Below, one piece after another: positions 1-64,000 of a DNA stretch of 64,000 bases. Made by a program: the position numbers and the translations under genes. Origin of the DNA: Hyphomicrobiales bacterium (lineage in GTDB: Bacteria; Pseudomonadota; Alphaproteobacteria; Rhizobiales; Rhizobiaceae); contig UCKM01000008.1 of the NCBI GenBank assembly GCA_900473175.1, positions 330,893 to 394,892 of the forward strand, read 5' to 3'. How positions within the stretch are numbered: position 1 is the first letter of the stretch; each line of letters starts with the position of its first letter. Below the pieces are notes generated by a model that searched no databases, was not told where the DNA came from, and worked only from the letters and a program-made list of their open reading frames with translations.

Positions 1-16
1 ATCCCAACGCAATGGG

Positions 17-484
17 TTAGAGGACGGCGCTCGCCACATCGGCACTGCGGACGATGCGGTTGACGAAGACGGGAAGGGGTCGTGCTGGTGGTTCGGCTTG
101 CGCCGAGGCCGAGACGAAGGCAGGCCCCGAGGATTTTGCTGCAACCGGCGCCGGCTGGACGGGTACGGCGGAGGGGCGCACGCCATCCTTGAGATCGGTT
201 TTGGCCCGTTCGACCAGGTCGATGGCGCGCGTGATCTCGGAACGGACGCGGTCGGAGTCGCGCAAGCGCGCCTCGAGCCGGACGCTCTCGTCGCGGCAGG
301 TTTCCCGTTCCGCCTGCAGGATGGCGAGCGCCTGCTGCAGATTGGCGGCCGAACTTGCCACCTGGTGCGCCAGGACACGGCTCATCGCGTTGAGGCGGTT
401 GGCCTTGCGCAGCGCGACGAAGAAGACAGCAAGCGAGACGACCGTCAAAGCGATCGAAACGAGATTAGCCAGCGGCAAGCTCAT
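17..484 (-). CDS. Small membrane-anchored flagellar-cluster protein, function unknown
   Basis: The protein has 155 residues. One hydrophobic segment lies near the N-terminus (about residues 5-25), followed by a charged, probably coiled-coil stretch (about 30-100) and an Ala/Pro-rich tail. The ATG at 484 was chosen because it begins just before the hydrophobic segment and overlaps the fliM stop by 20 bases; a longer reading frame upstream lies entirely inside fliM. It is co-transcribed with motA and fliM, which suggests a role at the motor or switch. Rhizobial flagellar clusters often carry a small anchored protein here (I recall DUF6468, not verified). fliN, fliG and flhB would be expected beyond the left edge. 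No enzymatic motif is visible. Confidence 0.65.
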   Translation of the reverse strand: MSLPLANLVSIALTVVSLAVFFVALRKANRLNAMSRVLAHQVASSAANLQQALAILQAERETCRDESVRLEARLRDSDRVRSEITRAIDLVERAKTDLKDGVRPSAVPVQPAPVAAKSSGPAFVSASAQAEPPARPLPVFVNRIVRSADVASAVL

Positions 485-1403
485 CGAGGAGATCCTCTTC
501 TTCGTTGATGGGATCGGTGATCCGGACCGTGAACGCGCTGCCGGCCTTGCCAAGGCGACATTTGTAGAGCGCCTGATGGCCGCTGCGCAGGCGAACCTGA
601 TCGATGGCATCCTTTGGCAAATGGAGGATCTGGCCCGGCTTCAGAAGTGCCAGCTGTTCGAGGGTCATTGAACCCTGTTGCAGGTAGGCTTCGACATCGA
701 TGCGGGCGCGGCTGACTTCGAGCCGCAGCTTCTTTGCCCAGGTCGGATCGGAATGGTGCGCGGGCTGTCGCAACATGCGGGCGATGGCGTCCTGCATCGG
801 CTTGAAGCTTGAGCGCGGCAGAAGGAGCAGGATCTGGCCCGACCGTCCGGCAGCCTTGAGCCCTATCTCGCAGCAGATCATGCGCGTCTCGGTGATGGTA
901 TTGGGTGCAAGGTGCTGAGCCTCAACGAGATCGCCAACCTGGAACAGGGAATCGCTTGCCCCGGAGAACATGTGATCGAGTGACGCGGTCACCTCGGCAA
1001 ATATCTGCCGGGCGATGCTGAGGTCGATCGCAGTCAGCGGCCTTACTGCTCCTCCGGCATCGGCACTGCCGCCCGAACCAAACAAAGCCTCGATGCCGCA
1101 ATCGACGAAATTGCGGTCGGCGGCGAGGACGAGGCGGGAACCCCATTTTGAAACCGGCACCAGGCCAACCAGACCCGACCGGGCGATGGTGCCGGCAATA
1201 TCGTCCTTTTCGAGCGATTGGATGCGAATGAACTCAGCGGCTACCGCGACATCGGTCTGGGCAGCGACCTTGGAGCCGAATGACGCTGCCAGATCCCGGA
1301 ACACGGTCTCTAGTGACTTGAGGTCGTCGACCGACATGCCCGCGGCGCGCAAGATGCTCTCGGCCAGTACGTCAGGGCGCTTGTGCTCGGCTTCGGCGTC
1401 CAT
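465..1403 (-). CDS. fliM: Flagellar motor switch protein FliM
   Basis: FliM is the C-ring component that binds CheY-P and sets rotation direction together with FliG and FliN. The 312-residue product has the central CheC-like region and a C-terminal SpoA domain (about 225-300) with the typical QLALLKPGQILHL and FTVRITDP stretches. The N-terminal CheY-binding segment is poorly conserved, as is usual in rhizobial FliM. The gene lies 7 bases downstream of motA on the same strand and overlaps the next gene by 20 bases, so the three form one operon. The ATG start directly follows the motA stop. Confidence 0.9.
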   Translation of the reverse strand: MDAEAEHKRPDVLAESILRAAGMSVDDLKSLETVFRDLAASFGSKVAAQTDVAVAAEFIRIQSLEKDDIAGTIARSGLVGLVPVSKWGSRLVLAADRNFVDCGIEALFGSGGSADAGGAVRPLTAIDLSIARQIFAEVTASLDHMFSGASDSLFQVGDLVEAQHLAPNTITETRMICCEIGLKAAGRSGQILLLLPRSSFKPMQDAIARMLRQPAHHSDPTWAKKLRLEVSRARIDVEAYLQQGSMTLEQLALLKPGQILHLPKDAIDQVRLRSGHQALYKCRLGKAGSAFTVRITDPINEEEDLLDELAAG

Positions 1404-1410
1404 GATCGTC

Positions 1411-2283
1411 CTACGCCGCCTGTTGCATCGGTGCGGGGGTCAAGGTTTCCTGTTCGACGACATCGATCGACGGGCGGTCGTAGGCGGAAATGGTCTTGCG
1501 GCCATATTCGAGTGCGATCTGCGGCAGGGCGCCGTTCATGTAGGCGAGCAGTGTCTGCTTGACGATCATGTAAAGGCGGTTCTGCTTCTCGCGGGTTGTC
1601 TTGATTTTGGTGGCGATCGGACCGACGACGCCATAGGAAAGGAAGATACCGGCGAACGTGCCGACAAGCGCAGCGCCGATGAGGTGCCCGAGGATTTCGG
1701 GCGATTCATTGAGTGCGCCCATGGCCTTGATGACGCCAAGCACGGCAGCGACGATGCCGAGCGCAGGAAGACCCTCGGAGACGCTGACCATGGCATTATA
1801 GGGCTTCAGCTTGTCGCGGGAGATCGTGTGAAGCTCCTCGTCCATCAACGCCTCGATCTCGTGCGAGCGTGCGTTGCCGATGATGATGAGCCGGCAATAG
1901 TCGCAAATGAAATGCGTCAGGTCATGGTTCCTGAGCACGCTCGGGAAGGTCTGGAAGATCGGCGATTCCGTCGGATTGTCGATATGGACTTCGACCTCGT
2001 TGCGCGATTTCGCGCGCAGCTCGCGCATCAGGGCGTAGAGAACGCCGAGAACATCGAGATAGTCTCGCTGTTTCGGAATCTTGTTGGTGAAGGCTTCCAT
2101 GCAGGCCCGGCCGGTGTCCTTGACCGCCGAGAATGGGTTGGCGACAAGAAACGTACCGAAAGCCGACCCGCCGATGATGACAAATTCCCATGGCTGCATG
2201 AGAACGGCAACGTGGCCACCCATGGCGATAAAACCGCCAAGGAGACACCCCATCGTCACGACCAGTCCAACAAGAATACCCAA
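1411..2283 (-). CDS. motA: Flagellar stator protein MotA
   Basis: MotA is the cytoplasmic-membrane stator subunit that forms the proton channel with MotB and pushes on FliG. Four hydrophobic segments are visible (about residues 1-20, 30-50, 165-190, 195-220), as is the cytoplasmic loop between segments 2 and 3 ([10 protein letters not shown] to [11 protein letters not shown]). I place the start at the TTG at 2283, which has AGGAG at ideal distance and gives 290 residues, close to other rhizobial MotA proteins. A GTG at 2298 in the same frame is the alternative. MotA is intact although its partner motB is missing from the window (see the fliH/motC junction). A candidate flagellar promoter motif ends 36 bases before the start. 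Confidence 0.92.
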
Positions 2284-2319
2284 GACGCTCTCCTGCACAT
2301 TTGCCAGCAGGCGGAGAAC

Positions 2320-2337
2320 TATCAGGTGCGGCTTGTG
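2320..2337 (-). promoter_or_regulatory. Candidate flagellar promoter motif upstream of motA
   Basis: On the minus strand the site reads CACAAG, ten bases, TAG. It matches the CRYAAG-N10-TA pattern found before flgB, fliF, flgE, flhA and the rod-binding gene. Its first base is 54 nt before the preferred TTG start of motA. The role is inferred from position and recurrence only. Confidence 0.45.
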
Positions 2338-2447
2338 TGAACCTTGCAGAAAATGGTCTTCTGCGTCGCGAGCAGGAATTTGTCCCGACAGCTTCAGGCA
2401 AGCTTGATTTGAGACACATGCGCCAAACGCTTCGGGAAAGGCGCATC

Positions 2448-3230
2448 ATGATCAATACTATGACGAGCTATCGCTTGATCGCGGCGGATCTGCCGCGCTC
2501 GCTTGCCCGGGTCTCCAAGGAACCGCTGGTGCAGCGCGACACCGACTACTACCTGAACAACATCAAGAATGTGAAATCAGTCGATGATTTCATGAAGGAT
2601 ACGCGGCTCTACAATTATGCACTGAAGGCCTTCGGCCTCAGTGACATGGCCTATGCCAAGGCCTTCATCCGCAAGGTGCTGACGGAAGGCATCGAGGATG
2701 CGGGCAGCTTTGCCAACAAGCTGACCGATACGAAGTACAAGGAACTGGCAACTGCTTTCAATTTTGTAAAGTATGGCGACAAGGCAACGAGCCAATCCGA
2801 TGCCCTGCAGCCGATCGTCGACAAATATGTGCGTCAGACACTCGAGGTCGAGACAGGCCAGCAAAATGAGGGTGTGCGCCTCGCCCTCTATTTCGCCCGC
2901 AAGGCGCCGACGATTACCAGCGCCTATCAGATCCTTGGCGACAAGGCGCTCCTGCAGGTATTTCAGACCACATTCTCCATTCCGGCGCAGACGTCCAACA
3001 TGGATATCGACCGGCAGGCCAAGATGGTCGAGGACAAGCTAAATCTGAAGGACCTGCAAGACCCGGCAAAGCTCGACAAGCTGATTACCCGGTTCACTGC
3101 CATGTACGAGATGAACAACCCTTCCACGGCGACGAGCATTCCCTCGATGCTGATCGGCGGAACCGCGACGATCGGTATTGCGGACAGCATCCTGACAACT
3201 CTGCAATCGTTCAAGCTCGGAGGCCGCTGA
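2448..3230 (+). CDS. DUF1217 flagellar-cluster protein
   Basis: The 260-residue soluble protein starts with a polar segment (NTMTSYRLIAADL) and is largely helical. It contains repeats of the type YALKAFGL, YKELATAFNF and YQILGDKALL, which characterise DUF1217 proteins. These are found almost only in alphaproteobacterial flagellar clusters and sometimes carry several copies of the unit. The ATG at 2448 was preferred over a longer frame beginning at 2301, because the extension overlaps the motA promoter region and reads as non-protein sequence. The stop overlaps the flgF start (TGATG), so translation is coupled. The function is unknown; co-expression with rod genes suggests a role in export or assembly. 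A weaker variant of the flagellar promoter motif (GGCAAGCTT) lies 51 nt before the start. Confidence 0.8.
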   Translation: MINTMTSYRLIAADLPRSLARVSKEPLVQRDTDYYLNNIKNVKSVDDFMKDTRLYNYALKAFGLSDMAYAKAFIRKVLTEGIEDAGSFANKLTDTKYKELATAFNFVKYGDKATSQSDALQPIVDKYVRQTLEVETGQQNEGVRLALYFARKAPTITSAYQILGDKALLQVFQTTFSIPAQTSNMDIDRQAKMVEDKLNLKDLQDPAKLDKLITRFTAMYEMNNPSTATSIPSMLIGGTATIGIADSILTTLQSFKLGGR

Positions 3231-3952
3231 TGGAAAACTCGATCTATGTGGGGTTGTCGTCGCAGATTTCGCTGGAACGCCGTCTCGATGCGCTTGCACA
3301 CAATGTAGCGAACATGTCCACGCCGGGCTTTCGCGCGACGGGCATGAAGTTCGACGTCATGGTATCGAAAGCGGCCGAGGAGTCGAGCTTTGTCAGCGCC
3401 GGTGAAAGCTTCATCAAGACCGAAGCCGGCCCGATCACACAGACGGGCAATCCGCTTGATGTGGCGGCGAAGGGCAATGTGTGGTTTTCGCTGCAATCCC
3501 CGGCGGGCCAAGTCTTTACCAGGGATGGACGCATGCAGATGTCGACCACCGGAGAACTTCGTTCGGTCAAGGGCTATCCGATTCTCGATGCAGGCGGGCA
3601 ACCATTGACGATCGATCCCGATGGCGGACCGCCGCAGATTTCATCGAGCGGCGCGGTCTATCAGAACGGCCGCCAACTCGGAGCGATCGGACTTTTCACC
3701 ATCGATCCGAACGCAAAGCTGACCTATTTCGATAACTCTGCCGTCATTCCGAGCGTCGCCGCGCAGCCGGCGCTGGACAATCCCGATGCCGGCGTCATTC
3801 AGGGAGCAATCGAAGGCTCGAATGTCGATGCTATCAGTGAAATGACGCGGTTGATGAGCGTTACCCGCGCATTCGAGCGTGTCGATGCGCTGCTCCGAGG
3901 TAACGAGAACACCTTCAGGGACGCGGTCAAGACGCTTGGATCGACCACGTGA
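3230..3952 (+). CDS. flgF: Flagellar proximal rod protein FlgF
   Basis: FlgF is a proximal rod subunit exported by the flagellar type III system. The 240-residue product begins with the rod/hook motif (SLERRLDALAHNVANMSTPGF, residues 12-32) and ends with the matching C-terminal helix (AISEMTRLMSVTRAFERVDALL). The centre carries the typical TGNPLDVAAKGNVWFSL and TRDGRMQM strands. Length is normal. It is coupled to the DUF1217 gene by a one-base overlap, and fliI follows almost directly. Confidence 0.9.
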   Translation: MENSIYVGLSSQISLERRLDALAHNVANMSTPGFRATGMKFDVMVSKAAEESSFVSAGESFIKTEAGPITQTGNPLDVAAKGNVWFSLQSPAGQVFTRDGRMQMSTTGELRSVKGYPILDAGGQPLTIDPDGGPPQISSSGAVYQNGRQLGAIGLFTIDPNAKLTYFDNSAVIPSVAAQPALDNPDAGVIQGAIEGSNVDAISEMTRLMSVTRAFERVDALLRGNENTFRDAVKTLGSTT

Positions 3953-3986
3953 GTTGGCGCCGCTCAATCCCTTGGCGCGCGGGCAG

Positions 3987-5363
3987 ATGATGCGGGCGGT
4001 TGAAGACGCCTTGCAGAGCATGAGCGCGAGAACGGGCAGCCTCGACGCGCTGGCTCGGCTCCTGTCGCAGGCGACGCAGCAGCGCGCCGTCGCCGTGGGC
4101 GGTTATGTCAATGAAGTATCCCGCTCGGCCATCGGTGTGCGCGGAATCTCGAACAAGGCGCAGCTTGGCGACATGGTGATGATCCGCTGCGATGACCGGC
4201 TTCAGCCAGCCGAGGTCGTCAGACTCGAGCAGACGCGCGTGCTGGTCAAACCCTTTGACGACCGCGTCATGCCACCCCTTGGAACGCCGGTTTTCCCGGA
4301 AGGACCATTTCGCATTGCGCCGTCACCGCAATGGAAGGGCAGGGTTATCGATGCTCTCGGCCAGCCCCTTGACGACAAGGGACTTCTACCGGCTGGCGCG
4401 CAGGCGATAGCAGTGGACTGCCCGGCGCCGCTGGCGATGAACCGCAGCAGGGTCGAAAAGGGGCTGCGTTGCGGCGTCAACGTGGTCGATGTTTTCGTAC
4501 CGATATGCTTCGGTCAACGTATGGGCATCTTTGCGGGGTCGGGTGTCGGCAAGTCGACGCTCCTCGCCATGATGACTAAGGCTGCCGATTTCGACACGGT
4601 CGTGCTGGCGCTGACCGGTGAGCGCGGGCGCGAAGTGCGCGACATGCTTGAAGACACGATGGCAGGCAAGCTTGAAAAAACCATTGCTGTTATCGCGACC
4701 GGTGACGAGAGCCCGATGATGCGGCGCCTGGCGCCGAATACGGCGACCGCGATTGCCGAATATTTCCGCGATCGCGGCGACAATGTTCTGCTCATCGTCG
4801 ATTCGATCACGCGATTTGCCCACGCTGCGCGCGAAATCGCCATCGCGGCGGGCGAGCCGCCGGTATCGCGCGGCTATCCCCCGAGCGTTTTCAGCCAGCT
4901 GCCGCGTCTTCTTGAGCGGGCCGGTCCCGGACGGGTCGGCGAGGGGACGATCACTGGCATCTACGCTGTTCTTGTCGATGGCGACGACCACAATGATCCG
5001 GTGTCGGATGCGATCCGCGGCACACTGGACGGACATATCGTGCTCGACCGTGGCATCGCCGCCCAGGGACGGTTTCCCGCTGTCGATATCCTTGGCTCGA
5101 TTTCGCGTCTTGCCCAGCACAACTGGACTCCGGAGCAGGCCAAGCTTGCGACGAGCCTGCGTGGTCTGGTTTCGCGCTTCGAGGAGACCCGGGATCTGCG
5201 GATGATCGGCGCCTATCAGGCGGGCAGCGATCCACTCATCGATCAGGCGGTCAATCTTGTCCCGCGTATCTATGGGGCCATGCAGCAGACACCGACTTCC
5301 CCGCCGTCGCTCGATCCCTACAGCGATCTTGCAATGGCACTCAGGCCAAAGGAGGCATCATGA
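3987..5363 (+). CDS. fliI: Flagellum-specific ATPase FliI
   Basis: FliI is the ATPase of the flagellar type III export apparatus and forms a hexamer related to the F1 beta subunit. Visible are the Walker A motif (GSGVGKST, about residue 180), the Walker B strand (VLLIVDSITRFAHAAREIA) and the strongly conserved PPVSRGYPPSVFSQLPRLLER block. The product has about 458 residues from the ATG at 3987. The start is uncertain: a TTG at 3954, two bases after the flgF stop, and a second ATG at 3990 are also in frame and none has a strong ribosome site. The stop overlaps the next gene (ATGA). Its usual regulator, FliH, is truncated elsewhere in this window. Confidence 0.9.
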   Translation: MMRAVEDALQSMSARTGSLDALARLLSQATQQRAVAVGGYVNEVSRSAIGVRGISNKAQLGDMVMIRCDDRLQPAEVVRLEQTRVLVKPFDDRVMPPLGTPVFPEGPFRIAPSPQWKGRVIDALGQPLDDKGLLPAGAQAIAVDCPAPLAMNRSRVEKGLRCGVNVVDVFVPICFGQRMGIFAGSGVGKSTLLAMMTKAADFDTVVLALTGERGREVRDMLEDTMAGKLEKTIAVIATGDESPMMRRLAPNTATAIAEYFRDRGDNVLLIVDSITRFAHAAREIAIAAGEPPVSRGYPPSVFSQLPRLLERAGPGRVGEGTITGIYAVLVDGDDHNDPVSDAIRGTLDGHIVLDRGIAAQGRFPAVDILGSISRLAQHNWTPEQAKLATSLRGLVSRFEETRDLRMIGAYQAGSDPLIDQAVNLVPRIYGAMQQTPTSPPSLDPYSDLAMALRPKEAS

Positions 5364-5929
5364 CCCGGCGAGAGGCAGGCGTTAAATCCGTCAGGACAGA
5401 GACGAGCGAGCCTGTCGTGGCGCGCACACGCGACAAGCGCTTCGACGGCTATCTCAAAGGCGCCGGATTCGTGCTTGCGACTATCTGCGCCGTGCTGCCG
5501 TTCGTCATGTATTACGACTTTCTCGATGCTCGGCCGAAACCGCAGGCCTCGGGCAAGGAAGTGCGCGATCCTCTCAATCGGACCAACCAAAAAGTCGTGC
5601 GCGAGACCCATGGCAGACAGTCCGGGTCAGGAAAGCCGGACGAAGATCTGGATACGATGACCACGGCGACGACATCGGAGCTGACAGGAGATCGGCTCGC
5701 GCGTATCGAAGAAGCGAGCAAACAGCCGTTTCCCGGCAAGCCGGTGTTCTTGCTGCGCGAAGTCGTCGGGGGCCTCGTGATGATCGAAGACGAAAGCGGT
5801 TACTGGTTCGTCGAAAAGGGTTCGCCCTTGCCTGATGGAAGCACCCTCGTTGCCATCGAACGCGCTAGCAATGGCAGCGGCTGGTCGATCAAGACTTCCG
5901 ATGGAGAGGTCATTGCGCGAACCAATTGA
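5360..5929 (+). CDS. Unknown single-pass membrane protein coupled to fliI
   Basis: The 189-residue protein has a basic N-terminus, one transmembrane segment (about residues 35-53, GFVLATICAVLPFVMYY), a polar linker (about 55-115) and a small C-terminal domain (about 125-186, with PVFLLREVVGGLVMIEDESG). The topology suggests N-inside with the C-terminal domain in the periplasm. It starts inside the fliI stop (ATGA overlap). The C-terminal strands resemble small SH3-like periplasmic folds, but I do not recognise a named family. A role in export-gate or basal-body assembly is inferred from context only. Confidence 0.65.
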   Translation: MTRREAGVKSVRTETSEPVVARTRDKRFDGYLKGAGFVLATICAVLPFVMYYDFLDARPKPQASGKEVRDPLNRTNQKVVRETHGRQSGSGKPDEDLDTMTTATTSELTGDRLARIEEASKQPFPGKPVFLLREVVGGLVMIEDESGYWFVEKGSPLPDGSTLVAIERASNGSGWSIKTSDGEVIARTN

Positions 5930-5978
5930 CTCGCGCGGCCAACTTAAGTTCTGAAGCGGATCAACGCCGCAAGTCTCA

Positions 5979-5996
5979 CGCAAGTTTGGCCAGATA
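5979..5996 (+). promoter_or_regulatory. Candidate flagellar promoter motif upstream of flgB
   Basis: The site reads CGCAAG, TTTGGCCAGA, TA. It fits the CRYAAG-N10-TA pattern shared by six flagellar units and begins 59 nt before the flgB start. The 108-base gap before flgB is the only sizeable gap in this half of the cluster, consistent with a new promoter. Confidence 0.5.
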
Positions 5997-6037
5997 GGTT
6001 AAGGCCGGATTAATGGCTCAGACGTGCGAGGGAAGAC

Positions 6038-6418
6038 ATGCAGGGTATCCATCTGTTCGATCTGGCGTCGCGTCAGGCCGAGTGGCTTTCTGTGAGGCAG
6101 GCAGCCGTCGCGGGAAACGTGGCCAACGCTAACACGCCGGGTTTCAAGGCGCGCGATGTGGAGCCGTTCAAGGACGTGTTGGAACAGACGCAGCTGACCA
6201 TGGCTGCAACCAATCCGAAACATCTCGAGATCGATGCATCGGGCATTGCGGCGACTGCGCTGCGCAAGGATGCGGTGACCGAACAGAACCATTCGAAAAA
6301 CACCGTCAGCCTCGAGGGTGAGATGGTGAAGTCCGGAGAGATAAATCGCCAGTTCGCGCTGAACACCAGCATCGTGAAGGCTTTTCACCGCATGATGCTT
6401 TCAGCGGTAAAGGGCTAA
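6038..6418 (+). CDS. flgB: Flagellar rod protein FlgB
   Basis: FlgB is a proximal rod subunit. The 126-residue product shows the rod N-terminal motif ([23 protein letters not shown], about 21-43) and a C-terminal helix ([20 protein letters not shown]). The start has a GAGGGA ribosome site. It is the first gene of a run of closely spaced genes ending with fliP. Confidence 0.9.
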
Positions 6419-6422
6419 GCGC

Positions 6423-6842
6423 ATGTCGGATCCGCTCCAAGCCGCCCTCAAGGTCGCCGCATCAGGCCTCAATGCCCAATCGACACGTTTGCGCATCGTC
6501 TCTGAAAATCTCGCCAATGCACAGTCGACCGGAAAGACTGCCGGTAGCGATCCCTACCGGCGCAAGACCGTTTCGTTTGCGACCGAGCTTGATCGCAATA
6601 CCGGCGTTGAGACCGTGCGCATCGCCGAAGTCGGCAAGGATACGTCTGCCTTCGTTGAAGAATATGACCCGAGCCATCCGGCCGCCGATTCCAAGGGCTA
6701 TGTGAAATACCCGAATGTCAGCATGGTCGTTGAAATGGCGGACATGCGCGAAGCAAACCGCTCCTATGAAGCCAATCTCCAGGTGGTCAAGCAAGCACGC
6801 GAACTGATCGCCATGACCGTCGACCTTTTGAGGAATTCCTGA
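6423..6842 (+). CDS. flgC: Flagellar rod protein FlgC
   Basis: FlgC is a proximal rod subunit. The 139-residue product contains the family N-terminal motif ([28 protein letters not shown], residues 9-36, read in two parts) and the C-terminal segment [24 protein letters not shown]. It begins four bases after flgB, and its stop overlaps the fliE start (TGATG). Confidence 0.92.
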
Positions 6843-7174
6843 TGATCGATCAACTTCTCAGTGTTTCCACCCGCAACGCCCTATCGAAACTGTCGGAGAC
6901 GGTGAACCAGGGCACGGGCGCGACGGGCGCGGCAAATCCCGCCGCCAGCGCCGGGCAACCTTCCTTCGATAATGTCCTGTCGCAGCTGGCGGGATCGGTG
7001 AGCGGCAAGCTCGAAAATGCCGAGTCGGTCTCGATGAAAAGCATGACGGGCGACGTGCCGACCCGTGATGTCGTCAACGCGGTCATGGACGCCGAACAGT
7101 CACTGCAAACGGCGATCGCCATCCGCGACAAGATCGTCCAGGCCTATCTCGAAATCAGCCGCATGCCGATTTAA
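6842..7174 (+). CDS. fliE: Flagellar hook-basal body protein FliE
   Basis: FliE joins the MS ring to the rod and is needed for export of rod and hook proteins. The 110-residue product has the conserved C-terminal half ([30 protein letters not shown], split here by position 78-107) with the typical final RMPI. It is translationally coupled to flgC. Confidence 0.9.
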
Positions 7175-7183
7175 GGAACCTCA

Positions 7184-7975
7184 ATGAAAGCGCTCACCAT
7201 CGCTGCCACCGGCATGAATGCCCAGCAGCTCAATCTGGAAGTGATTGCCAACAACATCGCCAATATCAACACGACCGGTTACAAGCGCGCCAAGGCCGAG
7301 TTCTCCGATCTGCTGTATCAGGCTGAACGCAGCGCCGGCGTGCCGAACGCCGCGAACCAGAGCGTCATTCCGGAGGGCGCGATGGTCGGCCTCGGCGTGC
7401 AGACCGCTGCCGTGCGCAACCTGCACATTCAGGGCGCGCTCAGTCAGACCGGCAATCCGTTCGATGTGGCCATGGTCGGCCGCGGCTGGTTCCAGATCCA
7501 GAACGCAGCCGGCGAGACGCTCTACAGCCGCGCCGGTGCATTCAACACCAACGATACCGGTCAGCTGGTTACACTCGACGGGAATCAGGTCGAACCAAAT
7601 ATCGTCGTTCCGACGGATGCGGTCGAAGTCAAGATCACCGAAACCGGTCAGGTCTTCGCCAAGATGGCGAACCAGACGCAGCTCGTTAATCTCGGCCAGC
7701 TGCAGATCGCCAACTTCGCCAACGAGGCCGGGCTGGAACCCCTCGGTGACAATCTCTTCCGCCAGACCGACGCCTCCGGCGATGCTGTGGTGGGCGTTCC
7801 GGGTGATCCGGGATTCGGCACGTTGAAGCAGGGATATCTCGAAAGTTCCAACGTGGATCCGGTCAAGGAAATCACCGACCTGATCACGGCGCAGCGCGCC
7901 TATGAAATGAACTCGAAGGTCATCCAGGCCGCCGATGAAATGGCATCGGTCGTTTCGAAGAATCTCGGCGGCTGA
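7184..7975 (+). CDS. flgG: Flagellar distal rod protein FlgG
   Basis: FlgG builds the distal rod. The 263-residue product carries [20 protein letters not shown] near the N-terminus, the [13 protein letters not shown] strand region and the [22 protein letters not shown]-terminal motif (ends near residue 250). All are diagnostic of FlgG rather than FlgF. The ribosome site is GGAA, and the gene starts nine bases after fliE. Confidence 0.94.
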
Positions 7976-7983
7976 GGATCATC

Positions 7984-8466
7984 ATGACGGCAGCACGACG
8001 CATGGCTAAACGGGTTGTTCGCATCATTGCGCTTGGCGCAGGCGCGGCGCTCGTTGCATTTTCCGCCCAGGCGGATCGCATCGCCTTCATCGTGCCTTCG
8101 CAGATCATCTATCCCGGCCAGACGATCGGCAGTGGCGGTCTTCAGGAAAAGACATTCACGATCAAGGCGAGTGCCGCCGGAAATTATGTGCTCTCCACGC
8201 AGCAGCTTGTTGGCAAGGTTGCGCGCAGGACCCTCTTGCCGGGCCAGCCCATTCTTGTCACGGCGGTCAACGAACCGGATCTGATCCAGCGCGGTGTGCC
8301 CGTCGCTCTGGTTTACAACAGCGATACGCTGGTCATCACGGCCAAGGGCATACCGATGGAGCCCGGCCACGCTGGCGATTTCATCAAGGTGCGCAATCTT
8401 GACAGCGGAATTATCGTTTCGGGAACAGTTCTCGCCGACGGCACAATACAGGTCGGGATGCAATGA
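7984..8466 (+). CDS. flgA: P-ring assembly chaperone FlgA
   Basis: FlgA is a periplasmic chaperone for P-ring (FlgI) assembly. The 160-residue product starts with a basic signal peptide (cleavage probable after about residue 30, AFSAQA) and has an SAF-type domain (ARRTLLPGQPILVTAV) and the C-terminal GDFIKVRNLDSGIIVSGTV. This is the short form usual in alphaproteobacteria. It overlaps flgI by ATGA, matching its job as FlgI chaperone. Confidence 0.9.
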   Translation: MTAARRMAKRVVRIIALGAGAALVAFSAQADRIAFIVPSQIIYPGQTIGSGGLQEKTFTIKASAAGNYVLSTQQLVGKVARRTLLPGQPILVTAVNEPDLIQRGVPVALVYNSDTLVITAKGIPMEPGHAGDFIKVRNLDSGIIVSGTVLADGTIQVGMQ

Positions 8467-9692
8467 TGCGGCGCATAGCATGTCTGGTTGCCCTGATCCT
8501 TGCCGGAACGGCTGTCGCCAATGCAGGCGAGTCATCGCCCAATGCAAAGGACTACAAGTCTCCTGCCGAGGCACAGGCCGCTTGGCGAAAGGCCGAACGG
8601 GAGGCCGATGACGGCCGCTGGGGTGGCGCGGCTTCGCCTTTGGGCGAAGGCGGAGCGATCGCGCGGCTCAAAGATATCGCCAATATCCAGGGCGTTCGCG
8701 AAAACCAGCTGGTCGGCTACGGCCTCGTCATCGGCCTCAACGGTACCGGCGACAGTCTGCGCAACGCGCCGTTCACCGAACAGTCGATGCGCGCCATGCT
8801 CGACAATCTCGGCATCAGTCCGCCGCCGGGGGCCTCGCGCGTCAAAAATATCGCAGCTGTCATCGTAACCGCCAATCTGCCGCCCTTCGCCGGACGGGGT
8901 TCACGCATCGACATCACCGTTTCATCGCTGGGCGATGCAACGTCGCTGGCTGGCGGAACGCTGGTCATGACGCCGCTGGCAGCCGCAGATGGACAGACCT
9001 ATGCGGTCGCGCAAGGCAACATGATCGTTTCCGGTTTTACCGCATCTGGCGAGGCTTCAACACTGACGCAAGGCGTTCCCACGAGCGGGCGTATTCCAAA
9101 TGGTGCGCTCGTGGAAAAGGAAGTGACTGGCAATTTTGGTCAGGACGAGCTCGTTGTTGAACTGCGCCAGCCTGATTTTACCACTGCCGTGCGTATCACA
9201 GACACGATCAACGCATTTGCCAAGCGGCGCTACAACGAACCCGTCGCCAAGGAGCGGGATTCCAAGTCGATCCGGCTGCGCAAGCCAAAGAATATCTCGG
9301 CGACCCGCTTCCTCGCCGAAATCGAAGGATTGCCGGTTCCAACTGACGAGGTGGCGAGGGTCGTGGTCGACGAGCGCACAGGTACGGTCGTGATCGGCGA
9401 GAAGGTGCGGATATCGCGCGTTGCAATCAGCCATGGCAGCTTGTCCGTTCGCGTGACCGAGACGCCTACCATTGTTCAGCCAGAGCCGTTCAGCCGCGGG
9501 TTGACGGCGGTCGAACCCAATACGGACATCCAGGCCACGCAGACCTCGAACATCGGCGTCCTTGGCGGAACGGATCTGGAGAGCCTGGTCAAGGGTCTCA
9601 ATCAGATCGGGGTGAAGCCGCAGGGCATCATCGCTATCCTCCAGGGCATCAAGACAGCCGGTGCCCTACACGCTGAGCTGGTGGTGCAATGA
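8463..9692 (+). CDS. flgI: Flagellar P-ring protein FlgI
   Basis: FlgI forms the P ring in the peptidoglycan layer. The 409-residue product begins with a signal peptide (about 1-22, ends ANA) and has the conserved family core from IARLKDIANIQGVRENQLVG through GYGLVIGLNGTGDS to the C-terminus LESLVKGLNQIGVKP. Between the signal peptide and the core lie about 43 extra residues (about 23-65), rich in Ala, Lys, Asp and Gly, that most FlgI proteins of about 370 residues lack. The start is coupled to flgA. Confidence 0.93.
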   Translation: MMRRIACLVALILAGTAVANAGESSPNAKDYKSPAEAQAAWRKAEREADDGRWGGAASPLGEGGAIARLKDIANIQGVRENQLVGYGLVIGLNGTGDSLRNAPFTEQSMRAMLDNLGISPPPGASRVKNIAAVIVTANLPPFAGRGSRIDITVSSLGDATSLAGGTLVMTPLAAADGQTYAVAQGNMIVSGFTASGEASTLTQGVPTSGRIPNGALVEKEVTGNFGQDELVVELRQPDFTTAVRITDTINAFAKRRYNEPVAKERDSKSIRLRKPKNISATRFLAEIEGLPVPTDEVARVVVDERTGTVVIGEKVRISRVAISHGSLSVRVTETPTIVQPEPFSRGLTAVEPNTDIQATQTSNIGVLGGTDLESLVKGLNQIGVKPQGIIAILQGIKTAGALHAELVVQ

Positions 9693-10216
9693 GCGCGGCG
9701 ATGAGGAAATTCATCAGCCTGGGTTTTGCCATCCTGGCATTCAGCTCGGCCATGCTGTTTCCGGTCGCCTATGGTCTTTCGCAGGAGGCGGCGCCCAAGG
9801 ATGATGCCGGCCAGGAGATTGACCGGTATTGCACCAACATCAATGACAAGGCAGCGGATGCCCGCTATGCCATGCAGACGCGCGAGCTCCAGCAGCTTCG
9901 CGCCGACGTCGACAGTCGCATCGAGGAGCTTGAAGCCAAGCGCAAGGAATATGAAGTCTGGTTGAAGCGGCGCGATGAATTCATCGACAAGGCCGAGGAT
10001 TCACTTGTCGGCATCATTTCCAAGATGCGGCCCGATGCGGCCGCAGCGCAGATGGCGCTGCTCGGCGATGAGGCAGCCGCGGCGCTGCTGTTGAAACTCA
10101 ATCCGCGCGTGTCCAGCGTGATCCTGAATGAAATGCCGGCCGAGAAATCCTCCAAGCTCGCCCGTGTCATTGTCGGGTCGCGTGTCGTTCCAGAAAATGA
10201 AAGAACCGCCCAATGA
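9689..10216 (+). CDS. motE: Periplasmic motility protein MotE
   Basis: MotE is known in Sinorhizobium as a periplasmic chaperone that stabilises MotC. The 175-residue product has a signal peptide (about 1-30), a coiled coil (about 55-100, rich in Glu/Arg/Lys) and the MgtE-N-like C-terminal segment KMRPDAAAAQMALLGDEAAA. It overlaps flgI and flgH by ATGA at both ends. Its client MotC is truncated in this window, so MotE may have no substrate here. Confidence 0.85.
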   Translation: MSAAMRKFISLGFAILAFSSAMLFPVAYGLSQEAAPKDDAGQEIDRYCTNINDKAADARYAMQTRELQQLRADVDSRIEELEAKRKEYEVWLKRRDEFIDKAEDSLVGIISKMRPDAAAAQMALLGDEAAAALLLKLNPRVSSVILNEMPAEKSSKLARVIVGSRVVPENERTAQ

Positions 10217-10926
10217 TCAAAGCGGCCCCTTTGACCCTGCTTGCCGGCGTTCTTGCTCTTTCGGGATGTGCCGACAGTTTTCGCGACCTCAACCGTGCTC
10301 CCGCCATGTCGCCCGTTGGCGCTGGCGTCGGTCATTCGTTCAGCGTCGCCGATCCGACCTATTATCCGACGCAGCCCCAGCCGCAGAAATATTCGCTTTG
10401 GCAGGACAAGCAGGCCAGCTTTTTCCGTGATCCCCGCGCTGCCAATCCTGGCGACGTGCTGACAGTCGTCATCCGCATCGATGAAGAAGCAAAGTTCGAC
10501 AACAAGTCGAACAGGTCCCGCGTCTCGTCGCAGGGTTACGGACTATCGGGCAATATCAGCGGCAGCGGCATCTCGGGCAGTGATATCAGCGGCAATCTCG
10601 ACTTGAACTCGAACACCAGTTCCAAGGGCGACGGCAAGATCGAACGGTCCGAGAAGATCGATCTGCGCGTTGCGGCGATCGTCACCAATATTCTGCCGAA
10701 CGGGAATCTGGTGATCCAGGGGTCGCAGGAAGTTCGCGTCAATTACGAATTGCGCATTCTCAACGTCGCTGGTGTCGTGCGGCCGCGGGACATCTCCGGC
10801 TATAACACGATCTCCTACGAGAAGATTGCGGAGGCGCGCATTTCCTATGGCGGACGCGGACGCCAGAGTGAGGTGCAGCAGCCACCTTGGGGCCAGCAGG
10901 TCCTCGACACCGTTGCGCCATTCTAG
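10213..10926 (+). CDS. flgH: Flagellar L-ring lipoprotein FlgH
   Basis: FlgH forms the outer-membrane L ring. The 237-residue product has a lipoprotein signal (LLAGVLALSGC, Cys about residue 19) and the family motifs GDVLTVVIRIDEEAKFDN, VAAIVTNILPNGNLVIQG and the C-terminal ARISYGGRG. It is coupled to motE by ATGA. Confidence 0.94.
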   Translation: MIKAAPLTLLAGVLALSGCADSFRDLNRAPAMSPVGAGVGHSFSVADPTYYPTQPQPQKYSLWQDKQASFFRDPRAANPGDVLTVVIRIDEEAKFDNKSNRSRVSSQGYGLSGNISGSGISGSDISGNLDLNSNTSSKGDGKIERSEKIDLRVAAIVTNILPNGNLVIQGSQEVRVNYELRILNVAGVVRPRDISGYNTISYEKIAEARISYGGRGRQSEVQQPPWGQQVLDTVAPF

Positions 10927-10937
10927 GGATCAGGTTC

Positions 10938-11423
10938 ATGAGTGCCATCGCGGAAGAAACAACGCCAGCGCCAAAGGGACCTTCCATGGTTGCGCTCATC
11001 GCAGTTGTTGCGGTGCTGACGCTGATCGCGGCCGCGGGTGGATGGCTTTTGGGCGGACAACTGGGGCTGGCGACACCCGAGACCGATGTCGCCAAGGCAG
11101 ATGCCGGCCGGAAAGCCATTGAGGAGGCGCCCACCGGGAGCGTCGTGCCGCTTAAGCCGATTCTCACAAATGTGAAAATCCCGCAGGATGTCTGGCTGAG
11201 ACTTGAGGCGGGAGTTGTGGCGCGCCCGGGCGAGAAGATTACCGACGAACTCACGGCAATGATTTCCGGTGATTTCATGGCGTTTTTGCGCACGGTCAAT
11301 CTGATGCAACTGCGAGGCCCCGCCGGCCTCGAATATCTGCGAACGGATCTGCAGGAAAGGGCGCGCATGCGCTCGGAAGGGAAGATCGAGAAAGTGTATA
11401 TCTGGGCGCTGGTGATGGAATGA
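10938..11423 (+). CDS. fliL: Flagellar basal-body protein FliL
   Basis: FliL is a single-pass membrane protein that associates with the stator. The 161-residue product has one transmembrane segment (about residues 18-42) and a periplasmic C-terminal domain (LKPILTNVKIPQDVWLRLEA and ERARMRSEGKIEKVYIWALV). The ATG at 10938 was chosen over an upstream in-frame start that would lie inside flgH. The stop overlaps fliP (ATGA). Confidence 0.88.
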   Translation: MSAIAEETTPAPKGPSMVALIAVVAVLTLIAAAGGWLLGGQLGLATPETDVAKADAGRKAIEEAPTGSVVPLKPILTNVKIPQDVWLRLEAGVVARPGEKITDELTAMISGDFMAFLRTVNLMQLRGPAGLEYLRTDLQERARMRSEGKIEKVYIWALVME

Positions 11424-12154
11424 AACGACGTCTTCTGACGCCCGCGCTGTTTCTTGCATTGGGCGGAACAGCGATGGCCCAATCTTCGATTCTCGAGGGC
11501 TTGATCCCGCCCGGAAACGCCTCGACCAGCGGCCAGATCATCCAGATGCTGGCGGTGTTGACCGTGCTCTCCATCGCTCCCGGCCTGTTGATCATGGTGA
11601 CGAGTTTCACCCGCTTCGCCATCGCCTTCTCGCTCTTGCGTGCCGGGCTCGGCTTGCAGACGACCCCGGCCAATCTGGTGATGATCAGCCTTGCGCTGTT
11701 CATGACATTCTATGTAATGGCACCGGTCTTCGACCGGGCCTGGCAGAATGGCGTCCAGCCACTCGTCAACAACCAGATCACCCAGGACGTGGCGATCAAC
11801 GAAATCACCACCCCGTTCCGCGAATTCATGCTGCGGCAGGTGCGCGACAAGGACCTGCGGCTGTTCGAGGATCTTGCTGACGCGTCATTCCGCACCAAGC
11901 CCGATGCGGTGGTAGACCTGCGCATCCTCATCCCGGCATTCATGATTTCTGAACTTCGCCGCGGCTTCGAGATCGGCTTCCTCATCGTCCTGCCATTTCT
12001 GGTGATCGACCTGATCGTGGCAACGCTCACCATGTCGATGGGTATGATGATGCTGCCGCCCACGGTTCTGTCGCTGCCGTTCAAGATCCTCTTCTTCGTG
12101 CTTATTGATGGCTGGAATATTCTGGTCGGCAGCCTGATCCGCTCCTACACGTGA
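11420..12154 (+). CDS. fliP: Flagellar export gate protein FliP
   Basis: FliP is a core subunit of the flagellar type III export gate (FliPQR). The 244-residue product has a signal peptide, four hydrophobic segments and the conserved motifs TSFTRFAIAFSLLRAGLG, PAFMISELRRGFEIGFLI and MGMMMLPPTVLSLPFKILFF (each read separately). It is the last gene of the flgB-fliP run. fliQ, flhA and fliR are placed 12 kb further right; no fliO is visible. Confidence 0.95.
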   Translation: MKRRLLTPALFLALGGTAMAQSSILEGLIPPGNASTSGQIIQMLAVLTVLSIAPGLLIMVTSFTRFAIAFSLLRAGLGLQTTPANLVMISLALFMTFYVMAPVFDRAWQNGVQPLVNNQITQDVAINEITTPFREFMLRQVRDKDLRLFEDLADASFRTKPDAVVDLRILIPAFMISELRRGFEIGFLIVLPFLVIDLIVATLTMSMGMMMLPPTVLSLPFKILFFVLIDGWNILVGSLIRSYT

Positions 12155-12364
12155 CCTTCCGTCCGGCTTCGTGATGAAGGCCCGCTCAGGAGAAATTCCG
12201 TATTAAATAAAATGCATAGGCCCTTGTTATTAAATCGGTAATACTTTAGTCGTACTCATCACCACATGGCGGGTTGCTCTCGGGCAATAGGCATCATGCC
12301 GCTCCGTCACACCGGTGCAAACCCGGTATGTCCCCCATAAGTATCTCATCAGGGACTCAACGCT
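12155..12364 (+). promoter_or_regulatory. Flagellin promoter/leader region
   Basis: A 210-base gap separates fliP from the flagellin gene, with an A+T-rich patch at about 12200-12250. A small hairpin (ACCGG at 12311-12315, CCGGT at 12323-12327, loop of seven) lies about 38 bases before the start, with AGGGA as ribosome site. In Caulobacter and Brucella the flagellin leader is the target of FlbT, and flbT is present here at 23025. I could not assign a sigma factor: no clear TAAAGTTT-N11-GCCGATAA is present, and the CRYAAG-N10-TA motif is absent. Confidence 0.45.
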
Positions 12365-13147
12365 ATGACCAGCATTCTCACCAACGCGTCCGCAATGACC
12401 GCGCTGCAGACGCTCAGCACAACAAACAAGAACCTTGCCACGACCCAGGACCGTATTGCTACGGGCCAGCGCGTTGCACAGGCTTCCGACAATGCCGCCT
12501 ACTGGTCCATCGCGACCGGCATGCGTACCCAGAACACGGCTCTTTCCGCTGTTAAGGACGGCCTTGGTCTCGGTGCGTCGATCGTTGATACGGCCTATAC
12601 GTCCCTCAACAGCGCCATCGATCTCGCACAGAAGATCCAGGCAAAGTATGTCGCCAAGGAAACGCCGGGCACCGACGGCACGGTCATCGACGCCGACATT
12701 GCACAGTTCAAGGCGCAGATCGTCGAAATGGCAAAGGGCGCGACCTTCCAGGGTGTCAACCTTCTCGCAACCGGCGGCGCAGCGCAGAGCATCGTGACCG
12801 GCTACACCGCCGGTACCGGCGTGACGACCATGTCGGTTGCCGCTTACGATCTTGAAGGCGCACTGACCGCCGCGACGACTTCGTCAGCCGTCGAAACCGC
12901 TATCGGCGCAATGAAGGATGCCGCTGCCGCTCTCGGTTCGGCCAAGACCCGCATCGACACTCAGAAGAGCTTCACCGACAATCTGATGGACGCAATCGAC
13001 CGCGGTGTCGGCCAGCTCGTCGATGCCGACATGAACAAGGAATCGGCCCGTCTTTCGGCCCTCCAGGTTCAGCAGCAGCTTGGCGTTCAAGCTCTATCGA
13101 TTGCCAACTCGAGCAACCAGAGCATCCTGTCACTGTTCCGCAACTAA
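12365..13147 (+). CDS. Flagellin
   Basis: The 260-residue product is the filament subunit. The N-terminal D0/D1 region (MTSILTNASAMTALQTL... DRIATGQRV) and the C-terminal D1/D0 helices (LGVQALSIANSSNQSILSLF) are well conserved. The middle is very short, so the protein is essentially D0-D1 without an exposed variable domain. No cysteine is present and no signal peptide is expected. It is a single copy in this window, with its own leader and a strong terminator, so it is transcribed separately from the neighbouring units. Confidence 0.95.
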   Translation: MTSILTNASAMTALQTLSTTNKNLATTQDRIATGQRVAQASDNAAYWSIATGMRTQNTALSAVKDGLGLGASIVDTAYTSLNSAIDLAQKIQAKYVAKETPGTDGTVIDADIAQFKAQIVEMAKGATFQGVNLLATGGAAQSIVTGYTAGTGVTTMSVAAYDLEGALTAATTSSAVETAIGAMKDAAAALGSAKTRIDTQKSFTDNLMDAIDRGVGQLVDADMNKESARLSALQVQQQLGVQALSIANSSNQSILSLFRN

Positions 13148-13170
13148 TAATTTCTGGGTTAAGACAGATT

Positions 13171-13202
13171 GCCCCGGCGCCAACGGCTCCGGGGCTTTTT
13201 TT
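13171..13202 (+). terminator. Rho-independent terminator after flagellin
   Basis: The stem GCCCCGG (13171-13177) pairs with CCGGGGC (13189-13195) across an 11-base loop and is followed by seven T residues. It begins 23 bases after the flagellin stop. Confidence 0.93.
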
Positions 13203-13240
13203 GTTCAATATGGCCGTTCCGGGCAAGGACTCTAACTTCG

Positions 13241-13258
13241 CGCAAGCTTCGCCCTCTA
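13241..13258 (+). promoter_or_regulatory. Candidate flagellar promoter motif upstream of fliF
   Basis: The site reads CGCAAG, CTTCGCCCTC, TA. The 15 bases TCGCGCAAGCTTCGC are identical to those before flhA. It begins 49 nt before the fliF ATG. In Brucella, FtcR is reported to act at the fliF promoter, which makes this a candidate FtcR target, but that link is inference. Confidence 0.55.
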
Positions 13259-13289
13259 TGGTTCCGCCACGGGATTGTGGTGGGTATCG

Positions 13290-14936
13290 ATGGAAAAGAA
13301 CATTAGGCAGACATTTGAGCAGCTTTTCGCCGCCATGAAGAGGCTTGGCGCGCGGCGGCTCATTGCGCTTGGGATTGTCGGGATCACGCTGTTCGGTGCC
13401 ATTCTTGTATCGAGCTTCTATCTCAACCGTCCGCAATACGAGACGCTCTATGTCGGCCTAAGCCGCGATGACATTAACCGCATGGGTATGGCGCTTGGCG
13501 AAGCGGGCATTCCTTTCGATGTGAAATCGGACGGCACGTCCATCTTGGTCCCTTTCGGCAAGGCCGATCAGGCGCGGATGTATCTGGCGGAAAAAGGACT
13601 GCCCACCAGCAACAATGCCGGCTACGAACTCTTCGATAATATGGGCTCGCTTGGCCTCACCTCCTTCATGCAGGAGATCACCCGCGTTCGCGCGCTTGAA
13701 GGTGAGATTTCCCGAACGATTCAGGCGATCCGAGGCATAAAGGCCGCGCGCGTTCATATTGTCCTGCCCGAGAAGGGCAGTTTCCGCCGCGGTGATCAGG
13801 CCCCGTCCGCCTCGGTCGTCATCCGTACCGAGGGTGACTTTGCCATCGAGTCTGCCCAGTCGATCCGTCAGCTCGTCGCTGCCGCAGTGCCGCAGCTGAC
13901 CGCCGCCGAGGTGACGATTCTCGATACAAACGGCCGGCTTCTTGCATCGAAGGATGATGGCACCAGTGCTGGCGCCGTGATGTCGGCGACGCTCGAACAG
14001 AACGTCTCGGCATCGGTGGACGAGAACATTCGCAAGGCACTGGCACCCTATCTTGGAGTGGGACATTTCCAGACCAGCGTTCAGGTGGCACTCGATACGG
14101 ACCGTCGTCAGACCAATGAAACAGTGTTCGATCCGGAATCGCGCGTGGAGCGCTCCGTGCGTGTCGTGCGCGAAAGCGGCGATACGAAGAATTCGACCAG
14201 CGACAATGCAACGGGTGTCGAACAGAATATCCCGCGTGAAGAGATTGCCAGCAAGAATGGCGACAGCTCGTCGGAGAAAACTGACAAGCGTGAGGAGCTC
14301 ACCAATTACGAGCTCAACTCCAAGACTGTTTCCACGACCAGCGACAGCTATCAGATAAAACGGCTTTCGATCGCAGTCGTTATCGATCAGGCGAGACTGA
14401 TGGCGACTGCCGGTGTAACGCCGGTTCCGGACAAGTTTGTCGAGCAGCAGATCGCCAAGATTACCGAACTCGTGGCAACGGCCGCCGGCCTCGACCAGAA
14501 ACGCGGCGATGTCATCAATGTGACCGCGGTCAACTTTATGGAGACGGCCGACGAACAGATGGCCCCGGCCGCGACGCCGGTGTCCGAAATGATATTCCGC
14601 CAGGCTGGCAGCTTCGTTAACGCGGCTGCACTCATCGCCGCCGTTGCACTCGTCATCTGGTTCGGTGTGCGCCCACTGATGCGGGAAATGGCCAAGCCCC
14701 TGGAGCTGCAGCAGCTGGCGGCCGGATCGGATATGGGATTGCCAGGCCTTGCCCCTGCTACAAATCTGCCGGCGGTGACGCCGGTCCGCTCGGAACAGAG
14801 CCTGCCGTATGATGATCTCAGTGAGCTGAGACGGCGTATGCGTGTGCCGGCCCAGAACCGGCTCGAACAGATGATCGACATGGACGAAGAGCGCGTCGCG
14901 GCGATCCTGAAACAATGGGTCCACGAGGCAGCCTGA
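13290..14936 (+). CDS. fliF: Flagellar MS-ring protein FliF
   Basis: FliF forms the MS ring in the inner membrane, the first structure assembled. The 548-residue product has transmembrane segments at about residues 22-43 and 440-460, the YscJ-like domains between them (VGLSRDDINRMGMALGEAG; ALEGEISRTIQAIRGIKAARVHIVLPE read in parts) and a C-terminal FliG-binding tail (RLEQMIDMDEERVAAILKQW). The ATG at 13290 was chosen; a TTG five codons upstream is possible. It is followed after one base by the truncated fliH-like gene. Confidence 0.95.
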   Translation: MEKNIRQTFEQLFAAMKRLGARRLIALGIVGITLFGAILVSSFYLNRPQYETLYVGLSRDDINRMGMALGEAGIPFDVKSDGTSILVPFGKADQARMYLAEKGLPTSNNAGYELFDNMGSLGLTSFMQEITRVRALEGEISRTIQAIRGIKAARVHIVLPEKGSFRRGDQAPSASVVIRTEGDFAIESAQSIRQLVAAAVPQLTAAEVTILDTNGRLLASKDDGTSAGAVMSATLEQNVSASVDENIRKALAPYLGVGHFQTSVQVALDTDRRQTNETVFDPESRVERSVRVVRESGDTKNSTSDNATGVEQNIPREEIASKNGDSSSEKTDKREELTNYELNSKTVSTTSDSYQIKRLSIAVVIDQARLMATAGVTPVPDKFVEQQIAKITELVATAAGLDQKRGDVINVTAVNFMETADEQMAPAATPVSEMIFRQAGSFVNAAALIAAVALVIWFGVRPLMREMAKPLELQQLAAGSDMGLPGLAPATNLPAVTPVRSEQSLPYDDLSELRRRMRVPAQNRLEQMIDMDEERVAAILKQWVHEAA

Positions 14937-14937
14937 G

Positions 14938-15489
14938 ATGAGCGCACGATCCGTTGCCAGCGTTCTAACAGACTTTACGCCAAAACATGTGCCGGCTGAC
15001 CGGGTAACCGTGTTCACGGCCTCGCCGCGCGACCGGAACGTACCGGTTGACGACGATGCCGGGCCGGCCGAAGCCATCGTCGACATCATCGACTATGAGC
15101 TGAAGGTCAAGGATGCCTTCGCCGCGGGCCGGGAGTCGGGTCAGGCAGAAGCGGCCGTGCTTTTCGAAGCCGAGAAGGTGCGGCTCGAGCGCGAATTCCA
15201 GGATCAGCTCGCTGCGGCGGATGCCCTGTTTCTGGAGCAGACGGGCTCGAAAATGGCCACACAGATCAGCGAGGGCCTGGCGGCAATCGCGGCCGAGCTT
15301 TGCCGCAATCGACGCGAGCACGGCGCTGCGCCGTCTCGACTACATCCGCCTCAACGCGCCGGGTACCCTGCTCGAAGAGGCTGCGCTGCGCCGCGGGTTG
15401 ACCATCGCAGCGCGGCTCGGCGACAAGGACAAGGTAAGATTGCTGGCGCGCAACTACCTGCAGCGCTTTGCCTATTCGCCCTATTCTGA
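14938..15489 (+). pseudogene. fliH-like gene, 3' half lost at a deletion junction
   Basis: FliH-type proteins bind FliI and regulate the export ATPase. Residues 1 to about 121 look like a genuine protein: a proline-containing N-terminus, then a helical segment (YELKVKDAFAAGRESGQAEA, LERRFQ-like coiled coil, ISEGLAAIAAEL) of FliH type. After about position 15300 the frame reads CRNRREHGAAPSRLHPPQ and on, which is motC sequence in the wrong frame, and it ends at 15489. Other rhizobial FliH-like proteins continue for roughly 80 further residues. The gene therefore lacks its FliI-interacting C-terminus. The start lies one base after the fliF stop. Confidence 0.7.
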
Positions 15490-16039
15490 GGATTTCTTCC
15501 GCCAACTCGTTGATGCGGTGTTGGAGCTCAAGGACAAGATCAGCAGTGACGAGATCGAGGAGGTGGCTTCCCTGGCATGGCCGGGAGCCCGACTGCCGTT
15601 CTATCTGCGGGTCGCGCGCGGCGCGCTCGTCAACGGCAATCTCAATCGTGCCCGGGTTTTTTCCGAGCGGGCGGTGGCGCTGTCGGCCGACCTCAAAACG
15701 GACGATACCCAGGCAAAGCTCTATCTTGCCGTCAGCAATGTCGGCTCCGACAAGACGGGTGATGCCAAGTTCATGCTGTCGAAACTGCCGAAGGAACGTT
15801 TGCATGATCGCGATCTGAAGCTGCTTGAGGCAGCGACGGCGATGGCGAGCCGGATCCTTTCGCAGCCGATACCGGAGCTGGAATCGCCGCAAAAGCCCGC
15901 GGCCAACAATGACCCCGTGCCAGCGAGCGCCACGGCCGGAAGCGAGCCACTGCCGGTCCGGCCCGCTGATCCGCTGATCGATGAAACAAGAAAGAAACTC
16001 GACGCGATCGACGCGCTTCTCGGGAAGGCCAGGAAATGA
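15302..16039 (+). pseudogene. motC: motC, 5' half lost (C-terminal half only)
   Basis: MotC is a periplasmic motility protein of rhizobia that works with MotB. From about 15302 the +1-shifted frame reads DASTALRRLDYIRLNAPG, TLLEEAALRRGLTIAARLGD and on to a normal C-terminus, which matches the C-terminal half of MotC (full proteins have about 430 residues; about 245 remain). No signal peptide and no start codon are present; upstream in this frame the sequence is fliH out of phase. The stop overlaps fliK by ATGA as expected for the intact operon, so the damage is confined to the 5' side. Confidence 0.7.
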
Positions 16040-17256
16040 GCATCGGAGCCGATATGCCTTTGAAATCGCAGTTTGATGCATTGGTGCGCGACGCTGCCAA
16101 GGGCAATGGCGGGCGCGATCAGAAAATGCCGGACGATGAGCACAGCGCCCCGGACTTCAAGACGATGCTGAAGGTGCCGATGCCGAAGCTCAAGCCCGGC
16201 ATGGATGAGGCGGACGCCGACGATGCGCTCGCCAAGCCGGATGAAACAGTGGAGGCCGACAAGGATCAACCGCTGGGACCCGTCCAGGGAATCTTCGGCC
16301 AGACAATCCTTGCCTTTGAGCAATTGCTTGAAAAGCAACGCCATAACCAGGAAAAGCAAACGCCCGTGTCAGACACTGCACAGGCACTGGACAATCCCGG
16401 CCCCGAATTGGCGTCGATTGAAACAATCCTGACGCCAGTTGAAGAGACGGGTCAACCGGAGGTGGACGCGACGGGTAATGACAACGCCAAGCCGATCGAC
16501 GTCACATCCAAGGCCGGGTATTCGGCTCCGGCCGGGCCAGAACTTGCAGTCAAGCCAGGGGAGGCCAAACCACGGCTCGCAGCCGTGGTTGCACAAGCGT
16601 CCGTCAGTGAGGCTGCAATCCCGAGTGTGGCTCATGCCAAAGGCAGCGAAAGAGCCCTCCCGGCGCAGGATGCGCCGACAGTGACCGTAACGCCGGCGAC
16701 ATCGATGCCCGCACAGGCGGAAGCAAGACTGGCGGCAACCCCCGCAACGGCCGTACCCCAAACGGTCAATCGTCCGCAGATTACCGACGTCCAGATACTG
16801 TCAGACCGTAGCAGCAGCGCCGCAAGAACTCTGGTGATCCAGCTGCAGCCCATCGAGCTTGGAACAGTGACGGCACGCCTCAGGCTGACGTCGGAGGGCA
16901 TGCACATCCAGCTGGCGGCCGAGAACCGGGCAACGGCAGAACATCTCGCCAAGGATCACGACGCTCTAGGCAAGGCGTTGCAACGGGCAGGGGTTGGTGA
17001 TGACGCGTCTTCGATTACGATCTCGGTGATTGATCGCTCCGGCGCCTCTTCGAACGCGACGACCGGACAGCAAAATTTGAGCGGACAGGAACAGCAGGCG
17101 GGCGCGCGTGCCAATGGCCAGGGACACTCAGCGTTTCAGGGCGCGCCGGAGGATCGTTCAACAAGCCAGCAGCTTTTTGGAGATATTGCACCGGATGAGG
17201 AAAAATCGGCGAAGACAGGCATTGAGAATGGTCCTTCACGCGGTCTGGTTGTTTAG
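16036..17256 (+). CDS. fliK: Hook-length control protein FliK (MotD type)
   Basis: The 406-residue product has a long low-complexity, Pro/Ala/Glu-rich N-terminal part (about 1-255) and a compact C-terminal domain (about 260-345) with RTLVIQLQPIELGTVTARLR, the signature of the FliK hook-length domain. In rhizobia this gene was first called motD and later recognised as fliK. It overlaps the motC stop and runs 62 bases into the following transglycosylase gene. Confidence 0.85.
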   Translation: MSIGADMPLKSQFDALVRDAAKGNGGRDQKMPDDEHSAPDFKTMLKVPMPKLKPGMDEADADDALAKPDETVEADKDQPLGPVQGIFGQTILAFEQLLEKQRHNQEKQTPVSDTAQALDNPGPELASIETILTPVEETGQPEVDATGNDNAKPIDVTSKAGYSAPAGPELAVKPGEAKPRLAAVVAQASVSEAAIPSVAHAKGSERALPAQDAPTVTVTPATSMPAQAEARLAATPATAVPQTVNRPQITDVQILSDRSSSAARTLVIQLQPIELGTVTARLRLTSEGMHIQLAAENRATAEHLAKDHDALGKALQRAGVGDDASSITISVIDRSGASSNATTGQQNLSGQEQQAGARANGQGHSAFQGAPEDRSTSQQLFGDIAPDEEKSAKTGIENGPSRGLVV

Positions 17257-17788
17257 TGGTCTGATCCTGTCGCACGGCGCTTTGGCGGAAAATCTGTGTG
17301 AGCGCGAGATGCACCAGGCGTCCGGGAAATATGGTATCCCGATCGGCATTCTCTACGCGGTTGGTCTTACCGAAACCGGACACAAGGACTCGTTACAGCC
17401 CTATGCCATGAACATTGATGGCAAGGCCTACTTCATGCCGTCGGCCGCCGCCGCGGTGATGAAATTCAATGAGGCGCAATCGCAGGGCGCCAAGCTGATT
17501 GACCTCGGCTGCATGCAGATCAACCAGTATTACCATGCCAGCGCGTTCCGTTCTGTGGCTGCCATGCTGGATCCAGCAGCCAATGTCGACTACGCGGCCC
17601 GCTTTCTGAAACAGCTGCGTTCACGCGAAGGAAACTGGACGATGGCGGTTGCACGCTACCACGCGGGCCCGAACAACGATCCGGCGCAGAAATATTACGT
17701 TTGCCGGGTCATCGAAAACATGGTGGCGAGCGGATTTGGCAACTGGACGCAAAAGGCCCGAGCCTTCTGTGATCAGGCAGCGTCGTAA
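17195..17788 (+). CDS. Lytic transglycosylase of the flagellar cluster
   Basis: The product of about 197 residues has a basic n-region and signal peptide (MRKNRRRQALRMVLHAVWLF ... SHGALA) and an SLT domain (about 40-190) with the catalytic Glu in VGLTETGH, LGCMQINQYYH and VARYHAGPNND. It probably opens peptidoglycan for rod passage, since the FlgJ protein of this cluster (28162) lacks a hydrolase domain. An ATG at 17228 is an alternative start with a shorter signal. It overlaps the end of fliK. Confidence 0.85.
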   Translation: MRKNRRRQALRMVLHAVWLFSGLILSHGALAENLCEREMHQASGKYGIPIGILYAVGLTETGHKDSLQPYAMNIDGKAYFMPSAAAAVMKFNEAQSQGAKLIDLGCMQINQYYHASAFRSVAAMLDPAANVDYAARFLKQLRSREGNWTMAVARYHAGPNNDPAQKYYVCRVIENMVASGFGNWTQKARAFCDQAAS

Positions 17789-18014
17789 CATTCAGTTATA
17801 AAACGTGAATTTGTTTTGCCTTGACGTCATTTGGCCGAAAATCGACCCTGTATGAGAGCGTCAGCTATCCCTTTGCGATCGTCAAAATTTCATTTCGGCT
17901 ATTATTTCTGGCTCCCAATAAATTGGGTGCGATTTGTTGGGAATTGTCGCAGAGTCACCACCACCGCTAGTTGTGTGTTGCTTGGGGCAACTTATTGATT
18001 CGGAAGGTGGGGTC

Positions 18015-18686
18015 GTGATCGTAGTCGTCGACGAACGAAGTTTGGTGACGAGTGGGTATTCGGCGTGGTTCGCCCGTGAGGGCATAACAACAACAGGGTT
18101 CGCTCCCGATGATTTTGGCGACTGGGTCGCCACTGTCCAGCAGAGCGACATTATGGCAGTCGAGGCATTTCTTCTAGGGGAATGTGCCAACCGCAGCCAG
18201 TTTCCACACAAAATTCGTGAACGCTGCACAGCGCCCGTTATCGCGGTCAACGAGACGCAGTCATTGGAACATACGCTGGAACTTTTCCAGGCTGGTGTAG
18301 ACGATGTCGTACGCAAACCGATGCACGTGCGGGAAATTCTGGCGCGGATCAACGCGATCCGCCGCCGCTTTGGCAATGGTGGGGCAGGAACGCAGATTGG
18401 TCCGATCCGGGTTTTTTCCGACGGTCGCGACCCGCAGGTCAACGGTATCGATTTCTCGCTGCCGCGCCGTGAACGGCGTATTCTCGAATACCTGATCGCC
18501 AATCGGGGCCGTCGCCTCAACAAGGCGCAGATATTCAGCGCGATCTACGGCATTTTCGACAGCGATGTCGAGGAAAGCGTCGTTGAAAGTCACATCAGCA
18601 AGTTGCGCAAGAAGTTGCGCGAGCAGCTCGGATATGACCCGATCGATTCCAAGCGCTTCCTCGGCTACAGCATCAACCTCGACTAG
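18015..18686 (+). CDS. ftcR: Orphan OmpR-type flagellar regulator (FtcR/Rem family)
   Basis: The 223-residue protein has an N-terminal receiver-like domain (1-115) and a winged-helix DNA-binding domain (about 130-222; [37 protein letters not shown]). The GTG at 18015, with GGAAGG upstream, was chosen because the protein then begins IVVVDERSL like FtcR. The receiver lacks the usual phospho-acceptor Asp: the relevant strand reads [11 protein letters not shown]. That agrees with FtcR and Rem being atypical orphan regulators. They act as master activators of flagellar genes in Brucella and Sinorhizobium respectively. Its position between the transglycosylase and flgE is conserved. Confidence 0.88.
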
Positions 18687-18756
18687 GCGGTCTTCCGCCT
18701 CGGGCGGAAGCGCCGGAATCCAACAATTCCCTCAGGAATGCAGGGCGTCAGCTTCG

Positions 18757-18774
18757 CACAAGAATCGCAGGATA
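18757..18774 (+). promoter_or_regulatory. Candidate flagellar promoter motif upstream of flgE
   Basis: The site reads CACAAG, AATCGCAGGA, TA, fitting CRYAAG-N10-TA. It begins 56 nt before the flgE start, directly after the gene of the probable regulator. Confidence 0.4.
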
Positions 18775-18812
18775 ACGATCTTGTACGCAGGTGTGGGCGC
18801 AAGGAGACGAAA

Positions 18813-20075
18813 ATGAGCCTCTATGGAATGATGCGAACCGGAATATCGGGCATGAATGGCCAGGCCAACCGCCTGTCGGCAGTGTCGGATAACATCGCCA
18901 ATTCCAGCACAACCGGCTACAAACGGGCAAGCACTGAGTTCTCATCGCTCGTCCTGCCGAGCTCTGGCGGCGAGTACAATTCGGGCGGTATTGAAACCAC
19001 CGTTCGCCACCATATTTCCGACGACGGTTCGTTGCGCTACACAACCTCGTCGACTGACCTCGCTTTGCAGGGTAAGGGCTTCTTCATCGTCAGCAACGCT
19101 TCAGGCACGCCTTACCTGACGCGGGCAGGGTCGTTCGTACCGGATGCCGAGGGCAATCTCGTCAATACGGCCGGCTACTACCTGATGGGTTACCCGGTCA
19201 CCAACGGTAACGTGAACCCCGTGGCCAATGGTTACCAGGGGCTCGAGAAGGTCAATATCGCACAGAACGATCTGATCGCCGATCCGAGCCGCACGGGCAC
19301 ATTTACGGCCAACCTTCCGGCCGGTGCTTCCATCATTGCCGCCGCTGACAGGCCCCCGACAAACACGACAGCATCGGCGCAATACACGGCCAAGACATCC
19401 ATCCAAACCTTCGACAATCTTGGCAACGTGGTCGTGCTCGACCTTTATTTCACCAAGACCGCGGACAATGCCTGGGAAGTCGCGGCCTATGACCACGCCA
19501 ATGCGGCGGCGACCGGCGGGTTTCCCTATACGCCCGCCGCGCCGCTGACGACGGAGAACTACACGTTCGATGGCGTCACGGGCAAACTCACCTCGGCCGA
19601 CAAATCGATTTCGGTCAACATTCCCAATGGTCAGGCGCTGGAGATCGATTTCTCGGCGACCAAGCAGCTCGCCGGCGATTACACGCCCATTGAGGTGAAG
19701 GTCGACGGCAATTCGCCGAGCCCGATCGACAATGTCGACATTGGCGCCGATGGCACGGTCATGGCGATCTACAAGAACGGCGCAAAGCGCCCGATCTACA
19801 AGATCGCACTGGCGGACGTTCCAAGCCCGGACAATCTTCTCGTCATGTCGGGCAATGTATTTTCGACAAGCGCAGATTCGGGCGACGTGCAGATCGGCTT
19901 TGCCGGCACAGGCAGCTTCGGCAGCCTGAGCTCGGGCGCGCTCGAACAATCGACGGCCGATATTGCACAGGACCTGACGGACATGATCGAGGCACAGAGA
20001 AACTACACGGCAAATTCCAAGGTCTTCCAGACAGGTGCGGATTTGATGGACGTGCTTGTCAATCTGAAAAGGTAG
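18813..20075 (+). CDS. flgE: Flagellar hook protein FlgE
   Basis: FlgE is the hook subunit. The 420-residue product starts SLYGMMRTGISGMNGQ, followed by RLSAVSDNIANSSTTGYKRA, and ends with the C-terminal helix LTDMIEAQRNYTANSKVFQT (about 390-410). The ATG follows AAGGAG at ideal spacing; a longer in-frame extension from 18738 is rejected because it covers the promoter motif. It is the first gene of a run flgE-flgK-flgL-flaF-flbT-flgD-fliQ. Confidence 0.95.
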   Translation: MSLYGMMRTGISGMNGQANRLSAVSDNIANSSTTGYKRASTEFSSLVLPSSGGEYNSGGIETTVRHHISDDGSLRYTTSSTDLALQGKGFFIVSNASGTPYLTRAGSFVPDAEGNLVNTAGYYLMGYPVTNGNVNPVANGYQGLEKVNIAQNDLIADPSRTGTFTANLPAGASIIAAADRPPTNTTASAQYTAKTSIQTFDNLGNVVVLDLYFTKTADNAWEVAAYDHANAAATGGFPYTPAAPLTTENYTFDGVTGKLTSADKSISVNIPNGQALEIDFSATKQLAGDYTPIEVKVDGNSPSPIDNVDIGADGTVMAIYKNGAKRPIYKIALADVPSPDNLLVMSGNVFSTSADSGDVQIGFAGTGSFGSLSSGALEQSTADIAQDLTDMIEAQRNYTANSKVFQTGADLMDVLVNLKR

Positions 20076-20106
20076 CTGAACTTCTAATGGCGATTGGACA
20101 AACGGC

Positions 20107-21579
20107 ATGTCACTAACTTCGGCGCTCAACACCGCTCAGAGTGCTATAACGACCGTTTCGAAGCAGACCGCGCTGGTGTCCCGCAATATTGCTGGCGCCA
20201 ACGATCCCAATTTTTCGCGCCGCATAGGCTCCGTGGTCAGCGGACCCAGCGGCTTGACTTATCTTACGGTCACCCGTTCTGCCGACGACGCCCTTTTGTC
20301 CAAGTACATCGAATCCAATAGCCAGCTGGGTGCGTCGGATACGCTTCAGAGCGGTCTGGACCGACTTTCAGGTATCTATTCCGCCAATGATGCCGCAGGC
20401 GCGCCGGGGGCATTGCTTGGCGATCTGCGCGACTCGCTGCAGCTCTACGCATCACAGCCGGGCAATACGACAGTGGGGCAGGCGGCTGTCTCCAAGGCTG
20501 TCGACCTCGCCAATGCCTTGAACCGTGGCAATGACGAAGTTCAAAAACTTCGTCAGGACGCCGACACCGACATCAGCGACTCGGTCAAGAATTTGAACAC
20601 GCTTTTGGCGAAGTTCGAGGCAGTCAACACCCGCGTCGTCAATGGCACGCGATCCGGTACGGATGTGTCCGACGCCCTCGACGAGCGTGACGGCCTGCTG
20701 AAACAGATTTCCGGTGAGATCGGCATCACAACGCTGACGCGCGGCGACAACGACATGGTTGTTTTCGCTCAGTCCGGCGTGACGCTCTTCGAAGGCAAGG
20801 CCCGCACCGTGAGCTTCACGCCGACCAGTGCCTTCACCGCGGGTACGGGTGGTAACCAGGTCTATGTCGACGGCGTTCCGCTGTCGCACGACACGTTCCA
20901 GCAACCGTATGGTACAGGCCGTCTCAGCGGCCTTCTCCAGTTGCGTGATCAGGTGGCCCCCGCCTACCAGAACCAGCTTGACGAAATCGCCCGCAGTCTT
21001 GTCAGCATGTTTGCTGAAAAGGACCAGAAGACACCCGCCACGCTGCCGACTGTCCCCGGTCTCTTTACCTATTCCGGCGCACCCGCAATGCCGGCTGACG
21101 GCACGATCCTTCCCGGCATCGCCGGAACGATCAAGGTGTCCTCGGCCTATATACTGAGTGAGGGCGGCAATCCTGCGCTTCTGCGTGATGGCGGAACGGA
21201 TCCGGCCAATCCAGACTATGTCCAGAACCCGGATGGATCCGCCGGCTATTCGACGCGCTTGCAGAATTTGATCGGCGCCATCAGTTCGCCGCGCACTTAT
21301 GATCCGGCTGCGAATGCGGGCAATGACAAGAGCCTCCTCGACTTTTCGGCGGCAACGATCAGTTCGCTGGAAGCCAAACGCCAGTCCGTGACCCAGACCA
21401 ACGAATATAACGGCATTCTGGCATCGCGGGCCAGCGACGCCATTTCCAATGCGACCGGCGTCAACATCGACACGGAAATGCAGTCGCTTCTCGATCTTGA
21501 ACACTCCTACCAGGCGTCGGCGCGGATCATCTCCACGATCGATTCAATGTTGAAAGAACTCCTTCAGGCGGCGTCATAG
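20107..21579 (+). CDS. flgK: Hook-filament junction protein FlgK (HAP1)
   Basis: FlgK is the first hook-associated protein. The 490-residue product has the N-terminal ALNTAQSAITTVSKQTALVS and RNIAGANDPNFSRRIG segments and the C-terminal MQSLLDLEHSYQASARIIST motif. Length is usual for alphaproteobacteria. It lies 31 bases after flgE and two bases before flgL. Confidence 0.92.
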   Translation: MSLTSALNTAQSAITTVSKQTALVSRNIAGANDPNFSRRIGSVVSGPSGLTYLTVTRSADDALLSKYIESNSQLGASDTLQSGLDRLSGIYSANDAAGAPGALLGDLRDSLQLYASQPGNTTVGQAAVSKAVDLANALNRGNDEVQKLRQDADTDISDSVKNLNTLLAKFEAVNTRVVNGTRSGTDVSDALDERDGLLKQISGEIGITTLTRGDNDMVVFAQSGVTLFEGKARTVSFTPTSAFTAGTGGNQVYVDGVPLSHDTFQQPYGTGRLSGLLQLRDQVAPAYQNQLDEIARSLVSMFAEKDQKTPATLPTVPGLFTYSGAPAMPADGTILPGIAGTIKVSSAYILSEGGNPALLRDGGTDPANPDYVQNPDGSAGYSTRLQNLIGAISSPRTYDPAANAGNDKSLLDFSAATISSLEAKRQSVTQTNEYNGILASRASDAISNATGVNIDTEMQSLLDLEHSYQASARIISTIDSMLKELLQAAS

Positions 21580-21581
21580 AC

Positions 21582-22631
21582 ATGAAAACACAATCCGTTT
21601 CATCATACATGCTGGCAAATTCGACCCGCAACATTCTTGCAAAGGCCCAGGCGGATCTGATCAAGGCACAACAGGAAAGCACGACTGGCTTCGTGTTCGA
21701 CAAGGGTCTGACGCTGGGAAGCCGCACCGGGCAGTCGATCTCGCTGCGCAAGGAATATGATCGCCTGTCGGTCCTTACCGATACCAACGGTGTCATCAAG
21801 GAACGGATGACAACATCACAGGACGCGCTCACCAACCTCATCAAAGGTACCCAGGATTTTCTCGGCACCGTCACAGTAATGTCCGGCGGGACGGTGGCTC
21901 GTGCGGTCGCCGTCGACAAGGCGAAGAACCTGATGCAGACGGCAACCGGTCTTGCCAATACGAGCTTCAACGGCGAATATGTCTTTGCCGGCGTCAACAC
22001 CGACGTAAAGCCGATGGGCGACTATGATGCCGCGGGTAATCCCGCACGCGCCGCGGTGCTGCAATCATTCCAGGACTATTTCGGTTTTCCGACGACCGAT
22101 CCCCAAGTGGCCAACATCACCGCCGCCGATATGAAGAATTATCTAGATACGTCATTTTCGGCGGAATTTGATGCGGGCTCGTGGTCGGCAAACTGGTCGT
22201 CGGCATCCGATACGCTGGTCAAGAGCCGGATCGCGCCAAGTGAGCTCGCCGAAACGTCCGCCAGCGCCAACAGTGCTGGCTTTCGGCAGATGGCAATGAG
22301 CTACACGATGGTTGCGGAACTCGGCGATATCGGGCTCAGCCAATCCGCGTTCGACGCGGTCATGGGCAAGGCGACGGTAACGACGACACAGGCGATCTCC
22401 TCGCTCGCCGACACGCAGTCATTCCTTGGCAATGCGCAGGCGAGGACCAAGGACGCGACCGACCGGCTCGGCGTGCAGCTCAATGTGCTCAACAGTTCCG
22501 TCCTCGACCTTGAGGCAGTGGACCCCAATGAAGCCGCCACCAGGGTGAACGCCCTGACGACCCAGATCCAGGCTTCCTATGCACTGACTGTAAAAATTCA
22601 GAGCCTCAGCCTGCTGAACTATCTGAAATAG
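21582..22631 (+). CDS. flgL: Hook-filament junction protein FlgL (HAP3)
   Basis: The 349-residue product is flagellin-like at both ends: ILAKAQADLIKAQQESTTG near the N-terminus and TTQIQASYALTVKIQSLSLL at the C-terminus. Position after flgK identifies it as FlgL. A short perfect hairpin (GGCGCA at 22641-22646 with TGCGCC at 22652-22657) follows and may moderate read-through into flaF. Confidence 0.9.
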   Translation: MKTQSVSSYMLANSTRNILAKAQADLIKAQQESTTGFVFDKGLTLGSRTGQSISLRKEYDRLSVLTDTNGVIKERMTTSQDALTNLIKGTQDFLGTVTVMSGGTVARAVAVDKAKNLMQTATGLANTSFNGEYVFAGVNTDVKPMGDYDAAGNPARAAVLQSFQDYFGFPTTDPQVANITAADMKNYLDTSFSAEFDAGSWSANWSSASDTLVKSRIAPSELAETSASANSAGFRQMAMSYTMVAELGDIGLSQSAFDAVMGKATVTTTQAISSLADTQSFLGNAQARTKDATDRLGVQLNVLNSSVLDLEAVDPNEAATRVNALTTQIQASYALTVKIQSLSLLNYLK

Positions 22632-22677
22632 ACTGTGACGGGCGCAATGATTGCGCCGAGCAAAACCGGAAACACAC

Positions 22678-23022
22678 ATGTACCAGGCCAGATATGACGA
22701 TATCATGAGCGAAGGCGCTGACACCGCAAGGGAACGGGAGCGCTCCCTGTTCGACCAGTCGATCATGATGCTTGAAGAAGCACGCGACGAGGGCAGCTAC
22801 TCCTACAGGGGCATCGAAGCGGTCCAGTTCACGTCTCGCCTGTGGATGCTGGTCATCGAGGACCTCGGAAGTCCGGCCAATGGTTTGCCGCCGGAACTGC
22901 GTGCCTCGCTGATTTCGATCGGAATCTTCATTCTCAAGGAACTGGAAGCAATCCGCCAGGAAACGTCGACGGACTATGACAGCATCATTGAAATTACCAG
23001 AACGATACGTGACGGCCTCTGA
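22678..23022 (+). CDS. flaF: Flagellin assembly regulator FlaF
   Basis: FlaF is a small cytoplasmic protein required for flagellin translation or secretion in alphaproteobacteria and works opposite FlbT. The 114-residue product has the family features [12 protein letters not shown] at the start and the C-terminal IETRT-like segment ([13 protein letters not shown]). The ATG at 22678 was preferred to an upstream in-frame start that would include the hairpin after flgL. Confidence 0.88.
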
Positions 23023-23024
23023 TC

Positions 23025-23465
23025 ATGAAAATTTCGTTGCGCGCCGGTGAAAAGATCTACGTCAATGGTGCGGTCCTGCGGGCCGACCGGAAGGTATCGC
23101 TCGAATTCATGAACGACGTGAGCTTTCTGCTCGAGAGCCACGTCATCCAGGCGGACCAAACCACAACACCCCTGCGACAGCTCTATTTCGCCGCCCAGAT
23201 CATGCTCATCAATCCCGCGATCAAGAGTGACGCAAACCGGACGTTCAAGCGCATGCTGACGTCGCTGCTTGCGACGTTCGAAAACCAGCAGATGCTGAAG
23301 GAGCTGAAGCTGATCGACGAACTGGTCTGCAACGACCGTGTGTTCGAGGCACTCAAGGCCATTCGGCTGCTCTATGCTCTGGAAGCCCAGATTCTTTCCG
23401 GTGATATCCCACCGGCCGTTCCCTCTCCAACAGACCAGACCGTCAGGCCGGAGGCCATCGCATGA
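23025..23465 (+). CDS. flbT: Flagellin mRNA regulator FlbT
   Basis: FlbT represses flagellin translation through the flagellin mRNA leader in Caulobacter and acts as an activator in Brucella. The 146-residue product shows the conserved [20 protein letters not shown] start (residues 4-23) and [20 protein letters not shown] segment (here [16 protein letters not shown]). It begins two bases after flaF and overlaps flgD by ATGA. Confidence 0.92.
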
Positions 23466-23863
23466 CCACTATACCTCCCGTGGGGACCCAGCAAACCAGT
23501 TCGACAACCGACACCAACAAGGCGACTGGCCCCAGCGTCGATTATCAGACTTTCCTGAAACTGCTTGTCGCCCAGATGAAGAACCAGGATCCGACGCAGC
23601 CGATGGATGCAACGCAGCAGGTCACACAGCTTGCACAATTTTCCAGTGTCGAGCAGGCGGTGCAGACCAACTCCAAGCTCGACCAGTTGCTGGCGAGTTC
23701 GTCGCTGCAGCAGGCGGACGGCATGATCGGCAGGACGGTGACGAGCGCTGACGGCAAGACCAGCGGCGTCGTGGAATCCGTGCGTATCTACAATGATGGA
23801 ATGATTGCGACGCTCAAGGGTGGCGCGACACTGCCGATTACATCCGGCATCGTCATCAGCTGA
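23462..23863 (+). CDS. flgD: Hook-cap protein FlgD
   Basis: FlgD caps the growing hook. The 133-residue product has the N-terminal capping motif ([20 protein letters not shown], then [18 protein letters not shown]). It is the short alphaproteobacterial form without the FlgD Ig-like domains, ending in a small beta region (about 85-133). It overlaps flbT. Confidence 0.92.
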
Positions 23864-23865
23864 TC

Positions 23866-24132
23866 ATGAATGAAGCCGATGCGCTCGATATCGTCAATCA
23901 GGCCATCTGGACTGTAATTGTCGCTTCCGGCCCGGCGGTCGGAGCGGCAATGCTGGCTGGCGTTTGCATCGCGTTGTTTCAGGCGCTGACGCAGATCCAG
24001 GAAATCACGCTGACCTTCGTTCCCAAGATCCTTGTCATTCTCGCCGTGCTCGCGCTGACCGCGCCCTTCGTCGGCTCGCAGATCAATACCCTGACATTGC
24101 TCGTCTATTCGCGTATCGAGCACGGGTTCTAG
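23866..24132 (+). CDS. fliQ: Flagellar export gate protein FliQ
   Basis: The 88-residue product has two transmembrane segments and the family motif IALFQALTQIQEITLTFVPK. It begins two bases after flgD. In related clusters flhA usually follows directly; here a toxin-antitoxin pair intervenes. Confidence 0.95.
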   Translation: MNEADALDIVNQAIWTVIVASGPAVGAAMLAGVCIALFQALTQIQEITLTFVPKILVILAVLALTAPFVGSQINTLTLLVYSRIEHGF

Positions 24133-24137
24133 CGACC

Positions 24138-24503
24138 TCAAAGCTTGTAGGGGATTCGTACCCCCGGGGTGTCCTCGGGGAAATCCTTGATGTTGCGCGT
24201 TACCAGAAGCATGGAATTGACATCGGCGGTGGCCCAGATAATTGCGTCCGGTAGTTTCATCCGGTGTTCGCGCCGGATTTCGACAGCGCGTCCTGCAATA
24301 TTGCTTTGCAGCTCGATAATCGTGAAACGGTTGAGGAACGCGCGGGTCTGCGTTTCAAGCTCGCCGCCCGCGCCGATCATGACTTCCATCCATGTAATGA
24401 TGCTGATTGCCTTGTCCCGGTAGCGAGCAAGTTCGGTTCGTGCCTCGGGAACTTCATTAAGAAAATCGATGAGAACATTCGTATCGAAGAGTGCTTTCAC
24501 CAT
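24138..24503 (-). CDS. vapC: VapC-type PIN-domain toxin
   Basis: The 121-residue product has the PIN-domain acidic residues: FDTNVLIDFL (Asp 7), the Glu of WMEVMIG (about 40) and the Asp residues of LPDAIIWATADV (about 85-95). Such toxins are ribonucleases that cleave RNA, often tRNA, when not held by the antitoxin. It overlaps the antitoxin gene by seven bases and is transcribed against the flagellar genes. Its 3' end lies five bases from the fliQ stop, so the two units converge with no space for a terminator. Confidence 0.88.
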   Translation of the reverse strand: MVKALFDTNVLIDFLNEVPEARTELARYRDKAISIITWMEVMIGAGGELETQTRAFLNRFTIIELQSNIAGRAVEIRREHRMKLPDAIIWATADVNSMLLVTRNIKDFPEDTPGVRIPYKL

Positions 24504-24712
24504 TCGCTGCGAACTTTCTCCTGATATTCGAGTCCGTCGATTTTGCGTTTACCCCAAAGCCCGAATGCATCATCTTCGACGGCCTGCTGCTTCCTTTCCA
24601 GGAATGCATCGATGGCCTCGCGGATCAACGCGGCGCGCGATTGCTTTTCCGCTTTGGCAAGACGATCGAGCTTGCGGATCTGAATTTCATCGAGAGTGAT
24701 CAGGGCGCGCAT
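24497..24712 (-). CDS. vapB: Ribbon-helix-helix (CopG-type) antitoxin
   Basis: The 71-residue product has an RHH fold at the N-terminus (RALITLDEIQIRKLDRLAKA, SRAALIREAIDAFLERK) for DNA binding and dimerisation, and a C-terminal tail (WGKRKIDGLEYQEKVRSEW) suited to wrap the toxin. It is the first gene of the pair. Autoregulation is usual; the A+T-rich upstream region with three ATATC units (24725-24750) is the likely operator. Confidence 0.85.
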   Translation of the reverse strand: MRALITLDEIQIRKLDRLAKAEKQSRAALIREAIDAFLERKQQAVEDDAFGLWGKRKIDGLEYQEKVRSEW

Positions 24713-24724
24713 GGCAATTTATCC

Positions 24725-24750
24725 TATATCTGATATCGGCAATATATATC
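24725..24750. promoter_or_regulatory. Possible antitoxin operator (ATATC repeats)
   Basis: TATATC, GATATC and TATATC occur at 24725, 24732 and 24745 in an A+T-rich patch just before the antitoxin start. The surrounding DNA is G+C-rich. The assignment as the RHH binding site is inference from position and symmetry. Confidence 0.3.
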
Positions 24751-24792
24751 ATCTGCCTCCGGATTGCCAGTCCACCTTCAAGTTCCGCCTCG

Positions 24793-24810
24793 CGCAAGCT
24801 TCGCTCCCTA
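24793..24810 (+). promoter_or_regulatory. Candidate flagellar promoter motif upstream of flhA
   Basis: The site reads CGCAAG, CTTCGCTCCC, TA, with the same 15-base core as before fliF. It begins 45 nt before the flhA TTG. It would let flhA be transcribed independently of the interrupted flgE-fliQ operon. Confidence 0.55.
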
Positions 24811-24837
24811 TTGTGATGACGACGATAGGAGAATGCT

Positions 24838-26928
24838 TTGCAGCAGGCCGCAGTAAAACGATTGGGCGACAAAGGCTATTTGACCGGCAGTGATGTCGGC
24901 CTGGCACTTGGCATCGTCATCATCCTCACGGTTCTTTTCCTTCCCGTCTCTCCGATCGTACTCGACATCGGACTTGCATTCTCGATCGCTCTCTCGGTGC
25001 TGATTCTCATGGTGGCGCTGTGGATCCAGCGGCCGCTCGACTTCTCGGCATTTCCGACGGTGCTGCTGATCGCGACAATGATGCGCCTGTCGCTCAACAT
25101 CGCAACGACACGTGTGATCCTCACGCATGGCGACGAGGGCTATGCGGCGGCCGGTCAGGTCATCCATGGCTTTTCGCAATTCGTCATGGGCGGTGATTTC
25201 GTCATTGGTCTCGTGGTCTTTGCGATTCTCATTATCGTCAATTTTCTCGTCATCACCAAAGGTGCAACACGTATCGCGGAAGTAGGCGCGCGCTTTACGC
25301 TTGATGCCATTCCGGGCAAGCAGATGGCGATCGATGCGGATCTCTCCTCGGGCCTGATCGATGAGAAACAGGCCCAGCACCGCAGGCGCGAACTGGAAGA
25401 GGAGAGTGCTTTTTTCGGATCGATGGACGGAGCGTCCAAATTCGTCCGCGGCGATGCGATCGCGGGCCTCATCATCACCGCCGTCAATATTTTCGGCGGC
25501 ATCATTATCGGCGTGACCCGCCACGGCATGGAGGTCAGCCAGGCGGCCGACGTCTTCACCAAGCTCTCGGTCGGCGATGGTCTTGTCACGCAGATTCCGG
25601 CACTGATCGTATCGCTCGCCGCCGGCCTCCTCGTTTCCAAGGGCGGTACGCGCGGCTCAACGGACAAGGCCGTCTTCGGCCAGCTCGGCGCTTATCCCAA
25701 GGCATTGTTCGTCGCAGCCTTGCTCCTGTTCGTGCTCGGTATCCTGCCAGGCCTGCCGGCCTTCCCCTTCTTCGTACTGGCCATCGGTCTCGTTGCCATC
25801 GGCGTCTCCGTGCCGCGCAAGCTGGCGCGCGCGGCTGCGGCCGTACAGGCCGAGCTCACCCAGAAGCAAAAGGCGGCCGAGGAGGAAGACCGCAATTCGG
25901 TTCGCGCTTCGCTCGAGACGGCAACGATCGAGCTTTGCCTTGGCAAGCAGCTCTCGGCGCGGCTCCTGGCATCACAGCTTGAACTCGCGCACCGCGTCAA
26001 CAAGATGCGCAAGAAGTTCGCGGTCGAGTACGGCTTCGTCGTACCGGAGATCAAGGTGACGGATGACTTCCTGCTGCCGCCAAAAACCTATCGGATCAAG
26101 ATCCACGGCACAGTCGTTGCCTCGCACGAAGTCAGGGTCGGCGAGATTCTGGTTATACCTGGAGACCGTCCGCCGCCGCATGTGCCTGGCGAAGAGGTAA
26201 GGGAGCCCGCCTTCGGCATGAAGGCCTATTCCGTTCCCGAGACCTTCGCGGCTGAACTCAAGCGCGACAACTACATGATCGTCGACAATCTGTCGGTGCT
26301 GCTCACACATTTGAGTGAGATCGTCCGCAACAATCTTTCGCAGCTGCTTTCCTACAAGGATATGCGCGGGCTCCTCGACAGGCTCGGGCCGGAATACCGC
26401 AAGCTGCTCGATGACATTTGCCCGGCGCATCTTTCCTATTCAGGCTTGCAGGCCGTGCTGAAGTTGCTTTTGACGGAGCGGGTTTCGATCCGCAACCTGC
26501 ACCTCATTCTTGAGGCGATTGCGGAGGTCGCGCCGCATGTGCGCCGCTCGGAAATGATCGTCGAACACGTGCGCATGCGCATGGCCCAGCAGATTTGCGG
26601 CGATCTTGCCGACAATGGTGTGCTCTCGGTGCTGAGGCTCGGCAATCGCTGGGACCTGGTGTTCCACCAAAGCCTCAAGCGGGACGCAAAGGGCGACATC
26701 ACCGAGTTCGACATTGATCCGCGGCTGCTTGAGCAGTTCGGAACGGAGGCGAGCGCAGCGATCCGCAAGTACCTTGATTCGGGCGAGCGCTTCGTCCTTG
26801 TCGCGTCGCCCGAAGCCCGGCCCTATATCCGGATGATCATCGAGCGGTTGTTTGCAACCCTCTCGGTGCTGTCGCACGTGGAGATCGCGCGCGGCGTCGA
26901 GGTGCGCTCGCTCGGGACGATTTCGTGA
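24838..26928 (+). CDS. flhA: Flagellar export gate protein FlhA
   Basis: FlhA forms the nonameric export-gate ring. The 696-residue product has about eight transmembrane segments in the first half, the FHIPEP-region motif ([20 protein letters not shown], about 155-175), the [17 protein letters not shown] stretch and a large cytoplasmic domain (about 330-696). The start is a TTG preceded by AGGAG; no ATG or GTG is in frame nearby. It is separated from fliQ by the vapBC insertion. Confidence 0.95.
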
Positions 26929-26938
26929 GGCCAGAGGC

Positions 26939-27688
26939 ATGCCGCAACTGAGCGATTCGATCATCGCGGCGTTCCTCGTGTTTGCCCGGGTTGGCGCCTG
27001 CCTGCTGATCATGCCCGGCATATCGAGCCCGCGCATACCGATGCAAATCCGTCTGTTCCTGGCGCTGGCCTGTTCATTGATGGTCGTGCCGCTCGTCCTG
27101 ACCCAGGTGGAGCCCGCAGCGAGATCAGCCCCGCTGCCGCTGATCCGCATCATTGTGATCGAAGTCATTACCGGCGGGATGATCGGCATTCTTGCGCGCC
27201 TCTACTTCTGGGCGCTGCAATTCATGGCTGGTGCGATTGCCATGGCAACGGGTTTCTCCGGCGCCCCCGGCGGTGCGATTGAGTCGGAAGAGCCGGAGGC
27301 GGCAATTGCGAGCTTCATTACCCTGACGGCGCTTTGTCTCTTCTTCATTTCCGATTTGCATCTCGAAGTATTTCGCGCGCTGCTTTCCTCTTACTCCGCG
27401 ATACCGGTCGATGGCGTCTTCCAGCCTTCGACCGCGATGGTCAATCTGACGGACACTCTGTCCAAGGCATTCCTCAGTACGATCCGCATCGCTGCACCAT
27501 TCATCGTCTTCGCCATCGTCGTGAATATAGCGGTAGGGCTGATCAACAAGCTGACGCCGTCGATCCCGGTCTATTTCATCTCGATGCCATTCGTTCTCGC
27601 CGGCGGTCTGATGTTGCTCTATTTCGCAATGCCGGACCTTTTGCGGTTTTTCACCAACGAGGCCGGTTCCTATCTGAGGAGCTTCTGA
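26939..27688 (+). CDS. fliR: Flagellar export gate protein FliR
   Basis: The 249-residue product has six hydrophobic segments and the motifs FARVGACLLIMPGISSPRIP and GAIDSE-like GAIESEEPEAA. It begins ten bases after flhA; the ATG follows AGAGGC. With FliP and FliQ it builds the export gate core. Confidence 0.93.
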   Translation: MPQLSDSIIAAFLVFARVGACLLIMPGISSPRIPMQIRLFLALACSLMVVPLVLTQVEPAARSAPLPLIRIIVIEVITGGMIGILARLYFWALQFMAGAIAMATGFSGAPGGAIESEEPEAAIASFITLTALCLFFISDLHLEVFRALLSSYSAIPVDGVFQPSTAMVNLTDTLSKAFLSTIRIAAPFIVFAIVVNIAVGLINKLTPSIPVYFISMPFVLAGGLMLLYFAMPDLLRFFTNEAGSYLRSF

Positions 27689-27690
27689 CG

Positions 27691-28086
27691 ATGGCCACAT
27701 CGAAGTCCGCCTATCGCGAAATGATCCGGTTGCAGAAGCTGGCCAAGGCACACCATGAAATGGAATTGTCCCGCCTTGCTGCCGAGGTTGCCGCAATCGA
27801 GGAGGAGAACGCTGCGCTGTTCCAGATGAACGGCGATCGCCGGGACGGGAACGCAAGCTTTATCCCTGCGGGCATCATCACCAAGCGTCTGGAGACAAAC
27901 AAGACGAAGCTGGCGCGCATCACGGAAACAATGATGGCGGAAAAGCGCGAGCTGCTGAAAGCATCCCGCACGCTCGACACGCTGGATCAGAGGCTCCGCT
28001 TGCTGGAAAGGGAACTTGATCGCGTTCAGGCTGCGGTCGAGATCGACGAATATATTAGCCATAGCCTGGCGAAACATTCGGTCTGA
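27691..28086 (+). CDS. Coiled-coil flagellar protein, FliJ-like
   Basis: The 131-residue product is almost wholly helical and highly charged, with heptad-like patterns (LQKLAKAHHEMELSRLAAEV, ETMMAEKRELLKASRTLDTL, LRLLERELDRVQAAVE). Size and character match FliJ-type export chaperones, which interact with FliI and FlhA. The start is two bases after the fliR stop. The sequence is too divergent for a firm FliJ call. Confidence 0.6.
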   Translation: MATSKSAYREMIRLQKLAKAHHEMELSRLAAEVAAIEEENAALFQMNGDRRDGNASFIPAGIITKRLETNKTKLARITETMMAEKRELLKASRTLDTLDQRLRLLERELDRVQAAVEIDEYISHSLAKHSV

Positions 28087-28107
28087 TGCGGTGAGGCTCA
28101 AGCCTCC

Positions 28108-28125
28108 CGTAAGTTTGGTTCGTTA
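28108..28125 (+). promoter_or_regulatory. Candidate flagellar promoter motif upstream of the rod-binding gene
   Basis: The site reads CGTAAG, TTTGGTTCGT, TA and begins 54 nt before the ATG at 28162. It fits the CRYAAG-N10-TA pattern. Confidence 0.45.
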
Positions 28126-28161
28126 GAGTGCATGCGATGAAACAGGTTGAGACAGCAATCG

Positions 28162-28743
28162 ATGGCCATTAACCCACCCTCCGATCTGGTGCTGGATGTA
28201 GCCATGGCAGCCGATCCCGATACGATGCGGGCATCGGTGGAGAAACTGCGGGCCATGGTGTCGAGCCGTGTCGCGAATCAGACGCAGCTGTCGCGCGACA
28301 ATTTTGCAGCACTGCAGCGAACGGATGCCCCAGGCGATAGCGGTGCTACGCCGAAAACGCCGGAAGCGCCCAATCCGGCTTACAAGAAGTTCGAAGCTTT
28401 CATGCTCCAGTCCTTCGTTGAGTCCATGTTTACGGGCGACAACCAGGCCGTGTTCGGCGAGGGCATTGCCGGCGATTACTGGAAATCGATGATGGCGGAA
28501 GCCGTCGCCAACAAGATGTCCGATGCTGGCGGCATCGGCATCGCGCGCATGCTGGAACAGCAAAGTGCCAAGAAAGCGAAAACCGAAGCCGCGCAGGCTG
28601 CGGAACCCAAGACGGATATGTCCAATGACCAACTCAATTTCAGACAACAGGATTCAAATGTCATTTTGTACCAGATCGAACGGCAACTCATTCACAAGCA
28701 ACTGAAATCAACGGACAACGTTGAAAAAACCCGACAGGGCTGA
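28162..28743 (+). CDS. flgJ: Rod-binding protein, FlgJ N-terminal domain type
   Basis: The 193-residue product contains the rod-capping domain (about 70-135): YKKFEAFMLQSFVESMF, GEGIAGDYWKSMMAEAVAN, MSDAGGIGIARML. It lacks the muramidase domain of enteric FlgJ; the transglycosylase at 17195 probably fills that role. It heads a short unit with the next two genes. Confidence 0.8.
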   Translation: MAINPPSDLVLDVAMAADPDTMRASVEKLRAMVSSRVANQTQLSRDNFAALQRTDAPGDSGATPKTPEAPNPAYKKFEAFMLQSFVESMFTGDNQAVFGEGIAGDYWKSMMAEAVANKMSDAGGIGIARMLEQQSAKKAKTEAAQAAEPKTDMSNDQLNFRQQDSNVILYQIERQLIHKQLKSTDNVEKTRQG

Positions 28744-28769
28744 GGCCGAAAAGTTTGGAGGGAATGAAT

Positions 28770-29198
28770 ATGGAAATAGTCAACGACAACCAGAATCATG
28801 GCGATATGACAGTTTTTGCTTCGAGAAATGAACCAGCTCTGGACCCTGTTCTTTTTGCGATACGGCGCCTGGAAGAGGTGGTCGAACGCGAAACTCGGCT
28901 GCTTCTCGAAGGTCAGACGGTCGATCTTGCGGACATCAACGCCAACAAGAGCCGCGGCTTGCGCGATTTCAACAAGGCGATGGGCAGGGCGGCGAAAACC
29001 GTGGACACGTCGGCGCTGAAATCGCTCCAGCCTTTTCTCGACAATTTGCGCCAGAAGCTCGACCGCAACTGCGATGCGCTCAAGCTGCATTTGCGCGCGG
29101 TTACCGAACTGACAGGGCTGATACGCGATGCACTTGAGACGCAGGAAGCCGACGGAACCTATACGATACATCAGCTGAGAGACGGGCAGGGGGCATGA
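28770..29198 (+). CDS. FlgN-like flagellar chaperone candidate
   Basis: The 142-residue product is mainly helical (FAIRRLEEVVERETRLLLEG, LKSLQPFLDNLRQKLDRNCD, LHLRAVTELTGLIRDALE). This pattern fits FlgN-type chaperones for FlgK and FlgL. The ATG at 28770 has GGAGGGA six bases upstream, better than the ATG at 28764. The stop overlaps the next start (ATGA). Confidence 0.6.
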   Translation: MEIVNDNQNHGDMTVFASRNEPALDPVLFAIRRLEEVVERETRLLLEGQTVDLADINANKSRGLRDFNKAMGRAAKTVDTSALKSLQPFLDNLRQKLDRNCDALKLHLRAVTELTGLIRDALETQEADGTYTIHQLRDGQGA

Positions 29199-29665
29199 TC
29201 CGTATTGCACTGATCGGTTTGTGGATTTGCGGCGTTGCGCTGGGATCGCTTTACTTTGCCGTGTGGCAGAATTCAGCGACAGCGGCCGTCGCGCCGCAAT
29301 CGAGTGAAGCGCTCGACGACGGCAAGACCGATGTCTTCAGTGTGCCCGTAATCATCAACAATGCGGTTCAGGGTTATGTGGTGACACAACTTGCCTATAC
29401 GCTTGACAAGACGGTCAAGGCATCCGTGAACGTGCCAGTGTCCTATTTTATCAATGACGAGATTTTCAAGCAGTTCTACGGGCATTACTCCGACGCGAAG
29501 GATGTGCAGCGGGTACAGTTCGACGACGTCAAGAAATCGATCATCGATGGCGTCAATGCACGCTTCCCGCAGCCTCTGGTCAAGGATCTCCTCGTTGAAC
29601 AGTTCAACTACATCAGCGCCAAGGAAATCCGCAACCAGAACATCAAAGGCCTTGAACGGCCCTGA
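29195..29665 (+). CDS. Unknown membrane-anchored protein at the end of the flagellar cluster
   Basis: The 156-residue product has an N-terminal signal or anchor (about 1-22, IALIGLWICGVALGSLYFAV) and a soluble, probably periplasmic part with TDVFSVPVIINNAVQGYVVT, VPVSYFINDEIFKQFYGHY and a charged C-terminus. It is coupled to the FlgN-like gene. I do not recognise a family. Its stop touches the stop of the converging PilZ gene with no spacer. Confidence 0.65.
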   Translation: MIRIALIGLWICGVALGSLYFAVWQNSATAAVAPQSSEALDDGKTDVFSVPVIINNAVQGYVVTQLAYTLDKTVKASVNVPVSYFINDEIFKQFYGHYSDAKDVQRVQFDDVKKSIIDGVNARFPQPLVKDLLVEQFNYISAKEIRNQNIKGLERP

Positions 29666-30013
29666 TTACCGCGCAAGCGAATAGTATTTCCCCGCAAGCG
29701 TGTTCAGAAGGGTATCGTTAAGCGGCGCGATGCTGGGGTCCTGGACAAAGCGCACGCCGAACTCGCCATCCTTACTCCAGACGACTTCCGTGACCAGCGC
29801 GCCGCAATACTGATCGTCAAATAGCCAGAACCGGTTCGGTACGGCGCTTTGACCGACAATCCTGATCCTGGCGCCGCCACCTGCAATATTCTGAAATTGG
29901 CACTCGGTTAGAAACTGACCATCAAGGCTCACAAGCTTGCCGGAGCGCAGCCTTGTTTTCTTGCGTTCCTCACGCCGTTTCTCCGTTCGATTCTCAGGTG
30001 CGGATGATGGCAT
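29666..30013 (-). CDS. PilZ-domain protein
   Basis: The 115-residue product begins with a basic stretch (RTEKRREERKKTRLRSGKLV) containing the RxxxR c-di-GMP contact region, followed by FQNIAGGGARIRI, where the usual D/N-x-S-x-x-G appears as NIAGGG. The missing Ser may weaken c-di-GMP binding. Start at 30013 was chosen; an in-frame start 14 codons upstream is possible. PilZ proteins commonly couple c-di-GMP to motility, and this gene converges on the flagellar cluster. Confidence 0.75.
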   Translation of the reverse strand: MPSSAPENRTEKRREERKKTRLRSGKLVSLDGQFLTECQFQNIAGGGARIRIVGQSAVPNRFWLFDDQYCGALVTEVVWSKDGEFGVRFVQDPSIAPLNDTLLNTLAGKYYSLAR

Positions 30014-30269
30014 GGATACAGACCGCCGATGAAGAGTGCGCGACCGGTAGGGCAAGAGGCGAGCGGCGTCTGCCAGACTGGCTGGTTCATCCGAAAGTTA
30101 TAATGCCAAAAAATTGCAATTCCGTTATGTCCAAGATTGCTTAAGCTTTCGTATGGAACGCCTGAAATTAAATGAATCGCCGTTTTGGCGGCAAACGGTC
30201 CTGTAGGGACATTTAGGTTCGGCGTGCTTCCAGTAGGCGAAATGCCGAATCCAATGGATTTCAAACGTC

Positions 30270-30470
30270 TCAAAGCACGCGAACGTTTTCGGCCTTCGAT
30301 TTCCCGGTCTTGCGATCTTGCCCCAAATCGTAACTCACGCGTTGCCCTTCAGTCAGCGCATCACCCTGGAGAGCGGAGACGTGCACGAACACGTCCGTGC
30401 CTCCACCCTCGGGCGTGATGAACCCGAAACCCTTCTGCGTATTGAAAAACTTGACTGTACCAGTTGCCAT
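30270..30470 (-). CDS. Cold-shock family RNA chaperone (CspA type)
   Basis: The 66-residue OB-fold protein carries both RNA-binding motifs (KGFGFI and DVFVHVSAL) and the usual start ATGTVKFFN. The ribosome site GAGGAAAAG lies just upstream. It probably melts mRNA structure. It stands alone, with about 250 bases of featureless DNA on its 3' side and 360 bases on its 5' side. Confidence 0.95.
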
Positions 30471-30834
30471 TCACTTTTCCTCGAAGGTTCAGCAGCTGAT
30501 TGCCGCCGGGCAAACCTATAGCCGTTGATGTTCATGCGCAATGCGTGCGCGCGGAGAGGGATACCTATTGGTTATTACCCGAGGCGCGGAGCAAACTTCC
30601 ACGATGATAAGCGCCGTGTTGAATTCGCTGCTGGTTGGCACGGAATGATTGGATCGTTGGTTCCGCGCCCTCCAAAGCGTTGTCACGTTTAGGCATTCAA
30701 ACAGTTGGGTTGATTGGAAGCATGTCACGATAGCGACGGCCGGAACGACATCGTGTGTGGCCATCCCACACAGTTCGATCTGCAGGTCACCTCGACCATC
30801 GCAACTGCGCGACTGGAACCGAGCGGCCAAGGGG
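30471..30834. other. Intergenic stretch without recognisable gene
   Basis: This holds the upstream region of the cold-shock gene and the 3' flank of the SRPBCC gene. Short frames on both strands lack ribosome sites and read as non-protein. I see no RNA gene, but a cold-shock 5' leader may extend here. Confidence 0.5.
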
Positions 30835-31326
30835 TCAGCGGTCCAGCCAGGCGGCGAGGCCGTCCAGCGTCTGGAACCCATATTCCACTGCGCCGAAGCC
30901 GATGACCACCCGCCGCCGCTCGCGGCTAGGATGGAGTTGGCGCAAGGTCAGCACCGTCTTGCCGTCGGACTGCTCATCGAAAGTCACTGTGGTGCGGAAA
31001 CGGTCGGGGTCGTTGGGCTCGGGCGTGCCGTAGTCCATCACGATCCGCTCGTTCGGCACGATCTCCAAAAAGCGCATGAGGTTGGGGAAGCGCTGCTCCC
31101 GGCCCTCGAACAGGCCCACCATATCGAACCGCCAGACGCCGCCCTCTCGGATATCGGCTTCGTGGGTCTCGATGCTGAGACCGGCCGGGCCGTACCATTC
31201 GTTGAGCGCCTTAGGGTCCATCCAGGCGGCGAAGACCTTGTCGCGAGGGTGGTTGAGCAGCTTCACCAGCACGATTTCGCGGTCGAGCGCCCATGTCTCA
31301 AACAGGTTTGCCATTTCCTTCATCAT
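30835..31326 (-). CDS. SRPBCC/AHSA1-family protein
   Basis: The 163-residue product has the AHSA1 pattern: REIVLVKLLNHPRDKVFAAWMDP near the N-terminus (about 17-39), EWYGPAG, GVWRFDMVG, DRFRTTVTFDE and a C-terminal helix with GFGAVEYGFQTLDGLAAWL. These proteins bind hydrophobic ligands; the exact role is unknown. It overlaps the arsR-type gene by 29 bases and is its second cistron. Starts at 31323 or 31314 are also possible. Confidence 0.88.
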   Translation of the reverse strand: MMKEMANLFETWALDREIVLVKLLNHPRDKVFAAWMDPKALNEWYGPAGLSIETHEADIREGGVWRFDMVGLFEGREQRFPNLMRFLEIVPNERIVMDYGTPEPNDPDRFRTTVTFDEQSDGKTVLTLRQLHPSRERRRVVIGFGAVEYGFQTLDGLAAWLDR

Positions 31327-31654
31327 CCTCTCTCGTTTTGTCCAAGTAGACTTCCAACTGATCCAACCGCTCGGCCCAGCGCCGACGTTCCGCCTCCATC
31401 CAGTCCGCCGCCTCGTCGAATCGAGCCTGAACCAGCTTGCACATGCGGCTGCGCCCGCGTTTCTCGCTGACGATCAGCCCGCAATCCTCCAGCACCTTGA
31501 GATGCTGTGCGAATGAGGGCAGCGCCATGTCGAAAGGCTCGGCGAGGGAGCTGACCGACACCTCGCCCTCGGCCAGCCGCGACAACACCGCGCGGCGTGT
31601 CGGGTCGCTGAGAGCGTGAAAGGCAAGGTCGAGGGGGGTGAAATGGTAAGGCAT
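31298..31654 (-). CDS. ArsR-family transcriptional regulator
   Basis: The 118-residue protein has the winged-helix signature: ALSDPTRRAVLSRLAEGEVS, VSSLAEPFDMALPSFAQHLKV, LEDCGLIVSEKRGR. No metal-binding cysteine cluster is present, so it belongs to the group paired with SRPBCC proteins and probably senses something other than metal. It is expected to repress its own operon. The start ATG lies at or next to the predicted transcription start. Confidence 0.88.
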   Translation of the reverse strand: MPYHFTPLDLAFHALSDPTRRAVLSRLAEGEVSVSSLAEPFDMALPSFAQHLKVLEDCGLIVSEKRGRSRMCKLVQARFDEAADWMEAERRRWAERLDQLEVYLDKTREDDEGNGKPV

Positions 31655-31655
31655 G

Positions 31656-31712
31656 TGCCTTAGTAAAGTGATCAAGCAAGACTGTCAAGATAAAAAGGTA
31701 CTTGCCTTAGTA
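31656..31712 (-). promoter_or_regulatory. Promoter and repeated operator of the arsR-SRPBCC operon
   Basis: On the minus strand a perfect -35 (TTGACA, 31688-31683) is separated by 17 bases from TACTAA (31665-31660). The ten bases TACTAAGGCA occur twice, at 31712-31703 upstream of the -35 and at 31665-31656 over the -10. Such paired repeats fit an autorepressor site. The transcript would begin at about 31653, making the mRNA leaderless or nearly so. Confidence 0.55.
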
Positions 31713-31940
31713 TTCGGCCCGCTTGGGGCGGTTGTCTAATTCTCTCAAGTAGGACCCAGTGCCGGTCGGCGCTGCGTGTTGTGCTGTTGACCGCCGATGG
31801 CGCACATCGCCCGAGGTTGGCGCCATCGTTAGGCAGAGACAGTCAAGTGCAAATACGCCTCTGTTGTCTTTTCGACCTCGCGAAATAGGGGCGCGACAGC
31901 GCTTGCGAGTTCGCCAGGATGGCGCGCATTAAAGAACCCC

Positions 31941-32603
31941 TCAATCTGCCTGCATGTAATCCGCCACGCTGTAGCAATGGCTCGCCTGGTAGGCGTTCCG
32001 CCCCCGGTTCATGTGCGTCAGGTTGAACGTCCGAATGGCGCGCAACACGCGGCGGCTCGTGAGAAATTTGCGGATCGAGACAGAGCCGTGCACATTGATG
32101 CCAAAAATGTCCGCACCACGCGGGAAGAAATAACTGACGTCCTCTGGCATCGCGACGCTTTGCTCGAGAAAGGGTTCGTCCACTCGGCCCGGCGTGGCCG
32201 AACGATCTGTAGTGAAATCCGAGAGATGCACGATGAATCTGGCGCGGATATCGTCGCCTTGGGCATAGAGCGTGAAAAGCTCCATCCAGCTCGCATTGAC
32301 GCGGACGAGCGGCTTGTCCGAGGTTGACGGCAGACAGGAAACCGACCAGTAGTAGCGCTCGGTCTTGCGCGGGATCGGAATGCAGTTTGGACCATATAGC
32401 CCGAGAATTTCCAGTACTTCTCCTGCTTGCGGGCGACTAAGTAGCTTCTCAAATCGAGCGACATATTTAAAGCGCTGTTCCAGGGACTCCAAGCGATCCC
32501 TCGTGTCCGGCAAGCCGACCTTGCCCTCTATCCAGTCGCGCTGCTGCTCAAGATCGAGGAATTGCCGCACGCCAGTGGTTCTCGGGCGAGAGGTCGCTAC
32601 CAT
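31941..32603 (-). CDS. Hypothetical protein, function unknown
   Basis: The 220-residue soluble protein has no signal peptide or membrane segment. Notable stretches are PRKTERYYWSVSCLPSTSDK, LVRVNASWMELFTLY and RGADIFGINVHGSVSIRKFL. Composition is balanced and the start (AGGG eight bases before ATG) is reasonable, so it is probably expressed. I do not recognise the family. It lies in the accessory stretch between the arsR pair and the IS6 remnant. Confidence 0.55.
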   Translation of the reverse strand: MVATSRPRTTGVRQFLDLEQQRDWIEGKVGLPDTRDRLESLEQRFKYVARFEKLLSRPQAGEVLEILGLYGPNCIPIPRKTERYYWSVSCLPSTSDKPLVRVNASWMELFTLYAQGDDIRARFIVHLSDFTTDRSATPGRVDEPFLEQSVAMPEDVSYFFPRGADIFGINVHGSVSIRKFLTSRRVLRAIRTFNLTHMNRGRNAYQASHCYSVADYMQAD

Positions 32604-32827
32604 ATCAGAAGCCCTGCGAAATTCGTGTGCTCGTCATCGACCGGCTCCCGTGTTCTGCTTAGGCGTTTGCGAGTCTAAGCATCGCGCCCAATGCGCCTCC
32701 GAATGTTACCTCGCAGATGATGAATTTGGAACGTCTGCGCGATTATGAGAAGAAAGTCTCATGACCGTTCGCGGGACTGCAAGCTAATGATTCTACTCCA
32801 CCGTGCTAAGGCTTATCAGTGTGTTAG

Positions 32828-33142
32828 CTAATTGTAGACTTTTGCGCACCAATCAGAAAACCGAAAAAATCCGCTATTATCGGCATTTTCAAACGAACGT
32901 TTATCCCATCGGTCGTCGTCGTATTTAAACACGTGGAACATCAGCTCCCGAAAGGTGAGAAGCCACTGGCTTATGGGAAAATGTTCCAACGGCCAATACA
33001 ATCTCAATTGGGCCCGTAATGGCGATACTGACAGCGCCGGGTCCATGCGCAGCCGATAACCGCGAGTTCGCTTCTTGCGTAGGAGACTGAGCAACAGTCG
33101 GACAGCATCCCCTTCTCGGCTGAAGATTTTAGAAATCTCCAT
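32828..33142 (-). CDS. Small hypothetical protein whose 3' end is a dispersed repeat
   Basis: The frame gives 104 residues from the ATG at 33142 (MEISKIFSREGDAVRLLLSL) and ends NADNSGFFRFSDWCAKVYN. A longer start at 33331 would overlap the next gene by 100 bases. The last 19 codons lie in a sequence found again, diverged, at 51604-51672, where the same frame is broken by a stop. The function is unknown; the gene may itself be a remnant of a mobile element. Confidence 0.35.
   Translation of the reverse strand: MEISKIFSREGDAVRLLLSLLRKKRTRGYRLRMDPALSVSPLRAQLRLYWPLEHFPISQWLLTFRELMFHVFKYDDDRWDKRSFENADNSGFFRFSDWCAKVYN
32831..32900. repeat. Dispersed imperfect repeat, copy 1
   Basis: About 70 bases (TTGTAGACTTT, GCACCAATC, GCTATTAT and GCATTTT blocks in order) recur on the same strand at 51604-51672 with roughly 80 percent identity by eye. 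It forms the 3' end of the small gene ending at 32828. Confidence 0.6.
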
Positions 33143-33231
33143 AGTTTGTCGCCCATGCGGACGATTGCGCCGAGCGATTGCACGCAACGCTGCATCGGCC
33201 GCGTATCGAGCTTTTTTAAAGAAGAGAGTTC

Positions 33232-33612
33232 TTAGATCCCTGAACCGTCGAGCTGCTCGGCGTCTTCGCCTTCCCAGGGTGAGGGCATAGAAGTGCGATT
33301 GAGATTGGCCGAGGGCATCGGCATCCAGCACTTCAATTCCGGCTCGGCATATTCGACGACGCGGCCGGGTGAGGAATCAGAGGCGCGCCAGCCTTCGGCA
33401 CCGAACTGGTCGCCCTTAGACCAATACGCGAGATCAACTTCTGCCTGCCCCTGTTCGGACGGGCGGATCGTTACAAGGATTCGACTGCCGTCTTTCGGCG
33501 CGCTTGCCATGTGGCGCCAACGGTCTGGCTCGTCCATCGTTTTTCCTCTTGCCTTGCTGCCAGTTGCAAGTGTCGCCTCGCCATCGAAAACGGTCAACTC
33601 AAACTTTTTCAC
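33232..33612 (-). CDS. Hypothetical protein resembling DUF551
   Basis: The 126-residue product contains WRHMASAPKDGSRILVTI, VDLAYWSKGDQFGAEGWRAS and a late KCWMPMP. These match the W..I..APKDG..IL and HWMPLP pattern of small phage- and accessory-region proteins (DUF551-like). The start is a GTG with GGAGG seven bases upstream. The IS6-type element begins 19 bases upstream, so its original promoter has been displaced. Confidence 0.55.
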   Translation of the reverse strand: MKKFELTVFDGEATLATGSKARGKTMDEPDRWRHMASAPKDGSRILVTIRPSEQGQAEVDLAYWSKGDQFGAEGWRASDSSPGRVVEYAEPELKCWMPMPSANLNRTSMPSPWEGEDAEQLDGSGI

Positions 33613-33630
33613 AACCCATCCTCCGAATTC

Positions 33631-34434
33631 GGTTGTGTCGCAAACTCAACCGATGGCCGGGTTGCGTCGATCGCCTGTTTTATGCGGCGAGGATTTCGAA
33701 CTGCTCTGCGACAGACGGCGTTGGATTATAGGCTCGCCTGTTGCTTTCGCATCATATGAACCATCTCGATGCCGGATAAAATAATGTTGGCAGATGGCGT
33801 GGATTTGAAACCAAGCATCGGCCGGAAGCGTCTTTTGATGGCTCGGTGATCCTGCTCGATCCGATTATTTAGATACTGGCTCCTGCGAATAGCGATCGGC
33901 TTTGTTGCGTGGGTCGCCTTGGTCTGCAGGCGATGTGTTATGTCGCATGAAACGATTGCCTCATAGTTGGTTTGGCTACCATCGATGACAACACAGTCTG
34001 GCCTGTCGTGGTGTTCCAGTGCTTGCCTGAAGAAGCGTTTCGCCGCCGGTAAATCGCGGCGTTCGCCGAACCTGAATTCGACGGTATCGCCGGCACTGTC
34101 GATGGCGCGGTACGTCCAACGGCCCGCGAACCTTGATGTACGTCTCGTCCACGTGCCATTTTCCGGTAACTTACGCTTGCGCAAGTTGTAGCGCCGCAGC
34201 AGCCAGGGTGAGAAATGGATAACCCAACGATGAATGGTGGAGTGGTCGACGCAAATGCCGCGTCTGCCATCATCTCCTTCAAGTTCCGTAGGCTCAGCCC
34301 ATAAGCAAGTACCAGCGTACGCAAAGCAGGATCACAGATCGATCGAAATGCCGTCCTTTGAACATGTGAACCCCTCGCACCTTTCTTCGGGTTCAATGTG
34401 CCACACAACCGTCAAAAGAGTTTGCAACAGAGCC
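33631..34434 (-). mobile_element. Decayed IS6-family insertion sequence (IS6100/IS26-like ends)
   Basis: The right end, read inward, is GGCTCTGTTGCAAA (34434-34421), the terminal repeat type of IS6100. The left end is a degenerate copy, GGTTGTGTCGCAAA (33631-33644), 11 of 14 identical. The 804-base length is normal for the family. No 8-base target duplication is seen (CCGAATTC on the left, CGCCCACA on the right), consistent with age, rearrangement or cointegrate history. Confidence 0.8.
33726..34365 (-). pseudogene. IS6-family transposase with several frameshifts
   Basis: Joined across frames the product reads FKGRHFDRSVILLCVRWYL, then AYGLSLRNLKEMMA, then GICVDHSTIHRWVIHFSP, NLRKRKLPENG, VDETYIKV, GRWTYRAIDS and IEQDHRAIKRRFRPMLGFKS: a complete IS6 DDE transposase. 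At least four lesions are visible: one-base losses near 34300 and 34258, loss of one copy of a tandem GGCACGT (seven bases) near 34155, and a one-base gain near 34130. Two codons (Leu-Tyr) are also missing after WTY. It cannot make active transposase. Confidence 0.85.
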
Positions 34435-34460
34435 CGCCCACATGCCGAGTATTCCACCGC

Positions 34461-35222
34461 CTAGACGACTGTTTCGCCGCCATCCACCACAAGCGCTTGC
34501 CCGGTGATATAGGACGAGCGGTCCGACACCAGAAACAGGATCGATTCAGCGATTTCATCGACGCTGGCCCAGCGTCCTAGTGGAACTTGCTGGCGGACAT
34601 AGGCTTCGATCGCATCGCGCCCGCCCATCTGGCCGATGAAAGGTTCGTTGAAAGGTGTATCCACCCAGCCGGGGCAAAGGGCATTCACGCGGATTCCGAA
34701 TTTCGCATAATCACCGGCCATCTGCCGCGTCATGGCGATCACGGCATGCTTGGTTGTAGTGTAGGCGATCATCGCGCGATCGTAGAGTACACCGGACGAG
34801 GACGAGGTGTTGAGAATGACACCGCGACCCGCCGCCTTCATCATCGGCATGACCAGCCGCGCCGCCATGAAATGCGCGCGGACATTCAAACTCCACGACC
34901 GGTCGAACCCGTCGACTGCCACCTGCTCGAGATTGCCAGCAACCTGCGCGCCGGCATGGTTGTGCAAAATGTCGATGCGGCGATGCCTGGTTATGATGGA
35001 GGATATCCCCGCTTCGAGCGCATGATCGTCGGTGACGTCGACAACCATCGCTTCCGCATTTCCGCCCGCCTTGTAGATGCGATCTACGGTGTTCTCCGCG
35101 CTTTCGGCATTTTGGTCAGCGACGATCACATGGGCGCCTTCGCGTGCGAGAATGGCGGCGCCCGCCTTGCCGATTCCGGAGCCCGCTCCGGTGACGATAG
35201 CAACGCGATCTCTGAGGATCAT
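34461..35222 (-). CDS. Short-chain dehydrogenase/reductase (SDR)
   Basis: The 253-residue classical SDR has the NAD(P) motif TGAGSGIG (residues 11-18), NHAGAQ in place of the usual NNAG, the catalytic Ser in TSSSSG (about 143) and YTTTK (about 156-160). Asp at the end of beta-2 (VADQN) suggests NAD preference. It ends the operon after two polyamine-type permeases, 14 bases downstream, so its substrate is probably related to the transported compound. The exact reaction is unknown. Confidence 0.9.
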   Translation of the reverse strand: MILRDRVAIVTGAGSGIGKAGAAILAREGAHVIVADQNAESAENTVDRIYKAGGNAEAMVVDVTDDHALEAGISSIITRHRRIDILHNHAGAQVAGNLEQVAVDGFDRSWSLNVRAHFMAARLVMPMMKAAGRGVILNTSSSSGVLYDRAMIAYTTTKHAVIAMTRQMAGDYAKFGIRVNALCPGWVDTPFNEPFIGQMGGRDAIEAYVRQQVPLGRWASVDEIAESILFLVSDRSSYITGQALVVDGGETVV

Positions 35223-35236
35223 GGGTGTTTCCTGTG

Positions 35237-36049
35237 TCAGTTTGTTGGTTTTTTCTCACGCATCAGGATGCGTGCAATCAGGATCATCATCAGCGAAGCG
35301 ACAAGGACCAGTGTGGCGATGGCGTTGATTTCCGGCGTGACGCCCCGGCGGATCGAGGCGAAGACGTAGATCGGCAAGGTTGTCTTCGAGCCCGCAACGA
35401 AAAAGGCGATGATGAAATCGTCGAAGGAGAAGGTGAAGGAAAGCAGAAAGCCTGCGAGCACCGAGGGAAGGATCTGCGGGAGCACGACAAGCCTGAATGT
35501 GGTCAGTGGTGTTGCATAGAGATCGCCGGAAGCCTCGACAATGTCCCGGCCAAGGCTGGCGATACGTGCCTTGACGATCATCGTCACCAGCGCCATCGAA
35601 AATAGGCCGTGGGCGGCAACAATGGATCCATAGCCGAGACCAAGTTGCGGCGGATTTTCATCAGGCCATACCGAGGCCAGAACCGAGTTCAAGAACGAGA
35701 ATACTTCCACCAGCGCGACCAGCGTGGCGATGCCAATGACGACACCCGGTACAACGATGGCGGCGGCGAACAGACCATCGAGCAAGGCCCGGGAGCGGGG
35801 GCGCAACCGCTCCATGCCAAGCGCTGCCATTGTGCCGAATATGGCGGCGAGCGTGGCGCTGGTCAGGGCAATGATGAGGCTGTTCTGTAGAGCCGCGACG
35901 AGGAAGGTATTGCCGAGCGCCTTGCCATACCACATGGTCGAGAAGCCAGTGAACTCGCTGGCATTGCGGCCGGCATTGAAGGAAAACAGCACCACAAGCG
36001 CAATAGGCGCATAGAGGAACAGGTAGACCGCTGAAATAAAGGCACGCAT
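35237..36049 (-). CDS. ABC transporter permease, PotC type
   Basis: The 270-residue inner-membrane protein has six hydrophobic segments and the EAA loop (VEASGDLYATPLTTFRLVVL), typical of spermidine/putrescine-type permease 2. The ATG at 36049 overlaps the stop of the first permease. The substrate is uncertain; the family includes polyamines and related organic cations. Confidence 0.9.
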   Translation of the reverse strand: MRAFISAVYLFLYAPIALVVLFSFNAGRNASEFTGFSTMWYGKALGNTFLVAALQNSLIIALTSATLAAIFGTMAALGMERLRPRSRALLDGLFAAAIVVPGVVIGIATLVALVEVFSFLNSVLASVWPDENPPQLGLGYGSIVAAHGLFSMALVTMIVKARIASLGRDIVEASGDLYATPLTTFRLVVLPQILPSVLAGFLLSFTFSFDDFIIAFFVAGSKTTLPIYVFASIRRGVTPEINAIATLVLVASLMMILIARILMREKKPTN

Positions 36050-36915
36050 CAGACGAGATCCACCTGTCTTGTTCCCGCAATCTTCCAGGCGATCCGCATG
36101 GCGATCAAAAGCACGAAGACCACGACGACCACTAGCGTGACAGCGATGGCCGAACCGAATGGCCAATTGCGCGATTGCAGGAAAAGATCCACGAGCGCAT
36201 TGCCGATGAAGAACACCTTGCCGCCGCCGAGCAGCTGCGGGATCAGATACTCGCCGAGCAGAAGGATGGTGACGAGCGCCAGCCCGGTCATAACGCCGGG
36301 CAGAGAAAGCGGCAGCGTCACGCTAAAAAACGTGGAGACCGGCCTTGCGCCGAGATCCGCCGAGGCCTCCAGGAGGCGGCGGTCTAGCTTTTCGAGGCTG
36401 ACATAGATGGGCATGATCATCAGCGGCAGGTAGCCATAGACGATGCCGAGAAGCACAGCGCCTGGCGTGTTGAGAATACGGACTTCCTCGAAACCGATCA
36501 TACCCAGAAGATTGGGGATGCCCCGGGAGCCGAGGAGATACATCCATGCATACGTGCGCACCAGCAGGCTTGTCCAGAATGGAACGACGACAAGGGAGAC
36601 GAGGAGCAGCCGGTAACGCGGGCTGGTCTTGACCGCCAGATAGTAGGCGACCGGGTAAGCGACGACGAGACAGACGAAGGAGCCGACCGGTGCAAGGATG
36701 ACGGTGTTCCAGAAGGCGGCGGAGCGAGCTGGAAGATTGGCGAACTGGGCAAAGGTGAAGGCCGGCTGATAACCGCCTTCGGGCGCTCGCTCACCCACGG
36801 AAAAGACCAGCATAGCAATGAACGGCAGCACGAGAAAGATGAACAGCCACGCCACGGCCGGGGCGACAAGCGCTGCCGTTACCATCCTTCGTTTGGTGTT
36901 TAGTGCCAATGCCAT
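36049..36915 (-). CDS. ABC transporter permease, PotB type
   Basis: The 288-residue product has six hydrophobic segments and the EAA loop (LLEASADLGARPVSTFFSVT). The ATG at 36915 is preferred; a TTG five codons upstream is also open. It pairs with the next permease to form the membrane channel. Confidence 0.9.
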   Translation of the reverse strand: MALALNTKRRMVTAALVAPAVAWLFIFLVLPFIAMLVFSVGERAPEGGYQPAFTFAQFANLPARSAAFWNTVILAPVGSFVCLVVAYPVAYYLAVKTSPRYRLLLVSLVVVPFWTSLLVRTYAWMYLLGSRGIPNLLGMIGFEEVRILNTPGAVLLGIVYGYLPLMIMPIYVSLEKLDRRLLEASADLGARPVSTFFSVTLPLSLPGVMTGLALVTILLLGEYLIPQLLGGGKVFFIGNALVDLFLQSRNWPFGSAIAVTLVVVVVFVLLIAMRIAWKIAGTRQVDLV

Positions 36916-36943
36916 CGGGGGTCTCTTCAATGATCGATGCCTT

Positions 36944-36975
36944 GCCTCCCCCCGCCAGGTGCGGAGAGGGGAGGC
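36944..36975 (-). repeat. Long hairpin between binding-protein and permease genes
   Basis: GCCTCCCC (36944-36951) pairs with GGGGAGGC (36968-36975), and CCGC (36952-36955 region) with GCGG (36961-36964). No T-run follows, so it is more likely an mRNA-stabilising or REP-like element than a terminator. It lies where the abundant binding-protein mRNA would be protected. Confidence 0.55.
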
Positions 36976-36987
36976 TGGGGTGTTTCG

Positions 36988-38148
36988 TCAGGCGGACTTG
37001 AAGCGTGCCATGACTTCGGCCCGCGCCGGATCGGTGAGCGTGACCGCGGCGCCGAATTCCAGCGGTGTCAGCTCAGTTTCCGGCGGATAGACGATGGCGT
37101 TGGAGGTGACTTCCTTTGGCAGGAGCGAAAGCACACGGCTGTCAGTCGTCGGAGCACCATTGGCGATATGCTCCTTCACGGCATTGGCCGGGTCCATCAG
37201 ATAGTTCAGCAGCGCATAGCCCGCTGGCTTATTGGCAGCGCTTTTCGGAATGGCATAGAAGTCGGACCAGATTTCGCCGCCATCCTTGCCGAGGACGAAC
37301 TTGATTTTCGGAACATCGCGGTTCAGCTGTGCGCCATCATTGGTCCAGCACATGGTCATCCAGGCATCCCCTGCACGCATGCCCGGCTGGTAGTCACTGT
37401 TGATGGCGTAGAGGTGCGGCTTGACCCTGATAAGGAGCTCTTCCGCCTTGGCGAGCTCTTCGGGCTTGATCGAATTAAAGGAGAAACCAAGCGAGACGAG
37501 CGCATTGCCGATCGTCGTCAGCTGATAATCGTGCACCATGGCACGCCCGTCAGCCTCTCCCTGTGCGACCTCGAAGAAGTCCTTCCAGCTGGTGACCGGG
37601 GCCTTGATCTTCGACGAATTGAGAGCAATTCCGGTGGTGCCCCAGTTTTTCGGTACCGCATAGGTCGTACCGTCAACCACACCCTCGGCGGTGAAACGCG
37701 CTGTTTCCGTCGAGGCACTGTAGTTTGGCACTTTCGCCATATCGAGTGCATCGATCAGGCCGAGCTTCACATAGGTCGAGATTGTGTAGTTAGTCGGCAC
37801 GAACAGGTCCCAGCCGGTACCGCCGGCCTGCAGCTTGGCCAGCATTTCCTCGTTCGAACCGAAGACGTTGACTTCGACGGCAACGCCGGTCGCCGCGGTG
37901 AAGGCTTCGAAGGTTGCGGGGTCATGGTAGTTCGGCCATGTGGCGATCGACATCTGCTTGCCGAGATCGTCGGCAAAAGCCGGCGTCGAGAATAATCCTG
38001 TCTCACGTGCCAGCACAGCCGATGCAAGGCCAAGGCCGGTGACGCCGAGGAAATGTCGGCGTGTGACCGATCCGCGCTTGAGGCGTATCAGTTCATCCAT
38101 CAGTCGTTCGGCGGAAATTGGGGCATTCTCTTTGTATGACTTAGACAT
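36988..38148 (-). CDS. Periplasmic substrate-binding protein, PotD type
   Basis: The 386-residue product has a twin-arginine-like signal (VTRRHFLGVTGLGLASAVLA, about 29-50) and the PotD core: MSIATWPNYHDPATFEAF, GTGWDLFVPTNYTI, YAVPKNWGTTGIALNS, WTNDGAQLNRDVPKI, YAIPKSAANKPAGYALLNYL. Start at 38148; a longer frame to 38229 runs into the ATPase spacer. It captures the substrate for the two permeases. The class binds polyamines, but the ligand cannot be read from sequence. Confidence 0.9.
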   Translation of the reverse strand: MSKSYKENAPISAERLMDELIRLKRGSVTRRHFLGVTGLGLASAVLARETGLFSTPAFADDLGKQMSIATWPNYHDPATFEAFTAATGVAVEVNVFGSNEEMLAKLQAGGTGWDLFVPTNYTISTYVKLGLIDALDMAKVPNYSASTETARFTAEGVVDGTTYAVPKNWGTTGIALNSSKIKAPVTSWKDFFEVAQGEADGRAMVHDYQLTTIGNALVSLGFSFNSIKPEELAKAEELLIRVKPHLYAINSDYQPGMRAGDAWMTMCWTNDGAQLNRDVPKIKFVLGKDGGEIWSDFYAIPKSAANKPAGYALLNYLMDPANAVKEHIANGAPTTDSRVLSLLPKEVTSNAIVYPPETELTPLEFGAAVTLTDPARAEVMARFKSA

Positions 38149-38177
38149 GAAGATGTTCCCTTTGTTTTTGGTAGTGT

Positions 38178-39266
38178 TCAAGCCGGAAAGATATGTGCAG
38201 CACCGGGGTCGAAGTTCAGCACGACCCACTCATTCGGTTCGACGAGGTCGCCGTCGGCGAGGTCGCGTCTGTCGGCGGTGACAAGGAAATCGCCGAGCCC
38301 TTCGACGGCAACGGAATAATCGGCGGATGACCCAAGGAAGATGCGGTGGGTGACGATGCCGGAAAGCTTGCCGGGGGCCGAGCCGTTCTGCCGGTGCAGA
38401 CTGATCGCTTCGGGGCGGAGCGCCAGGATGGCGGAGCCAGATTTGAGACCCGTTCTACCGGGTATCGACAGCGCACTGCCATCGGCAAGACGCAACGTGG
38501 AACCATCTGCATCTACAGTCGCGGCGATGCGATTGGTCTTGCCGACGAAATCCGCCACGAATAGATCCGACGGGCGATCGTAGACTTCTCGCGGTGCTGC
38601 AAGCTGGACGACGCGGCCTGCATTCATCACGCAAACAAGGTCGCTCATCGACAGGGCTTCCTCCTGATCATGCGTTACCAAGACGAAGGTGATACCAAGC
38701 TCCCGCTGCAGCGTCTGCAATTCGATCTGCATGGCCGTGCGCAATTTCTTGTCGAGCGCTGCAAGCGGTTCATCGAGAAGCAGGACCGAAGGTTTGTTCA
38801 CCAGCGCGCGCGCCAGGGCCACACGCTGCTGCTGGCCGCCCGACATTTCGTGGATGCGGCGCTTGCCGAATCCCCCGAGTCGGACCATCTCCAGCGCCTC
38901 ATTGGCGCGGCGGGAAATTTCCCTGGCGTTGATCCTGGGGCGCGCTTGCCTCAGCCCATAGGAGACGTTCTGTTCGACGTCAAAATGCGGAAAGAGCGCA
39001 TACTGCTGGAACACCATATTGACCGGGCGGCGGTAGGCCGGGACACCGTTCATAGGCTGACCGTTGATCCAAACTTCGCCGGTTGTGGGCTGCTCGAACC
39101 CGCCGATCATCCGCAGGCACGTGGTCTTGCCGCAACCGGATGGGCCAAGCAGCGCAACGAACGCGCCCTTGGGTACCTGAAGATTGATGTCGGAGACGGC
39201 GGTCACAGCGCCATAGGATTTGCTGACCGACCGGAACTCGATGTCGTTCGTTGAAGCGGATGTCAC
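38178..39266 (-). CDS. ABC transporter ATPase, PotA type
   Basis: The 362-residue product has Walker A (GPSGCGKT), the signature MSGGQQQRVALARAL, Walker B (VLLLDEPLAALD), the H-loop (LVTHDQEEALSMSD) and a C-terminal TOBE domain (about 280-360). The start is GTG with AGGGGA upstream. It is the first gene of the operon ATPase, binding protein, two permeases, SDR. Confidence 0.93.
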   Translation of the reverse strand: MTSASTNDIEFRSVSKSYGAVTAVSDINLQVPKGAFVALLGPSGCGKTTCLRMIGGFEQPTTGEVWINGQPMNGVPAYRRPVNMVFQQYALFPHFDVEQNVSYGLRQARPRINAREISRRANEALEMVRLGGFGKRRIHEMSGGQQQRVALARALVNKPSVLLLDEPLAALDKKLRTAMQIELQTLQRELGITFVLVTHDQEEALSMSDLVCVMNAGRVVQLAAPREVYDRPSDLFVADFVGKTNRIAATVDADGSTLRLADGSALSIPGRTGLKSGSAILALRPEAISLHRQNGSAPGKLSGIVTHRIFLGSSADYSVAVEGLGDFLVTADRRDLADGDLVEPNEWVVLNFDPGAAHIFPA

Positions 39267-39358
39267 GTTGGTCCCCTGCGGCTTGAGTTTAACAGAAGCA
39301 GTCTTCGCTGCCTTCTGCCACCGTCATGCATGACAACCTAGTCAACAAGCGGCTGCGC

Positions 39359-39415
39359 GGTATATACCCCGAAAGAGGTATTTCAACCGGAAAATGCCAA
39401 TGTAAGGTATATGCC
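39359..39415. promoter_or_regulatory. Paired GGTATATRCC palindromes in a divergent promoter region
   Basis: GGTATATACC (39359-39368, perfect palindrome) and GGTATATGCC (39406-39415, one mismatch) lie 47 bases apart between the ATPase gene and the luxR-type gene. They are candidate operators for the adjacent regulator. The role is inference. Confidence 0.4.
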
Positions 39416-39456
39416 TGTTGCGGGAAAAAACATGAGCTGCAACGAGGGGGAGTACA

Positions 39457-40263
39457 ATGAGCGTCGACGTCGAAATGCTGTTCGATGCATTCCGCCAGTT
39501 CGTAGGCAAATCGTCCTTGGTGCCGCGGGAATTTGGCGATCTCTTTGGACAGACCATGCATGCGCTGGTGAAGTTCGACTACGTTGTTGTGTTTGCCTAT
39601 CGCGGCAATGAGCGTCCCATCGACCTCTACAGCACTTTCGATTCGGCGGAGCATGTGATTTTCGTCAGCCTGTATCAGGCAGGGCCTTATCTGCTCGATC
39701 CATTTTATCACACGGCGCGGGCTCCCAAGCCTGGTGTCTGGCGCATGCGCGAACTCGCGCCTGACCGGTTTTTTTCAAGCGAATATTACCGTACCTATTA
39801 TGTGCAGACCGGCCTTGCCGAGGAGATTGGTTTCTTCGTTCCAGTCGGAAACGACATTACGATCGTGCTGTCATTGATGCGGCGCGGCGAGACGGGACCG
39901 TTTCCGGCTCAGGAGTTCTCGCTGCTGCGCAAGGCCGACCCGCTGGTCGCGACGCTTGTCCGGCAATATTGCTCCGATATCGGCCATCTTTTCGATGCGG
40001 CAGTGGCGAGGCAAGGCGGGGGGCGGCGAAAGGTCAAGCTGAATGCCGCCGATACGGTCTGGCGCGATCTTAATCTTACCGACCGCGAAGCGGCGATCAT
40101 CGAACTGGTGCTTCAGGGGCATTCATCCGAATCGATCGGATTAAGGTTGAATATTGCCACCGGAACGGTGAAGGTGCATCGGCGCAATGTCTATCGCAAG
40201 CTGGGTATTTCTTCGCAAACCCAGCTCCTGTCCATCTACCTGAGGAAACTGAACGAGCATTAA
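39457..40263 (+). CDS. LuxR-family transcriptional regulator
   Basis: The 268-residue protein has an N-terminal sensory region (about 1-185, no recognised autoinducer-pocket residues) and a C-terminal LuxR helix-turn-helix (about 200-262; LNLTDREAAIIELVLQGHSS, LNIATGTVKVHRRNVYRKLG). The ribosome site is AGGGGGAG. It is transcribed away from the polyamine-type transporter operon, so it probably regulates that operon. Confidence 0.88.
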   Translation: MSVDVEMLFDAFRQFVGKSSLVPREFGDLFGQTMHALVKFDYVVVFAYRGNERPIDLYSTFDSAEHVIFVSLYQAGPYLLDPFYHTARAPKPGVWRMRELAPDRFFSSEYYRTYYVQTGLAEEIGFFVPVGNDITIVLSLMRRGETGPFPAQEFSLLRKADPLVATLVRQYCSDIGHLFDAAVARQGGGRRKVKLNAADTVWRDLNLTDREAAIIELVLQGHSSESIGLRLNIATGTVKVHRRNVYRKLGISSQTQLLSIYLRKLNEH

Positions 40264-40510
40264 GCTCTGTGTCCCGCAAAACGAAACGCGTACTCAAAAC
40301 GGTCCCTCTGGCGGTAATCCCCAGACAGTTCAAGCAAACAGAAGTGGGACGCCTAAATCGCGGTAAGGAGCGAGTGGTTTGTCAGCCATGTCTCGGGCCA
40401 CGGCGACACCGGTAAGATTCTCAACGCCATGATCGGCATTGGTGCATCGATCATTTGTCAACGGTTTGGCAATAGGCAGGCAAGATCGAAATCAGCTTGA
40501 TCCGGGGGCC

Positions 40511-40665
40511 ATGGCGCACAAACACAACGCAGATCGTCGTCATCACATCGGAAAGATGAAATTCAGGGTGACGAACTGGGCGGATTATGAGGCTGGTTTG
40601 CGCCTATGTGGCAGCCTGACATTATGGTAACGCCGGAGGCATTGGCGAACCCGCGACGGAAGGTC
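40511..40665 (+). pseudogene. IS5-type transposase, N-terminal fragment
   Basis: The frame starts MAHKHNADRRHHIGKMKFRV and continues TNWADYEAGLRL..GSLTLW, the usual N-terminus of an IS5-group transposase. A one-base loss at about 40628 creates a stop; the next frame continues VTPEALANPRRKVR. The fragment ends against the 3' end of hipA. The rest of the element is absent. Confidence 0.7.
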
Positions 40666-40694
40666 CGGGACGTCATCGGCCGGCCGCTGGAGTT

Positions 40695-42056
40695 CTATCT
40701 CGGCCTGGCGGTCAAAAACAGCGCATCTGCATTGCGCGCACTTTGGCCGGAAAGATCTGCCAGCAGCTCGGTTCGATGCTTGATGGCCGCCAAGGTGGAC
40801 GTCAGAAGCTGATCGGGGAAGCCGTGTGGGAGCGATGTGATGACCGCTTGTGCCTGCCGTTCGGCGTTGGTGGCGATGTCTTCAATAATCGCCCGCATCG
40901 CCGGGGTGCCGACACCAGCGAGGTCGGCCGTCTGCATAAAATGTCGTGGCATTATCTCGTGGATGGCATAGTGGCGGTTCTTTCCCGCCGACATCGCCAG
41001 CTTGAACTTTTTGCGGGGAATCTGATCGACGTCGAGGCTCGGCTGCGCGGTCAGTACGTCATAGAGCGGGGTCATGCGGAAGCGTCCTCCCGGGCCGAGG
41101 AATATGCTGAAGTTCTTCGCATGACCGTCGGTAGCGCCGAGCATCCAGAAGATTATGTTGGCGCGCATGAAAGTGGCGATGTCGGTATCGGGGGTGTCGC
41201 TGCCTTTGAGCAGATTGATGATCTCGCGCATGCCGGGGCCGCCGTCGGACTGGTACTTCTTGGTCGGCGGGATCGACAGAGCCTGGCAAGTATCTTCCTG
41301 CGGCAGCCGCAGCAGGCGGCCATCTCTTGTCCAAAGACGGTCGAAGCGTTCGACGATCAGTGTGCGGCGTTCCCCAAAATCGGCGATCTGGACGTTGGCA
41401 GCGGGGACGCCGAACGCGCCCAGCAGTTTCAGGCAGAGATACTCGTTCTCGACGCTGTTCGAGAGGTCGATCCCGTTGGGGAGCTGGCCGATCTGCGGTT
41501 TGAGGATGTGGGTGGTCGCGGTGGTACCGGTGGGTTTGAACCACTGGCCGTCCTTGCGCAGCAGGGCGGTTTTTTCCTGGGCACCGGCGATCGAGATGCG
41601 GAAATCTTCGTCCTCCCCCATGCCGAGCGGGGCGTCAGCGAGATTCTTGATGATGTCGGCAACGTCGTCGTCACTAACGGGTTTGCCGGCGATGTCACCG
41701 GCAGTGCCGGGGTCGATGCCGTCGGACAGGAACTGCAGGGCACCGACGCAGTCGTGGCCGAGTGCGGTTAGCAGGCTGAAGGCATCAGTGCCGTCCGCAC
41801 CGACGCGCTCGGCGACGCGCTTGCGAATGGGGTCGCTGTCGGGCAGCAGGTTGTCGAAGACATTGATGACCGGGGCGCCGATATAGCGGTCTTCGCGCAG
41901 GGGCAGCGAGAGCGAGACCGGGAAGGTGCCGCGCCAGTCCAGCCAGTCGCGTGTGTACTGGAAGTCGATCGCGCCGGTTGACGCGCGGCTGAATACGCCG
42001 ACGAGGCGGCTGTTCAGGAAGACATTTAGGGGGACGTGCGCCCGCTTGCGTCCCAT
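40695..42056 (-). CDS. hipA: HipA-type serine/threonine kinase toxin
   Basis: HipA toxins phosphorylate a translation factor (glutamyl-tRNA synthetase in E. coli) and induce dormancy. The 453-residue product has the N-terminal HipA-N region (FPVSLSLPLREDRYIGAPVI), the autophosphorylated-Ser loop (ISIAGAQEKTALL), the nucleotide-binding FGERRTLIVERFDR and the catalytic GATDGHAKNFSIF. Length and motifs are intact. The start overlaps the hipB stop (TGATG). The 3' end abuts an IS5-type fragment. Confidence 0.93.
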   Translation of the reverse strand: MGRKRAHVPLNVFLNSRLVGVFSRASTGAIDFQYTRDWLDWRGTFPVSLSLPLREDRYIGAPVINVFDNLLPDSDPIRKRVAERVGADGTDAFSLLTALGHDCVGALQFLSDGIDPGTAGDIAGKPVSDDDVADIIKNLADAPLGMGEDEDFRISIAGAQEKTALLRKDGQWFKPTGTTATTHILKPQIGQLPNGIDLSNSVENEYLCLKLLGAFGVPAANVQIADFGERRTLIVERFDRLWTRDGRLLRLPQEDTCQALSIPPTKKYQSDGGPGMREIINLLKGSDTPDTDIATFMRANIIFWMLGATDGHAKNFSIFLGPGGRFRMTPLYDVLTAQPSLDVDQIPRKKFKLAMSAGKNRHYAIHEIMPRHFMQTADLAGVGTPAMRAIIEDIATNAERQAQAVITSLPHGFPDQLLTSTLAAIKHRTELLADLSGQSARNADALFLTARPR

Positions 42057-42310
42057 CAGAACAGGTCCTCGATGTCGACGGCGCTGCCCTGGCTGCGCGG
42101 TCTGACGACCAGTTCAAGGTTGAGGGCCGAGAGGGCTTCCATCAGGGTGCGTAGCTGGACAGCGGGTTCTCCGGCTTCGAGGCGAGACACCGTGCCTTGC
42201 CGCAGATGGATTTGTTCGCCGAGTGTGCGTTGCGTTAGCCCTGCGTGTTTGCGGGCGCGGCGCAGGATAGCGCCAAGCTGCTTCTCGGTACGGGCAATGT
42301 GCTCATTCAT
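42056..42310 (-). CDS. hipB: HipB-type antitoxin and autorepressor
   Basis: The 84-residue protein is an XRE-type helix-turn-helix regulator (LGAILRRARKHAGLTQRTLG, IHLRQGTVSRLEAGEPAVQ) with a C-terminal tail ending in DLF. HipB proteins bind palindromic operators and hold HipA. The ATG at 42310 follows GGAGG; a TTG two codons upstream is less likely. The four palindromes just upstream are its probable operators. Confidence 0.9.
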   Translation of the reverse strand: MNEHIARTEKQLGAILRRARKHAGLTQRTLGEQIHLRQGTVSRLEAGEPAVQLRTLMEALSALNLELVVRPRSQGSAVDIEDLF

Positions 42311-42328
42311 GGACAACCTCCATGCATC

Positions 42329-42357
42329 AGTATACGCGATAGCGTATAAAGTGTCAA
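42329..42357 (-). promoter_or_regulatory. hipBA core promoter
   Basis: On the minus strand TTGACA (42357-42352) and TATACT (42334-42329) are separated by exactly 17 bases, a near-perfect sigma-70-type promoter. Operator 1 fills the spacer and -10, and operator 2 abuts the -35. Transcription would begin at about 42322, leaving a short leader that carries GGAGG. Confidence 0.75.
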
Positions 42358-42429
42358 TATACGCGAGTGCGTGTAATTAGCCATTATACGCGAAAGCGTA
42401 TAAAATGATAATATACGCGAATGCGTATA
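42331..42429. repeat. Four tandem palindromic operators with 27-bp period
   Basis: Palindromes of the form TATACGCG-AN-GCGTATA (18 bp) lie at 42331-42348, 42358-42375, 42385-42402 and 42412-42429. Each starts exactly 27 bases after the previous one. Copies 1, 3 and 4 have perfect 7-base arms; copy 2 has GCGTGTA on one side. The 9-base spacers are A+T-rich and differ. Confidence 0.9.
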
Positions 42430-42620
42430 CGAATTCGCTACGTCGGGGCCGAGCTTGGCTCCAGTTGTTTGCGTTTTATGGCTATCGCGATCACAGGCAG
42501 TCGGCAAAACTGAAACGATTGCCTCCATTCCGTTGCATAGCATCTCCGAAGATGTTGCCCCGATTTTTTCCAGATTGCTCGGAGCGAGCGTATATGGCTA
42601 GCTCATTGGACGGCCAGGGC

Positions 42621-42878
42621 CTATTTTATGGGCCGTATACCGCTGACAATGGTCTTGCCCGACGCATTGGTCGTATAGGTGATCGCGACGTGCTCGCCAA
42701 CTTTCAAGGTTTCAGCCTCAATACCTTCCGGCAGGCGCACCCTCTGACCATTGTTGAGGGTAATCATATCGGCTTTTGTGTCGATGGACTTGATCGTGCC
42801 ATCCACATCCTTGGCGAATGCACTTGACGTCGCCAGCATCGCGGCGACTACAGTTGCGGTGATAACCAGTCTTTTCAT
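42621..42878 (-). CDS. DUF1344 small periplasmic protein
   Basis: The 85-residue product has a signal peptide (about 1-22, ending SAFA) and a small domain with DVDGTIKSIDTKADMITLNN and GQRVRLPEGIEAETLKVGEH, the DUF1344 pattern common in rhizobia. The ribosome site AAGGAG is well placed. It is transcribed away from the adjacent response-regulator gene, so it may be a target of that system. The biochemical function is unknown. Confidence 0.85.
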   Translation of the reverse strand: MKRLVITATVVAAMLATSSAFAKDVDGTIKSIDTKADMITLNNGQRVRLPEGIEAETLKVGEHVAITYTTNASGKTIVSGIRPIK

Positions 42879-43087
42879 GACTCACTCCTTGTTGAGGACG
42901 AGTCCAACTTGACATCCGGACATTACGGGCCGTTTGCAGCGTCCTTACCAATAAGTAAGTTTGAACTAGCCGACTGGAGCTCTTGGCAACGTTTATGCGA
43001 GAATGACAAGTAGTTGTGAGAAGAAGCTCAACGTCTCGATAAAAGCGGGATTGGTTAATTGCTATCGGCATTGTATAACAATTTTTA

Positions 43088-43756
43088 ATGCGAATACTTC
43101 TCGTGGAAGACAACACAGAACTAGCGTCCTGGCTTGGAAAAGCACTGCGCCAGGCACAATATGCCGTCGATATCGTTCACGACGGCGAGGACGCTGATCA
43201 CGCTCTGCGTCTCGCAGAATACGCGCTTGTCATCCTTGATCTGGCGCTTCCGAAGATCGATGGCATGACCGTGTTACGGCGGTTGCGCCAAAGGGCCAAC
43301 AAAGTGCCGGTAATCATTCTAACAGCCAATGCCAGCCTTGGAGGTCGTGTTGCGGGACTCGATGAAGGGGCAGACGACTATCTTGCCAAGCCGTTCGAAA
43401 TTGCTGAACTGGAGGCCCGTATACGCGCTCAGTTGCGGCGTGGAAGTGACCGTGCTTTACCCGAAATTACCGTCGGAGAATTGCTTTTTAATGGTCGAAC
43501 ACGCCAGTTCTCTCTCTCAGGCGAGCCCTTGTCTTTTACGCCGCGAGAGCATGCGGTTCTAGAGCATCTCGTGCTCAAGGCCGGGACGACCGTTAGCAAG
43601 TCGGCACTGTCAGAAAGTGTATTCGGCTTCGACGATTTGGCAGATCCGAGCGCGATCGAAATCTATGTCCATAGGGTGCGAAAAAAGCTGGAGGGAAGCT
43701 CGGTAAAGATCGCCACACTGCGCGGCCTTGGATATCTTTTGCGCCATGACGAATGA
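43088..43756 (+). CDS. OmpR-family response regulator (TctD/QseB-like)
   Basis: The 222-residue protein has a canonical receiver (acidic pair E7/D8, phospho-acceptor Asp 51, Lys 101) and a winged-helix C-terminus (FTPREHAVLEHLVLKAG, EIYVHRVRKKLEG, TLRGLGYLL). It has little visible ribosome site and may have a very short leader. It overlaps the sensor kinase gene by 11 bases. Confidence 0.92.
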   Translation: MRILLVEDNTELASWLGKALRQAQYAVDIVHDGEDADHALRLAEYALVILDLALPKIDGMTVLRRLRQRANKVPVIILTANASLGGRVAGLDEGADDYLAKPFEIAELEARIRAQLRRGSDRALPEITVGELLFNGRTRQFSLSGEPLSFTPREHAVLEHLVLKAGTTVSKSALSESVFGFDDLADPSAIEIYVHRVRKKLEGSSVKIATLRGLGYLLRHDE

Positions 43757-45158
43757 TGTCTCGCCTCAATCGGCGTTGAAGTCACCTCCGCTTTGGAGAC
43801 GCTTGAGCGAAAGCCTGCGCTTTCAACTTCTGCTCTGGATCGTTCTCCCGTTGATCGGTGTGATCTGCGTCAACCTGTTGATCAGCTTTCAATCGGCAGA
43901 GGCTACTGCCGATTTGATCAACGACCAGATGCTGTTGTCTTCTGCGCGCGTCATCGCCGAAGCGGTGGCGGTGGATGCCAACGGCACGGTCGAGGCGGAT
44001 ATCCCGCCGGCTGCCTTGGAAATGTTTGACACTGGCCATGGCGACCGAGTCTTTTACAGGGTGATAACCGCTTGGGGAACGCTTGTCGCGGGTTTCCTCG
44101 ATTTGCCCTCGCCAAAGAAAGAACAGGCGGGCGAAGATGCAGTCTTTCGAGGCGACAAGGTGCGGGTTATGATGATCAATCATCCCGTGGTTGGCCTCGC
44201 CAAGGATGCGGCAGTTTCCGTTTCAGTCGCCGTGACGCTGAACAATGAAGCTGCGATGCGCGAGAGATTATGGCTGTCGGATTTCACCAAACAGTTGTTG
44301 CTCGTTATGGTTGCGGGGTTGGTCGCAATCATCGGTCTTCAACGTGGCTTGGCCCCTGTATTGAAACTGCGTGATGCCGTCCGGCAACGCGATCGCGAAA
44401 GGCTTGATCCTTTTAATCCCCAAAGCGTGCAAAGCGAACTTCGCCCCTTGGTCCATGCACTTAACGATCACATGGAACGGGTGCAGGGCCAGATGGCTGC
44501 GCAGAGACGATTTGTTTCGAATGCCGCGCATCAATTGCGGACGCCATTGGCTCTGGTCAACACGCAGGCGAGCGTTGCTGCGCGCGAAGAAAATCCTGAG
44601 AGGCGCAGCGAAGCACTGCAGGCTTTGCGAACAAGTACAAAGCAGCTGACACGGCTGGCCAGCCAACTCTTGACGCTGTCGCGTGCCGAACCTGGCAGTC
44701 GCAGGCCACGCCATGACACTGTGGATTTGACGGCCGCAGCAAGGCAGGTTTTGGAAACTTACGCGGAAACAGCATTAAAGCGTCAGATTGACCTCGGGCT
44801 TGAAGCGAGCGAAGCATCATTTGTCGAGGGCGACGGCACTATGTTAGCCGAGATGCTGGTCAATCTTGTCGATAATGCACTTCGGTACACGCAGATGGGC
44901 GGCACCGTGACCGTCGCCCTGACAAGACAAGGTGACTGGGTATGCCTTCGGGTTGAGGACAATGGTCCCGGCATTCCTGAGGGTGAACATGAACAGGTAT
45001 TTGAGCGCTTCTATCGTATTATGGGGACACAGGCCGAGGGTAGCGGGCTCGGACTTGCCATTGTGAAAGAGGTTGTCGATGGCGCAAGTGGCGACATCGC
45101 GCTGAGGACGCCGGCAAACGGCGGTCTGATTGTTGAGGTCCGGTTGCCGGCTGCATGA
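43746..45158 (+). CDS. Sensor histidine kinase (TctE/QseC-like)
   Basis: The 470-residue membrane kinase has transmembrane segments at about 26-48 and 183-200 with a periplasmic sensor of about 130 residues between them. It carries the phospho-acceptor His at about 262 (SNAAHQLRTPLALV), the N box (LVDNALRYT) and G boxes (VEDNGPGIPEG, GSGLGLAIVKEVV). The start at 43746 overlaps the regulator's 3' end. Systems of this type often control transport of organic acids; here it converges with a solute ABC transporter operon. Confidence 0.92.
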   Translation: MTNDVSPQSALKSPPLWRRLSESLRFQLLLWIVLPLIGVICVNLLISFQSAEATADLINDQMLLSSARVIAEAVAVDANGTVEADIPPAALEMFDTGHGDRVFYRVITAWGTLVAGFLDLPSPKKEQAGEDAVFRGDKVRVMMINHPVVGLAKDAAVSVSVAVTLNNEAAMRERLWLSDFTKQLLLVMVAGLVAIIGLQRGLAPVLKLRDAVRQRDRERLDPFNPQSVQSELRPLVHALNDHMERVQGQMAAQRRFVSNAAHQLRTPLALVNTQASVAAREENPERRSEALQALRTSTKQLTRLASQLLTLSRAEPGSRRPRHDTVDLTAAARQVLETYAETALKRQIDLGLEASEASFVEGDGTMLAEMLVNLVDNALRYTQMGGTVTVALTRQGDWVCLRVEDNGPGIPEGEHEQVFERFYRIMGTQAEGSGLGLAIVKEVVDGASGDIALRTPANGGLIVEVRLPAA

Positions 45159-45162
45159 AAGA

Positions 45163-45182
45163 GGCCGGGACAAAGCCCGGCC
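45163..45182. terminator. Bidirectional-type hairpin between converging operons
   Basis: GGCCGGG (45163-45169) pairs with CCCGGCC (45176-45182) across a six-base loop, followed by TTCTCTGT on the plus strand. It begins five bases after the kinase stop and lies 24 bases from the permease stop. The T-run is weak. Confidence 0.65.
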
Positions 45183-45206
45183 TTCTCTGTGGCGTTGATG
45201 TTCCAG

Positions 45207-46085
45207 TTATTGCATATCGGTGTGCTGTTGGGGCCGCCATTTGGCCAAGCGATTTTCGATCATCGTCATGATGAATTCCGCGACCAGGGTGACAAGCATG
45301 ACGAGCACAATTGCCGCATACATGCCGGCCGCATCGAACGTTCCCTTTGCGATGGAGATCAACTGGCCGATACCGAAGCGGGCGCCGACGAACTCGCCGA
45401 CGATAGCGCCAATGATTGCGAAGCCGAAGCTCACGTGCAGACTGGCAAAAATCCAGCTCATCGCCGAGGGAACGACCACTGTGCGGGTCACTTCCCAGTT
45501 GGACGCGCCGAGTATTCGGGCATTCGCGATCATGTTGCGATCAGCCTCGCGCACGCCCTGAAAAGCATTCGCAAAAACCACGAAGAACACCATGATAAAT
45601 GCCAACGCGACCTTGGATGCGAGACCAAGACCCATGATCATGATGAAAATCGGAGCCAGGACCACACGCGGTATCGAATTGATCGCCTTGATGTAGACGG
45701 AAAATATATCCGAAAGAAACTGGTTGCGACCAAGCCCGATCCCGACCAGAACGCCGGTGACGGAGCCCGCGACGAAGCCGATCAGCGCTTCTTCCATTGT
45801 TACCCACAGATTGTACCAGAGCGATCCCTCGGCGGTGCCCTCGGTTACCCATTCATAGAAGCGCGCCACAATCGCGCTTGGACTGGAATAGAAGAACGGG
45901 TCTATCCAGAGTCGGTTTGATGACAATTCCCATAGGCCGAGAATGCCGACGAGGATGGCGACCTGCCAGAACCGGACAGCATGTTTGCGGCGTTGCAGTA
46001 CCTTGATTGCAGCAGCCTCAATTTCTGCGTCGGACGTACCGGGACGGAAAACGGGAAGGGCGCTATCGAGTGGGGCGTCAGTCAT
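45207..46085 (-). CDS. ABC transporter permease, SsuC/TauC type
   Basis: The 292-residue inner-membrane protein has six hydrophobic segments and the BPD-type loop (ARILGASNWEVTRTVVVPSA). It is the last gene of the operon binding protein, ATPase, permease. The class covers nitrate, sulfonate, taurine and pyrimidine precursors. Confidence 0.9.
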   Translation of the reverse strand: MTDAPLDSALPVFRPGTSDAEIEAAAIKVLQRRKHAVRFWQVAILVGILGLWELSSNRLWIDPFFYSSPSAIVARFYEWVTEGTAEGSLWYNLWVTMEEALIGFVAGSVTGVLVGIGLGRNQFLSDIFSVYIKAINSIPRVVLAPIFIMIMGLGLASKVALAFIMVFFVVFANAFQGVREADRNMIANARILGASNWEVTRTVVVPSAMSWIFASLHVSFGFAIIGAIVGEFVGARFGIGQLISIAKGTFDAAGMYAAIVLVMLVTLVAEFIMTMIENRLAKWRPQQHTDMQ

Positions 46086-46102
46086 AATTTGTTTCCTCCG
46101 GT

Positions 46103-46921
46103 TCAGGCAGCCTGGCTCGCGCGGCGGTAGCTGGTTTCCACCTCATCGCGCAGATCCTCCCAGATCGTGCGGCAATATTCGATAAAGCGTTGTTCATAGC
46201 GAATTTCGGCAACGATACGCGGACGGGGGAGGTCGATCGGATAGACCGATTTCACCGTCGCTGGCCCAGCGGTCAGAACATAGACCTTGTCGGCCAGCGC
46301 TACAGCCTCTTCAAGGTCGTGGGTGACGAAGACGACTGAAGCCTTCCGCTCGGCCCAAAGGCGCAGAAGTTCTTCGTGCATAACGGTGCGCGTCTGGACA
46401 TCGAGCGCCGAGAAGGGTTCGTCCATCAGCAGAATCTCCGGTTCGTTGATGAACGTTTGGGCGAGGGAAACGCGCTTGCGCATGCCCCCTGAAAGCTGGT
46501 GCGGATAGTGCTGCTCAAACCGTGACAGCCCGACACGGGCAAGCCAGTCCTTGGCACTGCGCATCGCTTCCTTGTGGGCCTTGCCACGAAACAGCGGTCC
46601 AGCCATGACGTTGTCAATGACATTGCGCCAGGGGAAAAGCGCGTCGGTCTGAAAGACAAATCCGACTCGCGGATCGATACCGTTGACCGGTTGGCCCATA
46701 AGACGCACTTCACCTGCGCTGGGCCTTGCAAGACCGGTCACGAGATTCAGCGTTGTTGATTTGCCGCAACCCGTTGGTCCTACGACAGCAACGAATTCAC
46801 CGGGCGCGACGGTCATGTTGAAATCGCGCAAGGCGGTTAGTGATTTGCCTGTCGGCGAGACGAAGCGCCGGCTGACATTGATCAATTCGATCGCTGGGAC
46901 CTGAGACGCATTTTGTTTCAT
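46103..46921 (-). CDS. ABC transporter ATPase, SsuB/TauB type
   Basis: The 272-residue product has Walker A (GPTGCGKST), the signature LSGGMRKRVSLAQTF, Walker B (ILLMDEPFSALD) and the H-loop (FVTHDLEEAVALAD). It lies 17 bases before the permease gene. The cytoplasmic ATPase powers uptake. Confidence 0.93.
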   Translation of the reverse strand: MKQNASQVPAIELINVSRRFVSPTGKSLTALRDFNMTVAPGEFVAVVGPTGCGKSTTLNLVTGLARPSAGEVRLMGQPVNGIDPRVGFVFQTDALFPWRNVIDNVMAGPLFRGKAHKEAMRSAKDWLARVGLSRFEQHYPHQLSGGMRKRVSLAQTFINEPEILLMDEPFSALDVQTRTVMHEELLRLWAERKASVVFVTHDLEEAVALADKVYVLTAGPATVKSVYPIDLPRPRIVAEIRYEQRFIEYCRTIWEDLRDEVETSYRRASQAA

Positions 46922-46983
46922 GGCTTAAACCTGACGCGTGCCGTATAACGGGCTTGCACGCAGTGCCCGACATCAATCGGAAT

Positions 46984-47014
46984 GCCGCTTCCAGCGCAAT
47001 GAGCTGGAAGCGGC
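46984..47014 (-). repeat. Perfect 12-bp-stem hairpin after the binding-protein gene
   Basis: GCCGCTTCCAGC (46984-46995) pairs perfectly with GCTGGAAGCGGC (47003-47014) across seven bases. No T-run follows on the coding strand. It begins 14 bases after the binding-protein stop and probably protects that mRNA segment or reduces read-through into the ATPase gene. Confidence 0.7.
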
Positions 47015-47027
47015 GCGACCGGAAAGC

Positions 47028-48044
47028 CTATTTGGCAGCTTTCACGAATTCGGTCGTGTATGTCTTGGAAAGGTCGATCTGCTTGCCTTTGACGTTCTTC
47101 GAGAAGGTCGACAACACGGCAAGCACTGTCTTCGGACCGTCTTCTGGCATCACGCCATCTGCGGTGAACATAGCTTTGCCATCTGTGAGCGCTTTGACAT
47201 ATCCGTCTTTGTCACCCACGTAGAAATCCTTCGGCATCTTGTCAGCGATGTCTTCGGCACTGTGGGTTTTGATGTATTTCAAAGTCTTTACAAAGGCGTT
47301 GGCAAGTTTCTGTGTTGCTTCCTTGTGCGCATCGACCCAGGACGTTTCCATGTAGAGCGAAGCCGCAGGGTAGGTTCCGCCAAGCGCAGTCCGTGTCGAC
47401 TCGACTGAACGCATATCAATCAGGACGCGCGCTTCATTGGTTTTCAGCATACGCGAAATGGTCGGCTCGGTCGTCATGCCTGCCTCGATCTTGTCCTGTT
47501 GCATGGCTGCAATGAAGGTTGCGCCTGCACCGACTGGCACCGAGGTGAAATCGCCTGGCTGCAAGCCAGCCTTGGATGCAAGATATTGCGTGAGAAAGTT
47601 TGTGGACGAGCCGAGGCCAGTCACGCCAAGGTTCATCCCCTTGAAATCGGCCGCTGACTTGATCTCCGGATGCTTTGTTGACGCAAGTTCCACTTCACCC
47701 GGAGCCTGGCTGAACTGAACGACCGATTCTACGAATTTGCCTTTTGCCTGCAGATCGACGCAGTGATCGTAAAAGCCGACGACGCCCTGAACTGCTCCGG
47801 CGAGCAGCTGATTTTCTGCGTCGACGCCGGCCGGCTCATTGAGCAGCTCGACATCGAGACCTTCATCCTTGAAATATCCGAGCGCTTCAGCAAGCTTTGC
47901 CGGCAGGTAGATATGCTTCTCGTAACCGCCGACCATGATTGTAATTTTATCATCAGCGTGCGCAGCTGGCATGTTACCAAACGCGCCAATTGCCATGATG
48001 AATGCGAGGGCTGTGCTGTGAAAAAGCGAGCGTGAAAGCGTCAT
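47028..48044 (-). CDS. ABC transporter substrate-binding protein, SsuA/NrtA/THI5-like
   Basis: The 338-residue product has a signal peptide (about 1-31, ending AAHA) and the family core: IYLPAKLAEALGYFKDEGLD, GAVQGVVGFYDHCVDLQAKG, LGVTGLGSSTNFLTQYLASK. Start at 48044; a longer frame upstream is cysteine-rich and reads as non-protein. It is the first gene of the operon. The ligand is not evident; a nitrogen- or sulfur-containing small molecule is plausible. Confidence 0.9.
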   Translation of the reverse strand: MTLSRSLFHSTALAFIMAIGAFGNMPAAHADDKITIMVGGYEKHIYLPAKLAEALGYFKDEGLDVELLNEPAGVDAENQLLAGAVQGVVGFYDHCVDLQAKGKFVESVVQFSQAPGEVELASTKHPEIKSAADFKGMNLGVTGLGSSTNFLTQYLASKAGLQPGDFTSVPVGAGATFIAAMQQDKIEAGMTTEPTISRMLKTNEARVLIDMRSVESTRTALGGTYPAASLYMETSWVDAHKEATQKLANAFVKTLKYIKTHSAEDIADKMPKDFYVGDKDGYVKALTDGKAMFTADGVMPEDGPKTVLAVLSTFSKNVKGKQIDLSKTYTTEFVKAAK

Positions 48045-48435
48045 TGTTCCGTCCTTGGTTGGTTTCCCGCATCTTATGTTCTGGTCACATTGACATGTGC
48101 TTTTAACGATGCGGACCCAACATAAGCCACGCAACCTTTCAGCCAGCTTTCAGCGCCGATCTCAGTAACCGAGCCGGAATATGGTCCAATGGTTGATGTT
48201 GGTCATGGGAAAAATCCGTCTAACCCCGCGGCGAAACGGACGTCACGAGTTTGGAAAGCGGCGCCATGGCTTCGAGCGTTTCAAAAGTTCGATCCATTGC
48301 GAGTGCCGGATTCGCATCGAGGGATCGTTGGTGATCACATAGGCGTGGGCCAGCGCCGCCAACAGCTTGCCGACTGTCTGGCTGCTTCGCACACGTGCTT
48401 TGGGCTTGGCTGGATTGTGGGCCCAAACAAATACC
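48045..48435. other. Intergenic stretch with an unexplained minus-strand reading frame
   Basis: This holds the promoter side of the binding-protein gene. On the minus strand, ending at a stop at 48245-48243, a frame without a start codon reads TVGKLLAALAHAYVITNDPS, then MRIRHSQWIELLKRSKPWRR, which looks protein-like. It may be the end of a lost gene fused to the TPR remnant. I cannot name it. Confidence 0.35.
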
Positions 48436-49570
48436 TCAGGCTGGCAATCCCGCTAGACGCAAGCCGGCCCGCAAACGCTCGATATCGTTCGCCTCACGCA
48501 AATGCGAAACATCGACAAGCCAATCGATGTATTCGGCTGGCGTGGCTGTTGGACCACCTTGCCACACGGCGCCGACCGACTTCACAAACACTTCACCACA
48601 TCGACGGGCCTCTTCAACCCTGCCCAGATGACCATAACAGGCGGCCCGCCAGGCCATGTCACGCGGGTGCCGCGAAGGACTATCGAAAGTCCTCTGTTGG
48701 AGCAGCACGACCGCCTCACTGTAACGTCCGAGTTGAAATAGAATGTGCGAAAGATAGTAGTTATACCAAATTGGATGGCCGGGATTGATCCTGAAGGCGA
48801 TTTCGGCCGCCGGCAGCGCACGTTCCGGCCTCCCCAAAGCCCCCTGCATGCATGCCCACAGTATTTGATTTACGGGATCGTTCGGATTCATGGATCTGGC
48901 TAAATCCAGATGGTGTTCGGCTCTGTTAAAATCCCGCCAGGTCAAGCACATGTACCCAAGCGTGCAATGCACTCTCGGATCATTTGGATCGAGGGCAAGG
49001 GCTTGATCCGCAAGACGAAGGGCCGTTATCCGATTTTCGTCCTGCGCGTGGGGTACACCAACGCCACGATCTACGACACGATTTAGATGAACAACGGCGA
49101 GGCCCGTATAGGCCCGGGCAAAGGTGGGATCAATTTGGATGGCGCGTTCGAATAATTCCCGAGCGTGTTCCTGGGTTCCGGGCGTAAAGTCGTCCGACAG
49201 GCGGTGTCCCTGCAGGAACAGGTCATACGCGCATATCCTCCGGCGGTCGCCGCCGCGCCGCGACCTCTCGATCGTCCCTAATGCGCTGGGCGACTGTCGC
49301 GACAATGTTCTGCGAGATTTCCTCTTGGACAGCAAAGACGTCCTCCAAGGCACGGTCGTAACGTTCGGCCCAGACATGAGTCCCGCATGCTGCTTCCACG
49401 AGCTGCGCCGTGATCCGCACGCGATTGCCCGCCCGTCGCACACTGCCTTCGACGACATAGATCGCACCGAGCTTGCGCCCGATTTCCCGCAGGTCGGTGC
49501 TTTGTCCGCGAAAGGCAAACGAAGAGTTGCGGGCAATATGATCGCAATATTGCCATAGACGAACCGGCAT
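48436..49570 (-). pseudogene. TPR-type (adenylate-cyclase-like) regulator, truncated and frameshifted
   Basis: The 5' part (from 49570) reads IARNSSFAFRG, REIGRKLGAIYVVEGSVRRAG, ITAQLVEAACGTHVWAERYD and DVFAVQEEISQNIVAT, the TolB-N/FlgO-like segment of rhizobial TPR regulators, and stops at 49223. The 3' part continues one frame over with YDLFLQGHRLS and TPR repeats (FERAIQIDPTFARAYTGLAV, ADQALALDPNDPRVHCTLGY) to 48436. Restoring one CG in the CGCG at about 49230 would rejoin PPEDMRAYDLFL. The N-terminal output domain is missing altogether. It is a distant paralogue of the intact gene at 54090. Confidence 0.8.
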
Positions 49571-49608
49571 ATGCTATAGTCCAGGCATTTGCATCGATGG
49601 AGTCGTCC

Positions 49609-50382
49609 ATGGGCGTGAACTTTCCAAACGAAAGTCCGGAGTATCGCGCAGCCCGCAACAAGCTGCTTCAGCGCGAGCTAGCTCTCAGGCGCGAAATGGA
49701 GGCAGTGGCCGCGGAGATACGAGCACTCCCGCCTGGTGGGGCCGTTCCCGAGGACTACGAATTCGACCGAATTAACGCAAAGGGCGCACCAGAAAAAGTG
49801 CGGCTGTCCGAACTGTTCCGGCCCGGCACCGATACCTTGATCGTCTATCATTACATGTTCCCCCGGCACCGCAGCGACAAGCGGCTGGGGCCGAGCAGCG
49901 GGCCAATGGCACAGCTACCGGTGGAAGAGGGACCGTGTCCGTCGTGCACTGCTTTGCTCGACAACTGGGAGGGAGCGGTCCCGCACGTAAATGGCCTCGG
50001 AGCGAACATCGTGGCCGTCGCCAAGGCACCCATCGAGCGGGTCACGGCCTTCGCAGCGCATCGCGGCTGGTGCCACTTGCAGCTGCTTTCAGCCTCCAAT
50101 AGCAGCTTCAAGCGCGATTATCGCGGCGAGGATGAGGAGGGGCAGCAGGTTCCGATGCTCACGGTATTCCACAAGGGCCCCGACGGGGTGATTAGGCTGA
50201 GTTGGGCTTCCGAGCTGTTGTTCTTGCCGACCGAGCCGGGGCAGGATCCACGCCATGTCGGCACGGTCGAGCCGATGTGGACTCTTTTGGACCTCACTCC
50301 CGGAGGGCGGCCGGATACCGACGAGCAGATCGAATACGACTGCTGTCAGAGCGAGGCGCCGGCGAGTACCCGGAAAGCCTAA
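49609..50382 (+). CDS. DUF899 thioredoxin-like protein
   Basis: The 257-residue product has the DUF899 pattern: EYRAARNKLLQRELALRREM near the start, VRLSELFRPGTDTLIVYHYM, the CPSCTALLDNWEG segment with a CxxC, and RGWCHLQLLSASNSSFKRDY. These proteins have a thioredoxin-like fold and unknown function. The ATG at 49609 has GGAG eight bases upstream; an ATG four codons earlier is possible. It is divergent from the truncated TPR gene. Confidence 0.88.
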   Translation: MGVNFPNESPEYRAARNKLLQRELALRREMEAVAAEIRALPPGGAVPEDYEFDRINAKGAPEKVRLSELFRPGTDTLIVYHYMFPRHRSDKRLGPSSGPMAQLPVEEGPCPSCTALLDNWEGAVPHVNGLGANIVAVAKAPIERVTAFAAHRGWCHLQLLSASNSSFKRDYRGEDEEGQQVPMLTVFHKGPDGVIRLSWASELLFLPTEPGQDPRHVGTVEPMWTLLDLTPGGRPDTDEQIEYDCCQSEAPASTRKA

Positions 50383-50654
50383 AACAACTTCGAACTGCGC
50401 GCTCATGCTAGAACAGAAGCCCTATCACGCCTGGGCAGACCTGCCACGATGGTCTGATTCGATCCGTCGGCTGTTCGAATCTGCATCAGACATCGCCAGT
50501 GGTGACGACACGTGTCGATATTGAGGACTTCAGCTCCATGCTGGAGCCGCGTCTATGCCAGCAGATGCCCGGAATCGCGACCTTCTGGAACAGGTGCGGG
50601 GACGCAACGGCCGAGGATGGATAGGCTGAGAGTTTCGCCCTGAACTCCGGATGC

Positions 50655-50807
50655 GTGACCTTCGACGAAGCCATCCGCTTGTATGACCCTCAGGTCAACG
50701 CCTTGGCGGATGGAGCATCGATCGCAGATCTTGAAACCGCCCTCCGGGTCATCACGGCACTACGGAAAAAACTTGAAGGAGATGAGGATGCTGAAGAGCA
50801 GACCTGA
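50655..50807 (+). pseudogene. C-terminal remnant of a small regulator-like gene
   Basis: From a GTG the frame reads VTFDEAIRLYDPQVNALADG, then ASIADLETALRVITALRKKL and an acidic tail, 50 residues. It resembles the C-terminal helix region of MarR-type regulators, but the DNA-binding part is not present upstream in any frame. It overlaps the start of the cytochrome gene by 20 bases and its end contains the latter's ribosome site. The identity is tentative. Confidence 0.3.
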
Positions 50808-51321
50808 GCGCTACGGGACGGTTGCAGTCTCAATTCACTGGCTGAGCGCCATCCTGATTCTGGCTCTGCTCGCCTCCGGTTTCAAGGCCGCCAATGCCAT
50901 GAATGCGGCCACGAAGGTTGAATTCTTGCGCTTCCACATTCCCGTAGCGATCATTGTCCTGCTTCTCACCGCGTTCCGCATTGTCTGGTGGTGGCGCTTC
51001 GACGTGAAGCCGCTTCCGGTCAAGGGATCGGTCATGTGGCAGGACCGCATCGCTCGTTGGGTCCATGTCGCCTTCTACATCGTCATCCTTGGCATGATTG
51101 CCAGCGGCATTGGCATGATAGTCCTGAGCGGCGCAGCCCCTGCAATCTTTGGTGAGCCTGGCACAGTGCTGCCAACCTTCACCGACTATCCTCCGCGCGC
51201 GCCACATGGCCTTGGCGCGTTCCTACTTGTCGGGCTGGCGGTATTCCACGCCGGGGCAGCCCTCTACCACCAATTCATTCGCCGCGATGGGCTGCTCCGG
51301 CGGATGTGGTATGGCGGCTGA
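50788..51321 (+). CDS. Cytochrome b561-type membrane protein
   Basis: The 177-residue protein has four hydrophobic segments and histidines placed as haem ligands: SIHWLSAILI, LRFHIPVAII, RWVHVAFYIV and VFHAGAALYHQF. The ATG at 50788 follows AAGGAG. It probably shuttles electrons between quinol and a periplasmic acceptor. No partner gene is adjacent; the upstream fragment may be its former regulator. Confidence 0.88.
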   Translation: MLKSRPERYGTVAVSIHWLSAILILALLASGFKAANAMNAATKVEFLRFHIPVAIIVLLLTAFRIVWWWRFDVKPLPVKGSVMWQDRIARWVHVAFYIVILGMIASGIGMIVLSGAAPAIFGEPGTVLPTFTDYPPRAPHGLGAFLLVGLAVFHAGAALYHQFIRRDGLLRRMWYGG

Positions 51322-51989
51322 CGGGGGCGGCTCGAGGAACTTCAATCATCCAAAATCATGAATGAAATGCTGATGCGCGACTTCACAGTGTTCGCGATAT
51401 CGGTGGTGCGGATTCTAGGCTCATGGCAGTACCCGCCAATCCTTTGGGCGCCGAACGTGACACAACGTGTGAGTGGGCCGTGGGTGGCAGCTGGCCCCTC
51501 TTGTTTGCGCATTTGCCCAAGTGGCGTGGATAACGCACACGCGGACGAGATGAAGGTACAAAGGTAAGCAGCGGCTGGCTCATGTGAATCGCTTTTGCAA
51601 GTGCGTTGTAGACTTTGATGCACCAATCCAAATCGGCAAAAATCAGCTATTATCCGCATTTTAAAAACGACCGCATTGATACCGAGTTGCTGCGCTATAA
51701 AGCCGAACATCGTGCGTGGCGTGGTAGCACCTCGGTCTGCCGAATGCACGGCCCGGAAATTGCATGGGGCAAAGCTGAACGGCGAAGCCCAACTGATTGT
51801 GATCAGCGGCCAGCGTCTACGCCCTGACGGTCGATACCGCGCTTGGAATTGTCGAGCGGTCTGCTCGCGTATAACCGAGCCGGCCATCTGGCCGCTTCGA
51901 CACTGATGGGAGCGGCTCCATCGCGTCCCGGCTAGCGTTGAGTTGGAGATCTGCCTGAATCGTACGCAACAACCCGGAGGAGACCTAAC
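51322..51989. other. Gene-poor stretch with dispersed repeat copy 2
   Basis: No convincing gene is present. A 386-residue antisense frame covers the cupin gene and most of this stretch but reads as a shadow. The 51604-51672 segment is the second copy of the repeat at 32831. The last 30 bases hold the ribosome site of the cupin gene (GGAGGAG). Confidence 0.5.
51604..51672. repeat. Dispersed imperfect repeat, copy 2
   Basis: TTGTAGACTTT, GCACCAATC, GCTATTAT and GCATTTT occur in the same order and spacing as at 32831-32900, with one single-base gap. In the frame equivalent to copy 1 the minus strand reads NADNS and then a stop, so this copy is non-coding. Confidence 0.6.
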
Positions 51990-52448
51990 ATGAACGTCAA
52001 AGCCACCACCATTCTCGATGGTCGCAATCAGGATTGGATTCCGGTGCTGATGCCCGGCGCAGAAGGCACGTTCATCAAGGTGCTGAAGGCAGACGAAGAC
52101 GCGCGCCGCATCGTATTCCAGTTCCGCTTCAGCCCAAACACCAGCCTGCCGCGGCATAGTCACGATGCGTGGGCTGTCGCCTACACTGTGACCGGTCGTT
52201 GGGAATACGAGGAAGGCCCCTTCGATGCCGGCATGGTAGCCTACGAGGTCGTGGGCAACGATCATACGCCGCGCAGCGATGTTGGGGCGGAACTGTTCAT
52301 CATCATGGGCAGTAATAATGACGACTTCCTCGTCAATTACATGTCTGACGGCAGTGTTATCCGCTTCAAAATGCGCTTCTTCAAGGCGCTGGAGGGCCTC
52401 AATCTCGCCCAGGCTGCGAAGCTGGATTTTGCGGCGCTCGTGAATTAG
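51990..52448 (+). CDS. Cupin-domain protein (ChrR-like)
   Basis: The 152-residue single-domain cupin has the metal-site pattern in LPRHSHDAWAVAYTVTGRWE and a second motif near YEVVGNDHTPRSD. A strong ribosome site (GGAGGAG) precedes the ATG. Such cupins are often dioxygenases, isomerases or anti-sigma sensors; the substrate is unknown. It stands alone. Confidence 0.85.
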   Translation: MNVKATTILDGRNQDWIPVLMPGAEGTFIKVLKADEDARRIVFQFRFSPNTSLPRHSHDAWAVAYTVTGRWEYEEGPFDAGMVAYEVVGNDHTPRSDVGAELFIIMGSNNDDFLVNYMSDGSVIRFKMRFFKALEGLNLAQAAKLDFAALVN

Positions 52449-52833
52449 GTTCACGTTGCCCAGCGCATTTGTTACCGCCGCCACTGGATTCGTCGGCGTC
52501 AACTTGGTGCGCGCGAAAAGCGCTGGAGACTAGCATTCGCGAGGCTTCTATTCCGTGTTGGACTGTAGTTGAAGGTAAGAATGCGGCCGTTCACGTGAAT
52601 CCAAAAACTCTCAAATTTGCTGCACCGAGGAGCGGTCTTTAACGGAGCAACCCCTGCTTGCGAAGTGGATCTTCGAATAATTGATCTGGCGCAAATGCGC
52701 CGCATTATGTCTCGCCTATGGTAGAATAGAGCCTGGCAAAAGACGGCAACGTGGTCCTGCGAAAATCGCCAAACCCACTGCTGTCAATAATCGACCCGGG
52801 TCCTATGGACCAAAGGCACGGAGGGAGAGTCCC
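52449..52833. other. Intergenic stretch without recognisable gene
   Basis: No supported gene or RNA was seen. The last 20 bases hold the GGAGGGAG ribosome site of the EF-hand gene. Confidence 0.5.
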
Positions 52834-53265
52834 ATGGCATCATCTGCATCGCCACGCGCGATCATAACCGCCGCCATTTTCGCCGCCGGCATGACCAGTG
52901 TCGCCGCTGCGCAATCGACTGCGACAAATCCACAACCCAATACTATGTCCCCGCAGACTGCACCGTCTGAATCCGGAGGTATGCCCGGTCATGCCCAAGA
53001 TAACCAATCTGAACAATCCGGCGTGATGCCATCTGGCATGATGGGTCGGAACATGATGCAGTGCGGCATGATGGGCGGAATGCCCACGATGGGAATGCGG
53101 GGGCACATGATGAAGTTCATGTTCGTCATTGCCGATGTCGATGGTGACGGCGCGCTGTCCTTCGAAGAAGTGACAACGATCCATAAGCGCATATTCGACA
53201 AGGTGGACGCCAACAAGGACGGCAAAGTGACGCCCGAGGAGGCTCAGGCCTTCATGCAGCAGTAA
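52834..53265 (+). CDS. Secreted EF-hand protein
   Basis: The 143-residue product has a signal peptide (about 1-26, ending AAA), a Met/Gly-rich segment (about 45-90, with repeated MMG and MPTMGM), and two EF-hand loops (DVDGDGALSFEE and DANKDGKVTPEE). The Met-rich part may bind copper or other soft metals; the EF-hands bind calcium. The ATG at 52834 has an excellent ribosome site. Confidence 0.88.
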   Translation: MASSASPRAIITAAIFAAGMTSVAAAQSTATNPQPNTMSPQTAPSESGGMPGHAQDNQSEQSGVMPSGMMGRNMMQCGMMGGMPTMGMRGHMMKFMFVIADVDGDGALSFEEVTTIHKRIFDKVDANKDGKVTPEEAQAFMQQ

Positions 53266-53639
53266 GAAATCCAAATTGTTCACATGAGGGCTGGAACCGA
53301 AATTTTCGACAAGCCGCAATTTGTCTCAAAGAACGAAGGTAAACCTCGCCCGCTGCGTGACGTATCGTCGCCGTTCCAGATCGTTGCCGAGAACGCAGAT
53401 CCGAGCGACGCCACGATTATTGACCAGGTCGTTTCTGAACTCGATCGCCGGCGTGGTCATGTATAGCGTGATCACAAGCTGGACAAGGGGGTTAGCGGTT
53501 GGTCGACACTCGCTGTTTCGCCTCTCCCATCACACTTTCCCTCCCTTGCACGGGGTCATGATCGGCGTTTGGCGAAAAAGTTCTCTGCCGCAAGCTCTGG
53601 TAACAGTCCCCCAATGTGCGTCCCGTCGCGAGCAGCAGT
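53266..53639. other. Intergenic stretch, one weak small frame
   Basis: A 60-residue plus-strand frame at 53284-53466 (MRAGTEIFDKPQFVSKNEGK) has reasonable composition but no ribosome site. Nothing else is recognised. Confidence 0.35.
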
Positions 53640-53921
53640 TCAAAAGCGCGATTTTGGCCCCCGCTTGGGGAAGGGGATGATTGCAGCCGCATCGAGCGCT
53701 ACTTCGATCTCTCGTGCCAGGTCATTCACCAGTTCCGCGTATTCAGCGCACCGCTCCTCGTGTTTTGGGCCCGTCGAGTGTTCCCATCGCTGCAGCTCCG
53801 CCTCCGCATCCACGAAGTCAATGCATAGATCTCGGAATTCTTCGTCTCGGGCGGCGAGATCTTCAATCGCCTGCTTCCGGGTGGGAAAGCGGCGCTCGGC
53901 GGCATATACGCCTCGATCCAT
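53640..53921 (-). CDS. Small acidic hypothetical protein
   Basis: The 93-residue product is helical and acidic (TRKQAIEDLAARDEEFRDLC, CAEYAELVNDLAREIEVALD) and ends with a basic tail (PKRGPKSRF). The pattern suggests a small coiled-coil cytoplasmic protein of a kind seen in other rhizobia, but I cannot name it. The start at 53921 is the only ATG giving the full helix. Confidence 0.5.
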   Translation of the reverse strand: MDRGVYAAERRFPTRKQAIEDLAARDEEFRDLCIDFVDAEAELQRWEHSTGPKHEERCAEYAELVNDLAREIEVALDAAAIIPFPKRGPKSRF

Positions 53922-54089
53922 GTCAACGAACTCCTCCCGGTCGCAGGCTAAGCGCTGTCTGCAACGCCATAAGCAGGCGAAAATTGCTTAGTTATTATGA
54001 TGGATGGAGCCGCGTTCGGGGAGTAGGTTACAGTAGGGTACCCTTAAATATGCCGCCGTTAAGCCCATTTGGGCAGGGGGGAGCAAGCA

Positions 54090-55913
54090 ATGCAGGGCCC
54101 AATAAATGCCGGAGTCGATCAGCATGCCCGCATGCTACGGCCGGCTCCCACTCCTGAGGATGTTCGCGCTCAACTGGAGCGCATCATTGCCAGCCCTGAA
54201 TTTCCGAACGCAGGGCATGGACATGCCTTCCTGCGTTACGTGGTTGAGGAAACCCTGGCAGGTCGCGCAGAGCGGATCAAGGGTTACTCCATCGCGATTG
54301 AGGTATTCAATCGAAACGAAGGTTTTACTCAGGACGATCCAGTCGTGCGGATCGAGGCCGGGCGATTGCGCCGTGCACTTGAGCGTTATTATCTGGTCGC
54401 GGGTCAGAATGACCGCGTCCTGATCGACATTCCGAAGGGCAAGTATATCCCGTTCTTCAGCTGGAATGGTCCAACGGTAGGGGAGACCGCCGATAGCAAG
54501 CTTGAAGCTTCTCTGGAGTCGTCAATTCCGGTTCTTCGTAAGCGACGCCCATTGCTCGTCTTAGCAGCGCTTTCCGTTCTTGTTTGCGCCGGATTCCTTG
54601 CTTATTGGATGCTTGCGCCGTCTGTTCCGCAGGTGTCGGCACGAAGCGTGATTGCGAGCCCGGATGGGCCGACCCTGGTGATCGCACCGTTTGCCAATCT
54701 GGGCGAGGGACCCGACGCGAAGCTCTACGCACTGGGACTGACCGAAGAACTATTAACCGTGCTGCCCCGCTTCAAGGAGCTTAAGGTGTTTGGACGCGAG
54801 ACATCCGAAACCTTGCCTTCGGAAATCGACCCCTCGCATGTCCGCGGCCAACTTGGGGCTCGTTATTTGTTAGCAGGGGGCGTGCGCGTCTCCGACAGTC
54901 GGGTGCGGGTGACGGCCCGCCTTCTCGATACGGCGACGAACGCGATCTTGTGGTCCCAGACCTATGATGACGATCTGCGTTCCCACGGCCTGTTCGCCAT
55001 TCAGTCCGATGTCGCCGACAAGGTCGCAACCGCCGTGGCGCAGCCTTATGGTATCATTGCGCAAGCCGATGCGGCGAATCTTCCACCGGATGATCTTGAC
55101 GCTTATGGCTGCACACTTCGCTTCTATGCCTATCGCGCAGAGCTGGGCGTCGAAAAGCATGCCGAGGCTCGCGAGTGCCTGGAAAGCGCCGTCGCCCGTT
55201 ATCCGTCCTATGCCACCGCCTGGGCCATGCTGTCGATTGTCTATCTCGATGAGGATCGGTTTAAGTACAATCTGCGGTCTGGATCCCCCACACCCCTCGA
55301 GCGGTCGCTCACGACCGCCCGCCGGGCAGTTGAGCTTGATCCGGGCAATACACGTGCGCTTCAGGCTTTAATGACAGCCTTGTTCTTCAACCAGCAACTG
55401 GCAGAGTCGCTGCGTGTGGGAGAGCAGGCGCTTGCGACCAACCCCAATGACACCGAACTCATAGGTGAGTACGGCACCCGATTGGCATTGGGCGGGCAAT
55501 GGGGGCGTGGCGCGGTGCTGTTGCAACAGGCGCTTTTGCGCAACCCCGGAGCCGGAGGCTATTACCACGGGATGCACGCGCTTGCCGCCTATATGCTCCA
55601 GGATAATGACACAGCCCTTGCCGAGATCAGGCAAGCCAATCTGCAGAAGTTCCCGCTCTTTCACCTTGTCGCCGCCGTCATCTATGCTGAGCGTGGGATG
55701 ATGGAGGATGCCAAGCGCGAGGGTGCGACGTTCGTCGAGATGCGCCCGGAATTTCTCGCCAACCTCTCGGCGGAGCTCAAAATCCGCAACATTCCACCTG
55801 TGGATCAGGACCGCATGATCGCAGGCATTCGTAAAGCGGGTTTCCCGATACCGGCAGATTCCGCAGCAAGCATCTCATCGCCATCAGCCGGTTCCGGTCT
55901 TCAGCCGCAGTAG
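54090..55913 (+). CDS. Membrane-bound TPR regulator (adenylate-cyclase-like, CadC/TolB-N type)
   Basis: The 607-residue protein has an N-terminal cytoplasmic domain of rhizobial type (about 15-120; PEFPNAGHGHAFLRYVVEET, KGYSIAIEVFNRNEGF, IEAGRLRRALERYYLVAG), a transmembrane segment (about 158-176), a FlgO/TolB-N-like domain (about 190-310; GLTEELLTVLPRFKELKVFG, LGARYLLAGGVRVSDSRVRV) and TPR repeats (about 330-580). No cyclase catalytic domain is present despite the common annotation. The ATG at 54090 follows GGGGGGAG. It lies upstream of the DUF2092/sulfatase group and may control it across the membrane; that link is inferred from position. Confidence 0.8.
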   Translation: MQGPINAGVDQHARMLRPAPTPEDVRAQLERIIASPEFPNAGHGHAFLRYVVEETLAGRAERIKGYSIAIEVFNRNEGFTQDDPVVRIEAGRLRRALERYYLVAGQNDRVLIDIPKGKYIPFFSWNGPTVGETADSKLEASLESSIPVLRKRRPLLVLAALSVLVCAGFLAYWMLAPSVPQVSARSVIASPDGPTLVIAPFANLGEGPDAKLYALGLTEELLTVLPRFKELKVFGRETSETLPSEIDPSHVRGQLGARYLLAGGVRVSDSRVRVTARLLDTATNAILWSQTYDDDLRSHGLFAIQSDVADKVATAVAQPYGIIAQADAANLPPDDLDAYGCTLRFYAYRAELGVEKHAEARECLESAVARYPSYATAWAMLSIVYLDEDRFKYNLRSGSPTPLERSLTTARRAVELDPGNTRALQALMTALFFNQQLAESLRVGEQALATNPNDTELIGEYGTRLALGGQWGRGAVLLQQALLRNPGAGGYYHGMHALAAYMLQDNDTALAEIRQANLQKFPLFHLVAAVIYAERGMMEDAKREGATFVEMRPEFLANLSAELKIRNIPPVDQDRMIAGIRKAGFPIPADSAASISSPSAGSGLQPQ

Positions 55914-56279
55914 CGAACGAAGTGGCTGTCGACACACCGCTGCACAGCTGAGGCGTGCATCTTCCCAGAAATTCCACAAACGTCGATTTGGCTTGGTGGA
56001 GCCGCGTCACTAAGACAACGCTCACGTTGATCCTGTTTCCGGGCCGAACCAGACCACGCCGCTACCATCGCTACGAGCCATGCAAACCCTCAGCCGCACC
56101 GTAACATACGAGAGGTTACGGGCGTTTCGCCACCATAGGGCCTAGAGTTTGTCCCTGCTCGGCGATCACGCCGCCCTGACTGGAAAGGGAGCGCATTGGA
56201 TGCTACCCCAGGACAGGCGAATCCGAACCCGACAACACGATTGACGAATATGCGATCACTCCAGGGAAGGAAAACTTCG
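55914..56279. other. Intergenic region before the DUF2092 operon
   Basis: No gene was found. It presumably holds the promoter for the DUF2092/sulfatase group; I could not identify -35/-10 elements with confidence. Confidence 0.45.
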
Positions 56280-57077
56280 ATGATGAACTCAGTTCGGAAA
56301 GCGGGGGCTTTTACTGCGGCCGCAGCGCTTGCCCTGGCAATCGCCTCAGTGACGCCTTCAGGTGCAAGGGCCGGCGAAGCGGAAGCCAAAGGCCTGCTCA
56401 AGGCGATGTCCGACTATCTGACGGCGCAAAAGGCCATTTCATTTGCCTACGACACCAACCTTGAGGTCGTCACCAAGGATCACCAGAAACTCCTGCTGGC
56501 GAGTTCCGGCAAGATCGAAATGGGTCGGCCCGACAAGATCCGCGCCACGCGGCATGGTGGATTTGCCAATGTCGAGCTGACCTTTGATGGCAAGACCCTG
56601 ACAGTGCTCGGCAAGGACGCCAACCTCTACACCCAGGTCGAAGTGCCCGGCACGATTGACCATCTCATCGACGAGCTCAGGGACAAGCTGCATCGGCCGC
56701 TTCCTGCCGCTGACCTCCTCCTGCCAAATGTCTACGACGAGTTGATGCGCGACGTTACCGATGTCAAGGATCTCGGCAGCGGGGTAATCGGTGGCACCGA
56801 ATGCGATCATCTCGCGTTCCGGGCCAAGGAGGTCGACTGGCAGATATGGATTGCCCAAGGCGATCACCCCTATCCCTGCCGATATGTCATCACCGCCAAA
56901 CAGGTGGATCAGGGCCCGCAATACAGCATTCAGATCAGTGACTGGAAGACCGGCACGGACGTCGTTGCGGAGGACTATGGCTTCAAGAACTCAACCGACG
57001 CCAAGCAAGTCGACCTGAAGAAACTGGTCGATATTGATGAACTTCCCGATCACTTTGCCCCAGGAGGCACCAAATGA
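56280..57077 (+). CDS. DUF2092 periplasmic protein
   Basis: The 265-residue product has a signal peptide (about 1-31, ending ARA) and the DUF2092 core: SDYLTAQKAISFAYDTNLEV, KIEMGRPDKIRATRHGGFAN, YTQVEVPGTIDHLIDEL, GGTECDHLAFRAKEVDWQIW. The fold is expected to resemble the lipoprotein-carrier (LolA) type. The ATG at 56280 follows GGAAGG. The stop overlaps the next small gene (ATGA), indicating coupling. Confidence 0.88.
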   Translation: MMNSVRKAGAFTAAAALALAIASVTPSGARAGEAEAKGLLKAMSDYLTAQKAISFAYDTNLEVVTKDHQKLLLASSGKIEMGRPDKIRATRHGGFANVELTFDGKTLTVLGKDANLYTQVEVPGTIDHLIDELRDKLHRPLPAADLLLPNVYDELMRDVTDVKDLGSGVIGGTECDHLAFRAKEVDWQIWIAQGDHPYPCRYVITAKQVDQGPQYSIQISDWKTGTDVVAEDYGFKNSTDAKQVDLKKLVDIDELPDHFAPGGTK

Positions 57078-57286
57078 ACGCGTCAAGAAAACTGAAAATT
57101 GTTCTGCTGACCGGGATCATCGGACTTTTTGGTCTCGAAGCAGGATCAGAGCTCAAGATCGCGAGCGTGCCCAGCCTCGTCGCGACTGCCGAGGCCAGGA
57201 TCGGACGCCCACTAACGCCCGTCAGCGTCGCCGGCGTCGCACGTCGCACGGTCAGGCGCTGTGCGGTCGGCGTTTACTATTGTTAG
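57074..57286 (+). CDS. Small secreted protein with C-terminal CX6C
   Basis: The 70-residue product has a basic start and hydrophobic segment (KIVLLTGIIGLFGLEAGSEL), a probable signal cleavage near TAEA, and a mature part ARIGRPLTPVSVAGVARRTV ending RRCAVGVYYC. The two cysteines (63 and 70) could form a small disulfide loop. It is coupled to the DUF2092 gene and precedes the sulfatase. I recall similar small proteins next to DUF2092 in other rhizobia but know no function. Confidence 0.7.
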   Translation: MNASRKLKIVLLTGIIGLFGLEAGSELKIASVPSLVATAEARIGRPLTPVSVAGVARRTVRRCAVGVYYC

Positions 57287-57430
57287 GGAGCAAAGGCGGC
57301 GGATGCGGCCTGCGCCGCCACAGCTAGAGAGCATGCCCAGATTAGGGGCACACTGACCTCAAGATGCGTATTCTACAATCGGCCACAGGACAAACGCCCT
57401 GTCTTGGCCTTCGAAACGGGAGCGAGTCCA

Positions 57431-59092
57431 ATGGCAGACAATGCGAATCCAAGCAGACGAGACATTCTGTTGACGGGCGGATCGCTGCTCGCCATGTCAA
57501 CAATCGGCGCGGTTGCAAACACAGCAATCAGCACGACCGCGATGGCTCAGGCAAGCGGCCAGCCACCCAACATCGTTGTCATAATGGGTGACGACATCGG
57601 CATCTGGAATATCGGGGCCTACCACCGGGGCATGATGGCCGGGCGGACGCCGAATCTCGACAAGCTCGCGGCAGAGGGTATGCTGTTCACCGATTACTAC
57701 GCCGAGGCGAGCTGCACGGCGGGACGGGCGGCTTTCATCACCGGCGAAATCCCGATCCGCACCGGCATGACCACAGTCGGCCAAGCCGGCGCGCTCACGG
57801 GTCTGCCGGCGGAAGCAATGACACTGGCCACGGCGCTTAAATCCATGGGTTATGCCACGGGCCAGTTCGGCAAGAACCACCTTGGCGACCGCAATGAGTT
57901 CCTTCCGACTGTCCACGGCTTCGACGAGTTCTTCGGCTATCTCTACCATCTCGACGCGATGGAAGACCCCGATCACCCGGAGTACCCGCAGGAGCTGTTG
58001 GACAAGGTTGGCCCGCGCAACATGGTTCACAGCTTTGCGACCGAAACCGACGATCCGACAGTTGACCCTCGGTGGGGCAAGGTCGGCAAACAGAAGATCG
58101 AGGATGCCGGCACGCTCTACAAAAAGCGGATGGAGACTGTGGACGACGAAATCCGCGATCTCGCCTTCAAATGGCTCGACAAAGCGAAGGCAGACAACAA
58201 GCCGTTCTTCCTGTGGCTCAACCCGACCCGCATGCACGTCATTACCCACCTGTCGGAGAAGTATGAGGCGATGCGCAATTCGAAGAACGGCTGGTCCCTT
58301 CAAGAAGCTGGCATGGCCCAACTCGACGATATCGTGGGTGCCACCATGCAAAAGCTCAAGGAACTGGGGGCGGACGACAACACCATTGTTCTGTTCACTA
58401 CCGACAACGGCACGGAGACGTTCACCTGGCCGGACGGCGGCAACACACCCTTCAAAGGGCAAAAGGGTACGATCTATGAAGGTGGCTTCCGCGCCCCCGC
58501 AATAATTAGGTGGCCCGGCAACGTGCCGGCCGGCGTGGTGGAGAACGGTATCGTCTCCGGCCTCGATTGGCTCCCTACGTTTGTGGCGGCAGCGGGCAAT
58601 CCCACCCTTTCGGATGAATTATTGAAAGGCAAGCAGATCGGCGACGTGACCTATAAGAACCATCTCGACGGCTATAATCAATTGGACATGATCACCGGCA
58701 AGGGCGAATCGAACCGCCACGAAATCTTCTATTTTGGTGAAAGCACGCTGGGCGCAGTCCGCCTCGACGACTACAAGTTTCGTTTCATTGAGCAACCCAA
58801 CGGTTGGCTCGGTGCCAAGGAACACGTGGACGCGCCGTCCATTACGAACCTACGTCTCGATCCCTTCGAGCGCTTGGGCACTCCAGAAAACGGGACTTTG
58901 GACGGCGCGCAGGGATTCTTTAATGAATGGTTCATGTATCAATTCTGGCGCTTCGTATTCGTCCAGCAGGAAGTGGCGAAACTCGCTATGACGGCCATCG
59001 ACTACCCGCCGATGCAGAAAGGTGCGAGCTTCAACCTCGATGCCGTGAAGGCGCAGATCGAGGCTGCGGTCAAACAACATGCCGGAGGATAG
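57431..59092 (+). CDS. Secreted sulfatase (arylsulfatase family)
   Basis: The 553-residue product has a twin-arginine-like signal (SRRDILLTGGSLLAMS, about 8-23), the metal-binding VIMGDDIG (about 50-57) and the sulfatase signature CTAGR (Cys 95), in which Cys is converted to formylglycine. Further family motifs are GQFGKNHLGD, TTDNGTETFTWPDGGNTPFKG (read in parts) and EGGFRAPAIIRWPG. ATG at 57431 was preferred to one nine codons upstream. A modifying enzyme is needed but none is encoded nearby. It hydrolyses sulfate esters in the periplasm; the substrate is unknown. Confidence 0.92.
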   Translation: MADNANPSRRDILLTGGSLLAMSTIGAVANTAISTTAMAQASGQPPNIVVIMGDDIGIWNIGAYHRGMMAGRTPNLDKLAAEGMLFTDYYAEASCTAGRAAFITGEIPIRTGMTTVGQAGALTGLPAEAMTLATALKSMGYATGQFGKNHLGDRNEFLPTVHGFDEFFGYLYHLDAMEDPDHPEYPQELLDKVGPRNMVHSFATETDDPTVDPRWGKVGKQKIEDAGTLYKKRMETVDDEIRDLAFKWLDKAKADNKPFFLWLNPTRMHVITHLSEKYEAMRNSKNGWSLQEAGMAQLDDIVGATMQKLKELGADDNTIVLFTTDNGTETFTWPDGGNTPFKGQKGTIYEGGFRAPAIIRWPGNVPAGVVENGIVSGLDWLPTFVAAAGNPTLSDELLKGKQIGDVTYKNHLDGYNQLDMITGKGESNRHEIFYFGESTLGAVRLDDYKFRFIEQPNGWLGAKEHVDAPSITNLRLDPFERLGTPENGTLDGAQGFFNEWFMYQFWRFVFVQQEVAKLAMTAIDYPPMQKGASFNLDAVKAQIEAAVKQHAGG

Positions 59093-59696
59093 CCAAGACC
59101 CGACTCGCAAAAGCAAGTTCAGTTGTCCTGAGTGGGGGGGCGGTTGGAGGGGCTTAGGTTCCTCCAATCGTCCAGCGGTCGGTATTGGCACGTCCGTTCA
59201 TCGTCATGAACGAAACGATGTTTTTCGACATTAATCAAACAGGGAGTGTGGCTTCTGGCTAAGCATTTCAATTTGAAGCGGTAAGCCAGAAATCGGGTAC
59301 AGATTTCTGACTTGGGATTTCCTCAGCGGCGGCCAATCCGCCGTGGCGGCCGCATTCTTCAGTGCTCAGGCGCGAATGCCCGAACCGCCTTCCATTGCTG
59401 ATATTGCGGCGTACGCTGGCCTCGGCGCCTTCTATTTCCTCGTATCGGCAGTATTGCTAAGCTTCAGCCACATGCGGAGGAAGATCGCCTGACTTAGCGG
59501 GAGGGTGCGTTCTCCAATTTGCTCTCTCAATGAATTCACAGGAGGATAATATGCCCGACGTCCTTCTGGCCAAGGCTGACATTCGAAAGCTAAACACCCG
59601 TGATCATCGAACGTAGAACTTTTGGCACGCCCGGGAGCGTCGAAAATCGCATAATGCCTCTTATGGAACCGATGCAGGCACTGGAAGCAGAAGACC
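59093..59696. other. Gene-poor stretch after the sulfatase
   Basis: Apart from the short membrane-type frame listed at 59343 nothing is recognised. The last part faces the end of the hydrolase gene. Confidence 0.5.
59343..59492 (+). pseudogene. Short membrane-protein fragment
   Basis: A frame open from 59277 reads RFLTWDFLSGGQSAVAAAFF, then MPEPPSIADIAAYAGLGAFY and a transmembrane helix ending SHMRRKIA. The GTG at 59343 is the first plausible start and gives 49 residues. It looks like the C-terminus of a larger membrane protein whose front is gone. No family assigned. Confidence 0.3.
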
Positions 59697-61286
59697 TTAC
59701 CGTTTGAGCATCGAAGCCGGCGCCGATCCCGAGACCAGAACGGCGGGGTCGCGTTCAGGCGCAGAAAACGCTGGACCTGCCATATCGCCAAGACAAGTCG
59801 AGGTGATTTTTGCGCCGGGATTGGCCAGGAAATCGGAGACGACTTCTCCTCCACATTCGGTGGTGTCGATGACGTCATGACCGACGCCGCGGAAAACGAC
59901 CATCTGGCTGTGACCGGTGTTCTTTACAATCTGCTCGGCCCAACGCGATGGGGTGGCCGGATCGTAGTCGCCGGATAGGAGCAGGACGGGCACCGTGTTC
60001 TGGGCGAGCGATTTGTGGGGTTTGACCTGTTTCCCGGACGGCCAGAGCGGGCAGGCCCAGCTATAGAAGTTGTCCCTTGCCCAATGATCGAGGAGCGGGA
60101 ACTGCGTGAACGACGCCGAAGGCGCGATACCGTCATTGCATACCACCGACAAATGCATGCCATCGGCGAACGTTGTGCTCTCGTCGTCCAGGCCATCGAA
60201 GCCGACCGCTTGCGCGAGGGGTCCGTAATCCTGGTCGGCGGTGCTTTTGATCAATTGGGGCAGATGTTCGATCGAGTCGCGATCGTAAAACTGATTGAAC
60301 AGCAATTCGAGGAAATCATCGCCTGAGACGCGCGTGAACGTGGTCGGTTGTCCCTCGTTCCTGAGGCGCAGCAATACGGGTTGCGCATCCAGTTGCTCGA
60401 CGATTTCGCCGATCAATGAACTCAACTTTCCAGCGCCGCCGGCGCAGTCATTATCGGTGTCGCAATCCTTTTCAAGTTTCTTCAACGCCGCGTCGAAGTT
60501 GGCGGCGTCCTGATCGACATAGTCGACGTCGAGCGGCAGCGTGGAATCCAGAACAACAGCAACGATATTCTCCGGATGATCTTCAAGGACCTGCAAGGCA
60601 ACTTTCGTTCCGTATGAAATACCAAATAGCACCCATCTGTCGATATTGAGCGCGATACGCAGATCGTGGATGTCGGCCGCAATTTCACTGGTATTATAGG
60701 CGGTCAGATCAATGCCCCTGCTTAAAAGACCGTCGCGGCATGCAGCGACTTCGCGTTTCTGGGCCACATCAAAATCGATCGATTCGCTGGGCTTCGTAAT
60801 GATGCCGCCCCATACTTTCGCGGTGTAGTGCTCCGAGCAGCTCAAAGAGGGTTGCGAAAGGCCGACGCCGCGCTCATCCAGTACGATCAGGCGGCGGCCG
60901 CGCAACCATTCGCCATTGTCGATGAAGCTCCACCATTCTTTGATGTCTTCGGTGTTTTCGATCCGGGCGGGCTGGCCGGGACCGCCGCTCAGATAGACAA
61001 CCGGTTCGTGCCGTACGCGGTCGGGCTCGAACACGACAACCGGGAGCTTGATGATCGGGCTTTCTTGCTTCGTACGGTTTTCCGGCACCATGAGGTGGCC
61101 GCATGTCATATCGCGGTCCCTGGGGATCGTGAACCAGCAGGGTGCCGGTTTAAACTCCGTCTGCAATGCGGAAGCCGGGCGGGCGACGACCAGCATGATG
61201 GCCAGCAACGTCAACGGCATGACACTGACCCATACCAGAGACAAGCCAAGCAATTGCAAACAGGCTCTGTGTTTGATCGCGGCCAT
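59697..61286 (-). CDS. Secreted alpha/beta hydrolase (tripeptidyl aminopeptidase type)
   Basis: The 529-residue product has an N-terminal hydrophobic signal (about 10-41) and an alpha/beta-hydrolase core. The oxyanion region is VVYLSGGPGQP, the nucleophile Ser is in FGISYGTKVALQ, the acid Asp in LLSGDYDPATP and the His in RGVGHDVIDT. The long insert between Ser and Asp and the paired cysteines are typical of TAP-like peptidases. ATG at 61286 was chosen over an upstream in-frame start. It is monocistronic. Confidence 0.88.
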   Translation of the reverse strand: MAAIKHRACLQLLGLSLVWVSVMPLTLLAIMLVVARPASALQTEFKPAPCWFTIPRDRDMTCGHLMVPENRTKQESPIIKLPVVVFEPDRVRHEPVVYLSGGPGQPARIENTEDIKEWWSFIDNGEWLRGRRLIVLDERGVGLSQPSLSCSEHYTAKVWGGIITKPSESIDFDVAQKREVAACRDGLLSRGIDLTAYNTSEIAADIHDLRIALNIDRWVLFGISYGTKVALQVLEDHPENIVAVVLDSTLPLDVDYVDQDAANFDAALKKLEKDCDTDNDCAGGAGKLSSLIGEIVEQLDAQPVLLRLRNEGQPTTFTRVSGDDFLELLFNQFYDRDSIEHLPQLIKSTADQDYGPLAQAVGFDGLDDESTTFADGMHLSVVCNDGIAPSASFTQFPLLDHWARDNFYSWACPLWPSGKQVKPHKSLAQNTVPVLLLSGDYDPATPSRWAEQIVKNTGHSQMVVFRGVGHDVIDTTECGGEVVSDFLANPGAKITSTCLGDMAGPAFSAPERDPAVLVSGSAPASMLKR

Positions 61287-61472
61287 GATCGTTCGCCCCC
61301 ATTGCCGCGCGGATCGGCTGAAGGCAAAGCGACCGGCGCGGCAGGGCAATAAAATACCCGCTATTGGTCCCTGAACATATCACCCTTGTGGGTTAATACC
61401 ATTCGCTGCTTCGATGTAAGGAAAATAACTCGATGATTGCAGCAGATTGGAGTGCTGCGGGACGCTTCGATC

Positions 61473-61489
61473 CTCCCCTCAGGGGAGGA
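61473..61489 (-). terminator. Hairpin downstream of tdh
   Basis: CCTCCCCT (61473-61480) and AGGGGAGG (61482-61489) form a perfect inverted repeat with a one-base centre, 25 bases past the tdh stop. No T-run follows on the minus strand, so termination efficiency is uncertain. The sequence resembles the stem at 36944 (TCCCC/GGGGA), hinting at a common intergenic palindrome. Confidence 0.5.
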
Positions 61490-61513
61490 AAGAACGCTGG
61501 TTGACCGCACACT

Positions 61514-62551
61514 TTACTGCCAGCTCAAGACCACCTTGCCAGAACTGCCGGAGCGCATGGCATCGAAGCCTTCCTGGAAGTCGTCGATCGGCAGACGGTG
61601 GGTGATGATCGGAGTAAGATCGAGCCCTCCCTGCACGAAGGCGATCATCTTGTACCAGGTCTCGAACATTTCGCGGCCATAGATGCCTTTCAGATTGAGC
61701 ATCTTGAAGATAACCTTGTTCCAGTCGATCTCGAAGCCGGTGGGCGCGATGCCGAGAATGGCGATCTTGCCGCCATTGTTCATCTTGTCGATCATATCGC
61801 GGAAGGCCGGCGCCGCCCCCGACATTTCAAGTCCGACGTCGAAGCCTTCGGTCATGCCGATCTCACGCATGACGTCCGTCAGGTTCTGTGACGACGCATC
61901 GACGACATACTCGATCCCGAGCTTGCGGGCCAGCGCCAGGCGTGCCGGATTGATGTCCGTAATGACCACTTTGCGCGCGCCCGAACGCTTCGCCACCATT
62001 GCGCCCATGATGCCGATGGGACCAGCCCCCGTCACCAGCACGTCCTCGCCAACAAGGTCGAAGGAGAGCGCGGTATGGACCGCATTGCCGAACGGATCGA
62101 AGATCGCGGCGATCTCGTCGGCAACGTCGCCCGGGATCGGCACCACATTGGCCTCCGGAATGCAGACATATTCACCGAACGAACCCGGACGGTGCACGCC
62201 GACTCCCAGCGTGTTGCGACAGAGATGACCCCTGCCCGCCCGGCAATTGCGGCAGGTGCCGCAGACGATGTGGCCTTCGCCTGATACGCGCTGGCCGACC
62301 TTGTACTTGGTCACGGCCGAGCCGATCTCGGCGATCTCGCCGCTGAATTCGTGACCGACCACCATTGGCACAGGGATCGTCGCCTGTGCCCACTTGTCCC
62401 AATTATAGATATGCACGTCCGTTCCGCAGATGGCGGACTTCTTGACCTTGATCAGGACGTCATTGGGGCCGGGCTCGGGAACCGGAACCCGCTCCATCCA
62501 GATGCCGGGTTCCGCCTTGGCCTTGACCAATGCCTTCATCATGTTCGACAT
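61514..62551 (-). CDS. tdh: L-threonine 3-dehydrogenase
   Basis: Tdh oxidises L-threonine to 2-amino-3-oxobutanoate with NAD. The 345-residue zinc enzyme has the catalytic-zinc Cys in [23 protein letters not shown], the structural-zinc cluster [15 protein letters not shown] and the NAD fold motif [10 protein letters not shown]. The ribosome site AGGAAAAAG precedes ATG. It follows kbl by nine bases; together they convert threonine to glycine and acetyl-CoA. Confidence 0.96.
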
Positions 62552-62560
62552 GGCTTTTTC

Positions 62561-63751
62561 CTATTTGATGATGCCGAGATCACGCCCGACTTCGGCAAAG
62601 ACCTCTATCGCCCGGGCGACATCTTGCGTGGTATGGGCGGCGGACATCTGCGTCCGGATACGGGCTTGGCCGCGCGGTACGACCGGGAAGGCAAAGCCGA
62701 TCACGTAGACGCCCTTTTCGAGCATACGCGCGGCCATCTCCTGCGCCAGCGTCGCTTCGCCAAGCATGACCGGGATGATCGGATGGTCGGCGCCAGCAAG
62801 CGTAAAGCCGAGTTTCAGCATGTCGCGGCGAAAATGCGCCGCGTTGGCACTCAGCCGCGCCCGCAATTCGGCGCCGCCGTCGATCAGGTCGAAGACCTTG
62901 AGCGAGGCGGCGGCAATCACGGGCGCCAGCGTATTGGAAAAGAGATAGGGACGCGAGCGCTGGCGCAGCCAGTCAACGACTTCCTTTTTGCCCGAGGTAT
63001 AACCGCCGGAGGCACCGCCAAGCGCCTTGCCGAGCGTGCCGGTGATAATGTCGACACGGCCTTCGACGCCGCAATGTTCGGCTGAACCACGGCCATGCTT
63101 GCCGACAAAACCGACCGCGTGGCTGTCGTCGACCATGACCATGGCGCCATATTTCTCGGCAAGGTCGCAGACGCCTTGAAGATTGGCGATGATGCCGTCC
63201 ATCGAAAAGACGCCGTCGGTGGCGATGAGCTTGAAGCGGCTGCTCTCGGCTTTCTTCAGTTCTTCCTCAAGGGCTGCCATGTCATTATTGGCATAGCGGA
63301 AGCGCTTTGCCTTGGAGAGGCGCACGCCATCGATGATGGAGGCATGGTTGAGGGCATCGGAGATGATCGCGTCTTCTTCGCCGAGCAACGTCTCGAACAG
63401 GCCGCCATTGGCATCGAAGCAGCTCGAATAGAGGATCGTGTCCTCAAGACCGAGAAAGGCCGAGATGCGGGCTTCGAGCTGTTTGTGTTCTTCCTGGGTA
63501 CCGCAAATGAAGCGCACCGAGGCCATGCCATAGCCGTAGCGGTCGAGCGCCGCCTTGCCGGCTGCGGCCAGTTCCTCATTGTCAGCGAGGCCTAGATAAT
63601 TGTTGGCGCAGAAATTCAGCACTTTCGCGCCGGTGGAGATTTCGATCTGGCCTGCCTGTTTGGAGGTGATGACGCGCTCGGTCTTGTAAAGCCCAGTCTC
63701 TTTCAACTGCGCCAGTTCGGCCGATAGATGATCGATGAAATGTTTGGTCAT
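62561..63751 (-). CDS. kbl: Glycine C-acetyltransferase (2-amino-3-ketobutyrate CoA ligase)
   Basis: Kbl cleaves 2-amino-3-oxobutanoate with CoA to glycine and acetyl-CoA. The 396-residue PLP enzyme has [48 protein letters not shown] and the PLP-binding Lys in [16 protein letters not shown] (about residue 243). ATG at 63751 has AGGAAAAATC upstream. It is the first gene of the kbl-tdh operon. Confidence 0.96.
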
Positions 63752-63787
63752 GATTTTTCCTGCTTGCCGCATGCATCCGATGTCATC

Positions 63788-64000
63788 TCACGATCGGATG
63801 AATGTCTCAAGTCCCAGATTGAGCAGTGGCCGTACGGCACCGAGAATAGCGTAGTCCTCGCTGGATTTATCGGCAACCAGAACCGGAAGTTCCAGCCCGC
63901 CCATGACACCTTCGGCGTGAAATGCGGTTTCGAAGGCGTCCCAGAGGTCCCTGTTGGCAATAAATGGCCCGGTGACAATGATGCGCTTCGGAAAAAGCAG
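63788..64000 (-). CDS. Probable ROK-family protein, C-terminal part (cut by window edge)
   Basis: The frame is open from the right edge to a TGA and reads LLFPKRIIVTGPFIANRDLW, GLELPVLVADKSSEDYAILG and AVRPLLNLGLETFIRS. The pattern (IVxxGP...LPVxxAxxSSEDYAILGAVR) fits the C-terminus of ROK-type sugar kinases or NagC/XylR regulators. Only 70 codons are visible, so the assignment is tentative and its 5' end lies outside. Confidence 0.55.
   Translation of the reverse strand: MLFPKRIIVTGPFIANRDLWDAFETAFHAEGVMGGLELPVLVADKSSEDYAILGAVRPLLNLGLETFIRS

Follow-up and report, generated by a model that had tools for sequence, protein, structure and literature searches.

In the stretch of DNA analysed here (the window, 64,000 nucleotides), the flagellar stator gene motB is missing from between the remnants of two other genes, raising the questions of how this arrangement arose and whether a cell that carries it can swim. 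The window is part of contig 25 (430,836 bp) of a draft Phyllobacterium assembly of 4.88 Mb in 45 contigs, rated 97.94% complete, and contains no N. Our preferred answer, which we consider very likely, is that motB was lost in one recent deletion event of about 2.0 kb, whose ends were joined with hardly any homology or none, and that this event left the middle of a fliH-like gene fused, in a different frame, with the middle of motC.

A junction between two broken genes

The features at the junction are the following.

14938..15300, plus strand: 5' remnant of the fliH-like gene, 121 codons (217-228 in relatives), from the open frame, an alignment of 15 full-length relatives and the DNA alignment of the junction
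15300..15302, plus strand: deletion junction, where 16 of 16 named relatives have 1,932-2,028 bases
15301..15489, plus strand: out-of-frame tail of the fliH-like frame, ended by a stop, from frame analysis
15302..16039, plus strand: 3' remnant of motC comprising its final 245 codons (about 400 in the full gene), with the N-terminal part missing

According to the list of open reading frames, the fliH-like frame was open up to 15300 and continued out of frame until it met a stop at 15487-15489. In a different frame, motC coding was continuous from 15302 to 16039, and no motB lay between the two remnants. The open frames thus confirmed an earlier sequence-only reading, which had placed the end of the fliH-like coding at about 15300 and the start of motC coding, in another frame and with no motB in between, at about 15302.

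Compared with relatives, the motC remnant lacked about the first 157 codons; reading the hydrophobic N-termini of the relatives by eye, we placed a putative signal peptide in this missing part. The remnant matched four NCBIfam MotC-type models (PRK12798 group) from profile positions 163-187 onward. The best match had an E-value of 1.2e-58 and all were below the curated cut-offs, as was also the case for the full-length MotC of a relative (L013).

The identity of the fliH-like gene was less firm. A full-length relative of its product gave no FliH match in Pfam, NCBIfam and PDB-sequence searches, so that an identification by sequence was dropped, and the gene is annotated as a hypothetical protein in Phyllobacterium zundukense. 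An AlphaFold2 model of the full-length relative (pLDDT 75, pTM 0.40) showed one long helix (residues 41-150) followed by a C-terminal alpha/beta part; in the 121-codon remnant, the helix is cut before its end and the whole C-terminal part is missing. When this model was submitted to Foldseek, no match reached an E-value of 0.001 or better: the best one (4.2e-3) was a V-ATPase chain, and the FliH-FliI complex 5b0o came at rank 6 with a weak match (E 0.025, TM-scores 0.24/0.35). The fliH label of the sequence-only reading is tentative, being based on gene order and this weak fold match.

The flagellar cluster around the junction

In order to establish the state of the surrounding genes, they were compared one by one with a genome of the same genus (G009), to which the cluster showed 74-81% DNA identity.

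1411..2298, minus strand: motA, intact, the only MotA_N match of the assembly (G009 comparison)
3879..5363, plus strand: fliI (export ATPase), intact (G009 comparison, name from the P. zundukense gene order)
9689..10216, plus strand: motE, intact (same evidence as fliI)
Ending at 11423: fliL, an open frame in the list of reading frames, outside the gene-by-gene comparison
12365..13147, plus strand: flagellin gene, intact (G009 comparison and flagellin N-domain search)
13275..14936, plus strand: fliF, intact, 93% identity over 553 aa to G009
16036..17256, plus strand: fliK (formerly motD), intact (PF02120), full-length match to G009 with 52% identity
17234..17788, plus strand: SLT transglycosylase gene, intact (PF01464 and G009 comparison)

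In this comparison only the best of overlapping frames was kept, which removed the fliH and fliL rows and left a small number of antisense frames in place. The flagellar frames shown in the first 30 kb of the window were open at nearly full length relative to G009, except for the broken genes. Upstream, fliN, fliG and an flhB-type gene, named from the annotation of P. zundukense, gave nearly full-length matches to that species. The claim that motA, motE and fliK are intact was thus borne out, and holds for the other flagellar genes compared. In addition, between motA and the next gene (window positions 2349-2385) G009 is longer by about 3.6-3.7 kb, and the P. zundukense genome (G007) is not.

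The same locus in relatives

With the motC remnant as query, 16 named loci were fetched (16 of the 103 stretches matching a pattern), 15 of them titled Phyllobacterium and one titled Rhizobiales bacterium. All 16 carried consecutively a fliH-like gene (217-228 codons), motB (393-423 codons) and motC. The latter counted 396-407 codons in 14 loci; in L024 the frame is listed as 462 codons with a start lying further upstream, and in Phyllobacterium sp. 628 (L028, 5530-6681) it stops early, after 383 codons and with a different C-terminus, possibly owing to a frameshift near the end. In every locus the DNA separating the joined points (1,932-2,028 bases, as listed above) comprised the end of the fliH-like gene, a complete motB and the beginning of motC, which is the loss of about 2 kb that had been proposed from the window alone.

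Furthermore, both pieces were present, apart from each other, in 18 of the 19 other genomes of the genus, and the same 18 contained a MotB_plug match. The comparison with relatives that the sequence-only reading had called for thus gave a full fliH-motB-motC locus in 16/16 named loci, and separate pieces together with MotB_plug in 18/19 genomes. In the remaining genome (G015, 88% complete) the locus was unmatched and neither a flagellin N-domain nor MotB was detected; its flagellar system may have been wholly lost, or may lie in the missing part of the assembly. As some genomes are identical to named loci (G009 is L013; G007 is NZ_CP017945.1), these counts are not independent. Each species has a single genome in the collection, and the window's species is represented by one strain.

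Five Phyllobacterium records that are classed as plasmids carry the stretch from fliF to the transglycosylase gene, and the annotation of one of them, NZ_CP017945.1 (211 kb), includes a whole flagellar cluster.

Profile searches were extended to chemotaxis, and control genomes behaved as expected in both of the chemotaxis searches. Among the 20 genomes of the genus (G000-G019), MotB was found in 18 and the flagellin N-domain, a profile to which FlgL-type proteins respond as well, in 19. CheW was found in none of the 20, and the chemoreceptor (MCP) signalling domain in one (G007, in two pieces). As judged from these profiles, flagella occur throughout Phyllobacterium, but no chemotaxis pathway can be recognised. 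In a family sample of 121 genomes, two of them from the window's genus, MotB was found in 99 and CheW in 62; when the lists were compared by hand, 60 genomes had both, 39 had MotB but no match to CheW, and in two (G100, G132) CheW was present without MotB. A literature search on Phyllobacterium chemotaxis, at the level of the listings, returned unrelated matches only.

Search for the missing genes and for another stator

A profile search for a MotB stator protein (PF13677 plus PF00691) gave no MotB_plug match in the window's assembly, and the MotB of a relative matched two proteins, in both cases only within the C-terminal OmpA part. When the fliH-motB-motC DNA of a relative was compared with the whole assembly, this locus alone was matched; the missing 2 kb was on no other contig. 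MotC was found in one place, and the single MotA_N match was the open motA of the window. The search of the rest of the genome for motB and a second motC, proposed by the sequence-only reading, thus recovered neither from the assembly.

Apart from these genes, contig 37 (L061 2-1803) holds a MotA_ExbB-type protein adjoining a 343-aa OmpA-type protein. The former scored over the Pfam cut-off, is truncated at the end of the locus and gave weak matches to ZorA models. The latter showed no MotB_plug match and fitted PRK09039 (peptidoglycan-binding protein, NCBIfam) far over the cut-off. By these profile matches it is a non-flagellar MotAB-like pair, a cousin of the stator without the MotB plug, and no other candidate for a second stator was found in the assembly.

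Breakpoints and age of the probable deletion

In gapped alignments, the two breakpoints had at most 2 bases in common in register, as judged from relatives and not from the ancestor. An AGCTT motif lies near both breakpoint ends in some relatives. The longest word common to the two 80-bp flanks was 5-8 bases in the 16 relatives; for every one of the 16 loci, 18 or more of 200 random places did equally well, and the length was at or below the random-place mean in 10 loci and above it in 6. This control is only approximate, because some random places can overlap with the flank. BLAST pieces of L013/G009 overlapped by 7 bases at the junction, but this overlap was out of register in the gapped alignments, and a deletion mediated by a 7-base repeat was rejected for that reason. 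Since no repeat was found at the breakpoints, the deletion is more likely to have come from end joining or an accident during replication than from repeat-based recombination.

To estimate the age of the event, dN/dS ratios were calculated for nine coding pieces with six of the 16 loci (L013, L015, L016, L017, L020 and L025, the last serving only to set the shared codons), and pairs with saturated dS were excluded. Against the five relatives, the motC remnant gave dN/dS values of 0.08-0.12, compared with 0.06-0.17 when these relatives were paired with each other; the corresponding values were 0.08-0.17 and 0.10-0.23 for the fliH-like remnant. The estimates are rough because the synonymous distances of both remnants were at least 0.97. 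No sign of relaxed constraint was seen in either remnant relative to the five relatives. As the remnants are undecayed, the ratios support a deletion that would be recent relative to the divergence of the species.

Alternative explanations

The sequence-only reading had considered the event either recent or an assembly collapse; the remnants favour the first part, and the second became less likely. The junction could be false, or the culture mixed, if the assembler had chosen a short path without the 2 kb; motB would then persist in some or most of the cells. The junction is indeed known from the assembly alone, a draft in 45 contigs, and remnants as conserved as living genes would also be expected of a false junction. 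Nevertheless, a collapse by the assembler is unlikely given that the breakpoints have no long repeat, the missing DNA is absent from every other contig, and the junction lies inside a large contig in a window without N. We regard such an artefact or mixed culture as unlikely. The loss might also be old and fixed, in a lineage whose flagellum is retained as a non-rotating structure or as an export device. This would agree with the other compared flagellar genes being still open, but the motC and fliH remnants, useless in such a lineage, show no decay and the fliH-like gene is also cut, so that this explanation is highly improbable.

It may also be asked whether the strain keeps its export machine and filament genes for attachment or secretion, the loss of the stator being adaptive rather than accidental. 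If true, stator loss, in a genus without a recognisable chemotaxis pathway, would be a step from a motor to a static organelle; we consider this very unlikely. The contig 37 pair could be imagined to take over and power the flagellum, as it exists and its genes are adjacent, but the lack of a MotB_plug match and the strong fit to PRK09039 in the 343-aa protein leave this barely credible. An ordinary, recent loss-of-function mutation is the probable explanation, and the deletion would most likely have arisen in the strain or during its cultivation, under conditions that did not require swimming.

Expected effect on motility

The C-terminal part of FliH binds FliI; the cut FliH would lose this part, and the truncation of the fliH-like gene may additionally lower flagellar export. 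MotB is essential to the motor, and the remaining MotA, without it, would form no anchored, torque-generating stator. MotC binds MotB in the periplasm (PMC8429497), a compartment that the MotC remnant, without its N-terminus, would miss. The cell is thus expected to be paralysed and perhaps poorly flagellated, and the strain is probably non-swimming. Among titles and abstract openings, a literature search found no description of a non-motile Phyllobacterium strain.

The window would be a clear example of motility that was probably lost very recently, through one small deletion, with the other compared flagellar genes open, and the strain would serve as a natural stator-null strain. In a 2025 survey, the presence of a FliC homologue is given as a good predictor of flagellar motility (PMC12199754). 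The window genome carries an open flagellin gene, and a prediction from flagellin presence or from a count of flagellar genes would call the strain motile, probably wrongly.

Comparison with known systems

In Phyllobacterium zundukense Tri-48 (NZ_CP017945.1), the annotation of the same locus reads fliF-hypothetical-motB-motC-fliK in the same gene order, with about 2 kb more than in the window and every gene annotated whole. The gene order in Sinorhizobium meliloti is motB-motC-motD. In that species, MotC and MotE accompany MotB, and loss of either motB or motC is reported to paralyse the mutants (PMC10954123, PMC8429497); on this precedent, the window strain should not swim. In contrast to these mutants, the window has one natural or culture-derived deletion that hits motB together with parts of the fliH-like gene and motC. 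In Brucella, a review table lists MotC as BAB2_1102, MotB as BAB2_1103 and FliF as BAB2_1105 (PMC8781033), a numbering which places these genes near one another. Unlike in the window, motB is listed there as present, and FliG, FliM and FliH/FliI/FliJ are among the pseudogenes listed in that review.
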